A stretch of 53,525 nucleotides of DNA from an uncultured Chromatiaceae bacterium (GTDB taxonomy: Bacteria > Pseudomonadota > Gammaproteobacteria > Tenderiales > Tenderiaceae). Shown one piece after another: positions 1 to 53,525 of this stretch; position 1 is the first letter of the stretch, and every line of letters starts with the position of its first letter. The stretch spans positions 7,332 to 60,856 of the forward strand of contig CALZIQ010000006.1 of the NCBI GenBank assembly GCA_945787735.1, read 5' to 3'. Both the position numbers and the translations under genes were made by a program. The notes beneath the pieces are model-generated. The model did no database searches, had not been told where the DNA came from, and saw only the letters and a program-made list of their open reading frames with translations.

Positions 1-524
1 TCAGGCCCTTCAATCATGGACTGCCCTTTGCCGGAGGAAGACATCACCGGTTTGACTAAACAGGGATACCCCACACCACCGTCGACTGCCATCTTTAACT
101 GATTCAGGCTGTCGGCAAAGGCATAACGCGATGTCGGCAATTCCAGTTCTTCTGCAACTAGACGGCGGATACCTTCACGATTCATGGTCAGCTGAGCGGC
201 ACGCGCCGTGGGGATCACTTCGGCCAGCCCCTCTTTTTCGATCTCAGCCAGGGCATCTGTGGCGATTGCCTCAATCTCGGGCACAATCAGATGTGGCTGC
301 TCTTGTTCGATCAGTTTGCGCAACGCCGCGCCATCGGTCATATCAATCACATGAGCGCGGTGAGCCAATTGATGGCCAGGTGCGTCGGCATAACGATCGA
401 CACCTATTACCTCAACGCCCATGCGCTGTAGAGCAATAATCACCTCCTTGCCCAACTCTCCACAGCCCAGCATCATCACACGCGTAGCAGTTGGCGATAA
501 AGGTGTGCCTAGTTTCATGTTCAT
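1..524 (-). CDS. purT: Formate-dependent phosphoribosylglycinamide formyltransferase (PurT), partial: N-terminal part, gene runs off the left edge
   Basis: Reverse translation reads [64 protein letters not shown]..., a typical PurT N-terminus. Start ATG at 524 or 518. Not in the ORF track because it is truncated. Confidence 0.9.
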
Positions 525-542
525 AACTCCATATTTATCCGA

Positions 543-851
543 TTAATTCTTTGATTGTGCCAGCACTAGATCCAGTTCACCGCTGCGCTCAAGCATATAA
601 AGCTCGGTACACCCCCCAATCGAGCGTCCATTAATAAAGATCTGCGGCACAGTATAGCCACCCGCTGCGCGTTGAATCATCTCGCTGCGTTTATCGCTAT
701 CACCATCAATAGAATATTCAATGTAGTCCACACCCTTTTCGTTCAGCAGTATCTTTGCACGAACACAAAAACCGCAGTATTTTCGCGTATAAATCTCAAC
801 GCTCACCGCACCGACCTTAGTCGGCGCATCAAAATCACTCATTCCCATCAC
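543..851 (-). CDS. grxC: Glutaredoxin (Grx3-like)
   Basis: VEIYTRKYCGFCVRAKILLNEKGVDYIEY...VPQIFINGRSIGGCTEL; thioredoxin fold with CGFC active site and the TVPQIFI and GGCTEL motifs. Confidence 0.85.
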   Translation of the reverse strand: MMGMSDFDAPTKVGAVSVEIYTRKYCGFCVRAKILLNEKGVDYIEYSIDGDSDKRSEMIQRAAGGYTVPQIFINGRSIGGCTELYMLERSGELDLVLAQSKN

Positions 852-939
852 TGCCTATATCAATCAAGCCAGGCAAAGTAGCACCTTGGGACAGCGGTAT
901 CAATACGCAGAAAATCTATAAACAACACTCAAAAAGGTA

Positions 940-2577
940 ATGCCTGGCGCCTTGGAACCGATAAATAAAAAGCAGGATAAATCTTACCAATGGATATTTA
1001 TGCAGTTTCCCATTGATCGACTTAATAAGATAGGCATTGCACTTTCGACCGAGCGAGATAAAACACGCTTGATGAAAACCATTCTCGCAGGTGCTCAGGA
1101 ACTGACCAATGCTGATGGCTGTACACTTTACCTGCTGGAAAACGACAAGCTTCATTTCGAGATCATGCACAACCAGTCACTATCACTGGATTTGATTGAT
1201 GATGGCAACAGCTGTATCCCACTGCCGGCCATACCGCTGTATAGCGAGACAGGTGAGGCCAACCTAAAAACAGTTGCCGCCCATGCCGCCTTGACCGGCA
1301 AAAGCACCAACATAGAGAATATCTATAAAAACACAGATTTCGATTTCAGCGGCACACGTGCCTATGATGGGCGTATCGGCTATATCTCACGATCATTTTT
1401 GACCGTGCCTATGCGCAACCATGAGAATGATGTCATCGGTGTACTGCAACTGATCAATTCGATCAATCCTGACGACGAGCAAATACAAGCCTTCTCCAAC
1501 GATCATCAGCAGTTGGTTGAGTCACTCGCCTCACAGGCAGCAATCGCCATGAGCAATCACGGCCTGATTCAGGATCTGCAAAACCTGCTTGAAAAATTCA
1601 TTGAGATTATTGCTGCCACCATCGACGAAAAATCTCCCTACACTGGTGACCACTGCCGCCGAGTACCGGAAATCGCTATGGCAATGGCCGATGCCATAAA
1701 CAAAAACGATAACGGCCCGCTGGCCGATTTTAAACTCGACGAAAAACAATTATATGAACTCAAAATCGCCGCGCTGCTGCATGACTGCGGCAAGATCGCT
1801 ACGCCGGTGCATGTGGTCGACAAAGCCACCAAGCTTGAAACGATTTTTGATCGCATTCAACTGCTCGATAGCCGCTTTGAAATCATATGCCGCGACCTAG
1901 AAATCGCCCAGCTAAAACAACAACTCGAAGCGGCAGGCGTAAAACACGAAACACATGCCCCTGAAGCCCTGACCAAACAACTCAACGAAGACTTCGAGTT
2001 TCTCAAACGCGCCAACCAGGGCGCTGAATTCATGTCTGAAACCGACCGCAAACGTGTTCGCAAAATCGGCGGCAGGATGTGGCAGACTCGTCATGGCGAA
2101 GCAAGACCGCTGATCAGCGCAGAAGAGATCGACAACCTAACTATCACCAAAGGCACCTTGCTTGAAAAAGAGCGCCAGATCATCAATAACCACATCGTTA
2201 CCACACTCAACATGCTCGAAGCATTGCCTTTCCCTAAGCACCTGTGCAATGTTGCAGAGATTGCCGGAAATCACCACGAACGTATGGACGGCAAGGGCTA
2301 TCCGCGCGGTCTAAAGCGGGAAGAAATGTCAGTGCAAGCTCGTTTGATGGGAATTGCTGATATTTTCGAGGCGCTCACGGCAGCAGACCGCCCTTACAAA
2401 GAACCAATGAAATTATCACAGGTGCTCAACATACTCGCGCGCATGGCACGCACCGGGCACATAGACCCGGATCTGTTCGAAATCTTTATTCGTCAGCAGG
2501 TATACCTAACTTATGCCGAAAAGAATCTGCACACAGAACAAATCGATCACATCGATCCAAACACCTACCTCGAATAA
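940..2577 (+). CDS. GAF domain + HD-GYP-type phosphodiesterase/metal-dependent phosphohydrolase
   Basis: N-terminal GAF-like region (TNADGCTLYLLENDKLHFEIMHNQSL...SFLTVPMRNHENDVIGVLQLIN); HD motif LLHDCGK; NHHERMDGKGYPRGL HD-GYP motif. Start may be 1000 (MQFPIDRL). Confidence 0.85.
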   Translation: MPGALEPINKKQDKSYQWIFMQFPIDRLNKIGIALSTERDKTRLMKTILAGAQELTNADGCTLYLLENDKLHFEIMHNQSLSLDLIDDGNSCIPLPAIPLYSETGEANLKTVAAHAALTGKSTNIENIYKNTDFDFSGTRAYDGRIGYISRSFLTVPMRNHENDVIGVLQLINSINPDDEQIQAFSNDHQQLVESLASQAAIAMSNHGLIQDLQNLLEKFIEIIAATIDEKSPYTGDHCRRVPEIAMAMADAINKNDNGPLADFKLDEKQLYELKIAALLHDCGKIATPVHVVDKATKLETIFDRIQLLDSRFEIICRDLEIAQLKQQLEAAGVKHETHAPEALTKQLNEDFEFLKRANQGAEFMSETDRKRVRKIGGRMWQTRHGEARPLISAEEIDNLTITKGTLLEKERQIINNHIVTTLNMLEALPFPKHLCNVAEIAGNHHERMDGKGYPRGLKREEMSVQARLMGIADIFEALTAADRPYKEPMKLSQVLNILARMARTGHIDPDLFEIFIRQQVYLTYAEKNLHTEQIDHIDPNTYLE

Positions 2578-2584
2578 GTACGTA

Positions 2585-3577
2585 TTAAATCAAACTCAAA
2601 ACCGGCTCATCAAACGCCGCCAGCTGTTCGCGCAGGGTAAGGATCTGTTCCTCCCAATAACGCGGCCCTGAAAACCAGGGGAAGGCCAGGGGAAAAGCGG
2701 GGTCATGCCAGCGGCGCGCCAGCCAGGCGGAATAATGCAACATACGCAGGGCGCGCAGCGGTTCAATCAGACTCAACTCGATCGGGTCAAATTCGGCAAA
2801 TTGCTCATAACCTTCCAGTAGAATCTTCAAACGCTGTTCACGCTCATCCCGCTCGCCCGACAATAGCATCCATAAATCCTGTACTGCAGGGCCGGAAAGA
2901 CAATCATCCAGATCAACGAAGATCGGACCCTCGTCGCGCCAAAGGATATTGCCCTGGTGACAATCGCCATGCAGGCGCAGGTAGGGGATTCCCGTAACAG
3001 AATCAAACAAGGTTTGACAATATGCCAACACATCTTCAGCGATAGTGCGATACGCCTGCTCAAGCTCACGCGGGACAAACCCCTGCTCAAGCACATATTG
3101 ATAGCTCTGCTCACCCATGCGCTGCACATCGATGCGCGGACGATGCTGAAATCGCCCAGCTCGTCCCACAGCATGGATGCGACCGAGATACTGTCCGACA
3201 CGGCGCAGATGCTCGTCGTTATCCAGCTCAGCATGGCGGCCACCGACACTGGCAAACAGGGCAAAGCGAAAACCCTCATACGAATGCAAGGTTTCACCGG
3301 CGTCATTGGCCAGCGGCGCGGCTACGGGCACTTCATTATCGTTTAACTCGTGGCTGAAAGCGTGCTCTTCCAGTATCGTGGCATCACTCCAGCGCTGCGG
3401 ACGATAGAACTTGGCCACCAGCGCCGGTGCGTCTTCGATACCGATTTGATAGACCCTGTTTTCATAACTGTTAAGTGCAAGCTGGCGGCCGCTGCAATAC
3501 CAGCCCTGGCTTTCCACCGCATCCAGCACTAGCTCCGGCGACAGCCGGGCATATGGCGGTGCCTGCTCATCCGTCAT
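2585..3577 (-). CDS. srkA: Stress response serine/threonine kinase SrkA (YihE/RdoA family)
   Basis: SYENRVYQIGIED...VAKFYRPQRW...LHGDCHQGNILWRDEGPIFVDLDDCLSGPAVQDLWML; characteristic SrkA/APH-fold motifs. Confidence 0.88.
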   Translation of the reverse strand: MTDEQAPPYARLSPELVLDAVESQGWYCSGRQLALNSYENRVYQIGIEDAPALVAKFYRPQRWSDATILEEHAFSHELNDNEVPVAAPLANDAGETLHSYEGFRFALFASVGGRHAELDNDEHLRRVGQYLGRIHAVGRAGRFQHRPRIDVQRMGEQSYQYVLEQGFVPRELEQAYRTIAEDVLAYCQTLFDSVTGIPYLRLHGDCHQGNILWRDEGPIFVDLDDCLSGPAVQDLWMLLSGERDEREQRLKILLEGYEQFAEFDPIELSLIEPLRALRMLHYSAWLARRWHDPAFPLAFPWFSGPRYWEEQILTLREQLAAFDEPVLSLI

Positions 3578-3579
3578 GT

Positions 3580-3927
3580 TTATAAAATCTCGAGCACGTT
3601 TTCGGGAGGACGGCCAATGGCGGCCTTGTTACCCTTGATCACAATCGGCCGTTCGATCAATTTTGGCGTCTTGATCATGGCATCGATGAGTTGCTCCTGG
3701 CTTAACGACTCATCATCAAGACCAAGCTCCTTGTACTCCGTTTCCTTGCGACGCATCAGCTCACGCGGTTTCATACCCAACATTTTCAGGATCTGCTTCA
3801 AGCGGGTTTTTGAGGGTGGTTTTTTCAAATATTCAACAACTTCCGGCTCAACGCCTTGATCCTGCAATAACTGCAAGGTCTGGCGCGACTTGGTACAACG
3901 CGGATTATGAAAAATGACAACACTCAT
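3580..3927 (-). CDS. arsC: Arsenate reductase (glutaredoxin-dependent ArsC family)
   Basis: IFHNPRCTKSRQTLQLL...KKPPSKTRLKQIL...LIERPIVIKGNKAAIGRPPENVLEIL. Confidence 0.9.
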   Translation of the reverse strand: MSVVIFHNPRCTKSRQTLQLLQDQGVEPEVVEYLKKPPSKTRLKQILKMLGMKPRELMRRKETEYKELGLDDESLSQEQLIDAMIKTPKLIERPIVIKGNKAAIGRPPENVLEIL

Positions 3928-4064
3928 TAAACAACTCCCTGATATTCAGAATATTCTATAACCCAGTCATGACAATCCAAACCAGCATTCCCATACTTTT
4001 ACAAGCACAAAAAGATATAGCATCAGCATAACTGAAACACAGTGATTTGAGTTAAAATACCGCT

Positions 4065-4448
4065 ATGAATATAAAACATCACAATCAGATTGACGTGGAT
4101 GCGGAAGCATTCTATATAGAAGACCAATCAGAGCCGGATGAAAACCGCTTTGTTTTTGCCTACACCATCACCATCAGCAACACTGGGGCGGAGTCAGCCC
4201 GCCTGACCCACCGTCACTGGCATATCACTGATGCCAACGGCAAGGTGGAGGAAGTGCATGGTGAGGGCGTCATCGGCAAACAACCCTATTTGAAACCAGG
4301 CGAAAGTTTTCAGTACAGCAGTGGTGCCATTCTTGAAACCCCAGTGGGTGCCATGGAAGGTTATTACGATATGGCCACCGATGATGGCAATCACTTCAAA
4401 GCAACCATCAATCCGTTCACGCTTTCAGTTCCGGGCAGCTTGCACTAA
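4065..4448 (+). CDS. apaG: ApaG family protein (Co2+/Mg2+ efflux-associated)
   Basis: FVFAYTITISNTGAESARLTHRHWHITDANGKVEEVHGEGVIGKQPYLKPGESFQYSSGAILETPVGAMEGYY; canonical ApaG. Confidence 0.93.
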   Translation: MNIKHHNQIDVDAEAFYIEDQSEPDENRFVFAYTITISNTGAESARLTHRHWHITDANGKVEEVHGEGVIGKQPYLKPGESFQYSSGAILETPVGAMEGYYDMATDDGNHFKATINPFTLSVPGSLH

Positions 4449-4481
4449 GCTACAGCAGAAATTTTTAATCCCAAAATGAGA

Positions 4482-4503
4482 AAGGCCACGCAAGCGTGGC
4501 CTT
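4482..4503. terminator. Bidirectional intrinsic terminator between convergent apaG and mscS-like genes
   Basis: AAGGCCACGC-AA-GCGTGGCCTT, perfect 10-bp arms, followed by an AT-rich tail. Confidence 0.75.
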
Positions 4504-4529
4504 ATTACTATTCTTTACCGACTGAAAGA

Positions 4530-5366
4530 TCAGGCAGCCGCATTATGGTGATGCACGTCCTGTTGCGGATACGGAATCGAAATCCCTTCGCGGTCAAAGC
4601 TCAGCTTGACCTCTTCTTGCATGCCAAAATATACACCCCAGTAGTCAGATGTCTTGACCCAGGCGCGTGCCAACAGGATGACCGCACTATCGGCATGCTC
4701 TGCGACATACACCTCAACGGCCTTATCTTTCAATACGCGCTCATCGTTCTCTAGCAGCTTTTGTAGCACGGCCTTGGCCTGAGCAATATCATCTTCATAA
4801 CCAATGCCGAAACGCAGATCAACACGACGGGTATCTTCAGCGGTTATATTCTTGATACTGTCATTAGAAAGTTTACCATTAGGAATAATGACACGCTGAT
4901 TGTCACCGGTTTTGAGGATGGTGTTGAAGATCTGTATCTGAGCCACTGCCCCGATAAAACCCTGCGCCTCGATTACATCACCCGCCTTAAAAGGTTTGAA
5001 CAACAGAATGATCACACCACCAGCGAAGTTCTGTAAGCTGCCCTGCAGCGCCAAACCAATCGCCAGGCCTGCAGCACCCAGGATGGCAATAAATGAGGTG
5101 GTTTCGATACCCACCATCGACGCCACACTGATCAGCAGTAAAACCTTCAGTATTACGCTCGCCATGCTTTGAAGGAAATTGCTTAGCGTCACTTCTACCT
5201 TGGCACGGTCCAATGCCTTGCCCAAGCCTTTTGTCAGCGCCTTAATGATCCACAGACCGATAATCAGGGTCACAATCGCCAGGATCAGCTTGGGCCCATA
5301 GGCCATGCCAAGCTCAATCGCCTGGTCGTAATATTTCTGTAAATTATCTATTTTTATTTCTTCCAT
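4530..5366 (-). CDS. mscS: Small-conductance mechanosensitive channel (MscS family)
   Basis: SVASMVGIETTSFIAILGAAGLAIGLALQGSLQNFAGGVIILLFKPFKAGDVIEAQGF; canonical MscS pore/TM3. Confidence 0.92.
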   Translation of the reverse strand: MEEIKIDNLQKYYDQAIELGMAYGPKLILAIVTLIIGLWIIKALTKGLGKALDRAKVEVTLSNFLQSMASVILKVLLLISVASMVGIETTSFIAILGAAGLAIGLALQGSLQNFAGGVIILLFKPFKAGDVIEAQGFIGAVAQIQIFNTILKTGDNQRVIIPNGKLSNDSIKNITAEDTRRVDLRFGIGYEDDIAQAKAVLQKLLENDERVLKDKAVEVYVAEHADSAVILLARAWVKTSDYWGVYFGMQEEVKLSFDREGISIPYPQQDVHHHNAAA

Positions 5367-5798
5367 TTCTAACCTCTTTTGTTTCGATTATTGAAATTCA
5401 TATCCACCATGGGCCACCAGGAGAAAAGCGCGCCAATTATACAAACCTAACAACAAATCAACCAGAAAAAACATGCAAATAAGTGTAAATCTGTCACGGA
5501 AATTGCCTACCAAGCCTCCATATTTGCCAGGGCCTCTTAACACAAAGTAGCGCTCTGAAGATTGAAAAACGCCCGCCTACATGCCGCCGCTTTTTAAATA
5601 AAGCAACAATTCCTTCAAACTCAAGGCATTGAACCTGATGCCGATAACCATGCAAGGCGCAGGGCAAGCTCGCAGAACGTATGCCAGGGGTAATAGTGAC
5701 AACGCCTAACCGAATAAAAACATTGAAAACTAATGTGTTCCGACACAGAAAAGGGCACCAGGACTGGTTACTGTGCGCAACGGATTGACGATGGCAGC

Positions 5799-7121
5799 AT
5801 GAAAAACACAACCACAATTCTTGCTTTGATTGCGACGGCGTTGACCCCCACCGCTGTCGCGTTGTGGTTATTTCAGGGGTCCATCACGCAGGCTACTCTA
5901 TTGTTGACAGCCGCCATTATCTCAGCCCTGCTGGCATGGCTACTGATCAACAAACAGCTCATCAAAAAAGGTGATCAACCCTCCATCTTCCAAGCAACAA
6001 GCAACCCTGGTAAGCGCGCCAAATTATTACTTAACCCTACATACGAATTTTTAACAGAACTCAATGACGCCGGGACCGAAGAGGCTGTTATCAAAAAAAA
6101 TACCCGCGCACTCTCGGCCGAACTCAATAATCTGAGAAAAAAACTTGACTGGGTCAATCTTGAACGCAGCACGCATGAAGCTACAGTGCTGATATCAGAT
6201 CTTCGCGGTTTCACCACCCTCTCAGAAACATATACCGCCGATGAAGTTGTCGATTTGCTTAACCGTTACTTCGAACATATGTGCAGGATTATCTACAAAC
6301 ATGGTGGCACCATCGATAAATTGATCGGTGATTCGATCATGGCCGTGTTTGGCTCACCTGAAAGTTCAAAAAAAAATGTTATGAATGCCCTCAGCTGCGC
6401 CGCCGAAATGCAAATCACAATGAACAAATTCAATCGGGAAAACCAAACCATCGGTATGCCAGCCCTCTACATGGGCATTGGCATCAATACCGGCGAAGTT
6501 GTAGCGAGCAATATAGGATCGGAGATTTATAACGAATATACGGTGATTGGCAGCAATGTTAATCTTGCAGCACGAATCGAATCCTCCACTGTCCGCGGTC
6601 AGATACTGATTGGCGAATCAACATTTCAAAAATCTAAAAATTACATCAAGGTCAGTGAACCTATGCAGGTGATTGTCAAAGGTAAACGCGAAGCCGTCTC
6701 CATGTACGAACTATTAAGTGTAACCAAGCCACGCGAGCTAATAGTGCCGGAACGCGAGATCAGACGCATGCCTCGGGTTGACGTGAACATTCCATTCAAA
6801 TTTCATGTCTGCGAAGGCAAGATCATTACCTCTGAAGAATATGTCGGCCAAATATCAAACATCAGCACCGGCGGCATGCTCGCCTATACTGATCACGAGA
6901 TCGACCCCTATTTCTTTATACGCTTCACACTCGACTTTAATGTGCTGGGCATGGAAGGCAACGATATTTATGGAAAAATCCTCAAGGTGACAAAGAAAGA
7001 AGCTGGCTACGAAATCAACATTGAATTCACCATCATCGACCCTGAAGATAGACACGCGATTCAAGACTTAGTCAACAATACCCTCGCCGGCATGCAACAG
7101 TGGAAACAGAACAAAGTCTGA
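5799..7121 (+). CDS. Membrane-associated class III adenylate/guanylate cyclase with C-terminal PilZ domain
   Basis: Two N-terminal hydrophobic segments; cyclase motifs ISDLRGFTTLSE, DKLIGDSIMAVFG, YTVIGSNVNLAARIES; PilZ motifs RRMPR and NISTGG. Start likely ATG 5799 (ORF track begins at 5733). Confidence 0.85.
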   Translation: MKNTTTILALIATALTPTAVALWLFQGSITQATLLLTAAIISALLAWLLINKQLIKKGDQPSIFQATSNPGKRAKLLLNPTYEFLTELNDAGTEEAVIKKNTRALSAELNNLRKKLDWVNLERSTHEATVLISDLRGFTTLSETYTADEVVDLLNRYFEHMCRIIYKHGGTIDKLIGDSIMAVFGSPESSKKNVMNALSCAAEMQITMNKFNRENQTIGMPALYMGIGINTGEVVASNIGSEIYNEYTVIGSNVNLAARIESSTVRGQILIGESTFQKSKNYIKVSEPMQVIVKGKREAVSMYELLSVTKPRELIVPEREIRRMPRVDVNIPFKFHVCEGKIITSEEYVGQISNISTGGMLAYTDHEIDPYFFIRFTLDFNVLGMEGNDIYGKILKVTKKEAGYEINIEFTIIDPEDRHAIQDLVNNTLAGMQQWKQNKV

Positions 7122-7160
7122 GCCACTCTTTCAACTATATTCCTCGGCACCCAACATCTA

Positions 7161-10100
7161 TTAACCTATCTCTGATAACTTCTGCTTCAGGCGTTTGCTT
7201 GACACTGGAATTTTCGTTTTTAATTCCTGGGCAAACATCGACACACGTAACTCTTCAAGCATCCAGCGATATGTTTCCAGCGCTGGGTCCACGAGACCTT
7301 GCTCTTTATGTTTTTCCTTACGTTCCACAAAAGCCTGCCACAAGGGTTTGATCTCGAGCGTGCTGGCACGATCTCGCCCTATCGCTCCTGATAGTTTCTC
7401 AAGACGCAGATTGATTGCCTTGAAGTAACGCGGATATTCACTCAACCATTCAGATGGTGTTTGACTAATGAAACCCGGATAGATGAGCCCAGCAAGCTGT
7501 TGTTTGACGTCCGCCACGGCATGCAACCAGGCGGGCGATAGATTACCCTTGAGTTTTTTATTTAACTGGTGATGTTCTGTCAGGGCGGCAGCCACCAAGG
7601 CACATAGCTCATTGGAGACATCAATCATAGATTGTTTGCCTCGAGCAAGACATGCATCAAATTCTCCACGTGTTCTTGGTAAGGGTTTGCCGCCGAGAAA
7701 GGCCTGATCAATCACCGCATTGAGTAAATCATGCTGCAATGCTTCACACCTGCCTATCGGCGCATAATAAAGACACATCTGTTTCAGGCCGGGCAGATTT
7801 TTGGTCAAGTATTTTATTTTTTCCGGCAGGGTGAGCATGATCAGGCGCCGCTGTGCTTTGCGTGTCTCTCGCTCGGCTTGTTCCGGTGTATCAAGCAACT
7901 TGATAGACACACTTTCCTTATTGTCGATCAATGCCGGATAACCACGCATCTTGACGCTATTACGTTCAAAATCAATTTGTAGTGGCAATGCATCAAAGTC
8001 CCAATCACGGATATTCTCTCGCTCACCATCCCACACCGGCACGACAGTAAAACTTTGTTGCGCCTGCCCCTTAAGCTTGCCCTGTAACTGCAACAGATCA
8101 CGCCCCATGGCAACAAGCGCTCCTTTCTCATCCACTACTTTGAAATTCATGCGCATGTGTGGCGTCAACTTTTCCAGATCCCAGTCCTCACTGCCAATCT
8201 TGACACCCCCCATCCTGAACAGCTGATGCTGTAGGGCTTCGAGCAAAGAATCATTCGACGGCACCAACACTTGCAGGCAGGCATCGGCAAAATTAGGCAC
8301 CGGCACAAAGTTGCGGCGCAATGATTTAGGCAGAGACTTCAACAGCTGGCAAACCTTTTCATTTAACAAGCCCGGCACCAACCATTCGAAACGTTTCGGC
8401 CTGAGCAGATTCAAGGCTGGCAAAGGAATAGTCAGAGTAACGCCGTCTTCAACATGACCCGGTTCAAAGTGATAACTCAGCTTAAGTGTCATACCTTCCA
8501 CTTCAAGCGCATCGGGAAACTGCGCCGCAGTCACATCACCAGCAGCGTGCAACATCAAATCATCTTTTTTCAAATAAAGTAGCTTGGGCTCTTTTTTCTC
8601 TGCTTGCTTGCGCCACTTATCAAACCGTCGGCCGTCAAAAACATCTTCAGGAATTCGTTTATCATAAAAATCGAACAGCACCTGCTCATCCACCAACACA
8701 TCACGACGGCGCGACTTGGCCTCGAGTGATTCAATCTCGGCAATCATGTTTTGATTGTGTTCAAAAAATCCGGCGCGGGTATTAAGCTCTCCTTCCGCCA
8801 GCGCGCCACGAATAAACAGTTCACGTGCCTCTTTGGGATTGATGCGGCCGTAATGAATCTTACGCCGTGGATTCACCACCAAACCGTAGAGCGTCAAACG
8901 TTCATAGGCCATCACTGCCGCTGGTCTCTTTTCCCAATGCGGTTCAAAGAAGCTTCGCTTGCACAAATCACCGGCTACCTGTTCGATCCATTCCGGTTCG
9001 ATTTTTGCGACCGTGCGAGCATACATGCGCGCCGTTTCTACCAATTCGGCAGCAATAATCCACTTCGGTGTTTTTTTAAATAGAGCCGAACCAGGAAAGA
9101 CATTTAATTTGATAGCACGTGCGCCTGTGTATTCTTGCTTGTCTGTTTTGTTAGCAACATTGCCCAACAGGCCGGCCAGCAAGGCACGATGAATCGCATC
9201 ATAGTCGGCCGTTTGTTGATTAGGCCGCCAACCTAATTCGCTAACCATGGATTTAAGCTGCACCTGCACGTCATGCCACTCGCGCATACGCAGGTAGGAG
9301 ATGTAGTTTTCTTTGCACCACTTGCGCAGTTTGTTGTTACTCAAGTGATGCGACTGTTCGTGGTAGGCACGCCACAGATTGAGATATGCGAGAAAGTCAG
9401 ACTGTTCATCGGCAAACTGTTTGTGTTTTTCATCCGCCGCCTGCTGTTTATCATGCGGCCGTTCACGCGGCTCCTGCACACTCAAAGCGCTGGCGATAAT
9501 CATTACTTCACTCAGACAGCTTTCATCTTTCGCCGCCAACACCATACGCGCCACACGCGGATCGAGTGGCAGCCTGGCCAACTCTTGCCCTGTCTTGGTC
9601 AGACGACGCTGGCTATCCACCGCCCCCAGCTCTTCCAGCAGTTTATAGCCGTCGCCGATCATCTTACCTTCCGGTGCCTCGACAAATGGAAAAGCGTCTA
9701 TATCTGCCAGACGCAGCGACTTCATTTGCAAAATAACCGCAGCCAGATTACTGCGCTTGATTTCAGGATCGGTAAATTCGGGCCGCAGCTTGAACTCCTC
9801 TTCCGAATACAAACGAATGCAAACACCCGGGGCGACTCGACCGCAACGACCGGCACGCTGGTTGGCGCTGGCCTGGGAGATCTTTTCAATCGGCAGACGC
9901 TGTACCTTGGTGCGATGACTATAGCGACTCAAACGCACCAAACCAGGATCGATGACATAGCGAATACCCGGCACGGTGAGCGAGGTCTCTGCCACATTCG
10001 TCGACAAGACAATACGACGGCCTTTGTGCGATTGAAATATTCTGTTTTGTTCAGCCGCCGACAAACGCGCGTAGAGCGGCAAAATCTCGGTGTGAGGCGG

Positions 10101-11054
10101 ATGATGTTTACGCAGACTCTCGGCAATTTCGCGAATCTCGCGCTCTCCTGGCAGAAAGATCAGCACATCGCCCTGACCCAGCCGCGCCAGCTCATCCACG
10201 GCATCGCGGATGGCCTGTTGCAGGTCACGGTCTTGCTCGTCTTCGTCCTCCGCCTGCAACGGCCGGTAATGTATGTCGACCGGATAAGTGCGGCCCGACA
10301 CTTCGAGAATGGGTGCAGCATCAAAATGCTGAGCAAAACGCTCGGTGTCGATGGTGGCCGAGGTGATAATCAACTGTAGTTCTGGCCGCTTTGGCAGAAG
10401 CTGTTTCAGGTATCCCAACAGAAAATCGATATTCAGACTGCGCTCATGGGCCTCGTCAATGATGAGGGTGTCGTATTGATTTAGAAAACGATCGGCCTGG
10501 CTCTCGGCCAGCAGGATGCCATCGGTCATGAGCTTGATATAACTCTCAGGCCGGGTGCGATCAGAAAAACGCACCTTATATCCCACCGCATGGCCCAATT
10601 CAGTCTGCAGTTCGCCGGCAATGCGGGTGGCGACACTACGGGCGGCGATGCGGCGTGGCTGGGTGTGCCCGATCAAGCCATCAACACCACGGCCCGCTTC
10701 GAGACAAATCTTGGGCAGTTGTGTGGTCTTGCCCGAACCGGTCTCGCCGGCAACAATCACCACCTGATGTTGTTGAATTACTTCAAGTATCTCCTCACGA
10801 CGTTCGCTAACTGGCAGCTCGTCCGGGTACGTCGGCTTGGGCAGCTTATCCTGGCGTAGCTGCCGTTTTTGGCATGACACCTGTATCTCAGCTGCCAGCT
10901 TTTCCAGCCCGGCAATGTCGTCATGATTCTGGCGTCGCAGACGCTGGCGCAGCCGATGACGATCAATAAGCAAGCACTTATCGATTTCTTCGTTTAATAA
11001 TTTTGGGCTAAAGCTCACAACGCAATCTCGAGAAACTACACTAATTGCCGACAC
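7161..11054 (-). CDS. hrpA: ATP-dependent RNA helicase HrpA (DEAH box)
   Basis: [76 protein letters not shown]; about 1300 aa. Confidence 0.95.
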   Translation of the reverse strand: [1297 protein letters not shown]

Positions 11055-11085
11055 ATCTACTGAAGCATTAAAGCATGAGGACAGG

Positions 11086-11970
11086 ATGTCAGCTGAAATT
11101 CAGACAGATTGTATCAGCCACCTGAAGCGCCACGTTAAAACCCTTGCCGATGAGATTGGCGAGCGCCATGTGCGCAAACACTTTGCCCTGCACAAGGCCG
11201 CCAATTATATCAGCCAGCAATGGGAAGCGATGGGTTATGAGCTTACGCGCCAGCCATTCAAGGCCAAGGGGGTGGAGTGCGAAAACCTCGAGGTAAGCAG
11301 AACCGGCAAAACGCGGCCTGATGATATCTTTCTGGTCTGCGCCAATTATGACAGCCCAAAAGACTGCCCTGGCGCCAACGGCAACGCATCTGGCGTTGGC
11401 GCCATGCTGGAGATTGCGCGTTATTTTTCCCAGATTACTCCTGATTTCACCGTCCGCTTTGTCGCCTTGACCAATGAAAGTCCACCCTTCTTCGGCACAG
11501 AAAAATCGGGCAGCTGGATATATGCGCATCATGCCAGGCAAAATTGCGACAGAATTCAGGCAGCCATCATGCTCGAATCGCTCGGCTACTATAACAACAG
11601 CATAGGCAGCCAGCTCTATCCGGCCTTGATGGGTGCACTTTATCCCAAGCAAGCCAATTTTGTCGCCATGACATCAAATCTCAGATCAATGACAGCTATG
11701 CGCCGATTTGCTCGGCTATTCAAATACAACTCCAGCTTTCGTTGCGAACCTATGATCGCACTAAACTTTTTGCCCTGGGTAAAGTGGAGCGATAACAGCC
11801 CCTTCTGGATCAGTGGCTATCCTGCCTTTATGGTGTCTGACACCTCACCCTACCGCTACCCGTTTTATCATTCGCCTCGAGACACGGCGGAGAAACTGGA
11901 CTATGACAGCCTTAACGTGGTTGCCACCGGCCTGATGAAAAGCCTGGAGAAATACGCCACACTCAAATAA
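11086..11970 (+). CDS. M28-family zinc peptidase/aminopeptidase
   Basis: ANYDSPKDCPGANGNASGVGAMLEIARYF...RFVALTNESPPFFGTEKSGSWIYAHHAR...YPAFMVSDTSPYRYPFYHSPRDTAEKLDY; M28 metal-ligand motifs. Confidence 0.82.
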   Translation: MSAEIQTDCISHLKRHVKTLADEIGERHVRKHFALHKAANYISQQWEAMGYELTRQPFKAKGVECENLEVSRTGKTRPDDIFLVCANYDSPKDCPGANGNASGVGAMLEIARYFSQITPDFTVRFVALTNESPPFFGTEKSGSWIYAHHARQNCDRIQAAIMLESLGYYNNSIGSQLYPALMGALYPKQANFVAMTSNLRSMTAMRRFARLFKYNSSFRCEPMIALNFLPWVKWSDNSPFWISGYPAFMVSDTSPYRYPFYHSPRDTAEKLDYDSLNVVATGLMKSLEKYATLK

Positions 11971-12009
11971 AAAAACCCGGCGGGATAATTCCGCGCCGGA
12001 TTTTTTTTG
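11969..12009 (+). terminator. Intrinsic terminator (probably bidirectional) after the M28 peptidase gene
   Basis: A-run CCGGCGGGATAATTCCGCGCCGG TTTTTTTT. Confidence 0.7.
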
Positions 12010-12026
12010 TTAAATGGCAAATAAGA

Positions 12027-12539
12027 CTAGTCGACTTTGACACTATGGCGCTTGGCCGCCACTACTTTGGGGACAGTCAACTCAAGAATGCCGTCGTTAA
12101 AGCTGGCTTTGGCCTTGGCGCCATCCACCTCGGCGGGCAGGGTCAGGGTACGAACAAATTCACCCCGACTCAGTTCGCGTCGGTGATATTCACCCTTTTC
12201 TTCATTCTCTTCATGCTTGGTGCTGGCGCGCAAGGTCACTGTGTTATCAGACAGACTAATCTCAAGATCCTCTTTTTTGACACCGGGCAACTCAGCCTTG
12301 ACCACAACCTCCTTATCACGGTTGATCACATCCACCTTCGGGGCCCGCCCTTCAAAAGGGGCTGGCATTTCACCCCAGTCCATCTCGAACGGGCGCATAA
12401 AATTACGCGGCCAAGAACGATTGAAAAAACCATCAAACATGCGTTCCATTTCTTCAAATGGTGACAATGCACGGCTAGCGCGTGGCTGCACGTTTTTCTC
12501 AGCCGATTTGGCCACGTCTTTTTTGTCTTCCTTTATCAT
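12027..12539 (-). CDS. Hsp20/alpha-crystallin small heat-shock protein
   Basis: PKVDVINRDKEVVVKAELPGVKKEDLEISLSDNTVTLRAST...GEYHRRELSRGEFVRTLTLPAEVDGAKAKASFNDGILELTVPK. Confidence 0.95.
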   Translation of the reverse strand: MIKEDKKDVAKSAEKNVQPRASRALSPFEEMERMFDGFFNRSWPRNFMRPFEMDWGEMPAPFEGRAPKVDVINRDKEVVVKAELPGVKKEDLEISLSDNTVTLRASTKHEENEEKGEYHRRELSRGEFVRTLTLPAEVDGAKAKASFNDGILELTVPKVVAAKRHSVKVD

Positions 12540-12610
12540 AACGACCTCCTAAACACACATTAAGGACTCACCTACGTCCGCTATTAATTTTTGTTCATAA
12601 TGCTGGATTT

Positions 12611-13501
12611 TCAAGCCTTTTGTTGCCTCCATCTTAAAAATAAATTGCCACCCCAATTGTGAACGGCAAGCCCGAACAATATGCAGCCCGCGCCGGTGAT
12701 AATTTCGACCTGCAAGGGTTCTTGATTTAACCAGTGCCCAAGTGCCAGAGCCAACACTGGGGTAATCAGGGTTAACAGCGCAATGGCATTAGCAGATACA
12801 TGCTTAAGTGCATAATAAAATGCGACAAAACCCACCACCGAACCCATCACGCCAAGATAAACGATGGCCGACAGCGTTTTTTCGGACATCGCTTCGGGCA
12901 ACTGTCCATCAAACAACAACCAGGTAAATAGATAAAGCGGCACGGCCACCAGTAGGCCACCGGCGGTCACCGACAAAGCAGACACATCAGCGCCGATCTT
13001 TTTCACCCAGACCATGCTCAAGGCATGAATGGCAGCCGATGCAAACACGGCTCCAATCCCTAACAAGGCGGAAAAACTAATACTGTCTTGCGGATTAAAT
13101 ATCACGACGAGACCAACAAAACCCAGCAAGGCCCCAAGTAATTTGCTTGGCTGCCACAGGGACTGCCCCAACACCAAAGCGGCGATGAAGAATGTAAGCA
13201 TCGGCAATAAACCATACACCACTGAAACAAGACCTGAGCTGATAAATTGTGCGCCCCAATAAACGCACAGCATGGCGGCATACAGCCCAAGCCCTGAGGC
13301 CAGATAGGTTAGCCGTGCCTGACGATGCCAGCTAAAAGGCAGACGCAGCAAGGCAAGCAAAACGAAGCAGAGCACCACGCCCAACAACATGCGCGCCGTG
13401 AGGCCAAACAGAAAACCAACATCTTCGCTGCTCCACTTGATCGCCAACGGAGTTGTTGACCAAATCAGAATGATCCCCATAAAAGCCGCCGGAACTGACA
13501 T
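12611..13501 (-). CDS. EamA/DMT family transporter
   Basis: About ten hydrophobic helices in 296 aa; YLGVMGSVVGFVAFYYALKHVSANAIALLTLITPVLALALGHWLNQEPL is typical of the EamA domain. Confidence 0.85.
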   Translation of the reverse strand: MSVPAAFMGIILIWSTTPLAIKWSSEDVGFLFGLTARMLLGVVLCFVLLALLRLPFSWHRQARLTYLASGLGLYAAMLCVYWGAQFISSGLVSVVYGLLPMLTFFIAALVLGQSLWQPSKLLGALLGFVGLVVIFNPQDSISFSALLGIGAVFASAAIHALSMVWVKKIGADVSALSVTAGGLLVAVPLYLFTWLLFDGQLPEAMSEKTLSAIVYLGVMGSVVGFVAFYYALKHVSANAIALLTLITPVLALALGHWLNQEPLQVEIITGAGCILFGLAVHNWGGNLFLRWRQQKA

Positions 13502-13525
13502 TGTTCTTTCCTTGGTTCTAGAAAT

Positions 13526-13560
13526 AAAAAAGGCCGCAGATTTTTTGTCTGCGGCCTTTA
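13526..13560. terminator. Intrinsic terminator
   Basis: AAAAAA-GGCCGCAGA-TTTTTTG-TCTGCGGCC-TTT; perfect 9-bp arms. Confidence 0.75.
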
Positions 13561-13722
13561 TGGAAACTTATTTGTCTTAATGAATGACTAACTCATACCT
13601 GTTCCAAAATGCGCAGACGCGGATGCATGTGGTCGTAGCCACACACATACTCGTGCCATCGCAATTCGGTTTGAATGAATCATGCCCATACTCTGCAATT
13701 GATCCGTGATGAGGTCAACCTC

Positions 13723-15033
13723 TTATTTCACCACCCGATGCCTGATGCGCGGCCAATAGCTTGAGTAATCAAATGACGGGCTGTGTTTTTGCACATGACA
13801 CTGGGCACACATTTGCTCCGGCTTATACGCTTGATTCGCCACAGGTTCAAACCCGGCCGACTCGGCATGCTTGCGCCCGGCGCCGTGACAGTTCTCACAC
13901 TGCACATTCAACAGGTGTGGCGTGGCATCGATATCGATGAAGCCACCCTCTTTTTCAAAACCAACTGTATGACACTTGATGCAGGATGGATCAAAAGCCT
14001 TGTTAACCTGCTCGAGCTTGGCAAAGGCATTACTGTGCAGGCTGTCGCGCCAGATGGCGTGTTCTTCCTCATGACAGGTCTGGCACACCTCTTCGCCGAC
14101 AAACGGGCTCTCACCCGAGGCCAGCGCCTTCCGCAATTCCACCCGTTTTAGATACGCCTTTTTCACTGTGGCGTTGTACTCATCGTACCAAGCCAGCAGA
14201 GCGGGGTCGTCCTCTACAGCGGGCGGCATGGAAATGACTTCGTGTTCGAAATCGCTAATGCGGCCATTGTCATCCAAGCTCAGATCCAGTTTACCGAGAC
14301 GCATGCCACGCGAGCCTGGCTGCAATACCAGGGTATTACCAAAGCGTTGCGGTTCACCATATTCTTCATAGGCGGCGCGGATCAACAGGATGTCGACATA
14401 CTCCAGCGGCAGGGACTTGGCTTGCGCCAGCGGCAGGGTAGTCGATAACACGGTCAATCCTTGTTGCTGCGCCTGCTGTAAGCGCTGCCCTAATTGATCG
14501 ACATCATCACCAGCCTGGCCATTGTGTTCAACCTGCATTGCTGCGGCAGGTGATTCAGCCGGGTCGAGCCAAGAAAAGAATGTCAGCACATGCTCCCCGC
14601 GCTTGATTATCTGGCTTGATTTGAAGGCATCATCCACCCAGTTGCTGCTAATCCAGTTAATTTCATGATCGAGTACAAAGCCTGTCCCATAGGCCAGATC
14701 AGTCCATTGCAAACCCACTGCATCATAGTCGAGTTGTGAGAAACCTTTGAGGATGTATTCGCCAGTGAGCTTGTCCTGCGGCACCATGCTGACAATCAAC
14801 CCGCCACCTGAAAAGGCGATCAGATCAGGATGCTGGCCACGTAGCTTTTTCAAAGTGGATGAGTGGCGCAGGATGCCACCCGAGTCACCTTCGATGCTAC
14901 AGCCACAGGGCTCGAGCTCGCCATCGACATTACCGGAATAGGCGATATGCAGTTTATCCTGTTGCGCCAGGGCAAGGGTCGGCAATAGGACAAACAGCAA
15001 TAACAGTATTATTCTTCTTATTCCAAGAGTCAC
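13723..15033 (-). CDS. Exported metallophosphoesterase-like (UshA/5'-nucleotidase-like) domain fused to a tetraheme cytochrome c (cytochrome c554-type) domain
   Basis: Signal peptide GIRRIILLLLFVLLPTLALAQQ; SGNVDGELEPCGCSIEGDSGGILRHSSTL; four CXXCH motifs (CQTCH, CIKCH, CENCH, CAQCH). Start re-assigned to GTG 15033 overlapping the mazG stop (ORF track begins at 15066). Confidence 0.8.
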   Translation of the reverse strand: MTLGIRRIILLLLFVLLPTLALAQQDKLHIAYSGNVDGELEPCGCSIEGDSGGILRHSSTLKKLRGQHPDLIAFSGGGLIVSMVPQDKLTGEYILKGFSQLDYDAVGLQWTDLAYGTGFVLDHEINWISSNWVDDAFKSSQIIKRGEHVLTFFSWLDPAESPAAAMQVEHNGQAGDDVDQLGQRLQQAQQQGLTVLSTTLPLAQAKSLPLEYVDILLIRAAYEEYGEPQRFGNTLVLQPGSRGMRLGKLDLSLDDNGRISDFEHEVISMPPAVEDDPALLAWYDEYNATVKKAYLKRVELRKALASGESPFVGEEVCQTCHEEEHAIWRDSLHSNAFAKLEQVNKAFDPSCIKCHTVGFEKEGGFIDIDATPHLLNVQCENCHGAGRKHAESAGFEPVANQAYKPEQMCAQCHVQKHSPSFDYSSYWPRIRHRVVK

Positions 15034-15833
15034 TTTGCCGTCTCCTCGGCCTTGGCCTGATCCCACAGTTTATCCATCTCTTCCAAAGACATCTGATCCA
15101 GGCGTTGGTTCTGTTGCCGGGCCAATTCTTCTACCCGGCGAAAGCGTGACTCGAAGCGTGCGTTAACGCCACGCATGGCCACTTCCGGCTCGACCTCAGC
15201 ATGGCGGGCGAGGTTAACACAGGCAAAGATCAGATCACCGACTTCATGCATAAGCCTGCCTTTATCGCCCCCCTCGGCCAGCACCTCACGCACTTCGGCC
15301 AGCTCTTCTTCGATTTTTTCCAGCACAGGCTCAATATCGTGCCAGTCAAACCCCAGCCGCGCGGCACGGCGTTGCAGTTTCATCGCGCGCATGAGCCCTG
15401 GCAAAGCGACGGGCACATTATCGAGCACACTGGCGCTGCGTTGCTGCTCAGCTGCCTTGGCATGGCGCTCACGCTCTTTGTGTTGTTCCCAAGCCTGGGT
15501 CTGCGCTTCGGCCGTGGCAATATCTGCTTCGCCAAACACATGGGGATGGCGCTGCTCCAACTTTTCGCTGATGCCGGCAGTAATATCAGAAAATTCAAAC
15601 TCACCCGCTTCTTTGGCCAACTGAGCATAAAACACAATTTGGAATAACAGATCGCCCAGTTCTTCGCGCAGGGCCGACATGTCCTTGTGATCAATCGCTT
15701 CAGCCACCTCATACACTTCTTCAATGGTATAGGGCAGAATGGTTGCAAAGGTCTGCTGTTTATCCCATGGGCAACCACGCTCGGGATCACGCAGCGCGGC
15801 CATCACCTTTAGCAGGCGTTGCATCTGTTCCAT
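15030..15833 (-). CDS. mazG: Nucleoside triphosphate pyrophosphohydrolase MazG
   Basis: LRDPERGCPWDKQQTFATILPYTIEEVYEVAEAIDHKDMSALREELGDLLFQIVFYAQLAKE; canonical MazG. Confidence 0.95.
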   Translation of the reverse strand: MEQMQRLLKVMAALRDPERGCPWDKQQTFATILPYTIEEVYEVAEAIDHKDMSALREELGDLLFQIVFYAQLAKEAGEFEFSDITAGISEKLEQRHPHVFGEADIATAEAQTQAWEQHKERERHAKAAEQQRSASVLDNVPVALPGLMRAMKLQRRAARLGFDWHDIEPVLEKIEEELAEVREVLAEGGDKGRLMHEVGDLIFACVNLARHAEVEPEVAMRGVNARFESRFRRVEELARQQNQRLDQMSLEEMDKLWDQAKAEETAK

Positions 15834-15841
15834 TCTTATTC

Positions 15842-16066
15842 CTAACGTTTTTTGATTGAGACAAATTTATTGCTGTCGTCGAATTCAATCACGAACTCGC
15901 CATGAATGCCATCATGACTGATAAATGGACGCAGGATATTGGCAGGAAACTGGATAATACGACCATCATTCGCGCTAACTACCACGTTGCGAACGCTGCC
16001 GCTGTAGTATTGCTGATATTCGTGGGCGGAGATATGCAGGGTAAATCGTACTTTTCGTGCGTTCAT
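15842..16066 (-). CDS. DUF2835 family small protein
   Basis: FTLHISAHEYQQYYSGSVRNVVVSANDGRIIQFPANILRPFISHDGIHGEFVIEFDDSNKFVSIKK matches the DUF2835 pattern as I remember it. Confidence 0.75.
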   Translation of the reverse strand: MNARKVRFTLHISAHEYQQYYSGSVRNVVVSANDGRIIQFPANILRPFISHDGIHGEFVIEFDDSNKFVSIKKR

Positions 16067-16079
16067 CCCAGGCAGGGCT

Positions 16080-16619
16080 TTAGTCTTTTAGATAATCGAT
16101 CAGCACACCGCTGGTTTGGCGCAGGCGCAGGCTCATCAAGGTGGCCATTTTTCGGATTACCTTGAGCGCCACTTCGGGCTGTTCTTCGATGAACTGTTCG
16201 AAATGATTTTTTGTCATTAATAACAACACGGCAGGATCAGCCACCACCTTGACGGTAGCCGAATGGGGCAGACCATCCAGTAATGACATTTCACCAATCG
16301 TTTTGCCGGCCCTGACTGTGGCGATGCGTTTAGTTTCCTTATAATTGCCGCTTTGCTTAAGGATATCGAGCTTGCCCTCGGCGACGATGAACATGTAATT
16401 TTCACGATCGCCCTCAATCAGCACCTCGGCCCCCACCGGGGCGTTGTAGGCCTGGACATAGCGGGCAAACACATCCACCTCGTGGCGAGTCATGTCACGG
16501 AACATATCCGCCCGTTCAAGCATATTGCCGATTTCTGCTGTAAAGCTTGTCCCGGAACCTGCAAGTTCCAAGTATGCAAACGGGTTTTTACCACTCGCCG
16601 CCATTCCCTGCCTCATCAT
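16080..16619 (-). CDS. Cyclic-nucleotide-binding-domain protein (no HTH)
   Basis: MFRDMTRHEVDVFARYVQAYNAPVGAEVLIEGDRENYMFIVAEGKLDILK...AGKTIGEMSLLDGLPHSATVKVVADPAVLLLMTKNHFEQFIEEQP; CNB beta-roll. Confidence 0.85.
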   Translation of the reverse strand: MMRQGMAASGKNPFAYLELAGSGTSFTAEIGNMLERADMFRDMTRHEVDVFARYVQAYNAPVGAEVLIEGDRENYMFIVAEGKLDILKQSGNYKETKRIATVRAGKTIGEMSLLDGLPHSATVKVVADPAVLLLMTKNHFEQFIEEQPEVALKVIRKMATLMSLRLRQTSGVLIDYLKD

Positions 16620-16679
16620 CTGATTGCACAGTCATGCCATAGTATTATCCTGTTCTGGCAGAGATTTCTTTAATTAAAG

Positions 16680-17363
16680 TCAAGAGTTAGCTTGAGAAGC
16701 TGGGTCAGCCATGGTGAGATCAAGCAAGGGCACAAAGGCTACTGGAAGTACCGTTTTTACTGAAACCTCGCCCCGGTTATCCTTCAGAAACACCTTTAGA
16801 TCCTGGGAATAACCGGGATTACCGACAGGTATTACCAACCTGCCGCCTGGTTTAAGCTGCTGGATCAATGCTTCAGGCACCTGTTGCGGCGCAGCGGCCA
16901 CCAGGATTGCATCGTAGGGGGCAAATTGCTGCAGCCCATTAAAGCCGTTACCCCAAACTACCTCCACATTCTCATAACCCAAGCGCTGCATACGTCGACG
17001 GGCCGAGATGGCCAGCGCTGAGATATTTTCCATGCCATAGACCTGACGCACCAAACGGGACAACACGGCGGCCTGATAACCTGATCCTGTACCCACTTCG
17101 AGCACCGTATCTGTTTCATGTAGATCGAGCAGATCTGTCATCAGGGCGACAATATAGGGTTGCGAAATAGTCTGCCCGTGCCCAATAGGCAGTGGGCCAT
17201 TATCGTAAGCAGAATATTGCAGGTTGGAGGGGACAAACGCATGTCGGGGAACAGCTGCCATCGCAGCCAAGACCCTGGGGCTGATCTCGGCACTGCCGGT
17301 CCAGGGAGCCGCCCCCTTGGCCTCAAGCTTGATGGTGGCAATCATTTCACTGATGTTGGGCAT
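16680..17363 (-). CDS. pcm: Protein-L-isoaspartate O-methyltransferase
   Basis: VPRHAFVPSNLQYSAYDNGPLPIGHGQTISQPYIVALMTDLLDL...VLEVGTGSGYQAAVLSRLVRQVYGME; canonical Pcm. Confidence 0.93.
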   Translation of the reverse strand: MPNISEMIATIKLEAKGAAPWTGSAEISPRVLAAMAAVPRHAFVPSNLQYSAYDNGPLPIGHGQTISQPYIVALMTDLLDLHETDTVLEVGTGSGYQAAVLSRLVRQVYGMENISALAISARRRMQRLGYENVEVVWGNGFNGLQQFAPYDAILVAAAPQQVPEALIQQLKPGGRLVIPVGNPGYSQDLKVFLKDNRGEVSVKTVLPVAFVPLLDLTMADPASQANS

Positions 17364-17373
17364 GGTAGGCGCG

Positions 17374-17670
17374 TCAGTCTTCGGATTCGATCACGCCAAG
17401 CGGACCGGCCCAGTTTTCGGGGTGAATCGCAGCATCGCTATACCCCAGGTCATCCCGCTCAATATCATCGTAGGCACCGGTCCAGTCTTCAGGCGGCTCA
17501 ACACTATTGATCGTCATTTCCGCCCAGGTATCGAAGTCCAGTTCTTCCACTTCACCTTCAAAGTACTGAATTTCAATGGTTGCTTCATCCTGGTCAATGG
17601 CAACCACCTCAAAAGTCTGCCCGCCAGGGGCCTGATACCAGGCACCAATTTCAACTGCAAGTTCCGACAT
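17374..17670 (-). CDS. Small acidic conserved hypothetical protein (possibly DUF6763)
   Basis: MSELAVEIGAWYQAPGGQTFEVVAIDQDEATIEIQYFEGEVEELDFDTWAEM...; start moved from 17706 to 17670 because a strong RBS (GGGAGGTGATGAA) precedes ATG 17670. Confidence 0.6.
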   Translation of the reverse strand: MSELAVEIGAWYQAPGGQTFEVVAIDQDEATIEIQYFEGEVEELDFDTWAEMTINSVEPPEDWTGAYDDIERDDLGYSDAAIHPENWAGPLGVIESED

Positions 17671-17978
17671 TTCATCACCTCCCGGTCCGCTTCCCTTTGG
17701 ACACAAGTATGAAAATTGACCCGCCCCGTCTCACCTATAATTTAGCTTAGAAAATTCACCCTCCAATGTATAGCTCATATGCCGATATCAGCATACCGGA
17801 CAAACAAGTTTATTTTTATTGTTTTCACCAACTGACGCACACCGAAAGTGAGAAACGGCTCACAACCGGGGCTAACAAGCACAGATAAAATGCCGAAAAC
17901 TCTAATGATTAGCACCACAAGTGTAGTCCAGACATTGTTCTGACAAATTCAGCACCCAGCCGCGTTACTGAGAACACC

Positions 17979-19790
17979 ATGAAACAAGCCGCTCAAACCA
18001 TCAACAGCACGCAGCTGAGACAATTTGCCCCGCTCGGCAAATTGAGTGATGAAGACGCTCAGGAATTACTGCGCACTTCGATCACCATCCGCCTGTCACC
18101 AGGTACTCCCGTGTTCAGAAAAGATGACACAGACAAGCAGGTGTTCTACCTGCTCAAAGGCAAGATTGAGGTGCGCGGGGAAAACAAAAAAATCGTAATC
18201 GAGGCCGGCACCAAAGAGGCGCGCATTCCGTTTGGACACCATCTCCCTGGTCAGGTCTCCGCCAAGGCGCTGGATGAGTCCGTGCTGGTCAGTTTTGATG
18301 CTGACATGCTCGACCTGTTTCTAAATTGGACCAATCCCAATGCTTATGTCGTCAACGAAGTGGAAACAAGCAAAGACCACGAGTGGATGAATAGCCTGTT
18401 GCAATCCCGCGGCCTATTGCGTTTTACGGACTCGCAAATGAACACACTACTTGACCGCATGAATGAGATCCATGTGAAGGCGGGCGATGCCGTGGTGTCA
18501 CAGGATAGTAATGACGACCATTACTATGTCATCAAAAAGGGCAAGGCCACTGTTTCGCGCAAACCGGATGCCAACGCCAAAGATATCAAACTGGGAGAAT
18601 TGCGCGAAGGCGATGCCTTTGGCGAAGAGTCCATCCTAACAGCGTCACCTCGCGGCGCGACCATTACCATGCAGGAAGACGGCAGTCTGATGCGATTATC
18701 AAAGCAGGACTTTTCCGAACTGTTGGCCCAGCCTCTACTGACCACCATTTCATGGGACCAGGCGCTGGCTAAGGTGGCAACCGGCGCAACATTTGTTGAT
18801 ATACGGTTAGAAGATGAGTTCAAAGCACTCAATATTCCCAGCAGCGTTAATATACCTTTACCGCTGATGCGCCTGAAAATGAAGCACCTAAACAAGCATC
18901 AAAAATATATTGTCTACTGTAATGACGGCAGCCGTAGCTCCGTTGCTGCTTTTCTGATGAATCGACATGGCTTTGATGCTTTCATTCTTGATGGCGGTAT
19001 GGCAACCGCCATGCCCCACCTTGCCCTTAGGCAAATGAGCCCGCTTGAAAATAGCAGCGACGATGACAAAACTGAAGCAAAAGAAAAACAAGCTAGCGAG
19101 CCCAAACAGGATGAGAGCCTAGCGAATGAATATGAAAGTAAAAGTGAAGCCAGCATAAACGAAACAGAACAAGGTAAAAGCTTTTGTTCACTGGCGGATT
19201 ACTGGGGCGCTACGGTTGAAGATGCCTCGAACGATTCTTTCGTCGACAGCGACGCACTCCACAATGTAGAAAAAACAAAAGTAACTGCATCTTCACATTC
19301 AAAAGTAGAAACCGTTTTCGAAGAGAAATCAGCCACCAAAAAAACCACCGTCACAGCACTTCCCCTTACACACATCTCGCAACCAGAAACCAATCCATAC
19401 GGCGGCAGTCATTTTTTCCGCAACAGCATGATTGGCATCTGCGCACTAGGCCTGGTTGCAGCACTCGGCATGATGCAATTAAACCCTGAGGCTAGCGCGC
19501 CAAACACGACAACAACACCGGGATTTACATCCACCGTTATGGAGAAAAATGAGGTTCCCCCTGCCAGGGCAACGCCTGTCTCGAACAGAGATCCCGCTCC
19601 GCTCAGCAGTGCGGATAATCAGCGTGAGATAATTAGCCAAGCCATCAAGATGGACATGATGATTGAATCAGCCGAGATCGAAACAAAAGAAACTGACATG
19701 GCCGAAGCATTAGAATATCACCCCGTCATTACACCGACCCCTCCTAAACAAACCGCACTCGATCCTGCCACACGCGGCTTTCTCGAATAA
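17979..19790 (+). CDS. Two cyclic-nucleotide-binding-like domains + rhodanese domain + C-terminal single TM segment
   Basis: CNB-like 1 ([25 protein letters not shown]), CNB 2 ([25 protein letters not shown]...[21 protein letters not shown]), rhodanese ([25 protein letters not shown]...[32 protein letters not shown]), [19 protein letters not shown]. Confidence 0.85.
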
Positions 19791-19807
19791 GACCAAAAAC
19801 ATGCCCG

Positions 19808-19832
19808 GCCCCATGTGTTGACCACATGGGGC
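19808..19832. terminator. Perfect stem-loop between the CNB-rhodanese gene and lexA (no T-tract)
   Basis: GCCCCATGTG-TTGAC-CACATGGGGC, perfect 10-bp arms, 5-nt loop. Confidence 0.45.
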
Positions 19833-19849
19833 TTGCGCACGCAAAATCA

Positions 19850-19885
19850 CTGTGTATACTTACAGCATACTGTATGGATACTCAG
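19850..19885 (+). promoter_or_regulatory. Two LexA/SOS boxes upstream of lexA
   Basis: CTGTGTATACTTACAG (19850-19865, perfect CTGT-N8-ACAG) and CTGTATGGATACTCAG (19870-19885, one mismatch in the 3' half-site), separated by CATA. Confidence 0.88.
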
Positions 19886-19891
19886 GAGTGC

Positions 19892-20500
19892 GTGAAATTG
19901 GAAAAACTCACCGCAAGACAGCAAGAGATTTTGCAGCTGATTCGTGATTTCATCACCGAGACCGGCATGCCACCAACCCGGGCCGAAATCGCAGAAACGC
20001 TAGGTTTCCGCTCTGCCAATGCCGCTGAAGACCACCTTAAGGCCTTGGCGCGCAAGGGCGTGATCGAATTGATGTCAGGCGCATCACGCGGTATCCGCCT
20101 ACTCGAAAAAGAGGGCCTACCCCTAGTCGGTCGGGTTGCCGCAGGCGAACCGATTCTGGCCCAAGAACATATTGAAGACCACCTTAAGATCGATCCACAA
20201 CTATTTCACCCTTCGGCCGATTATCTGCTCCGGGTTCATGGTATGAGTATGCGTGATGTCGGCATCCTAGATGGCGACCTGTTGGCTGTTCACCATCACC
20301 CAACCGCACATAATGGCCAGATTGTAGTGGCGCGCCTGGACGAAGATGTCACGGTCAAACGCTTTAAACAACGCGGCAACATCGTCACTCTGATTGCAGA
20401 AAATCCGGATTTTGAACCCATCCGCGTCGACCTGCGCCAACAGGAGCTGGCTATTGAAGGCATTGCTGTCGGCGTCATACGGCAAGGGGCTGAATTATGA
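19892..20500 (+). CDS. lexA: LexA repressor
   Basis: [58 protein letters not shown]...[12 protein letters not shown]...[19 protein letters not shown]. Likely GTG start at 19892 with AGGAG upstream, downstream of both SOS boxes; the ORF-track start at 19826 lies upstream of them. Confidence 0.95.
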
Positions 20501-21123
20501 AACCGGTCAATCTAAGCCTAGATTTTACTCAATCCGGCATGCACAGCTCTTCGCTCATGGATGCCATCAGCACAGGGTATGCCGCGCTGGACGTGATGCT
20601 GCCGCATGGCGGCTGGCCGGTGGGTGCCATCACCGAAATCTTTTGCCCCGATGACAGCCGCTTTGCCTTGCCCCTGATCTGGCCTGCCCTGGCGCGGCTC
20701 AGCCAGGCCAAACGCTGGCTGGCTATGATCGCGCCTCCCAATGCGCCAAGTGGCGGGCAGCTTCAGGCTGAAGGTATCGACCTTTCCCATGTGCTCATGA
20801 TTCATCCACATGCCACCAGCAACGGCCTGTGGGCAGTTGAACACGCCCTGCGCGCCGGCACCTGTGCAGCCGTACTCAGCTGGGTCAGCCATGCCGACCA
20901 CCACTCCATGCAGGACCTGCGCGGTGCCGCCCTGGCCGGCAACAGCTGTGGACTAATCTTTCGTCCAGAAAGAGCCATGGAGCAACCCAGTGCCGCCGGT
21001 ATGCGACTGCGACTGTCCGCCACGTCCGATATGGGCATCTATGTTGAGCTACTGGAACAGCGACGCAATCGCACCCACACAGCCACCTATATCGAAACGC
21101 AACAGCTGAGCAAAACAGGCTAG
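20497..21123 (+). CDS. ImuA/SulA-superfamily protein (translesion-synthesis-associated ImuA-like)
   Basis: [110 protein letters not shown] overlap with lexA. Confidence 0.8.
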
Positions 21124-21148
21124 CACGCCTTTTCAGGGCCGCTGCAAA

Positions 21149-22264
21149 ATGGCAAATCAAGCTTTAATGAAAGACGGCCTGGATCAACAGGCCATCAAAC
21201 GCATTGCCAAAAGCATCCAACAGACAGGTTATCCCTTAGACCTCAACGCATTCTGTCGAGATGCACAACGAGGGCTCAACAAGCTCGAACTCAAACAACG
21301 CGTACATCACATCATCAGCGTTTTACACCGCCACCTGCCGGATGACTTTAATCAAAGTGCGGAGATTTTATTTAACACCAAACAATACTGGGATTATGGC
21401 GACCAGAACGACCCCCTAAGTGGTTTCGCCGCCTGGCCAGTGATCGACTACAGTGCCACGTATGGCTTGCAACACCCAGACGTATCCCTCGCCTTACTCA
21501 AACACCTGACCTCACTGTTCTCAGCAGAGTTCGCCATTCGTGCCTTTCTCATCCACCACTATGAATATACATATCAACAGCTACAACAGTGGTGTGACTC
21601 ACCCGATGAACATGTGAGGCGGCTTGTCTCTGAAGGCAGTCGCCCTCGCCTGCCTTGGGGTCAACGACTAAATCAATTTATTCAATCTCCGCAGCCAGTC
21701 ATTACACTTCTCAACAAACTAAAGGATGACTCCAGCCACTATGTACGCCGTTCCGTCGCCAACAATCTGAATGACATATCAAAAGACCATCCTGATACGA
21801 TTATCCGCTTATGCACTCAATGGCAACGCAAACCAACACCGGAACGGCAGTGGATCATCAAACATGCCTGCCGCAGTCTTATCAAGTCCGGCCATCCAGA
21901 GTGTCTTGCCTTGCTTGGATTTAACAAGTCACCCAAGATCAACCGGCCTGGCTTGCAACTCAGCCGTAAAACGATAACCATGGGCGAGAAACTCGACTTT
22001 AGTGTCTTGATAAAATCACGTGCGCAAAAAGCGCAGAAACTGGTCGTTGACTACACGGTCCACTACATCAAGGCAAACGGCAGCAGCAAACCGAAAACAT
22101 TCAAACTCAAAACCTTCACGCTCGCCCCCGGCGAAGAAAGATGCATATCCAAAACACTTTCATTCAAGCCTATCACTACCCGCACATACTACCCTGGCCT
22201 CCACGCCATCGAGCTTTTCATAAATGGCAACTCATACAAAAAAGCGATCTTTCACGTGCATTGA
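21149..22264 (+). CDS. DNA alkylation repair-like protein (AlkC/AlkD HEAT-repeat family) with C-terminal beta-rich extension
   Basis: SAEFAIRAFLIHHYEYTYQQLQQWCDSPDEHVRRLVSEGSRPRLPWGQRLNQFIQSP...LKDDSSHYVRRSVANNLNDISKDHPDTIIRLCTQW, typical of AlkC-like repeats. Confidence 0.78.
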   Translation: MANQALMKDGLDQQAIKRIAKSIQQTGYPLDLNAFCRDAQRGLNKLELKQRVHHIISVLHRHLPDDFNQSAEILFNTKQYWDYGDQNDPLSGFAAWPVIDYSATYGLQHPDVSLALLKHLTSLFSAEFAIRAFLIHHYEYTYQQLQQWCDSPDEHVRRLVSEGSRPRLPWGQRLNQFIQSPQPVITLLNKLKDDSSHYVRRSVANNLNDISKDHPDTIIRLCTQWQRKPTPERQWIIKHACRSLIKSGHPECLALLGFNKSPKINRPGLQLSRKTITMGEKLDFSVLIKSRAQKAQKLVVDYTVHYIKANGSSKPKTFKLKTFTLAPGEERCISKTLSFKPITTRTYYPGLHAIELFINGNSYKKAIFHVH

Positions 22265-22389
22265 AAAAATGATCACAATTATATAAAAACCCTTAACCGT
22301 AATATTCGCATATTGCCAAAAAAAACCAATCATGAAACCATTAAGCTCCCGCTGAATTTCAGAAAAAACACATCGACAGGCAGGATGGA

Positions 22390-23907
22390 ATGAATAGCGA
22401 CGAGATTTTGGATACCATTCCGGCACACCTGCTTCTGCTTGATGACAAAGGCTCGGTGCATGAATTTCACACCACCGACCGAATCAACGGCCATCCCATG
22501 CCTCAAAACTGCGGCATCAATATAAACACACTCTTTTCGCACACCATCTCTCGGCGTTATTTACACACCATAAAAAAACTAAAAATAGCTGACAGCCCCA
22601 TCAGCTTTGACTATGCAATCAATCAAAATGGACAACAGCATCACTTCAGAGCGCATGGATCACAGCAGGACAGTAATTATCTCTTTATCATCCAAACGAC
22701 CAGCGAAGATTCCCACGCCAAGGAAGAGACAGAAAAGCTCTATGAGCAAATCCGCAAAGCACAAAAAATGGAGGCACTGGGGCGATTAAGCAGCGGCATT
22801 GCACACGACTTCAATAACATTCTTGCCAGCATTCTTGGTTATGCCGACCTGACACTGGATATTGTCAGCAGCCAAGGACAGCAGGAGCTTGTACGCTACA
22901 TCAATGAAGTGATCAACGAGGGCGAAAAGGCGCGCGACTTGATCACCCAAATGCTCGTATTTGCACGCACCAGCCCGAATGAAGACATAGCCCTAAATCC
23001 TGCACCATTGGTAAAGGAATTGGCCAAAGTGATTCGCACCTCTTTACCCAATAATATCAAGCTGATCATTAATACCGAAGCAGATCTGCAAAAAATTCTT
23101 ATTGCGCCCTCACAACTGCAGCAAGTCATCCTCAATATTTGCAACAACAGCCTTGAATCAATGGCAGAAAAACATGGCCAAATCACTATCAGCCTATGCA
23201 ATGCCAGTTGTTTCGATGCCAAATGCAGTGCCTGCCATCAACACTTCGATGGTGATTTTGTCGAAATTTCAATTGCTGATGACGGTGAAGGTATTGACCC
23301 TGATAAACTCGACCAGATCTTCAATGCTTTTTACACCAGCCGAGATAATACCGAGCAAAGTGGCATGGGTTTAGTAACGGTAGATGAAATTCTTCATGAA
23401 CACCAAGGGCATATCCTTGTCGAATCAATTGTGAATTACGGCACAACAACACGCTTGCTTTTCCCCGCCGCCAAAAACCCGCAGCAGATCAAATCCGAAC
23501 AAACCGACAAACAACTGTGCAGTCGCGCCAGCATCCTGATAATCGAGGATGAAGAAACAATTGCCAACCTGCAAAGTGAGCTACTCCAATCTCGAGGTTT
23601 CAGTACAGCAACTTACTCTGATGCTTATGAGGCTTTATCAAGACTCAAGGCAACACCGGGCAAATTCGACTGCATTGTGATTGATCAATTGATGCCATCT
23701 CTTTCCGGCATCGAGTTTTCCAAACTGGCATTACAGCTACGCCCCAAAATCCCCATTATTTTATGCCTAGCCAACAGACAGCCTGTTGATCAGCACACAC
23801 TTGACCTGCTGGGAATTCGAGGACAGCTGCAAAAACCGTTTACTTCAGAACAGTTGATTGAGGAAATCTGTAAATTAGTGCAGACCGAAAAAGAAATTGG
23901 GGGCTAA
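22390..23907 (+). CDS. Hybrid sensor histidine kinase (PAS-like, HisKA, HATPase) with C-terminal receiver domain
   Basis: KMEALGRLSSGIAHDFNNILASILGYADL; ISIADDGEGIDPDKLDQIFNAFYTSRDNTEQSGMGL; REC: ILIIEDEETIANLQSELL...CIVIDQLMPSLSG. Confidence 0.9.
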   Translation: MNSDEILDTIPAHLLLLDDKGSVHEFHTTDRINGHPMPQNCGININTLFSHTISRRYLHTIKKLKIADSPISFDYAINQNGQQHHFRAHGSQQDSNYLFIIQTTSEDSHAKEETEKLYEQIRKAQKMEALGRLSSGIAHDFNNILASILGYADLTLDIVSSQGQQELVRYINEVINEGEKARDLITQMLVFARTSPNEDIALNPAPLVKELAKVIRTSLPNNIKLIINTEADLQKILIAPSQLQQVILNICNNSLESMAEKHGQITISLCNASCFDAKCSACHQHFDGDFVEISIADDGEGIDPDKLDQIFNAFYTSRDNTEQSGMGLVTVDEILHEHQGHILVESIVNYGTTTRLLFPAAKNPQQIKSEQTDKQLCSRASILIIEDEETIANLQSELLQSRGFSTATYSDAYEALSRLKATPGKFDCIVIDQLMPSLSGIEFSKLALQLRPKIPIILCLANRQPVDQHTLDLLGIRGQLQKPFTSEQLIEEICKLVQTEKEIGG

Positions 23908-23920
23908 GCCCCCAAGAACA

Positions 23921-24853
23921 TTAAAGATAATAACCGAAGGCTTCGTTAAATTTGTCGTCGAACGACTGGCGGTCAAATCTGTGATTCTGTGTACCATGGT
24001 GCTCTATCTTGATAGCGCCCATTAAAGAGGCAAGCCGCCCCGTACTTTCCCAGTCCATGTCATGCATCAAGCCATACAGCAGGCCGGCACGATAAGCATC
24101 ACCACAACCGGTAGGATCAACCATTTGATCGGTTTTTGCCGCTGGAATATCGATACGATGCTGTTTGGTGTAGATATGCGATCCCTGCCCACCCATTGTC
24201 ACTATCAACGCCTCGACATACTCGGCAAGCTCATGCGGTGATTTACCGGTGCGATCTTGCAGCAACTGCATTTCGTAATCATTGACGGTGACCCAGGTGG
24301 CCTGCTCAACAAATCTCATCAGATCATCACCATCAAACATGGGCATGCCCTGGCCGGGATCAAAAATAAATGGGATATCCAGATCAGCCAACTGTTGGGC
24401 ATGTTCAATCATGCCGTCGCGGCCATCGGGTGAAACGATACCGATCTTCACACCTTTGGCATCACTGACCTGGTTTTCATGCGACATACCCATCGCACCC
24501 GGATGAAAGGCCGTGATCTGGTTATCATCCATGTCGGTAGTGATAAAGGCTTGTCCGGTATAGGCCCCTTCGATTATTTTTATATGCGCACGTGAAATAC
24601 GACACTCTTCCATCCACTCAGCATAGGGCAAGAAATCCGTACCCACGGTCGCCATCGGCAGGGGCTCGCCACCGAGCAGTTTCAAGTTATAGGCAATGTT
24701 GCCAGCACAACCGCCGAATTCACGCCGCATGTCCGGCACCAGAAAGGAGACATTCAACATGTGCACCTTATCCGGCAGGATGTGGTTCTTGAAACGGTCG
24801 TGGAAGACCATGATGTGATCGTACGCATAAGAACCACAAATCAGTGCAGACAT
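23921..24853 (-). CDS. PfkB-family carbohydrate/adenosine kinase
   Basis: FGGCAGNIAYNLKLLGGEPLPMATVGTDF...VTMGGQGSHIY...DPTGCGDAYRAGLLYGL; PfkB signatures. Confidence 0.88.
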   Translation of the reverse strand: MSALICGSYAYDHIMVFHDRFKNHILPDKVHMLNVSFLVPDMRREFGGCAGNIAYNLKLLGGEPLPMATVGTDFLPYAEWMEECRISRAHIKIIEGAYTGQAFITTDMDDNQITAFHPGAMGMSHENQVSDAKGVKIGIVSPDGRDGMIEHAQQLADLDIPFIFDPGQGMPMFDGDDLMRFVEQATWVTVNDYEMQLLQDRTGKSPHELAEYVEALIVTMGGQGSHIYTKQHRIDIPAAKTDQMVDPTGCGDAYRAGLLYGLMHDMDWESTGRLASLMGAIKIEHHGTQNHRFDRQSFDDKFNEAFGYYL

Positions 24854-24868
24854 AAACGTTCCCTTCTT

Positions 24869-25231
24869 TTAAACAAATAAAACAAACAACCAAATAAGCG
24901 TAGCATTGACAAAAGCGACAAACACCGCCGCAGAACCGATATCTTTGGCACGGCCTGCCAACGTATGCTGCTCAGGACCGATACGATCCACCACCGCCTC
25001 CACAGCAGAGTTTAACAGTTCGACCATCAAGACTAGAAGCAGACTGCCAATAAGCAACGCATACTCGATGCCGTCATCTCCCAACCACAAGGCGACAGGC
25101 GTCATGATCAACAATAAAAACAACTCTTGCCGGAAAGCAGCCTCATGCTTAAATGCCGCGCGAAAGCCTTTCCAGGAATAGCCTGTAGCATCAATGATAC
25201 GGCCTATTCCGGTTTTTCCGGGTTTAGGCAT
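24869..25231 (-). CDS. dgkA: Diacylglycerol kinase
   Basis: [35 protein letters not shown]...[43 protein letters not shown]; canonical DgkA. Confidence 0.95.
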
Positions 25232-26681
25232 TCGCCTCGTTATCTTTCCAAGTCAGATCCAACTCACGCGCGGCACGCACATCATCCAAACGACGTGAAG
25301 GAAGGGTATAAGGCGCACCTTTGAGCTGATCCACATTCTGCTCGGCTTCTAGCTTGATCTTAGTCATGGCTTCGACAAAACCATCCAACTCCGACTTGGC
25401 CTCGGTCTCTGTCGGCTCAATCAAAAAACACTCAGGCACCAGCAACGGAAAATAGGTTGTCGGTGCATGAAAACCATAATCCAACAGGCGCTTGGCAAAA
25501 TCCATGGCCGTGGCGTTCTGTTCCTTGGCTTGGCGTTTCAGCGTCAGAATGAACTCATGCGTGGCGCGCCGCTCAGGGTAGGCCATATCAAATCCAGCCT
25601 TTTTCAGCTGTACCATCATATAGTTTGCATTGAGCGTGGCGTACTCCGCCACACGCTCCATGCCTTCACGCCCCAGCAATCTGGCATACACATAGGCCCG
25701 CAACAACACACCAATGTTACCGGTAAAGGCAGACATGCGACCGATGCTGTGCGGACAATCTTTTTCAGTCAACCAGCGATAGTTATCTTCTTCTTTTGTT
25801 ACCATAGGAATAGGCAGGAAGGGGATCAAACGTTCGCTCACTCCAACAGGCCCCGCACCCGGGCCACCACCGCCATGTGGAGTGGAAAAGGTCTTATGCA
25901 AATTCATATGAATCACATCAAAACCCATGTCTCCGGGGCGCACCTTGCCAAGAATGGCATTCAGATTGGCGCCATCGTAATAAAGCAGACCACCAGCATC
26001 GTGCACAATTTTGGCAATCTCGGTAATTTTGCGCTCAAACACGCCGACCGTGGATGGGTTGGTCAACATGATGCCAGCAGTTTGAGGGCCCACTGCCGCT
26101 TTTAGCGCTTCGATATCAATATCGCCATCACCCTTGGTGGGGATTTCCTTCACCTTATAACCACACATCACCGCCGTGGCAGGATTTGTACCGTGGGCGG
26201 CATCAGGCACGATGATCTCACAGCGAGCATCATCACCACGCGACTCATGATAGGCGCGTATCATCGCCACACCGGCAAACTCACCTTGAGCACCCGCTGC
26301 AGGGATCAAGGAGACCTCTTTCATGCCGGTCACTTCTTTCAAGATCTGCTGTAGATCATAGAGACAAGACAACAAACCTTGGCCGGAAGAATCAGGCGCA
26401 TAAGGATGACGCCCGGCAAGACCAGGCAACAAAGCCATGGAGTTACAAATGCGCGGATTGTATTTCATGGTGCAGGACCCGAGCGGATAAAACTCGGTAT
26501 CGATGGAAAAATTCTTCTGCGACAAGCGGGTGTAATGGCGCACCACCTGCATCTCCGACACCTCTGGCAGGGTCGGGCGCGACTTGCGCTGCAGATTATC
26601 CGGGATGCCACTTACTTCAACCTTGTCGGCAACTTGTCCGGCCGCATATCGACCAGTACGAGATTGTTCAAAAATCAACAT
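25224..26681 (-). CDS. gcvPB: Glycine dehydrogenase (decarboxylating) subunit 2
   Basis: [20 protein letters not shown]...[23 protein letters not shown]...[22 protein letters not shown]. Confidence 0.96.
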
Positions 26682-26707
26682 AAGTTTACGTCTTCTATTC
26701 TGTTATG

Positions 26708-27211
26708 TTATTCAGTTAAGGCGGCCATGGCGGCATCATAATCGGGCTCATCCGCCACATCCTTCACCAGTTCGACATGGATGACCTTGCCCTGCGCATC
26801 GATTACCACCACGGCCCGAGCTGTGAGGCCCGCCAACGGACCGTCCACCATCAACACGCCATACTCTTTGGCAAAGCGACGCGAACGCATCATCGACAGC
26901 GGCACCACGTTTTTTAGCTTTTCCACCCCACAAAAACGGCTTTGGGCGAAGGGCAAGTCGGCCGAGATCATCAGCATCACCACGTCATCACGGCCTTCGG
27001 CCAGTTGATTAAATTTCTTCGTCGAGATGGCACACACCGGGGTATCGAGGCTGGGCACGATGTTGAGCAAAACCTTTTTGCCGATGAAATCCGCCAGAAC
27101 CTTGTCCTGCAACTTGGCATTGACCAACTTGAAGTCCGGCGCTGAATTGCCCACTTCCGGCAGTTCACCGATGGTATTAACGGCCTGGCCACGCAGCTCG
27201 ATGCTTGCCAT
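26708..27211 (-). CDS. tpx: Thiol peroxidase (atypical 2-Cys peroxiredoxin)
   Basis: GNSAPDFKLVNAKLQDKVLADFIGKKVLLNIVPSLDTPVCAISTKKFNQLA...ISADLPFAQSRFCGVEKLKNVVPLSMMR. Confidence 0.95.
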   Translation of the reverse strand: MASIELRGQAVNTIGELPEVGNSAPDFKLVNAKLQDKVLADFIGKKVLLNIVPSLDTPVCAISTKKFNQLAEGRDDVVMLMISADLPFAQSRFCGVEKLKNVVPLSMMRSRRFAKEYGVLMVDGPLAGLTARAVVVIDAQGKVIHVELVKDVADEPDYDAAMAALTE

Positions 27212-27213
27212 AC

Positions 27214-28578
27214 TTATGCCCCCAGCACTTCTTTAAGGGCTGTAGCATAAACATCCAGGTCGGCCTCGGTCTTGGTCTCGGTAGCGGACACGCTGATGCA
27301 GTCATTCAGTTCGGGATAGCGGGTGGCCATGGCATAACCGCCATAGATACCTTTGGCGGCCAGCGTTTCCAACACCTCATCCACCGGCTTGGGCAGGCGC
27401 AGCACCACATCGTGAAAACTGGCTCCGGAAAAAACACGCTCAACTCCATTGATGCTGCACAGCTTGTCCGCCAGGGCTTGGGTATTGCTAATGCTTTGCG
27501 CAGCCACACGCTCCAAACCTTCCGCCCCCATCAAGGCCATGTAGATGGTTGACGCTGTCACCATCAAGCCTTGGTTAGTACAGATATTCGAGGTCGCCTT
27601 GGAACGGCGTATGTGTTGTTCTCGCGCTTGCAAGGTCAACGAAAAACCCGGCTTGCCGTCAAGATCAACCGTGCGGCCAATGATACGCCCCGGCAACTGA
27701 CGCACATGCTTTTGCTTGCAGCACATAAAGCCGTAATTGGGGCCTCCACTGGAAAGCGGAATACCAAGGGGCTGGCCTTCACCGCAGGCAATATCAACAC
27801 CATCAGTCCCCCACTCGCCCGGCGCCTTAAGCAGTGCCAGTGTAGTCGGATTAACGACGGCGATACTTATGCTGTTGTTTGCAGCAGCCCAATCGGTCAG
27901 CACATCCACATCTTCCATCACACCGAAAAAGTTGGGCTGCGGAATCACCAGGGCGGTAATGTCTTCGCCTTCGTATTTGCCCAGCTCACCCACCAGGGTC
28001 TTCCCCGCGTCGGCACAGTAAGGCAGCTCTACGATGGTGATACCCTGATTCTTGACGATGCCTGCCACCACTGCGCGATAGGCAGGATGCACCGTGCTCG
28101 GCATCAAAATGCGTTTCGATTTCGACTTACGATGCGCCCGCACCGCCATCAACACCGCTTCGGCTAGGGCCGAGGCGCCGTCATAAAGCGATGCATTGGA
28201 AACATCCAGACCGTTGAGGCTGGCCATCATAGTCTGGTATTCGTACAACACCTGCAGCGTGCCCTGACTGGCTTCGGCCTGATAGGGCGTGTAGGCACTG
28301 TAGAACTCACCACGGGTGGTGATATCCCACACCGCTTGCGGGATGTGGTGCTCATAGGCACCCGCGCCAATGAAGTTCAGGCCGATGGCGTCACCAGCCG
28401 CGCGCTCACGCATCAGGCGCGACACTGCCATCTCGTTCAGACCAACAGGCACCGCGTCACTTAGGCCATCAACACGCAAATCGGCCGGGATTTCATCAAA
28501 CAAATCGTCGATGCTGTTGATGCCGATAGCATCGAGCATCTCGGCGACATCCTGTTCGGTATGTGGAATAAAAGGCAT
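27214..28578 (-). CDS. gcvPA: Glycine dehydrogenase (decarboxylating) subunit 1
   Basis: [35 protein letters not shown]...[50 protein letters not shown]. Confidence 0.96.
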
Positions 28579-28637
28579 TGTTTCACTCTACTTCGATTCT
28601 AATAAAGAAATTTAAAACGAGGATATCTTTATGCAGG

Positions 28638-28709
28638 CAAGGCGCGGAGCTTTTGAGAATCGTAGTTAACATCCCGTTAATGAGACTCGCAGAAAGCTTC
28701 GCAACGCCC
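28638..28709. repeat. Imperfect palindromic/hairpin repeat in the gcvH-gcvPA spacer
   Basis: GGCAAGGCGCGGAGCTTTTGAGAATCGTAGTTAAC ... GTTAATGAGACTCGCAGAAAGCTTCGCAACGCC; the two arms are imperfectly complementary. Confidence 0.5.
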
Positions 28710-28742
28710 CCATTTATATCCAGCGCATTAAAATAGACCGTT

Positions 28743-29138
28743 TTAGTGATCTTCTTCTGAGACCAATTCAGTATAGGCATCCGCATCCATCAGCTCGTCC
28801 AACTCACCCTCTTCAGACAGTTTGACCTGCATAATCCAACCGTCACCGTAAGGATGATGATTCACCAGATCAGGACTGTCGGCCAGTTCTTCGTTGACGG
28901 CAACCACTTCGCCGGTCACCGGGCTATAGACATCTGAGGCCGCCTTGACCGACTCGACCACGGCACACTCTTCACCCACGGACACCGCCGCTCCCACTTC
29001 AGGCACCTCAACGAAAACCATGTCGCCCAACAGCTCTTGGGCATGATCGGTGATACCAATCTTAACCGTACCGTCGCCCTGTACTTCAACCCATTCGTGG
29101 CTCTTGCTGTATTTCAGGTTCGCTGGAATATCGCTCAT
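28743..29138 (-). CDS. gcvH: Glycine cleavage system H protein
   Basis: [42 protein letters not shown]...[25 protein letters not shown]; includes the lipoylation lysine context ESVKAASD. Confidence 0.97.
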
Positions 29139-29223
29139 TAGTGGTTCCTCTCTTATAATTTTTCAGAATCTTTATCGCCCCCTCCTTGAATGGGAGAGGA
29201 AATATTCGTGGTTAAAAAGGTTA

Positions 29224-30318
29224 CTAACCCAGTTCGACACAGACTTTACCGTGACGGGCAAACGGCGGCTTGACCACTTTACACGCCAACTGTTTGCCGC
29301 GCACCTCAACCTGGCAGGTCTCGCCCACCTCGGCAGACACCCGCGCCAGCGCGATCGACTTGCCCAGGGTAGGTGAAAATCCTCCGCTGGTGGTTTCACC
29401 CACTGCCGTGCCGTTGAGTGTCACACTTTGATGCGCGCGCAACACACCCTTGTCCTGCAACACCAGACCGACGAACTTGCGCAGCCCGCCTTGTTGGCGC
29501 TGAGCCTCCAAGGCCTCGCGACCCGTAAATTCACGCTCGGCCGGCTCCCAGGCTACGGTCCAGTTCAACCCTGCTTCGAGCGGGCTGATGGTCTCATCCA
29601 TGTCAGAACCGTACAGATTCATACCCGCCTCCAGGCGCAGACTGTCACGCGCACCCAGGCCACAAGGGCGTACGCCCTGTTCGACCAACTTCTGCCACAT
29701 TTCAGATGCCTGACCGGCCGGCACCATAATCTCATAACCATCTTCGCCGGTGTAGCCGGTGCGGGCGATAAACAACTCGTCCGCCTTCATCGCAACAAAG
29801 ATCTTCAATGCGCTCGCCGCCTCGGCCTGCGCCGGACTCATAACGGCACGAGCCTTGTCGCGTGCATTGGGCCCCTGCACGGCGATCATGGCCAAGTCGG
29901 TGCGTTCGGTAATGCTGACATCAAATGCCTGCGCCTGCTGACCGGTCCATTCCAAATCTTTGTCATGGGTGGCAGCGTTTACCACCATGCGGAAATTCTG
30001 ATCATCTAGGTAATAGGTGATCAGATCGTCAATCACCCCGCCATCCGGCTTCAACATGCAGCTATAGAGCGCCTTGCCACTGAGCTTGAGTTTGTCCACG
30101 TCATTGGCCAGCAGCTTCTGCAAAAAGGCTTTGACACCCGGGCCTTGCAGATCCACCACGGTCATGTGGGAAACATCGAACATGCCGGCATCATTACGCA
30201 CAGCGTGATGCTCCTCGAGCTGAGAGCCATAGTTGAGAGGCATATTCCAGCCGGCAAAATCGACCATCTTGCCGCCACAGGCGACGTGCTGATCATACAG
30301 GGGAGTGTTATTCGGCAT
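29224..30318 (-). CDS. gcvT: Glycine cleavage system aminomethyltransferase
   Basis: [48 protein letters not shown]...[16 protein letters not shown]. Confidence 0.97.
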
Positions 30319-31252
30319 GGGTCAGTTCCTTTGATTGTTGTTCTGTTTTGTGATGGCCTGCTTCAGCATGATAGGACGAGCGCACCATCGGGCCCGCCTT
30401 GACCCAAGCAAAACCCATCGCCTTGGCCTCGGCCTCGAATTCATTGAACATTTCAGGCGCAATATATTCTTTCACCGGCAGGTGATAACGGCTTGGACGC
30501 AGGTACTGGCCCAACGAGACGCGAGCCACACCGGCAGCGCGCAAGTCGTGCAGCACAGCCATGACCTCATCTTTGGACTCGCCTAAACCCAGCATCAGGG
30601 CCGACTTGGCCTCGACACCGGTTTGCTTGGCAGCTAGTGCCAACAAATCGAGTGAGCGTGCGTAGCGGGAACCCTTACGCACCTCTTGGTAGAGACTGGG
30701 CACGGTTTCGACATTATGCCCCCAAACCAGCAGACCGCCATCAACGGCTTGACAGATTTTTTCGATGGCATGCGGCTGGTCTTGCTGAAAATCGGGGGTG
30801 AGGATCTCAAGACCAATGTCGGCATTCTCTTGACGCAACAGGCGTAAGGTCTCAGCAAAGATGCCCGCGCCGCCGTCGGCCTGGTCGTCGCGATTGACCG
30901 AGGTGAGTACCACATAACCCAGCCCCATGTTTGCCACCGCCTCGGCGACTCGGCGCGGTTCATCACCATCGAGCCAGGTGGGGCGGCCGGTTTTGACATT
31001 GCAAAAGCCGCAGGCGCGGGTGCAGATATCACCTAGCAGCATGAACGTAGCGGTGCCACGGCTCCAACATTCGGCCCGGTTGGGACAGCGCGCCTCTTCG
31101 CAGACAGTGTTCAGGGCCTGGTTTTTGACCGTGGCGGCAGTCTTGCCATAGGCTGCCTCACCACCCAGCTGCTGGCGAATCCAGCCCGGCATACGGCCAA
31201 CATTGGGTTTGCCGGAATGATCAAAAACAGGAATGTATGCAGTATTCGACAT
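30308..31252 (-). CDS. lipA: Lipoyl synthase
   Basis: [41 protein letters not shown]; both LipA cysteine motifs. Start re-assigned to ATG 31252 ([10 protein letters not shown]); the ORF-track extension to 31516 is the riboswitch leader read through as coding. Confidence 0.95.
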
Positions 31253-31281
31253 CTGAATCGCAACCTTATAAAACAAAAAAA

Positions 31282-31315
31282 GGGCGACAGGTAAATGTAC
31301 ATTTACCTGTCGCCC
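31282..31315 (-). terminator. Riboswitch expression-platform terminator (perfect 34-nt palindrome + U7)
   Basis: GGGCGACAGGTAAATGTACATTTACCTGTCGCCC is its own reverse complement; followed on the minus strand by TTTTTTT. Confidence 0.85.
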
Positions 31316-31470
31316 CTCTGTCCGGTCACCTGAGAGTTTATCCCCCTTCGGTGGGCCATAAACGGCCGCTCTCCAGAGCCAACCCCCTGCCACGGTCCTG
31401 AAGCCTGAGCGATTCCGGGCGGGTTGCGCCTTCGGCGGTGCCTGTTTGAAGACACACTCTCCCATGGAGG
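31316..31470 (-). promoter_or_regulatory. Tandem glycine riboswitch (two aptamers) upstream of lipA
   Basis: Minus strand: GGGAGAGTGTGTCTTCAAACAGGCACCGCCGAAGGCGCAACCCGCCCGGAATCGCTCAGGCTTCAGGACCG (aptamer 1), then CTCTGGAGAGCGGCCGTTTATGGCCCACCGAAGGGGGATAAACTCTCAGGTGACCGGACAGAGG (aptamer 2). Matches the GGAGAG / GCCGAAGG / CUCUCAGG / GGACAGAG signature. Confidence 0.93.
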
Positions 31471-31487
31471 GTTCGGGTTGAGACCGA

Positions 31488-31516
31488 ACTATACCGTCTG
31501 AAACATGTAAAACCAA
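31488..31516 (-). promoter_or_regulatory. Candidate sigma70 promoter for the riboswitch transcript
   Basis: Minus strand TTGGTT-17 nt-TATAGT, about 18 nt upstream of the aptamer-1 start. Confidence 0.5.
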
Positions 31517-31526
31517 GTATTGCTAA

Positions 31527-31886
31527 CTATTTGTCAGCATCCACGACCATGCCTCTGGAACGAATGACGCAAATATCTATATACAATTCGGTGAAGGCAG
31601 CGCCTACAATCTGGAGGCAAGTCTCGAATGTATCAACGAAAAAAACACCGAGATTCAATTTTGGACCGATTACTATTCCAGCAACCATTTCAGTCTAGGC
31701 GGCGGCGCGAGCCTCAATTGGGGCGACGATCAATTTGATGAGGGTGAGACACCCGGATTGAATGCAACCTATTTTGTCTCTGCCGCCATAAGCTTAGAGC
31801 TTCAAGCAGAGAGATTCTACGCCAAGCAATCAAACCAGGTGTACGACGAGGATACCGTGGCATTTGCAGTTGCTTTACGATTTTAG
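31527..31886 (+). pseudogene. Start-less 3' remnant of an outer-membrane beta-barrel-like protein
   Basis: Open frame with no ATG in frame: ...HASGTNDANIYIQFGEGSAYNLEASLECINEKNTEIQFWTDYYSSNHFSLGGGASLNWGDDQFDEGETPGLNATYFVSAAISLELQAERFYAKQSNQVYDEDTVAFAVALRF*; alternating-hydrophobic strands and C-terminal Phe. Absent from the ORF track. Confidence 0.5.
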
Positions 31887-31903
31887 AAAGCGTGATACCG
31901 CCA

Positions 31904-32455
31904 CTAATAAATCACCACTCGGGTGCCTATATCCACCCAAAGGGCCAATTGGTCGACCTGTTCATCTGTCAGTGCGACACAGCCTTCAGTCCAATTGAGG
32001 GTTTTGTGCATTTTGGGGTCTTTGTTGCCCAGGCCGTGAATGCCGATGTAGCCACCCAGCGGAGTGTCTTGAGGTGGGGTTTGTCCCTGAGAGAGAGCCT
32101 GCCTGATATCCAGGAAAGTATCAAAATCAATTTTGCCGTCCTGAAAAGCACGCCAAGCATAGTCCAGGTTGGGGTAATCCAAACCAAAAAAGAGATGAAA
32201 CTTACTGTTGGGGTTGATCCAGCCGATCTGAAAGGTCCCCTTCGGGGTACGGCCGTCGCCCTGAAAACGCATGTCGGCAGTACCACCATAACCGACAGAA
32301 ATTCCGCCGAACACCTTCACCACCTGCTTGCCTTGCATTACTGATATGGCTTGGCTCTGAGTATCCACCATGATCCAGGCCTCCTCATTACCACGTGCCT
32401 GCACCTGCCCAACGGACAAGACTATAATCATCAACAGACCAAGAAACCGATTCAT
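31904..32455 (-). CDS. Exported L,D-transpeptidase (YkuD) family protein, short form
   Basis: Signal peptide; IGIHGLGNKDPKMHKTLNWTEGCVALTDEQVDQL (HxG...TxGC YkuD motif). Confidence 0.85.
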   Translation of the reverse strand: MNRFLGLLMIIVLSVGQVQARGNEEAWIMVDTQSQAISVMQGKQVVKVFGGISVGYGGTADMRFQGDGRTPKGTFQIGWINPNSKFHLFFGLDYPNLDYAWRAFQDGKIDFDTFLDIRQALSQGQTPPQDTPLGGYIGIHGLGNKDPKMHKTLNWTEGCVALTDEQVDQLALWVDIGTRVVIY

Positions 32456-32594
32456 GCGCTTAAGAAACCTTTATTTGCATTTGTGGACTTGATTCACTGA
32501 CACCCGGCACTAAAATGAACTAATTTTGCGCTAAGCATCTACTATAGAATATCGTCACGAATCTGAGCATAGTTTAGCTTAGAGCAAAATCTCC

Positions 32595-33890
32595 ATGTCA
32601 AAACCATATAAAGGCAATACTTTGATCAGGGCCACCCCCAAAATGCGTCAAAATAAACTTGTCAGAATTTCTCTGATGGCAATTTTTTTCTATTTTAATC
32701 AGTCGGTTGCCGCAACATTTCCACTGCCTCCAGTAGGAGAGCATATCGTTGGCGAATTGCAGTCCGTTCAGGCCAGCCGGGATGAGACCCTGCTCGACAT
32801 GGCCTTACGTTACGATTTGGGCCACGAAGAGATCGTCGCTGCTAATCCGGATATTGATCGCTGGCTGCCGCGGAACGGCGCCTGGGTAACACTGCCAACG
32901 CAATTTATTCTGCCGGATGCGCCGCGCAAAGGTATTGTTATCAACTTGCCTGAAATGCGGCTCTATTACTATCCCGAGCCAAAACCAGGGGAACAGGCCG
33001 TCGTAATTACCCACCCGATTAGCATCGGCAGCGAGGGGCGCAATCTGCCCATGGGTCTCAGCCAAATTAGCGAAAAACGCATAAAACCATCGTGGCGAGT
33101 ACCAAAGTCAATCCGCGCCGAACACGAAAAGGAGGGCGACCCTCTACCAGCTGTCGTGCCCCCAGGCCCGGACAATCCACTGGGAGAGTTTTCCATGCGC
33201 CTGGGCTCATCGTCCTACCTGATTCACGGCACCAACCGCACCTTCAGTATCGGCATGCGCGTTAGCCATGGTTGCATTCGCCTCTATCCGGATGACATCG
33301 CATCACTCTTTCCGCAGGTACCCTCAGGCACAGCGGTTAATATCATCAATCAGCCGTTTAAGGCCGGCTGGCTGGCAGATGAACTCTATGTCGAGGCCCA
33401 CGCACCCTTGCGTGAAGATAAATTTGCACCCAACTCGAGCCACAGCACAGAAATGGTCTCAGCCGTGATCAAGGCCAGCCATGTTGTGATGGACGAAATG
33501 ACGTGGGAGATGACGCGCCTGGCAGCAGAACAACGTCAAGGAGTGCCTACCAAGATCCTGGCTACAACACATGGCGAGTCACTGCTTCGCACAACAGCAA
33601 ATCAACGTCCTGATCTCATTCCAGGTGACACTTGGTGGCTACAGGCCGGCGCCTTTCAGCAAGTTGATAACGCTAAATTCAGCACCCTACAACTCGGACA
33701 ATTACCACCCCAACTAAATGCAAACCTTGTCAGTAATGGCCGACTATGCCGGATCGTGATCGGTCCCTTTGCAGAACGCAACGAGGCACTCAAATTCGGC
33801 AAAGACATGCAAAGCGATAAAGAGACCAACAGTTTTTTACTGCACGGCAGCAGCCTGAACGGCTACCGTTTCTGCCAGTCCGAGCTATAG
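32595..33890 (+). CDS. Exported L,D-transpeptidase (ErfK/YbiS/YcfS/YnhG type) with LysM-like N-terminus and SPOR-like C-terminus
   Basis: DETLLDMALRYDLGHEEIVAANPDIDRWLPRNGAWVTLPTQFILPDAPRKGIVINLPEMRLYYYP...YLIHGTNRTFSIGMRVSHGCIRLYPDDI; C-terminal WWLQAGAFQQVDNAKFSTLQL...CRIVIGPFAERNEALKF. Confidence 0.9.
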   Translation: MSKPYKGNTLIRATPKMRQNKLVRISLMAIFFYFNQSVAATFPLPPVGEHIVGELQSVQASRDETLLDMALRYDLGHEEIVAANPDIDRWLPRNGAWVTLPTQFILPDAPRKGIVINLPEMRLYYYPEPKPGEQAVVITHPISIGSEGRNLPMGLSQISEKRIKPSWRVPKSIRAEHEKEGDPLPAVVPPGPDNPLGEFSMRLGSSSYLIHGTNRTFSIGMRVSHGCIRLYPDDIASLFPQVPSGTAVNIINQPFKAGWLADELYVEAHAPLREDKFAPNSSHSTEMVSAVIKASHVVMDEMTWEMTRLAAEQRQGVPTKILATTHGESLLRTTANQRPDLIPGDTWWLQAGAFQQVDNAKFSTLQLGQLPPQLNANLVSNGRLCRIVIGPFAERNEALKFGKDMQSDKETNSFLLHGSSLNGYRFCQSEL

Positions 33891-33897
33891 AACGAAA

Positions 33898-33925
33898 AAG
33901 GCCGGCATGTTTCCATACCGGCCTT
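33898..33925. terminator. Bidirectional terminator between L,D-transpeptidase and Lpp-like gene
   Basis: AAGGCCGGCATG-TTTC-CATACCGGCCTT (one mismatch). Confidence 0.65.
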
Positions 33926-33947
33926 CCTCAACAACTTAAGCGACTGA

Positions 33948-34277
33948 CTATTTGCTCATGCTCTTTTTGAACATACGCTCGGTCTTTTCAGCTGTTTCAT
34001 CGGCTGTAGCCTTGGCATCCGCAGCCGTTTGTTGAGCATCACCCGCCATACGTTTTGCATCGTTGGCAGTTGACTGGGCGCGATCCGCAGCGCTCTTGGC
34101 ATCCTGAGCAGAGGCATTGGAGTCCATCGCCATTTGCTTGGCTTCTTCAGCGGTAGCAATCGCTGCATCCACATCACCGCGGAGCTGGTCGAGATCTTCC
34201 GTGCTAACGCTGGCACAGCCCGCCATTCCGATTACCAGTGTAGAAACTAACACCCCGTGTACGATCTTGTTTTTCAT
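33948..34277 (-). CDS. Lpp/OprI-type (alanine-zipper, Braun-like) outer-membrane lipoprotein
   Basis: Lipobox VIGMAGC; Ala-rich heptad coiled coil (AEEAKQMAMDSNASAQDAKSAADRAQSTANDAKRMAGDAQQTAADAKATADETAEK); C-terminal Lys (KSMSK). Confidence 0.82.
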   Translation of the reverse strand: MKNKIVHGVLVSTLVIGMAGCASVSTEDLDQLRGDVDAAIATAEEAKQMAMDSNASAQDAKSAADRAQSTANDAKRMAGDAQQTAADAKATADETAEKTERMFKKSMSK

Positions 34278-34422
34278 TTTGTCATCTCCTTGAGACAGAA
34301 AAATTAGGAAGAAGGAAAATCACGCTCCGCCCTTCCCATGCGACGGCGGGCACACTCTACACCTGCACCCCAACAGACACAAGTATAGTAACGTAATTCT
34401 TTTTTACAAAACCAAAAGAAAA

Positions 34423-35991
34423 TCAACGCCGCACAGCGTGACTACGCATCATGATCCACAAGGCCGGCAGCGTACCGACAACGAGTACCAATGCCGAAGG
34501 TGCGGCCAACTCCAACATCTCTTCACTGGCTTCAATCCAAATGCGAATCGGCAGCGTATCAAACCCGACCGGACGCAACATCAACGTAGCAGGCAACTCT
34601 TTCAACACATCGATAAATACAAGCACCCATGCGGTGATCATGCCATTGCGAATCATGGGCAGGATGACACGCCAAAGATTTTGTAGCGGACCAGCACCAT
34701 GAATCCGGCCGGCCTGCTCAACCGATGGGGTCAGCTGCTGCAAGGCCGCCTCCTGCGACTGAATTGCCAGCGGCAGAAAGCGCACCACCAAAGCCATGAT
34801 CAGCGCAGCGAAACCGCCATATAGATTTGGCATCAGTGCAATTACAAAGGCAATCACCCCCAAAGCCACCACTGGACCAGGCAACACAAAACCGATACTG
34901 GAAAGCTGAACATAGCTATTGCTCAGCCAACTGCGCACACGACTGTTGAACAGCCCAATAGGTAGGGCGACGATCACCGCAACCGTCGCCGCGCTGAATG
35001 AGACGATACCGGTGTTGAAGGCATAACCCCAGAACTTGGCATCAATCAAATCCTTGATCAAGGCATCATAACTCCAAACCAACATCCAGCTGACTGGAAT
35101 AATAAAAGCAAACAACGCCACCAAACCCAACCATGACCAGATCAACAACATCTCGCCACGGCTTGCCTGTTTGCGACTGATAAATCGACTCTGGGCACCG
35201 GCATAATAACGCTGCTGGCGACGGAAAAAACGTTCCAGCACCAGAAACGCCAAACTCATGCTGACCAGGATTAAACTCAGGCCCGCGGCAGCCTGATAAT
35301 CAAAACGGCCGCTCATTTGCAAATAGATACTCAGGGTAAAGGTCTGGTAACGCAGCATGGATACGGCGCCAAAATCAGACAGGGTATGCAACACCACCAC
35401 AACCAGACCGGCTGCCAGCGCCGGGCGCATCAATGGCAGCGTCACGCGTAGAAAGATCTCCCGCCGACTAGCACCATGAATACGTGCCGCCTCCTCAAGG
35501 CTGCTGCGCGAATTCATCAGACTGCTGTAGCTCAGCAAGAAAACATAAGAAAATGTTGCCAGCGACAGCATTACCGCCGCGCCACCAAGGCCATAGATAT
35601 TGATCACCGCCCCCTCGCCGGCAATTAGCTGCCAAACTCGGCCAAGCCAACCGTCGGGCTCCAGCAACACAGTGTAGATGTGGGCAAAGACATAGGTGGG
35701 AATGGTCAGTGGCATCACCAGCAACCAAATTGCCGCCTTGCGGCCGACAAACTCACGCCGCGCCGCCAGCCAGGCACTCGGCACCGCCAGTACCAAACAG
35801 AGCAACCCAACCAACAAGGCCAAGGACAGAGTATTGCCCATCAACTCGGGCAGACGGCTGCTCCACAAACCCGCCCACTTGCTGGCCGACAACTGCAGAC
35901 TGTTATAGATTACAAACAGCAACGGGATCGTCGCAGTCAACACGACGATCCCGGCCATAGAACCCAGTGATCCAACCCTTGTTTTAGTCAT
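34423..35991 (-). CDS. fbpB: Iron(III) ABC transporter permease (FbpB/SfuB family, two permease domains)
   Basis: EEAARIHGASRREIFLRVTLPLMRPALAAGLVVVVLHTLSDFGAVSMLRYQTFTLSIY and AGRIHGAGPLQNLWRVILPMIRNGMITAWVLVFIDVLKELPATLMLRPVGFDTLPIRIW. Confidence 0.9.
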   Translation of the reverse strand: MTKTRVGSLGSMAGIVVLTATIPLLFVIYNSLQLSASKWAGLWSSRLPELMGNTLSLALLVGLLCLVLAVPSAWLAARREFVGRKAAIWLLVMPLTIPTYVFAHIYTVLLEPDGWLGRVWQLIAGEGAVINIYGLGGAAVMLSLATFSYVFLLSYSSLMNSRSSLEEAARIHGASRREIFLRVTLPLMRPALAAGLVVVVLHTLSDFGAVSMLRYQTFTLSIYLQMSGRFDYQAAAGLSLILVSMSLAFLVLERFFRRQQRYYAGAQSRFISRKQASRGEMLLIWSWLGLVALFAFIIPVSWMLVWSYDALIKDLIDAKFWGYAFNTGIVSFSAATVAVIVALPIGLFNSRVRSWLSNSYVQLSSIGFVLPGPVVALGVIAFVIALMPNLYGGFAALIMALVVRFLPLAIQSQEAALQQLTPSVEQAGRIHGAGPLQNLWRVILPMIRNGMITAWVLVFIDVLKELPATLMLRPVGFDTLPIRIWIEASEEMLELAAPSALVLVVGTLPALWIMMRSHAVRR

Positions 35992-36057
35992 TCATGCGAC
36001 TTTATTTACAAACTTGATGGATCTCCTGCAAACACCGCTCCAAGCGTTTATTTGCCA

Positions 36058-37065
36058 CTAAGGCATGCCCACCTTTTCAATCAAATCTATGGTGGCATCG
36101 CGCCTTTCTCCCAACTTGGCCATGGGCACATCTGCAACCTTATAGCTGCCTGCAACAGGCACCTCTGCCGCAGCATTCACGCCTGGCACGGTGGGATATT
36201 CACGGTTCATCTCAGCAAAAATCTTCTGCCCTTCGGTGGAGACAACAAACTCGACAAACTTCTGCGCCAGTGCCTGTTGCTTGCTGTGTTTGTTCACCGC
36301 AACCCCGGCTACGTTCCAGGCCACACCCATGCCTTCCTGATCGGGCAAACGGATCTCGATAGATGCATCGGGATGCTCGGCAAAATGACGATATATATAG
36401 TAGTGATTCACCAGACCGATATCTTTCTGACCATTCGCTACCGCCTTAACAATCTTGCTGTGTTTGTTAAAGACTTGACCGTCGACGTTGGCCTTCATGC
36501 CCTCCAGCCAGGATTCGGTCTTTTCTTCACCGGCCTTTTCCATATATACCGTTACGCCAGCGATATAACTTTCGTTGGCACTTGTCGTGATCCCAAGACG
36601 GCCTTTCAGACGCACATCGGCAAGATCAAAAACGGACTTGACCCAATCCAGATCCTTGGCGTTTTTGTTCAGCACCAGCACCCGAGCCCGAGCCGATAAG
36701 CCAACCCAGCTGTTGTCCGCTGCACGCAGATTGGCAGGAACCTCATTCACCAGCGAACCCGGCAGAGGCTGGAACAAACCGAGTTCACTGCCCTTTTGTA
36801 GGTTGCCAGCATCGTTACTCAAAAACAGGTCGGCCTGGGTGCGTTTACCTTCTATCTGCATCTTGTTTAGCAACGCAGTCGACTCGCCCGAATGCAGCAG
36901 CACTTTGATGCCAGTCCGCTCGGTAAATTTCTCCACCACCGGCTCGACAAACTTATCCTTACGGCCGGAATAGATCACCAGTTCCTCTGCAGCCCAACTG
37001 AAGCTGGACACCAATACGGTTGCCATACCGGCCATCAAGGCCAAAATTCGTTTACGATTTATCAT
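36058..37065 (-). CDS. fbpA: Iron(III) ABC transporter periplasmic substrate-binding protein (FbpA/IdiA family)
   Basis: Signal peptide; EELVIYSGRKDKFVEPVVEKFTERTGIKVLLHSGESTALLNKMQIEGKRTQADLFLSNDAGNLQKGSELGLFQPL. Confidence 0.9.
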   Translation of the reverse strand: MINRKRILALMAGMATVLVSSFSWAAEELVIYSGRKDKFVEPVVEKFTERTGIKVLLHSGESTALLNKMQIEGKRTQADLFLSNDAGNLQKGSELGLFQPLPGSLVNEVPANLRAADNSWVGLSARARVLVLNKNAKDLDWVKSVFDLADVRLKGRLGITTSANESYIAGVTVYMEKAGEEKTESWLEGMKANVDGQVFNKHSKIVKAVANGQKDIGLVNHYYIYRHFAEHPDASIEIRLPDQEGMGVAWNVAGVAVNKHSKQQALAQKFVEFVVSTEGQKIFAEMNREYPTVPGVNAAAEVPVAGSYKVADVPMAKLGERRDATIDLIEKVGMP

Positions 37066-37099
37066 CTCAATTTACCCTATAAGAAGTCAGGACTAAATT

Positions 37100-37118
37100 A
37101 ATGATAATCATTCTCATT
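37100..37118. promoter_or_regulatory. Fur box upstream of fbpA
   Basis: AATGATAATCATTCTCATT closely matches the Fur consensus GATAATGATAATCATTATC. Confidence 0.85.
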
Positions 37119-37509
37119 AGCGATTGCAATACCCAAATGTGATTTTTTTCGGCCCCCGGGTCGAATGATTTAACACGCTGTACTGCCAGCTATCACAAAA
37201 TAAACAACCTCCAATCAGCCAGGCAAACAGCAAGGCCACTTCTTTCCGCGGCCTACTGGCCACAGACTGCAGCGCCTTCATCTTTGAGGTCAACATCTAC
37301 ATCGACACCGTTAAAAAGCATGGTCGGGATCAGACTACTGTTGCCAACTGCGATCCGAATCACACGACAAGAACGAATATAAGCAGCGTAAATACACCCT
37401 AAACCTGCGCGTGACTAAATTGTGATATTTGCGCCATGGCGGCGTGAACTCCTTACGCTCAAATAGACCCTGCATTTGAACTCATTAATCAAACCACAGG
37501 GAGAACATC

Positions 37510-38208
37510 ATGAAAAAACCAATTGCAGCCTTAGCTGCCTTCACTGCCTTAAGCACCAGCCCGGTGATGGCACAAGACCTGGACATTAAAGTCACCAATC
37601 TCACCAATGGCATCTACTTCACCCCACTGCTGGTGGCTGCCCATAGCGACAGCAGCCATCTGTTTATGGAAGGCAGCGCCGCCTCCGCCAGCCTGCAGGC
37701 CATGGCTGAAGGGGGAGAGATCTCGGGTTTATCAACTGATATCCAGGCGCTGGGGGGAAGTGTCGTGGAGAACCCAGCTGGCGGCCTGCTGGCACCCGGT
37801 GCACAAACCAGCTTTGATTTGATGAGCGACGCTGGCAATACCCGCTTGTCGCTCGGCGCCATGATGCTGCCCACCAATGATGGTTTTGTCGGCGCCAACA
37901 GCATTGAGATTCCCAGCGCCAAGGGCACTTACACTTTTTATCTCAACGCCTATGACGCCGGCACCGAAGCCAATGATGAATTGATCACCGGCGGAGGCGA
38001 CCCAGGCGTAGCGGGCATCCCCGCTGACCCGGGTGGTAATGCTGGTACAGGCGGCACAGGCGTAGCCGCGGCAGATAACAACACCACTGTCCACATCCAT
38101 CGCGGTAACCAGGGTGACAGCAATGCCTCCGGCGGCGCCAGTGATCTCAACAACACAGTACACCGCTGGCTCAACCCAGTGGCGGAACTCGTGATTACCG
38201 TCAACTAA
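37510..38208 (+). CDS. Exported spondin-domain protein
   Basis: Signal peptide; DIKVTNLTNGIYFTPLLVAAHSDSSHLFMEGSAASASLQAMAEGG...LSLGAMMLPTNDGFVGANSIEIP...YDAGTEANDE. Confidence 0.75.
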   Translation: MKKPIAALAAFTALSTSPVMAQDLDIKVTNLTNGIYFTPLLVAAHSDSSHLFMEGSAASASLQAMAEGGEISGLSTDIQALGGSVVENPAGGLLAPGAQTSFDLMSDAGNTRLSLGAMMLPTNDGFVGANSIEIPSAKGTYTFYLNAYDAGTEANDELITGGGDPGVAGIPADPGGNAGTGGTGVAAADNNTTVHIHRGNQGDSNASGGASDLNNTVHRWLNPVAELVITVN

Positions 38209-38215
38209 GGAGGCG

Positions 38216-38914
38216 ATGATGAAACGCTCAATCAAATTCGGCGCCATTGCCGCCGCCCTAGGCTCAGCCCTGCTGCTACAGGGCTGTAACAATGACAACA
38301 ACCCCCACCGCAGTTTCAACATTGAGGTGACCAATCTAAGCAACCACCAGCCCTTCGCCCCGGTCGCTGCCGTGCTGCACAAACCGGGTTATGACGGCTT
38401 TAACCTGGGCAGCACGGCCAGCGAGGGCCTGGAAATGCTGGCCGAGGGCGGTGATCCCAGCGCTTTTATCGCCGAAGCCGAGGCTGATAACAAGGTGATC
38501 AAAACCACTAGTGGCACGGGTATTCTTATTTCTGGCGGCAGTGAAACCTTAAAACTGCAAGGAATTAGCCCCAAACCACGACTAACTTTGGCAGGCATGC
38601 TGGTGAATACCAATGACGGCTTCATTGGCCTGGATGAGGTGGACATAAGCGGGCTGGGTATCGGTGAATCCATGGTGTTACATGCCCGCGTATATGACGC
38701 CGGCACCGAGGCCAACAGCGAAGCGGCGACTGATCTACCAGGCCAGAATGGCGAAGGCTTTAATGCTGCACGGGATGACCGAGACTTTATTGTCGTTCAC
38801 TCCGGTGTGGTAAGTCAGCAAGATGGGCTTACGGGTTCTGCTCTGGACGCCTCGCACAAGTTTGACAATCCGGGTGCCAAAATTGTGATTACCCGCTTAC
38901 AGCTACATAAGTAA
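38216..38914 (+). CDS. Spondin-domain lipoprotein, tandem paralogue of the preceding gene
   Basis: Lipobox LLLQGC; FNIEVTNLSNHQPFAPVAAVLHKPGYDGFNLGSTASEGLEMLAEGG...LAGMLVNTNDGFIGLDEVDI...YDAGTEANSE. Confidence 0.75.
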   Translation: MMKRSIKFGAIAAALGSALLLQGCNNDNNPHRSFNIEVTNLSNHQPFAPVAAVLHKPGYDGFNLGSTASEGLEMLAEGGDPSAFIAEAEADNKVIKTTSGTGILISGGSETLKLQGISPKPRLTLAGMLVNTNDGFIGLDEVDISGLGIGESMVLHARVYDAGTEANSEAATDLPGQNGEGFNAARDDRDFIVVHSGVVSQQDGLTGSALDASHKFDNPGAKIVITRLQLHK

Positions 38915-38988
38915 CAACGCCCCTCAACCTCCCTCGCCCTCAAGGGGGTGAGGGAATTATTAATTAGGGACTGAGAAGGTAAACATCT

Positions 38989-39687
38989 ATGACCCACAAC
39001 GTGCTCATCATTGAAGACAATCCCGAAATCGCCAACCTGGTACAGCTACACCTGAAAGACATCCATTGCGATGCTGACATCGCCACTGATGGCGCATCAG
39101 GCCTGCAACGCTTCAAGAACAAGGCCTATGAACTGGTGATCCTAGATCTAATGCTGCCCGTCATGGATGGTCTTGAGGTGTGCAAACAGCTGCGCGCCAA
39201 AAATGCAGTAGTGCCAGTGATGATGCTGACTTCCAAATCATCCGAACTTGACCGCGTCCTGGGGCTGGAGATCGGCGCCGATGATTACATCACCAAACCA
39301 TTCAGCATTCCTGAACTGCTGGCGCGGGTAAAGGGACAATTCCGCCGCCTGGGGGCATTGCAGACAACACCTCAAACAAGCCAACTGCAGTTTGGCGATT
39401 TGCTCATCGAGCCAGAAAAACACCGCATTACCTTGGGCGGTAAAAAAATCGACTTAACCGCCAAGGAGTTCGACCTGCTAATGCACTTTGCCAACCACCC
39501 CGGCCGAGTCTACAGCCGCACCGAGTTGCTTGATCAGGTCTGGGGTTATAGCTATGAAGGCTACGAACATACGGTCAATTCACACATCAACCGTCTGCGC
39601 ACCAAAATCGAAGCAGACCCGGCCAAGCCACACTACATCATCACCGTCTGGGGGGTGGGCTACAAATTCAACGAAGAACAAGCCTAA
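38989..39687 (+). CDS. OmpR/PhoB-family response regulator
   Basis: VLIIEDNPEIANLVQLHLKD...LVILDLMLPVMDGLEVCKQLRAKN...MLTSKSSELDRVLGLEIGADDYITKPFS; winged-helix C-terminus. Confidence 0.95.
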   Translation: MTHNVLIIEDNPEIANLVQLHLKDIHCDADIATDGASGLQRFKNKAYELVILDLMLPVMDGLEVCKQLRAKNAVVPVMMLTSKSSELDRVLGLEIGADDYITKPFSIPELLARVKGQFRRLGALQTTPQTSQLQFGDLLIEPEKHRITLGGKKIDLTAKEFDLLMHFANHPGRVYSRTELLDQVWGYSYEGYEHTVNSHINRLRTKIEADPAKPHYIITVWGVGYKFNEEQA

Positions 39688-41153
39688 TGTTTCATAGCCT
39701 CTACGCCAAATTGTCGTTGTCGCTGGTAGTCCTGTTGGTTTGTGTCGGTGTGCTGTACACCCTGATCAGCCTGTCGTCGGCGCAATACTATCTGCAAAAG
39801 ACCGATCAAAAACTGAATCTCGAATTAGCCAAAAACCTAGTCGCCGATCGCAACCTGGTTGAATCAGGCAAGCTGAACGAGAAAGCACTCAGCGCCACCT
39901 TCATGGAATACATGGTGATCAACCCAAGCATCGAAATCTATCTGCTCGACCTGGATGGCACCATCCTTTCCTATTCGGCCGACCCCGGCAAAGTAAAACG
40001 GCGCTCGGTCTCGCTGGCGCCAATTAAGGCCTTTTTGAATGGCGAAAGCCTGCCGCTGCTGGGTGACGACCCACGCAGCCACGATAAACAGAAGATATTC
40101 TCCGCCACGCCAGTGCCCAGCACGGAAAATCCCGAAGGTTATCTTTACGTGGTTTTATTGGGCGAGAAGTATGACAACGCCGAACAGTTCATTAAGGCAA
40201 GTATCATCTGGAAACAAACTGGCTGGGCCCTGGGTGGCAGTCTGTTGCTCGGATTGCTGGTCGGCCTACTGCTATTCCGCAAACTCACCCAACGCCTCAA
40301 TCGACTCAGCAATGACATGGATGGATTTCGCCAAAGTGACTTCAGTCAATTTGCCATCACACCATCACAGCACAATTCCAACGATGAGATTGATCAGCTC
40401 GGCAACACCTTCAACCAGATGGCACAACGCATCATGGAACAACTGGACGCACTCAAACAGCAAGACAACCTGCGTCGTGAACTGGTGGCAAATGTCTCGC
40501 ACGACTTACGCACACCGATGGCGATCCTGCATGGCTATCTTGAAACCCTGCAGCTAAAGGGCGACCAACTCAGCGATGATGAAAAACAGAATTATCTGCG
40601 CCAGGCCCTGCAAAGCAGCGAACGCCTCAATCAACTCATCAGCGAGCTGTTTGAACTGGCCAAGCTCGAGGCGCAAGAAAGCGTGCCCACGCGGGAGAAA
40701 TTTAATATGGCCGAACTAGTCCATGATGTAGTGCAAAAATTTCAACTCAAGGCAAAGGAAAAGAATATTCGCCTGTCACTCGACGTCACAACCGAAAACC
40801 TGTTGGCCAATGCCGACATCGGCCTGATTGCGCGGGTAATGGAAAACCTGATCGGAAACGCGCTTAAATTCACCCCTACTGGCGGTGAAGTAACGGTCAA
40901 ACTGATGCATGCCGATAACAACAGCATGATTGCAATTCAGGACAGTGGCCCGGGCATTGCCAGTGATGATCTGCCCAAAGTTTTCGACCGTTTTTATCAA
41001 GGCAAGGACAATAGCAACCGGGCCGAACCGGGCGGCTTGGGTCTAGCAATTGCGAAACGCATTGTTGATCTGCATGGCGGTATGATTGGGGTAGAGAGTG
41101 TTAGCGGCTTAGGCACTACATTTAGCGTTTTAATGCCTGTCGCTGATGCGTGA
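39687..41153 (+). CDS. Sensor histidine kinase (HAMP, HisKA, HATPase_c)
   Basis: RRELVANVSHDLRTPMAILHGYLETLQLKG...NLIGNALKFTP...IQDSGPGIASDDLPKVFDRFYQGKDN; TAATG overlap with the response regulator. Confidence 0.95.
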   Translation: MFHSLYAKLSLSLVVLLVCVGVLYTLISLSSAQYYLQKTDQKLNLELAKNLVADRNLVESGKLNEKALSATFMEYMVINPSIEIYLLDLDGTILSYSADPGKVKRRSVSLAPIKAFLNGESLPLLGDDPRSHDKQKIFSATPVPSTENPEGYLYVVLLGEKYDNAEQFIKASIIWKQTGWALGGSLLLGLLVGLLLFRKLTQRLNRLSNDMDGFRQSDFSQFAITPSQHNSNDEIDQLGNTFNQMAQRIMEQLDALKQQDNLRRELVANVSHDLRTPMAILHGYLETLQLKGDQLSDDEKQNYLRQALQSSERLNQLISELFELAKLEAQESVPTREKFNMAELVHDVVQKFQLKAKEKNIRLSLDVTTENLLANADIGLIARVMENLIGNALKFTPTGGEVTVKLMHADNNSMIAIQDSGPGIASDDLPKVFDRFYQGKDNSNRAEPGGLGLAIAKRIVDLHGGMIGVESVSGLGTTFSVLMPVADA

Positions 41154-41165
41154 AGGGGCGCCTAT

Positions 41166-41915
41166 ATGATTAAACGGCTCTGTTTTATTTTTTTGCTCGT
41201 CATCAATTTCAGCCTCGACGCCTCAGCACTTGAGTTGCGCAGCAGCACACAACAAACCACTCTGCTTGAACTCTACACCTCTGAAGGGTGCAGCAGCTGT
41301 CCACCGGCAGACCGTTGGCTGAGCCACTTTAAGAACGATACCCGCCTGTGGCAGCAAATCGTACCCGTAGCGTTTCATGTCGATTACTGGAACCGGCTTG
41401 GCTGGCGCGACCGCTTTTCCAACGCTGCTTATACCGCGCGCCAACAGAACTACCAACGACATAATTATGTGAATGTGGTTTACACACCGGGATTTGTCCG
41501 CAACGGCCGCGAATGGCGCGGCTGGTTTGAGCAACAACCGCTGCCCTTAAACAATACAAAAGATGTGGGTGTGCTCACGGCAAACATCGACAAAGGCGAC
41601 ATTCAGGCTGAATTTATGCCAAACCAACCTGTCAAATCACTGCTGCTGTTAAATATCGCCCTGTTGGGCTTCGATCAAACAACCGATATCAGTCGTGGAG
41701 AGAACAGAGGCAAAAAGCTGAATCATGACTTTGTTGTCATCGGTTTTCGTCAATTCGAGCAAAACACAGACAGTCAAGGCCATCAATGGCAACTCTCGGG
41801 CATATCTGAGTACATGCCAGCGGAAACACGCGGCATAGCTATTTGGGTGACAACAGAGAATGACCCAACACCGATCCAGGCGACAGGCGGCTTTTTAGAT
41901 GTTAAGAAATTGTGA
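41166..41915 (+). CDS. DUF1223 thioredoxin-like exported protein
   Basis: LLELYTSEGCSSCPPADRWLSHFKNDTRLWQQIVPVAFHVDYWNRLGWRDRFSNAAYTARQQNY...YTPGFVRNGREWRGW. Confidence 0.9.
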   Translation: MIKRLCFIFLLVINFSLDASALELRSSTQQTTLLELYTSEGCSSCPPADRWLSHFKNDTRLWQQIVPVAFHVDYWNRLGWRDRFSNAAYTARQQNYQRHNYVNVVYTPGFVRNGREWRGWFEQQPLPLNNTKDVGVLTANIDKGDIQAEFMPNQPVKSLLLLNIALLGFDQTTDISRGENRGKKLNHDFVVIGFRQFEQNTDSQGHQWQLSGISEYMPAETRGIAIWVTTENDPTPIQATGGFLDVKKL

Positions 41916-41987
41916 CTTCGGCACGATTAACTAGTGATATCTGCATTTTATATTAAGTACTGAGTTTTCAAGCAAGGTAGTAGGACC

Positions 41988-42488
41988 ATGAAAAGACGTG
42001 ATTTTATTATTGGAATGTTGGCGCTGGCCACCTCTCCGCTGTTGGCCAGCCGGGCCAACGGCAGCATGGAGGAGGAAAAGTTGGACAGCAAAATCGAAAA
42101 ACTGGAATTGTCGGAAAAGGAGTGGGAACAACGCCTGACACCTGAACAATTTCACGTCTTGCGGGACGAGGGTACTGAGCCACCTCGCACCAGCCCGTTG
42201 AACAAGGAGAAACGCAAGGGCATCTATGCCTGCGCCGGATGTGAACTGCCCCTATTTACTTCAGAGATGAAATACGAAAGCGGCACCGGCTGGCCCAGCT
42301 TTTTCATGACCCTGCCAAACGCTGTTGAAACCAAGACCGATTTCAAAATACTCTACCCCCGCACTGAATATCACTGTGCCCGTTGTGGCGGTCATCAGGG
42401 CCATGTATTTAATGACGGCCCTAAGCCGACGGGCAAGCGTTATTGCAACAATGGGGTGGCGCTGAAGTTTATCCCAGAAGAAAGCTAA
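41988..42488 (+). CDS. msrB: Peptide-methionine (R)-S-oxide reductase MsrB with Tat-like signal
   Basis: MKRRDFIIGMLALATSPLLA signal; YACAGCELPLFTSEMKYESGTGWPSFF...EYHCARCGGHQGHVFNDGPKPTGKRYCNNGVALKF. Confidence 0.92.
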   Translation: MKRRDFIIGMLALATSPLLASRANGSMEEEKLDSKIEKLELSEKEWEQRLTPEQFHVLRDEGTEPPRTSPLNKEKRKGIYACAGCELPLFTSEMKYESGTGWPSFFMTLPNAVETKTDFKILYPRTEYHCARCGGHQGHVFNDGPKPTGKRYCNNGVALKFIPEES

Positions 42489-42928
42489 TAGGCATCGGGC
42501 TTGGGAACTATAACGCGCTTTTCATATTTCCAGCTATAAGCGTAGAACGACTCGATTGAGTCTTTGACGATGTGGCGGTTAAAAGCGGAATCAATCCTGA
42601 GCCAGCGCTCAGCCAGTTCATCCGACACACCACCTTCCTTAATCGACTCGCGCAACAGTTCATGGCGCAGGTCAAATAGCTCTTTGGTGATATACATCTG
42701 TCGATGGGCCATCTTCATGTCTTTACCGAGATAAGGTTTTTCAGCCCCCATCTTCTCAGCGATGAACTGCGTCTGACGCGTCTCGATTGACTCTTGGTTG
42801 TGGCCTTCAAAAAACTTGCCTAACCACGGGTGAAGATAGACCTTGTCATAAAAAATCTTATGTACTTTTTGCAAAGTTGGCAGACCACCAACCGACTCAT
42901 AGAGTGTTTGTTTAATTACATCTTCCAT
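42485..42928 (-). CDS. Truncated-haemoglobin-like globin
   Basis: TLYESVGGLPTLQKVHKIFYDKVYLHPWLGKFFEGHNQESIETRQTQFIAEKMGAEKPYLGKDMKMAHRQMYITKELFDLRHELL. Confidence 0.75.
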   Translation of the reverse strand: MEDVIKQTLYESVGGLPTLQKVHKIFYDKVYLHPWLGKFFEGHNQESIETRQTQFIAEKMGAEKPYLGKDMKMAHRQMYITKELFDLRHELLRESIKEGGVSDELAERWLRIDSAFNRHIVKDSIESFYAYSWKYEKRVIVPKPDAY

Positions 42929-42946
42929 ATAAAAACTATCGCCAGC

Positions 42947-43438
42947 TCAAGCCTCTGCCTCAGTCGCTGGCACAACACGAAAAAGACCAGCATCGACCGA
43001 GGTCACTATTACCCGTTCTCCAGCGTTAATCTCACGATCAGTGGTTTTTTCATCATCGATTTCGACACGCCAGTCGATACCTGAAAAATGCACCTTACCT
43101 GGTGATGTGTAATTAATGGCCTGCTCTAAACGAAAAGCATGACCCACCAGGTCACTACTATTGTCCTTTTCGGGCACATCGTCGTTTTGTAATTTGAGTA
43201 GAGGCCTCCACAACAAAGCCGCACTGATACCTGAGCTGACGCCAAAAGTGGCAAAGCCGGCGAACCAGGTCTGCGGCACAATGCCACCCCACATCAGGCC
43301 ACCGGTAATCAAACCACCAATGCCGGCAAACAAAACCACGCCCGAGGTAAAGCCAAAGGCGAAGGCTTCGATTGCCAACAATAAAAACCCCGCTGAGAAC
43401 CAGAAGGCATCCTGATTAGCATTGAAGTATTCGATCAT
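42947..43438 (-). CDS. NfeD-family membrane protein
   Basis: Hydrophobic N-terminus; GHAFRLEQAINYTSPGKVHFSGIDWRVEIDDEKTTDREINAGERVIVTSVDAGLFRVVP; adjacent to SPFH gene. Confidence 0.85.
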   Translation of the reverse strand: MIEYFNANQDAFWFSAGFLLLAIEAFAFGFTSGVVLFAGIGGLITGGLMWGGIVPQTWFAGFATFGVSSGISAALLWRPLLKLQNDDVPEKDNSSDLVGHAFRLEQAINYTSPGKVHFSGIDWRVEIDDEKTTDREINAGERVIVTSVDAGLFRVVPATEAEA

Positions 43439-44412
43439 TAATTTGCCCCCTTCACGGGGTTGAAGGCCTCGCTCTTGTTCATGGCAGTCACCACGGCGAC
43501 CGCCTCAGTCACCACTCGACCCGCATCATTTGATTCACCATCCATCAGTACAATGGTCGATTCTTTGGCAATATTTTGTTTAGCAACAATCGCCTGCTCG
43601 GCCAGCGCCAGCTGCACGGCCTTCTGACCTTGCTCGGTTGCTGCCGCCTCACCGATTTTAGTAAGCGCGGCGGCCTTGGCTTCGGCCACCAGCTCAATCG
43701 CCTTGGCCTCACCCTCGGCCTTGAGAATCTGTTCTTCGCGCTGCGCCTGGGCCGCCAGCACCACGGACTGCCTTTCCCCCTCGGCGACATTGATGGCCGA
43801 CTGCCGTTCGCCCTCCGACTCGAGAATCGTGGCACGCTTGTCACGCTCGGCCTTCATCTGCCGTTCCATCGCTTCTAACACACTGCGGGGCGGCGTGATG
43901 TCCTTAATCTCGTAACGCAACACCTGCACGCCCCAGGGCATAGCGGCATCGTTGATAGCACTGACGATGGCGGCATTGAGGATGTCGCGCTCCTCGAAGG
44001 TCTTGTCCAGGTCCATCTTGCCGAGTTCTGAACGCATAGTAGTCTGGGCCAACTGGGTCACGGCAAAACCATACTCCTCCACGCCGTAACTGGCTTTGTA
44101 GGGATCAAGCACTTTCATGTAGAGCACACCATCCACGGTCAGACCGATGTTGTCCTTGGTGATGGCTGCCTGACTCGGCACATCAATGGCCTGCTCTTTG
44201 AGTGAACGGTCATAGGCGATGCGATCAATAAAGGGCATGATAAAGTTCAGACCGGCAGTAAGCGAAGTTCGGTATTTACCAAAACGTTCAATCACGAAAG
44301 CACGATTCTGCGGCACAAACTTGATCGATGTCTTGAGCAGCACCAGCAACACGACGGCCAGCCCACCCCAAAAACTGAAGATTATATTGAACAATTCAAC
44401 TACCGGATCCAT
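43438..44412 (-). CDS. SPFH/stomatin-family protein (QmcA-like)
   Basis: FVPQNRAFVIERFGKYRTSLTAGLNFIMPFIDRIAYDRSLKEQAIDVPSQAAITKDNIGLTVDGVLYMKVLDPYKASYGVEEY. Confidence 0.93.
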   Translation of the reverse strand: MDPVVELFNIIFSFWGGLAVVLLVLLKTSIKFVPQNRAFVIERFGKYRTSLTAGLNFIMPFIDRIAYDRSLKEQAIDVPSQAAITKDNIGLTVDGVLYMKVLDPYKASYGVEEYGFAVTQLAQTTMRSELGKMDLDKTFEERDILNAAIVSAINDAAMPWGVQVLRYEIKDITPPRSVLEAMERQMKAERDKRATILESEGERQSAINVAEGERQSVVLAAQAQREEQILKAEGEAKAIELVAEAKAAALTKIGEAAATEQGQKAVQLALAEQAIVAKQNIAKESTIVLMDGESNDAGRVVTEAVAVVTAMNKSEAFNPVKGAN

Positions 44413-44629
44413 GATTTTGTTACCCCTTTCTTATGAATAAATGCCTGACCAATTAATTGGAATCTTCACTATAACGACATCCAGGCATCTCTTCTGAAAT
44501 TAGCGCAGGAGAAACGAGCAGCATCGAATAATGATCTTAAACCGAAACAGTTATATTATTTAGGACATCATTATGACATTGTGTCTTAAAGGGCATTTTT
44601 CAAGCCAGGCATTTAATTGACAAGCTGCT

Positions 44630-44842
44630 ATGAAAATAATGAATGCTTCATTGCCCGACTGGGTCAGCTGGATCGCACAGGATGAAAACGGTGCCTGGTG
44701 GGGGTTTGAACATGAACCCAATCAACACCATCAGGGTTGGTATGAGAATGAGCTGGGACGTTGCATTCTTATCTGCAACGAAAAAACAAACCCTGACTGG
44801 AAAAACAGCTTAGAACAAATCAAATTCAATCAGCCAGGTTGA
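44630..44842 (+). CDS. Small hypothetical protein (70 aa)
   Basis: MKIMNASLPDWVSWIAQDENGAWWGFEHEPNQHHQGWYENELGRCILICNEKTNPDWKNSLEQIKFNQPG; Trp-rich and plausible composition. Confidence 0.6.
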   Translation: MKIMNASLPDWVSWIAQDENGAWWGFEHEPNQHHQGWYENELGRCILICNEKTNPDWKNSLEQIKFNQPG

Positions 44843-45281
44843 CCTTACTATCATCAAGCTTGCGCAACAAGAAATAATAGAAACCAGATTTAATGCCTAT
44901 GTAGAGCGTCACGTTCATTTCACTTTTACCAACCAGCGTAAACTCAAGTTTTTTTACCGGCATCAAAACAAATAAGCGGACATCACCCATGTCTTTCTGC
45001 TGAAACTGCTGCCGCTCCTGGCCACTCAACTCAGCAACGCGATAACTTGCAAGCTCATAATCGCGCATCAAGACTTGCCATCGCGCTTTTAGCCAGGATT
45101 GCCGCGTACTATCTTCGTCCAGGTAATAAAGCTGCACTATTGCATCGACGTTCTTGGCACGAAAAGCATTCACAAACCCCATACCGAGCGACTGGGGACT
45201 CGTTGCCCCAGCCGCGAAAACATCAAATGAAACGAATAATAGAAACAGGCTTATCAAACACGGCGAAATACGAACTAACAT
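44826..45281 (-). CDS. Exported hypothetical protein
   Basis: Signal peptide MLVRISPCLISLFLLFVSFDVFAAGA; start moved from 45332 to ATG 45281. Confidence 0.6.
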   Translation of the reverse strand: MLVRISPCLISLFLLFVSFDVFAAGATSPQSLGMGFVNAFRAKNVDAIVQLYYLDEDSTRQSWLKARWQVLMRDYELASYRVAELSGQERQQFQQKDMGDVRLFVLMPVKKLEFTLVGKSEMNVTLYIGIKSGFYYFLLRKLDDSKVNLAD

Positions 45282-45288
45282 AGCCCGG

Positions 45289-46494
45289 TCAACTCGCCAG
45301 CTTGGGCAGATCCCCACGGTCACCCATCGCATATTCCATAAAGAAACGCTTAACCGGAATCAGACCATTAGTGGCATTCAAGCCGATATTGCGTACGATC
45401 TTCACTGGCTCGCTCTGCGCACTAAATAGGCGTTTGAAGCCATCCATAGACAGCATCATGGTTACATTTTGACCCTTGCGCCAACGTTCATACCTGCGCA
45501 GATTGTGTAGTGCACCGATGTCACGGCGAGAGGCATGTGTCGAGAGCACAGTTTCAGCCAACGCCGCCGCATCCAATATCCCCAGATTTACACCCTGTCC
45601 GGCCAGGGGATGAATGGCATGTGCAGCATCCCCCACCAGCGCAATGCGCTCCTTGGCATAATCAACGCTGTGCTGCAGCCGCAGTGGGAACTTGCCCCGG
45701 TCTTGCACTTCCAGCACGCGACCCAGCTTGTATTCGAATGCCTCACTTAGATTACTGAGAAAATCCGGCGCATCCATGGCCATCAGTTCAGCTGCCTGCT
45801 CCGGCGTAGTGGACCAGACCACACAGGCGTAATGACCATGCATGGGCAAAAAGGCCAACGGTCCGTTGGGCAGAAAACGCTGCCAGCAGGTATGCAAGTG
45901 TGAGTGTTCCGTCTGAACAATTGCCATCAGGGCATGCTGATCATAACCCCAGCCCTTGGTCTGGATACCAGCACGTTCACGCACGGGTGATCGTGCACCA
46001 TCGCCCCCCACCAGCAAGCGGGTACGCAGCGCACGGCCATCCTCCAGCGTGAGACAAAGACAACCCTGCTCGTCATGCCACTGCTGCCAGCGGGCCGGAC
46101 AAAGCAATTCGACGTTATCGAATTGTTGCAAACGCTGCAGCAATGACAACTGGATAATACGATTTTCCACGATATAACCGAGCGAGGGCTGCCCCACCTC
46201 GGCCGAATCAAAATGTACAGCGCCATTGCCGCAGGCATCCCAGACATGCATTTCGCCATAAGAGGTTACTCGCCGCTCAACCATTCCCTGCCACGCGCCC
46301 ACAGCCTTGAACACCTTACGCGAGGCGTGGGTAATGGCCGACACGCGCAGCCCGATGCTGCCATCCGGCCAATCGGTATCCATCGGACTGGACTCAAGCA
46401 CGGCCACTTTCAAGGCCGAACCACCCAGGGTGCAGGCCAGGGTTAAACCGACCATACCGCCACCGACAATGACCACATCATATTGATCAGCCAT
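45289..46494 (-). CDS. ubiI: UbiH/UbiF/VisC-family FAD-dependent hydroxylase (UbiI-like)
   Basis: DVVIVGGGMVGLTLACTLGGSALKVAVLE...LVGGDGARSPVRERAGI...IALVGDAAHAIHPLAGQGVNLGILDAAALAE. Confidence 0.85.
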   Translation of the reverse strand: MADQYDVVIVGGGMVGLTLACTLGGSALKVAVLESSPMDTDWPDGSIGLRVSAITHASRKVFKAVGAWQGMVERRVTSYGEMHVWDACGNGAVHFDSAEVGQPSLGYIVENRIIQLSLLQRLQQFDNVELLCPARWQQWHDEQGCLCLTLEDGRALRTRLLVGGDGARSPVRERAGIQTKGWGYDQHALMAIVQTEHSHLHTCWQRFLPNGPLAFLPMHGHYACVVWSTTPEQAAELMAMDAPDFLSNLSEAFEYKLGRVLEVQDRGKFPLRLQHSVDYAKERIALVGDAAHAIHPLAGQGVNLGILDAAALAETVLSTHASRRDIGALHNLRRYERWRKGQNVTMMLSMDGFKRLFSAQSEPVKIVRNIGLNATNGLIPVKRFFMEYAMGDRGDLPKLAS

Positions 46495-47746
46495 GCTGAC
46501 CTCCTTTAAGCAAAGGCAAGCCCATCGCCAGGCGCGGCAAGCGGCCCGACAGCCCCATGGTCTGGCGCGTTAGCAGGCGCTTCAGGGGCGGCAGCACATC
46601 GACACCAAACAAACCGATATTGCGCGCCAGCGCCACCGTCGCCAACGGATTACTGAACAAGCGCGCTAGGCTGTCGGTAAACCCAATCACCTTGCGATGA
46701 TCCCAATTGCGCCAGTCAGCGTAACGCTGCATCACCTCTGTTGCGCCCAAATCCTGCCCATTGGCCACGGCATCGGCCACCACATCCGCCAATACAGCAA
46801 CATCGCGCAAGCCAAGATTAAACCCCTGCCCGGCGATGGGATGCAGGGTATGCGCAGCGTTGCCAATCAAGGCCAAGCGCGGCTTTACCTGCTGTTTGGC
46901 ACGCACCAGCTTCAGCGGATAGGCATTGCGACGACCCACTTTTTTTAATTCGCCCAAGCGATAACCAAAACGTTGCTGCAGCTCACTTAAAAATTCCTTG
47001 TCATTTAGACTCAACACCCGATCTTGATCACCACTGCGCACAGTCCAAACTAGGCTACAGCGATTGGGGTCTTCAGTCGCGGCATATGAATTAGGCAACA
47101 AAGCCACCGGACCGCTGTCGGTGAAGCGCTCATAGGCCACACCCTGGTGATAGCGTTCGGACGAGACGTTGGCGATCAGCGCCGTCTGGCCGTAATCCCA
47201 GCTGCGGGTCGGAATCTCGAGCAGTTTGCGTACCACCGAATTGCCACCATCGGCAGCGATAACCAATTTAGATGCGAGTTGTTGCTGCTTGCCCTCCTGC
47301 TCAATGGTCAGGTTGGCTCTCTCACTATCCAATTCAACCTGGGTAACTGTCGCTGGACAGATCAACTCAACATTTTCCAGTCTGGGCAAAGCATCGGCCA
47401 ACACAGCACCCACCACCCGGTTCTCCACCACATACCCCAACGCATCTACTTTCTCTTCAGTACTGTCGATACGAGCAACACCGAAATGGCCACGATCCGA
47501 GACATGAATCCTTTTGATCGGACTGACCTTATCATCGAGCAAATCCCACAGCCCCATACTCTCAAAAATCTTGGCCGAGCCATAAGCCAATGCAATAGCA
47601 CGGTCGTCATAACTGGGTTGACTATCTGATTTGAACGGTACCGCCTCGATTACACCGATGCGCAAGGGCAAAGGACTGAGGGCATAAGCCATGGTGGCGC
47701 CCACCATGCCACCGCCAACAATCAGAATGTCATAGTCGGTTTTCAT
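46487..47746 (-). CDS. ubiH: 2-octaprenyl-6-methoxyphenol hydroxylase (UbiH)
   Basis: DILIVGGGMVGATMAYALSPLPLRIGVIEAVPF...LVIAADGGNSVVRKLLEIPTRSWDYGQTALIANV...LALIGNAAHTLHPIAGQGFNLGLRDVAVLADV. Confidence 0.9.
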   Translation of the reverse strand: MKTDYDILIVGGGMVGATMAYALSPLPLRIGVIEAVPFKSDSQPSYDDRAIALAYGSAKIFESMGLWDLLDDKVSPIKRIHVSDRGHFGVARIDSTEEKVDALGYVVENRVVGAVLADALPRLENVELICPATVTQVELDSERANLTIEQEGKQQQLASKLVIAADGGNSVVRKLLEIPTRSWDYGQTALIANVSSERYHQGVAYERFTDSGPVALLPNSYAATEDPNRCSLVWTVRSGDQDRVLSLNDKEFLSELQQRFGYRLGELKKVGRRNAYPLKLVRAKQQVKPRLALIGNAAHTLHPIAGQGFNLGLRDVAVLADVVADAVANGQDLGATEVMQRYADWRNWDHRKVIGFTDSLARLFSNPLATVALARNIGLFGVDVLPPLKRLLTRQTMGLSGRLPRLAMGLPLLKGGQHG

Positions 47747-49095
47747 CAGTATTTCTTTTTGACTACCTTCTTCTTTGCCACACGCTTTTCTCTCGCCATC
47801 AGCGCCTCGATCTCATCCACCTCTTTCGGCACGCCCGAGCTCAACACTTCATGGCCGCTGCGAGTCACGCGCACATCATCTTCAATGCGGATGCCAATAC
47901 CCCACCACTTCTTCGCCACACCTTTGCTACCGGGTGCGATGTAGAGACCGGGCTCCACCGTCAGCACCATGCCTGGTTCAAACAGGCGCCACTCGCCATC
48001 GAGTTTATAGTCGCCGACATCATGGACATCCATGCCCAGCCAGTGGCCGGTGCGATGCATATAAAAACGGCGATAAGCCTCTTCTTTGATCAGCTTGGCC
48101 GGCGTGCCCTTGAGCAGGCCAAGTTTAATTAAACCTTTGGTCAACACCTTCACCGCTGCCTTGTGCGGCTCGTCCCAATGGTTACCGGGCTGGACCTTGT
48201 CGATGGCGGCATGCTGCGCCGCCAACACAATTTCATACAGTGCCTTTTGCGCCGGATTGAATTTGCCATTGACGGGAAATGTGCGGGTAATGTCGGCAGC
48301 GTAGTTGTCGTATTCACCGCCGGCATCAATAAGCACGAGGTCACCACCCTGTAATTCGGATTCGTTTTCGGTGTAGTGCAGAATACAGCCGTTCTCGCCG
48401 CCACCGACGATGGCGGGATAGGCCGCATGGCGGCAACCGTTAACCATAAAGTAATGCAACAGCTCGGCCTCAAGCTGATATTCCATCAAACCGGGTTGGC
48501 ACAACTGCATAGCGCGGCAATGCGCCTTGGCCGACACTTTAGCGGCCTTTTTCATTTTCTGAATTTCAGCCGCGCTCTTGATCAGCCGCATCTCGTGCAG
48601 CAAATGATCAAGAGAAACAAATTCGCCCGGCGCATGCACACCGGAGCGGGCCTTTTTACGCACCTGATTGAGCCATTCGATCATGTGTTGATCGAGGTCG
48701 GGATGGGTGCCCATGGAGTAGTAAACCCGCGCCTTGTTCTCCATCAGGCCGGGCAGGATGTCATCGATGTCACTGATGGGAAAAGCATCGTCGGCACCAA
48801 AGCGCTCCATCGCTCCTTCCAGCCCTGCACGGCGGCCGTTCCAGGTTTCCATTTCGGGATCGCGTTCGCGGCAAAACAAAACAAACTGACCCTGCTTGCG
48901 CCCAGGGATTAGCACCACAACGGCCTCTGGCTCTGGAAAACCTGTCAGGTAAAAAAAATCACTATCGGCACGGTATGGGTGTTCCACGTCGCGGCTGCGG
49001 ATGCGTTCCGGCGCCGCTGGCAGAATGGCAATACTGCCAGGCCCAAGCATGTGCAGCAGGCGCTGACGCCGCTTGGCAAACTCACTCATTTTCAT
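47746..49095 (-). CDS. pepP: Xaa-Pro aminopeptidase PepP
   Basis: EFAKRRQRLLHMLGPGSIAILPAAPERIRSRDVEHPYRADSDFFYLTGFPEPEAVVVLIPG...LVLIDAGGEYDNYAADITRTFPVNGKF...HRTGHWLGMDVHDVG. Confidence 0.96.
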   Translation of the reverse strand: MKMSEFAKRRQRLLHMLGPGSIAILPAAPERIRSRDVEHPYRADSDFFYLTGFPEPEAVVVLIPGRKQGQFVLFCRERDPEMETWNGRRAGLEGAMERFGADDAFPISDIDDILPGLMENKARVYYSMGTHPDLDQHMIEWLNQVRKKARSGVHAPGEFVSLDHLLHEMRLIKSAAEIQKMKKAAKVSAKAHCRAMQLCQPGLMEYQLEAELLHYFMVNGCRHAAYPAIVGGGENGCILHYTENESELQGGDLVLIDAGGEYDNYAADITRTFPVNGKFNPAQKALYEIVLAAQHAAIDKVQPGNHWDEPHKAAVKVLTKGLIKLGLLKGTPAKLIKEEAYRRFYMHRTGHWLGMDVHDVGDYKLDGEWRLFEPGMVLTVEPGLYIAPGSKGVAKKWWGIGIRIEDDVRVTRSGHEVLSSGVPKEVDEIEALMAREKRVAKKKVVKKKY

Positions 49096-49716
49096 TTAGT
49101 GCAATACCACATCACTCGGCGCCCCGGCGGGCGGATCGCGTTGATCGCCCATATTCAACAGCTCGTCACGCAACATCAGCACTCCCATGCGAACGTATTC
49201 CGAGATATCGAAAAAAGCGGTTTCACCAGCCTCGTTGCCATCCTCATCCTCGTGGCTGAGGCGCGCAATCTCGACCAAATCCTGGGCAAATTCTTGCACC
49301 GGTTCTGAAAAAGCGCTGAACTCTTTAATGCCGCCCAGGCTCAAGCCATACAAGTAACCCGTGCACCAGCTGCCCAAGGCTTCGGTGCGCTGATCGAGAG
49401 AAGTATCATCATCCGGCAGCAGCAATTGAAAACCCAATTCGGGATCGGCCAGCTGCTTGACCGCATCTTCATACAGGGCCTTAAGCGCCTCTTTATCGGA
49501 AGCATCCACGTCACCGCCAGAGGGAATATCTGTTCCCTCAAGCACAGCCTCTATTTCGCCACCCAGCATCTGTCGCGCCCAGGCTTCGCCTTCCAAACCA
49601 GGTTGACAACTAACCATGGCGCAGAGAATGCCATGGCACTCGGATGCACTAAACGCGTCTCCATAAGCGGCAAGTAGAGACGCTAAATCATCATAAGCGG
49701 GGGGCGGCAAGGTCAC
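49096..49716 (-). CDS. ygfB: UPF0149 family protein YgfB
   Basis: YDDLASLLAAYGDAFSASECHGILCAMVSCQPGL...LGSWCTGYLYGLSLGGIKEF; likely GTG start at 49716 rather than 49878. Confidence 0.85.
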   Translation of the reverse strand: MTLPPPAYDDLASLLAAYGDAFSASECHGILCAMVSCQPGLEGEAWARQMLGGEIEAVLEGTDIPSGGDVDASDKEALKALYEDAVKQLADPELGFQLLLPDDDTSLDQRTEALGSWCTGYLYGLSLGGIKEFSAFSEPVQEFAQDLVEIARLSHEDEDGNEAGETAFFDISEYVRMGVLMLRDELLNMGDQRDPPAGAPSDVVLH

Positions 49717-49905
49717 GCGGCAGTCCTCAATCAATTCACAATCCCACAATAGTAACACTCCCCAGCAGGCTGTTGAAAAACGTAATGACTGAGCCATATC
49801 AGTTAGATAACTACGGCAATAAACCGAGCGCAGATGGCTTACGATGGTTGCTAAGCACCTACTAGCCGTTGACCACAAGCCCGTCGCCCACTATATTGGC
49901 GAACT

Positions 49906-50142
49906 ATGAGCCAAGAGCAACCACACAGTCATGAGCAGGATCTCAAATCCCTGGAATTCCGGGTCGATGAGTTGATCCAGTTGTGTCATCAGTTAAAGGA
50001 TGAAAATCAGGCCCTGCGCGAGCAGCAAGGCGACTTAATGTCTGAACGCGCCAACCTGATGCAAAAGAATGAAATGGCACGCTCACGTGTCGAGGCAATG
50101 ATCATGCGCCTGAAAAACATGGAACAAGACTATGGCCAGTGA
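49906..50142 (+). CDS. TIGR02449/ZapB-like coiled-coil protein
   Basis: LKSLEFRVDELIQLCHQLKDENQALREQQGDLMSERANLMQKNEMARSRVEAMIMRLKNMEQ; immediately upstream of zapA. Confidence 0.8.
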   Translation: MSQEQPHSHEQDLKSLEFRVDELIQLCHQLKDENQALREQQGDLMSERANLMQKNEMARSRVEAMIMRLKNMEQDYGQ

Positions 50143-50446
50143 GCCGAGCCCTGTCGTTCTCAATATTCTTGGCAAGGAATACCGCGTTGCCTGCCCGCCG
50201 GAAGAACGCGAAGGGCTTCTGCAAAGCGCGGCTTATCTGGATGAAAAGATGCGTGAGATCCGCGATCGCGGCCGCACCACCGGCAGCGACAACATTGCCG
50301 TGATGGCTGCACTCAATATTACCCACGAACTGATGCAAAAACAGGGTCATACCGACAAGATCGATAACACCCTGAGCACCCGGGTAAAAAGCCTGCAAAA
50401 CAAGATTGAGGCGGCACTCTCAAGCGCACGCCAGATCGAAATCTAA
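50132..50446 (+). CDS. zapA: Cell division protein ZapA
   Basis: PVVLNILGKEYRVACPPEEREGLLQSAAYLDEKMREIRDRGRTTGSDNIAVMAALNITHELM; canonical ZapA. Confidence 0.94.
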   Translation: MASEPSPVVLNILGKEYRVACPPEEREGLLQSAAYLDEKMREIRDRGRTTGSDNIAVMAALNITHELMQKQGHTDKIDNTLSTRVKSLQNKIEAALSSARQIEI

Positions 50447-50457
50447 TCCACACACAA

Positions 50458-50484
50458 AAGCCCCTCCCAATCAGGGAGGGGCTT
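50458..50484. terminator. Bidirectional terminator between zapA and the DUF4382-like gene
   Basis: AAGCCCCTCCC-AATCA-GGGAGGGGCTT, perfect 11-bp arms. Confidence 0.8.
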
Positions 50485-50508
50485 ATTCTTGCCTGAAACT
50501 AAGTCTGT

Positions 50509-52305
50509 TTAGTTGAGCAAATTGCCGAACACCACGCTCATCGAGTTCAGCGTCAATGTGGTCGCAGCATCGTCAAACTGACCGCGGGCGGCGACGCGCT
50601 GCACCGGCCGACCGCCGGCGAGCCGTTCGCTAAGCGCCGTTTCAAAGGCCTCAAACGTGCCATAAACATAGACCGTGCCGCTAACATTGATGGCAAACAG
50701 GCCATTGCCATTGCTGCGTGGAGCCAGCGTGGTGGCCTGAGGCAATGCACTCAGATCAGTCACCAGCCAGTGGCGCGAAACATGATGCAAAATGCTGCCA
50801 CTCAGATCCAGAACCATGCCAGATACCGAACTACTGCTAAAAGGTGAGCTGTCGCCACCCGCCCAGGTCACCAGCAGGCTGGCCGGCACGTCGGCCACCT
50901 CAATCACTGTGGTCGCATCAAAATCAGCCGGTGCCGCGCCAAAAGCGGTGACAAAACCACGCACCCTTACTGGGTCATTGATATCGACCCCTGCGAGACT
51001 TAGACTGCCGGTGTTGACCTGGTAATTGGCTTCATCGGCATCACTGCCAGTACCGGTACCGGAAAAATCAAAACGCGTGGCCAACCGACCGTTGATGTGC
51101 TGCAGATCGAGCACTAGCTCACCACTATTCACTGACACCGCCGTACCACCTACTTGGTTTAATAACATACGCGCATGATTGGTGGTGGCCATGGCAGTAT
51201 TGTCGGCATTCAGTTCACCCAGTAGGGCAACACGCTGACCGACTGAGATATCATCCTTATCAAATATAGAGACCGATAACTGGCGTGAAATCTTGGTTGA
51301 TGCACTCAAGTCGACACTCACCTGCTGATTAAAAATCAAAACACCCTCAGCCGTGACGATAGCACCGGCGTCAACGCTGAGCTGATCGCCATTGCGCGCC
51401 AGCACAACACCCACAACACTGTCCTGATCACTGCCGGGCACACTGCTGCCGGCATACACTTCACTGGCTTCGAAACGGCGTGTACTGGTGTTCAGACTGC
51501 CATAGACCACCATCCATGAAGCAAGCGAGAGTTGGTCCATCTGCGCCAAACCGCTATTGCCACTGTAGCTGATGCCATCGATTTCGTAGACGGTGTCACT
51601 GTCCACATAGGCATTAAAACCACCGAAATCACCCTGTCTTAAGGCAAATGGGCGCATGGCCAGCTTGATGCGCGACGCATTTACATCAACCTCGGACAAC
51701 AAGCCACGCAGGCGGTGTTCTTTCGGTTCTTCCAGCGCCACATCGGCCAACAACACCGGCTCAACCGTCACCACTGGCGCAACACCCGAAGTATCGACAC
51801 TGTTAGAGCTTTGCAGATCAAAATCCAGGGTTAAATAAGCGGTTACGCCAGGTAGAATCGTGAGACGGTTCTGACCGGCCAGAGAGACATCCACCTCCAG
51901 CGTGGTGATGGGGTTGCCATCACCGTCCTCCACCGTAGCACTGACCGCCGCATTGTTCACCTCCACCTGGATGTCGGCATTGCTGTAGTCCAGCGTCATG
52001 CTGGCGGCGACATAATTACCCAAGGGAATGGTGGCGGCGGTGAGAAATTCGGTCAGATCTACATACTGTGAAAAATCGATGCGCGTGGTCAACGGTAAGG
52101 TTTCTACCTTAGTGCCATCAGCGCGTTCGAGTTCGATGGAGGTGACATCGACGGCGTAGGCGCGAAAGTCTCCATCCGCATCAGTAATGCCAATGACCAG
52201 CTCTCCGGTCTCATTTGAACTGGCCGAATCGTCCACACCGCAGGCCGCCAATCCCAGCGTAAGCAGCAGGGCCAGCCCCAAACTCATGAATCGTCTTATG
52301 AACAT
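50509..52305 (-). CDS. DUF4382-domain lipoprotein with C-terminal DUF5666-like repeats
   Basis: Lipobox LGLAACG; GELVIGITDADGDFRAYAVDVTSIELERADGTKVETLPLTTRIDFSQYVDLTEFLTAATIPLGNYVAASMTLDYSNADIQVE. Confidence 0.78.
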   Translation of the reverse strand: MFIRRFMSLGLALLLTLGLAACGVDDSASSNETGELVIGITDADGDFRAYAVDVTSIELERADGTKVETLPLTTRIDFSQYVDLTEFLTAATIPLGNYVAASMTLDYSNADIQVEVNNAAVSATVEDGDGNPITTLEVDVSLAGQNRLTILPGVTAYLTLDFDLQSSNSVDTSGVAPVVTVEPVLLADVALEEPKEHRLRGLLSEVDVNASRIKLAMRPFALRQGDFGGFNAYVDSDTVYEIDGISYSGNSGLAQMDQLSLASWMVVYGSLNTSTRRFEASEVYAGSSVPGSDQDSVVGVVLARNGDQLSVDAGAIVTAEGVLIFNQQVSVDLSASTKISRQLSVSIFDKDDISVGQRVALLGELNADNTAMATTNHARMLLNQVGGTAVSVNSGELVLDLQHINGRLATRFDFSGTGTGSDADEANYQVNTGSLSLAGVDINDPVRVRGFVTAFGAAPADFDATTVIEVADVPASLLVTWAGGDSSPFSSSSVSGMVLDLSGSILHHVSRHWLVTDLSALPQATTLAPRSNGNGLFAINVSGTVYVYGTFEAFETALSERLAGGRPVQRVAARGQFDDAATTLTLNSMSVVFGNLLN

Positions 52306-52388
52306 CTTCTCTTCTCCTTCATGTTTTTTGCGTTGTTGTCAGTATTAACAACGCACCGAGGCGGATTCCGTTGACACGCTTTCCGTAT

Positions 52389-52865
52389 TTATTTTTGCCC
52401 TGGACGATGAGAACGCTGCTGACGCAACTTGTCCATAAACTTTTTACGCTGTTGCGGCGTCATAGTCTGCCAACGCTGTCGCAGTTGCTGCTTTTTCGCC
52501 GGTGGCAACTGTTTGAACCACTTGGCGCGGCGCAGCACTCTGGCCTGCTCATCCGCGGGCAACTGTTTGAACTGTTTGAAGCGTTCACGAATGATTGCCT
52601 TCTGCTCTGGCCGCAGCGACTGCCACTGATGAAAACGGCCTTTTGCGATTTTGCGTTCAGCCGGGCTCATGCTCAACCAACGCTGCGCCCCCTTTTGCAA
52701 CCGCTGTTGCTGCGCCAGCTCCAGCCCTGACCAGCGTTCGGCATGAGGCTGCAACAGTTTCTGCTGTTCAATGCTCAACTCATCCCAACCTATGCCTTCA
52801 GACGCCCAGGCACCCGGTATCATCAGCACCATGATTAACAAAATATTTAACCTACTCATGCCCAT
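52389..52865 (-). CDS. DUF3106-like exported protein
   Basis: Signal peptide; repeated W..L...Q......RW..M.P..R pattern (LLQPHAERWSGLELAQQQRLQKGAQRWLSMSPAERKIAKGRFHQWQSLRPEQKAIIRERFKQFKQLP...). Confidence 0.75.
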   Translation of the reverse strand: MGMSRLNILLIMVLMIPGAWASEGIGWDELSIEQQKLLQPHAERWSGLELAQQQRLQKGAQRWLSMSPAERKIAKGRFHQWQSLRPEQKAIIRERFKQFKQLPADEQARVLRRAKWFKQLPPAKKQQLRQRWQTMTPQQRKKFMDKLRQQRSHRPGQK

Positions 52866-53058
52866 TCACCTCGCTTTGAGCCTGCGCTTTCTCTGCATCT
52901 TCTTGCTGTTGCTGGCTATCGAGCCAGGCCTGATCGTCCTCCGACCATTCGCCCAGAAATTCGAGAAACTCGAGCGCGGGCGCATCGTTTTGTTCGCTAG
53001 CAACAGCGGCAGATGCAAGCAGGCTTAATCCACACAACACCGCACTAACCCTGTTCAT
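52852..53058 (-). CDS. Small exported hypothetical protein (68 aa)
   Basis: [68 protein letters not shown]; overlaps neighbours in the same operon. Confidence 0.65.
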   Translation of the reverse strand: MNRVSAVLCGLSLLASAAVASEQNDAPALEFLEFLGEWSEDDQAWLDSQQQQEDAEKAQAQSEVNGHE

Positions 53059-53383
53059 TCTGTTCTTCTAACCAGTAATAAAAATCCAGCTCCTGATAAA
53101 ACTCCGGCTCTTCGCTGCCAGCCAGCATTTCCAGATCGTCGAAGACCGGTGCCAACTGGGCCTGCTCCGGTGTCACCAGATAGAGCGCAACGGCAACTAC
53201 GACCACCATGCCGATCATGGAAACATCGAGCCAAAGCTTGCCGCGGCGCGGTTTCTCCACCGACTCCAGGGCGGCGGCCCGCGCCAGACGCAGGCCGCGC
53301 TGGCTGTCTAGATCTAGGTTCTCAGCCTCGTGATCGAGTTGTTGCTTGATGGCGGCCTGTAACCGGTCGTCTTTGTCTGTCAT
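53045..53383 (-). CDS. DUF3619-like membrane protein (sigma-factor neighbour)
   Basis: Single TM ([19 protein letters not shown]), Asp/Glu-rich C-terminus; ATG 53383 overlaps the upstream sigma stop as ATGA. Confidence 0.7.
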
Positions 53384-53525
53384 GGCCAATGCCCTCGTAA
53401 TGACTGACGCAGGCTGTGCATGGCCCGCGATGTATGTGTCTTGACGCTGCCTTCGGAACAGCCCATCACCCGGGCGGTCTCGGCCACGTCCAAGCCTTCC
53501 CAGTTGCGCAGCAGAAAGGCCTGTT
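53380..53525 (-). CDS. RNA polymerase sigma-70 (ECF-type) factor, C-terminal region 4 only (runs off the right edge)
   Basis: Reverse translation ...[47 protein letters not shown]; sigma4 HTH. Not in the ORF track. Confidence 0.88.

Follow-up and report, generated by a model that had tools for sequence, protein, structure and literature searches.

A tandem glycine riboswitch precedes a second lipA and the glycine cleavage genes in a gammaproteobacterium

Glycine riboswitches are known as regulators of glycine cleavage and transport genes and of a few further ones, and no paper found in the open literature searched names lipA as a target. The locus described here raises the question of whether glycine also controls a lipoyl synthase, the enzyme that installs the cofactor of the glycine cleavage system. 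It lies in a 53,525-nucleotide stretch of contig CALZIQ010000006.1 from an uncultured Chromatiaceae bacterium (Gammaproteobacteria), called the window hereafter, in which an earlier note had placed a tandem glycine riboswitch upstream of lipA and had made lipA the first gene of the gcv operon. Sun et al. 2013 (PMC3766115) describe twelve glycine-metabolism orthologues under glycine riboswitches, with lipA absent from the main text, and the passages searched in PMC2211319, PMC2258182 and PMC6944388 likewise do not mention lipA; these are open-literature sources only, and their silence is not proof.

The lipA leader and the genes behind it

Both aptamers were recovered when the Rfam glycine riboswitch model RF00504 was run on the window, aptamer 1 at 31383..31474 of the minus strand (60.8 bits, E 3.4e-10) and aptamer 2, in which P3 is shortened, at 31316..31378 of the same strand (44.8 bits, E 5.5e-6; model positions 9-86 of 94), each above the gathering score of 32 bits. 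The 3.06-Mb draft genome has no RF00504 match besides these two, and no other Rfam family was found in the window at gathering scores. The leader strand CAACCC (31475..31480, minus strand) is complementary to GGGUUG in the inter-aptamer linker (31380..31385, minus strand) and makes with it the P0 leader-linker (kink-turn) helix, the whole riboswitch including the P0 leader strand covering 31316-31480. A P0 match of at least 5 bp occurs in 21 of 31 related leaders, and the helix covaries among them with both sides changed (e.g. UCAACC/GGUUGA and UCGACC/GGUCGA). The leader thus holds two aptamers over threshold, a P0 helix and an expression platform before the first gene, which makes it a tandem glycine riboswitch.

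A terminator and a plausible promoter had also been claimed for this leader, and both held up. The terminator scan predicted an intrinsic terminator, a perfectly palindromic hairpin with a T-run behind it, at 31278..31319 of the minus strand. Its foot (AGAG) shares nucleotides with the 3' strand of P1 in aptamer 2, and leader folding gave z = -3.35 with the terminator and +0.47 without it. The putative promoter, sigma-70-like and recognised by eye (31488..31516, minus strand), consists of TTGGTT (31516-31511), a 17-nt spacer and TATAGT (31493-31488). Its -35 box is weak, with 3/6 consensus matches, and a consensus promoter scan omitted it; the core TTGG...GTATAGT is kept in six genomes of the genus.

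The first gene, lipA (30308..31252, minus strand), encodes a 314-aa lipoyl synthase of the gcs-associated clade (TIGR00510, 349.9 bits, cut-off 310.25). The cysteines of both motifs are intact (C51, C56 and C62 in CX4CX5C; C77, C81 and C84 in CX3CX2C), and the C-terminal RSSY is present (R291, S292, S293 and Y294). The gene had been given as 30308-31516; the stop at 30308 was right, while the start was not. The 402-aa ORF beginning with TTG at 31516 was rejected as lipA, as promoter, riboswitch and terminator take up its first 88 codons; the TTG sits inside the -35 box, and homologues support the ATG at 31252.

On the same (minus) strand come gcvT (29224..30318; TIGR00528, 463.8 bits), gcvH (28743..29138; TIGR00527, 181.6 bits), whose H protein carries the lipoyl-lysine motif ESVKA, gcvPA (27214..28578; NF001696, 593.2 bits), the thiol peroxidase gene tpx (26708..27211; NF001808, 223 bits), which stands between the genes of the two glycine dehydrogenase subunits, and gcvPB (25224..26681; NF003346, 738.2 bits). 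LipA and these five products each exceed the cut-off of their NCBIfam model. The gene order agrees with that first proposed, as does the 11-bp overlap between lipA, ending at 30308, and gcvT, starting at 30318. With GcvT, GcvH, GcvPA and GcvPB all encoded on one strand, the block is a glycine cleavage system operon. It continues on the minus strand with a dgkA-like gene named by eye (24869..25231; no NCBIfam match), whose position is conserved in most related loci read through, and ends with a gene for a PfkB-family (ribokinase-like) kinase (23921..24853), whose NCBIfam ribokinase-type matches are below the cut-offs and whose position is also conserved. From the lipA/gcvT overlap and the short spacings we infer a single transcript that includes lipA. 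Since a terminator-like hairpin (23915-23897, minus strand; terminator scan) follows the kinase gene, the transcription unit probably spans lipA through that gene.

Recurrence of the arrangement in Gammaproteobacteria

A survey of how often RF00504 precedes lipA, as suggested at the outset, was run on 370 gammaproteobacterial genomes, at least 90% complete except G000. The search profile was built from nine gcv-linked LipAs, to which seven of the sampled genomes contributed, and its scores were bimodal, at least 454 bits in the listed gcv-linked copies and at most 357 in all others. The gcv-linked type is carried by 38 of the 370 genomes, in 14 families, a figure that includes G045, where the lipA copy is cut by the contig end. 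A glycine riboswitch (RF00504) immediately precedes the gene in 33 of these carriers (13 families), and in 26/31 when the seven profile-building genomes are left aside. Carriers without an upstream riboswitch belong to family f72 (G081, G195 and G283) and to family f90 (G206 and G358); a riboswitch overlooked there as weak was rejected, since an RF00504 search that admitted E values up to 0.1 gave no match. RF00504 itself is present in 159 of the 370 genomes, and lipA comes first in about 21% of the riboswitch-bearing ones. Directly after lipA stands gcvT in every locus with downstream DNA read, and the longer loci (about 20) continue as gcvT-gcvH-gcvPA-(tpx)-gcvPB-(dgkA)-(pfkB), L210 being an exception in which only gcvT was recognised. 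The arrangement is therefore recurrent and not a one-off; at 33 of 370 class genomes, it is widespread enough for a real regulatory design, in which one metabolite would control an enzyme plus the enzyme installing its cofactor.

Two side observations concern the composition of the block. Between gcvPA and gcvPB, tpx recurs in several related families, not in all, and in most related loci read that far the gcv block ends with a dgkA-like gene and a PfkB-family kinase gene.

The expression platform was also followed through the 31 riboswitch-lipA leaders. The motif CAGAGGGG, then a GC-rich arm and at least four T, was found in 26 of them, and in a separate stem count 26 of the 31 had a stem of at least 10 bp, versus 73 of 3100 shuffles. 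These two sets of 26 differ, as the 12-bp stem of G091 is not followed by a T-run, and G080 satisfies the T-run rule but has no long stem. The platform stems have 17 different 5' arms, their sequence being varied. Among the 31 leaders a recognisable stem or T-run is missing in G036 and G167 (both of family f27), G080, G291, G091 and G224. Several loci that have riboswitch and gcvT but no lipA show this platform too, so that the RNA is the shared part and lipA the variable one; and because several relatives keep riboswitch and gcvT without lipA, that gene is dispensable for glycine control. As riboswitch and terminator head the operon and the arrangement is conserved, lipA is very probably under glycine control, through a leader predicted to bind glycine.

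Origin, use and loss of the second LipA

The genome encodes a further LipA on contig C26 (C26:1189-2061; TIGR00510, 433 bits), the ORF of which overlaps the end of the upstream lipB to form a canonical lipB-lipA pair; the idea that the window lipA provides the cell's only LipA was rejected on this ground. One lipB serves both LipAs. The two LipAs are 44% identical, and both keep the CX4CX5C and CX3CX2C cysteines. In a tree of 128 LipAs, 43 gcv-linked sequences form one clade (SH-aLRT 100), well separated from canonical gammaproteobacterial LipA. Given the separate deep clade and the 44% identity, the window LipA is ancient and not a recent copy. A recent duplication of the canonical lipA was rejected on the two deep clades of the tree, which point to an ancient paralogue or xenologue, additional to the canonical LipA. 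These findings bear on the earlier proposal that a lipA-first operon couples H-protein lipoylation to glycine. The lipA gene does lie in a conserved riboswitch-headed operon, but the canonical lipB-lipA pair is present too, and H-protein lipoylation therefore need not depend on glycine.

Plasmid-borne relatives were considered as kin and rejected, the best five being about 50% identical and the two examined (L035 and L036), found near 2-oxoacid/acetoin dehydrogenase genes or in other contexts, lying outside the gcs clade. Most LipAs given by the survey of related loci came from other phyla and were about 50% identical; among these, only that of Brevibacillus adjoins recognisable gcv genes. In Brevibacillus parabrevis (Bacillota; L093), lipA is directly 3' of gcvT-gcvH-gcvPA-gcvPB; it does not belong to the gcs clade and represents a separate case of lipA linked to gcv genes.

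A LipA dedicated to the H protein only, with glycine gating the post-translational activation of the glycine cleavage system, would suit the fixed place of its gene beside gcvT and gcvH in 14 families and the deep separate clade, and it has a precedent in acoS, a lipA-like gene in the acetoin dehydrogenase cluster of Pelobacter (PMC3543383). We nevertheless regard it as unlikely in view of the lineages that have the gcs-type LipA alone. In family f90 (4/4 genomes) this LipA is accompanied by LipB, with no LipS2 over the cut-off and no LplA found in the four genomes, and 2-oxoacid dehydrogenase E2 proteins with E3-binding domains are kept, which the LipA must serve there. G307 also has a single, gcv-linked LipA together with LipB and an intact terminator, and no LipS2 over the cut-off; in G173 and G080 the gcv-linked LipA is again the only one found. 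G173 also has a LipS2-like match that, at 155 bits, stays under the cut-off, and lipB is absent from G080. As to regulation in f90, G206 and G358 are without the riboswitch, and the terminator is unrecognisable in G291 and G099. Being the only LipA found in some lineages, the gcs-type enzyme is implied to be able to serve 2-oxoacid dehydrogenases as well. The window LipA is thus probably a functional lipoyl synthase of general use, whose supply would rise together with the glycine cleavage system, and not strictly an H-protein enzyme.

Other lineages have lost the gene. G003, G008 and G009, of the same family as the window genome, keep riboswitch and gcvT without lipA. In G003 an in-frame lipA deletion has left a fused short ORF (L038:2300-2470) that still overlaps gcvT; in G009 the short ORF upstream of gcvT (L045) has diverged further but can still be recognised as LipA at its ends, and in G008 there is no lipA remnant ORF between riboswitch and gcvT. 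The ORFs of G003 and G009 are made of N- and C-terminal pieces of LipA, through independent frame-keeping deletions or assembly effects. On the GcvT tree operons with and without lipA are interleaved, a pattern that either a single old gain with repeated losses or transfer could produce. Such losses, two of them with in-frame scars, this mixing and the canonical lipA also present in most carriers could also describe a passenger, a redundant lipA co-expressed without regulatory benefit and heading for loss. This account appears quite improbable, since 33 genomes in 13 families retain intact catalytic residues and the conserved leader, an unlikely outcome were the gene neutral.

A model for glycine control, and its counterparts

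Drawing on the RNA, the terminator, the gene order, the second lipA and their conservation, all of which are present in the sequence, we think it likely that a glycine-responsive riboswitch, most likely an ON switch, controls with its terminator a unit made of a second LipA and then the complete set of glycine cleavage genes. At low glycine the terminator would form. As glycine goes up, the two aptamers would close, the P1 of aptamer 2 would disturb the terminator foot and polymerase would read into lipA-gcvTH-gcvPA-tpx-gcvPB. Newly made H protein would be octanoylated by LipB, and LipA made from the same unit would insert the sulfurs. Lipoylation capacity would in this way rise with the H protein and would not compete with what the housekeeping LipB-LipA route provides for pyruvate and 2-oxoglutarate dehydrogenase; we infer this to be the purpose of the extra LipA. 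With its foot overlapping aptamer-2 P1, the terminator agrees with a switch that is OFF by default and turned ON by glycine, the type known from B. subtilis gcvT. Disturbance of the foot is put forward as the step by which glycine may prevent the terminator, with the caveat that aptamer-2 P1 leaves room for the 15-bp terminator core to form next to it, so that simple mutual exclusion fails to explain the glycine effect. The CCCUC/GAGGG pairing seen in the window fold was rejected as a conserved antiterminator for the terminator foot, as it is not kept in the relatives of the genus.

An OFF switch for lipA, or a switch acting mainly on translation, seems very unlikely to us. The sequence by itself gives no direction, symporter genes provide examples of glycine switches of the OFF type (see the discussion in PMC13104608) and f27, G080 and G291 are without a clear terminator, but the terminator is the default fold, no alternative antiterminator is evident and the known gcv-operon switches, those of B. 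subtilis (PMC5666159) and N. gonorrhoeae (PMC13104608), are ON switches.

For the model of a glycine-ON switch ahead of lipA and the gcv genes, a wider meaning can be offered tentatively, as a possibility that we hold to be rather doubtful. Glycine, via an RNA switch, would set the supply of the cofactor-making enzyme along with that of the apo-enzyme, and across Gammaproteobacteria a dedicated LipA paralogue would have evolved together with the glycine cleavage system; where it is the sole LipA and the terminator is intact (e.g. G307), the switch would also gate the lipoylation of pyruvate and 2-oxoglutarate dehydrogenase. The natural variants that have lost lipA, the riboswitch, the terminator or the canonical lipA make the retention of the second LipA directly testable.

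Among known systems, one counterpart is the canonical lipB-lipA pair of C26, whose LipA has the same two iron-sulfur cysteine motifs as that of the window, whereas its gene adjoins lipB, has no riboswitch upstream and belongs to a separate deep clade. The nearest solved structure is that of lipoyl synthase 2 (PDB 4u0o and 4u0p; E 6e-78, residues 21-302), by its name also a second LipA. AcoS of the Pelobacter carbinolicus acetoin dehydrogenase cluster, likened here by its published description, has similarly diverged from housekeeping LipA and is encoded beside a lipoyl-dependent enzyme, while its target complex and its regulation differ. The tandem gcvT riboswitch of B. subtilis, an ON switch that acts on transcription (PMC5666159), shares with the window two aptamers, a leader-linker kink-turn helix, a terminator beside aptamer 2 and a gcv operon under its control; unlike in B. 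subtilis, the first gene of the window operon, in Gammaproteobacteria, is lipA, followed by gcvT-gcvH-gcvPA-tpx-gcvPB.
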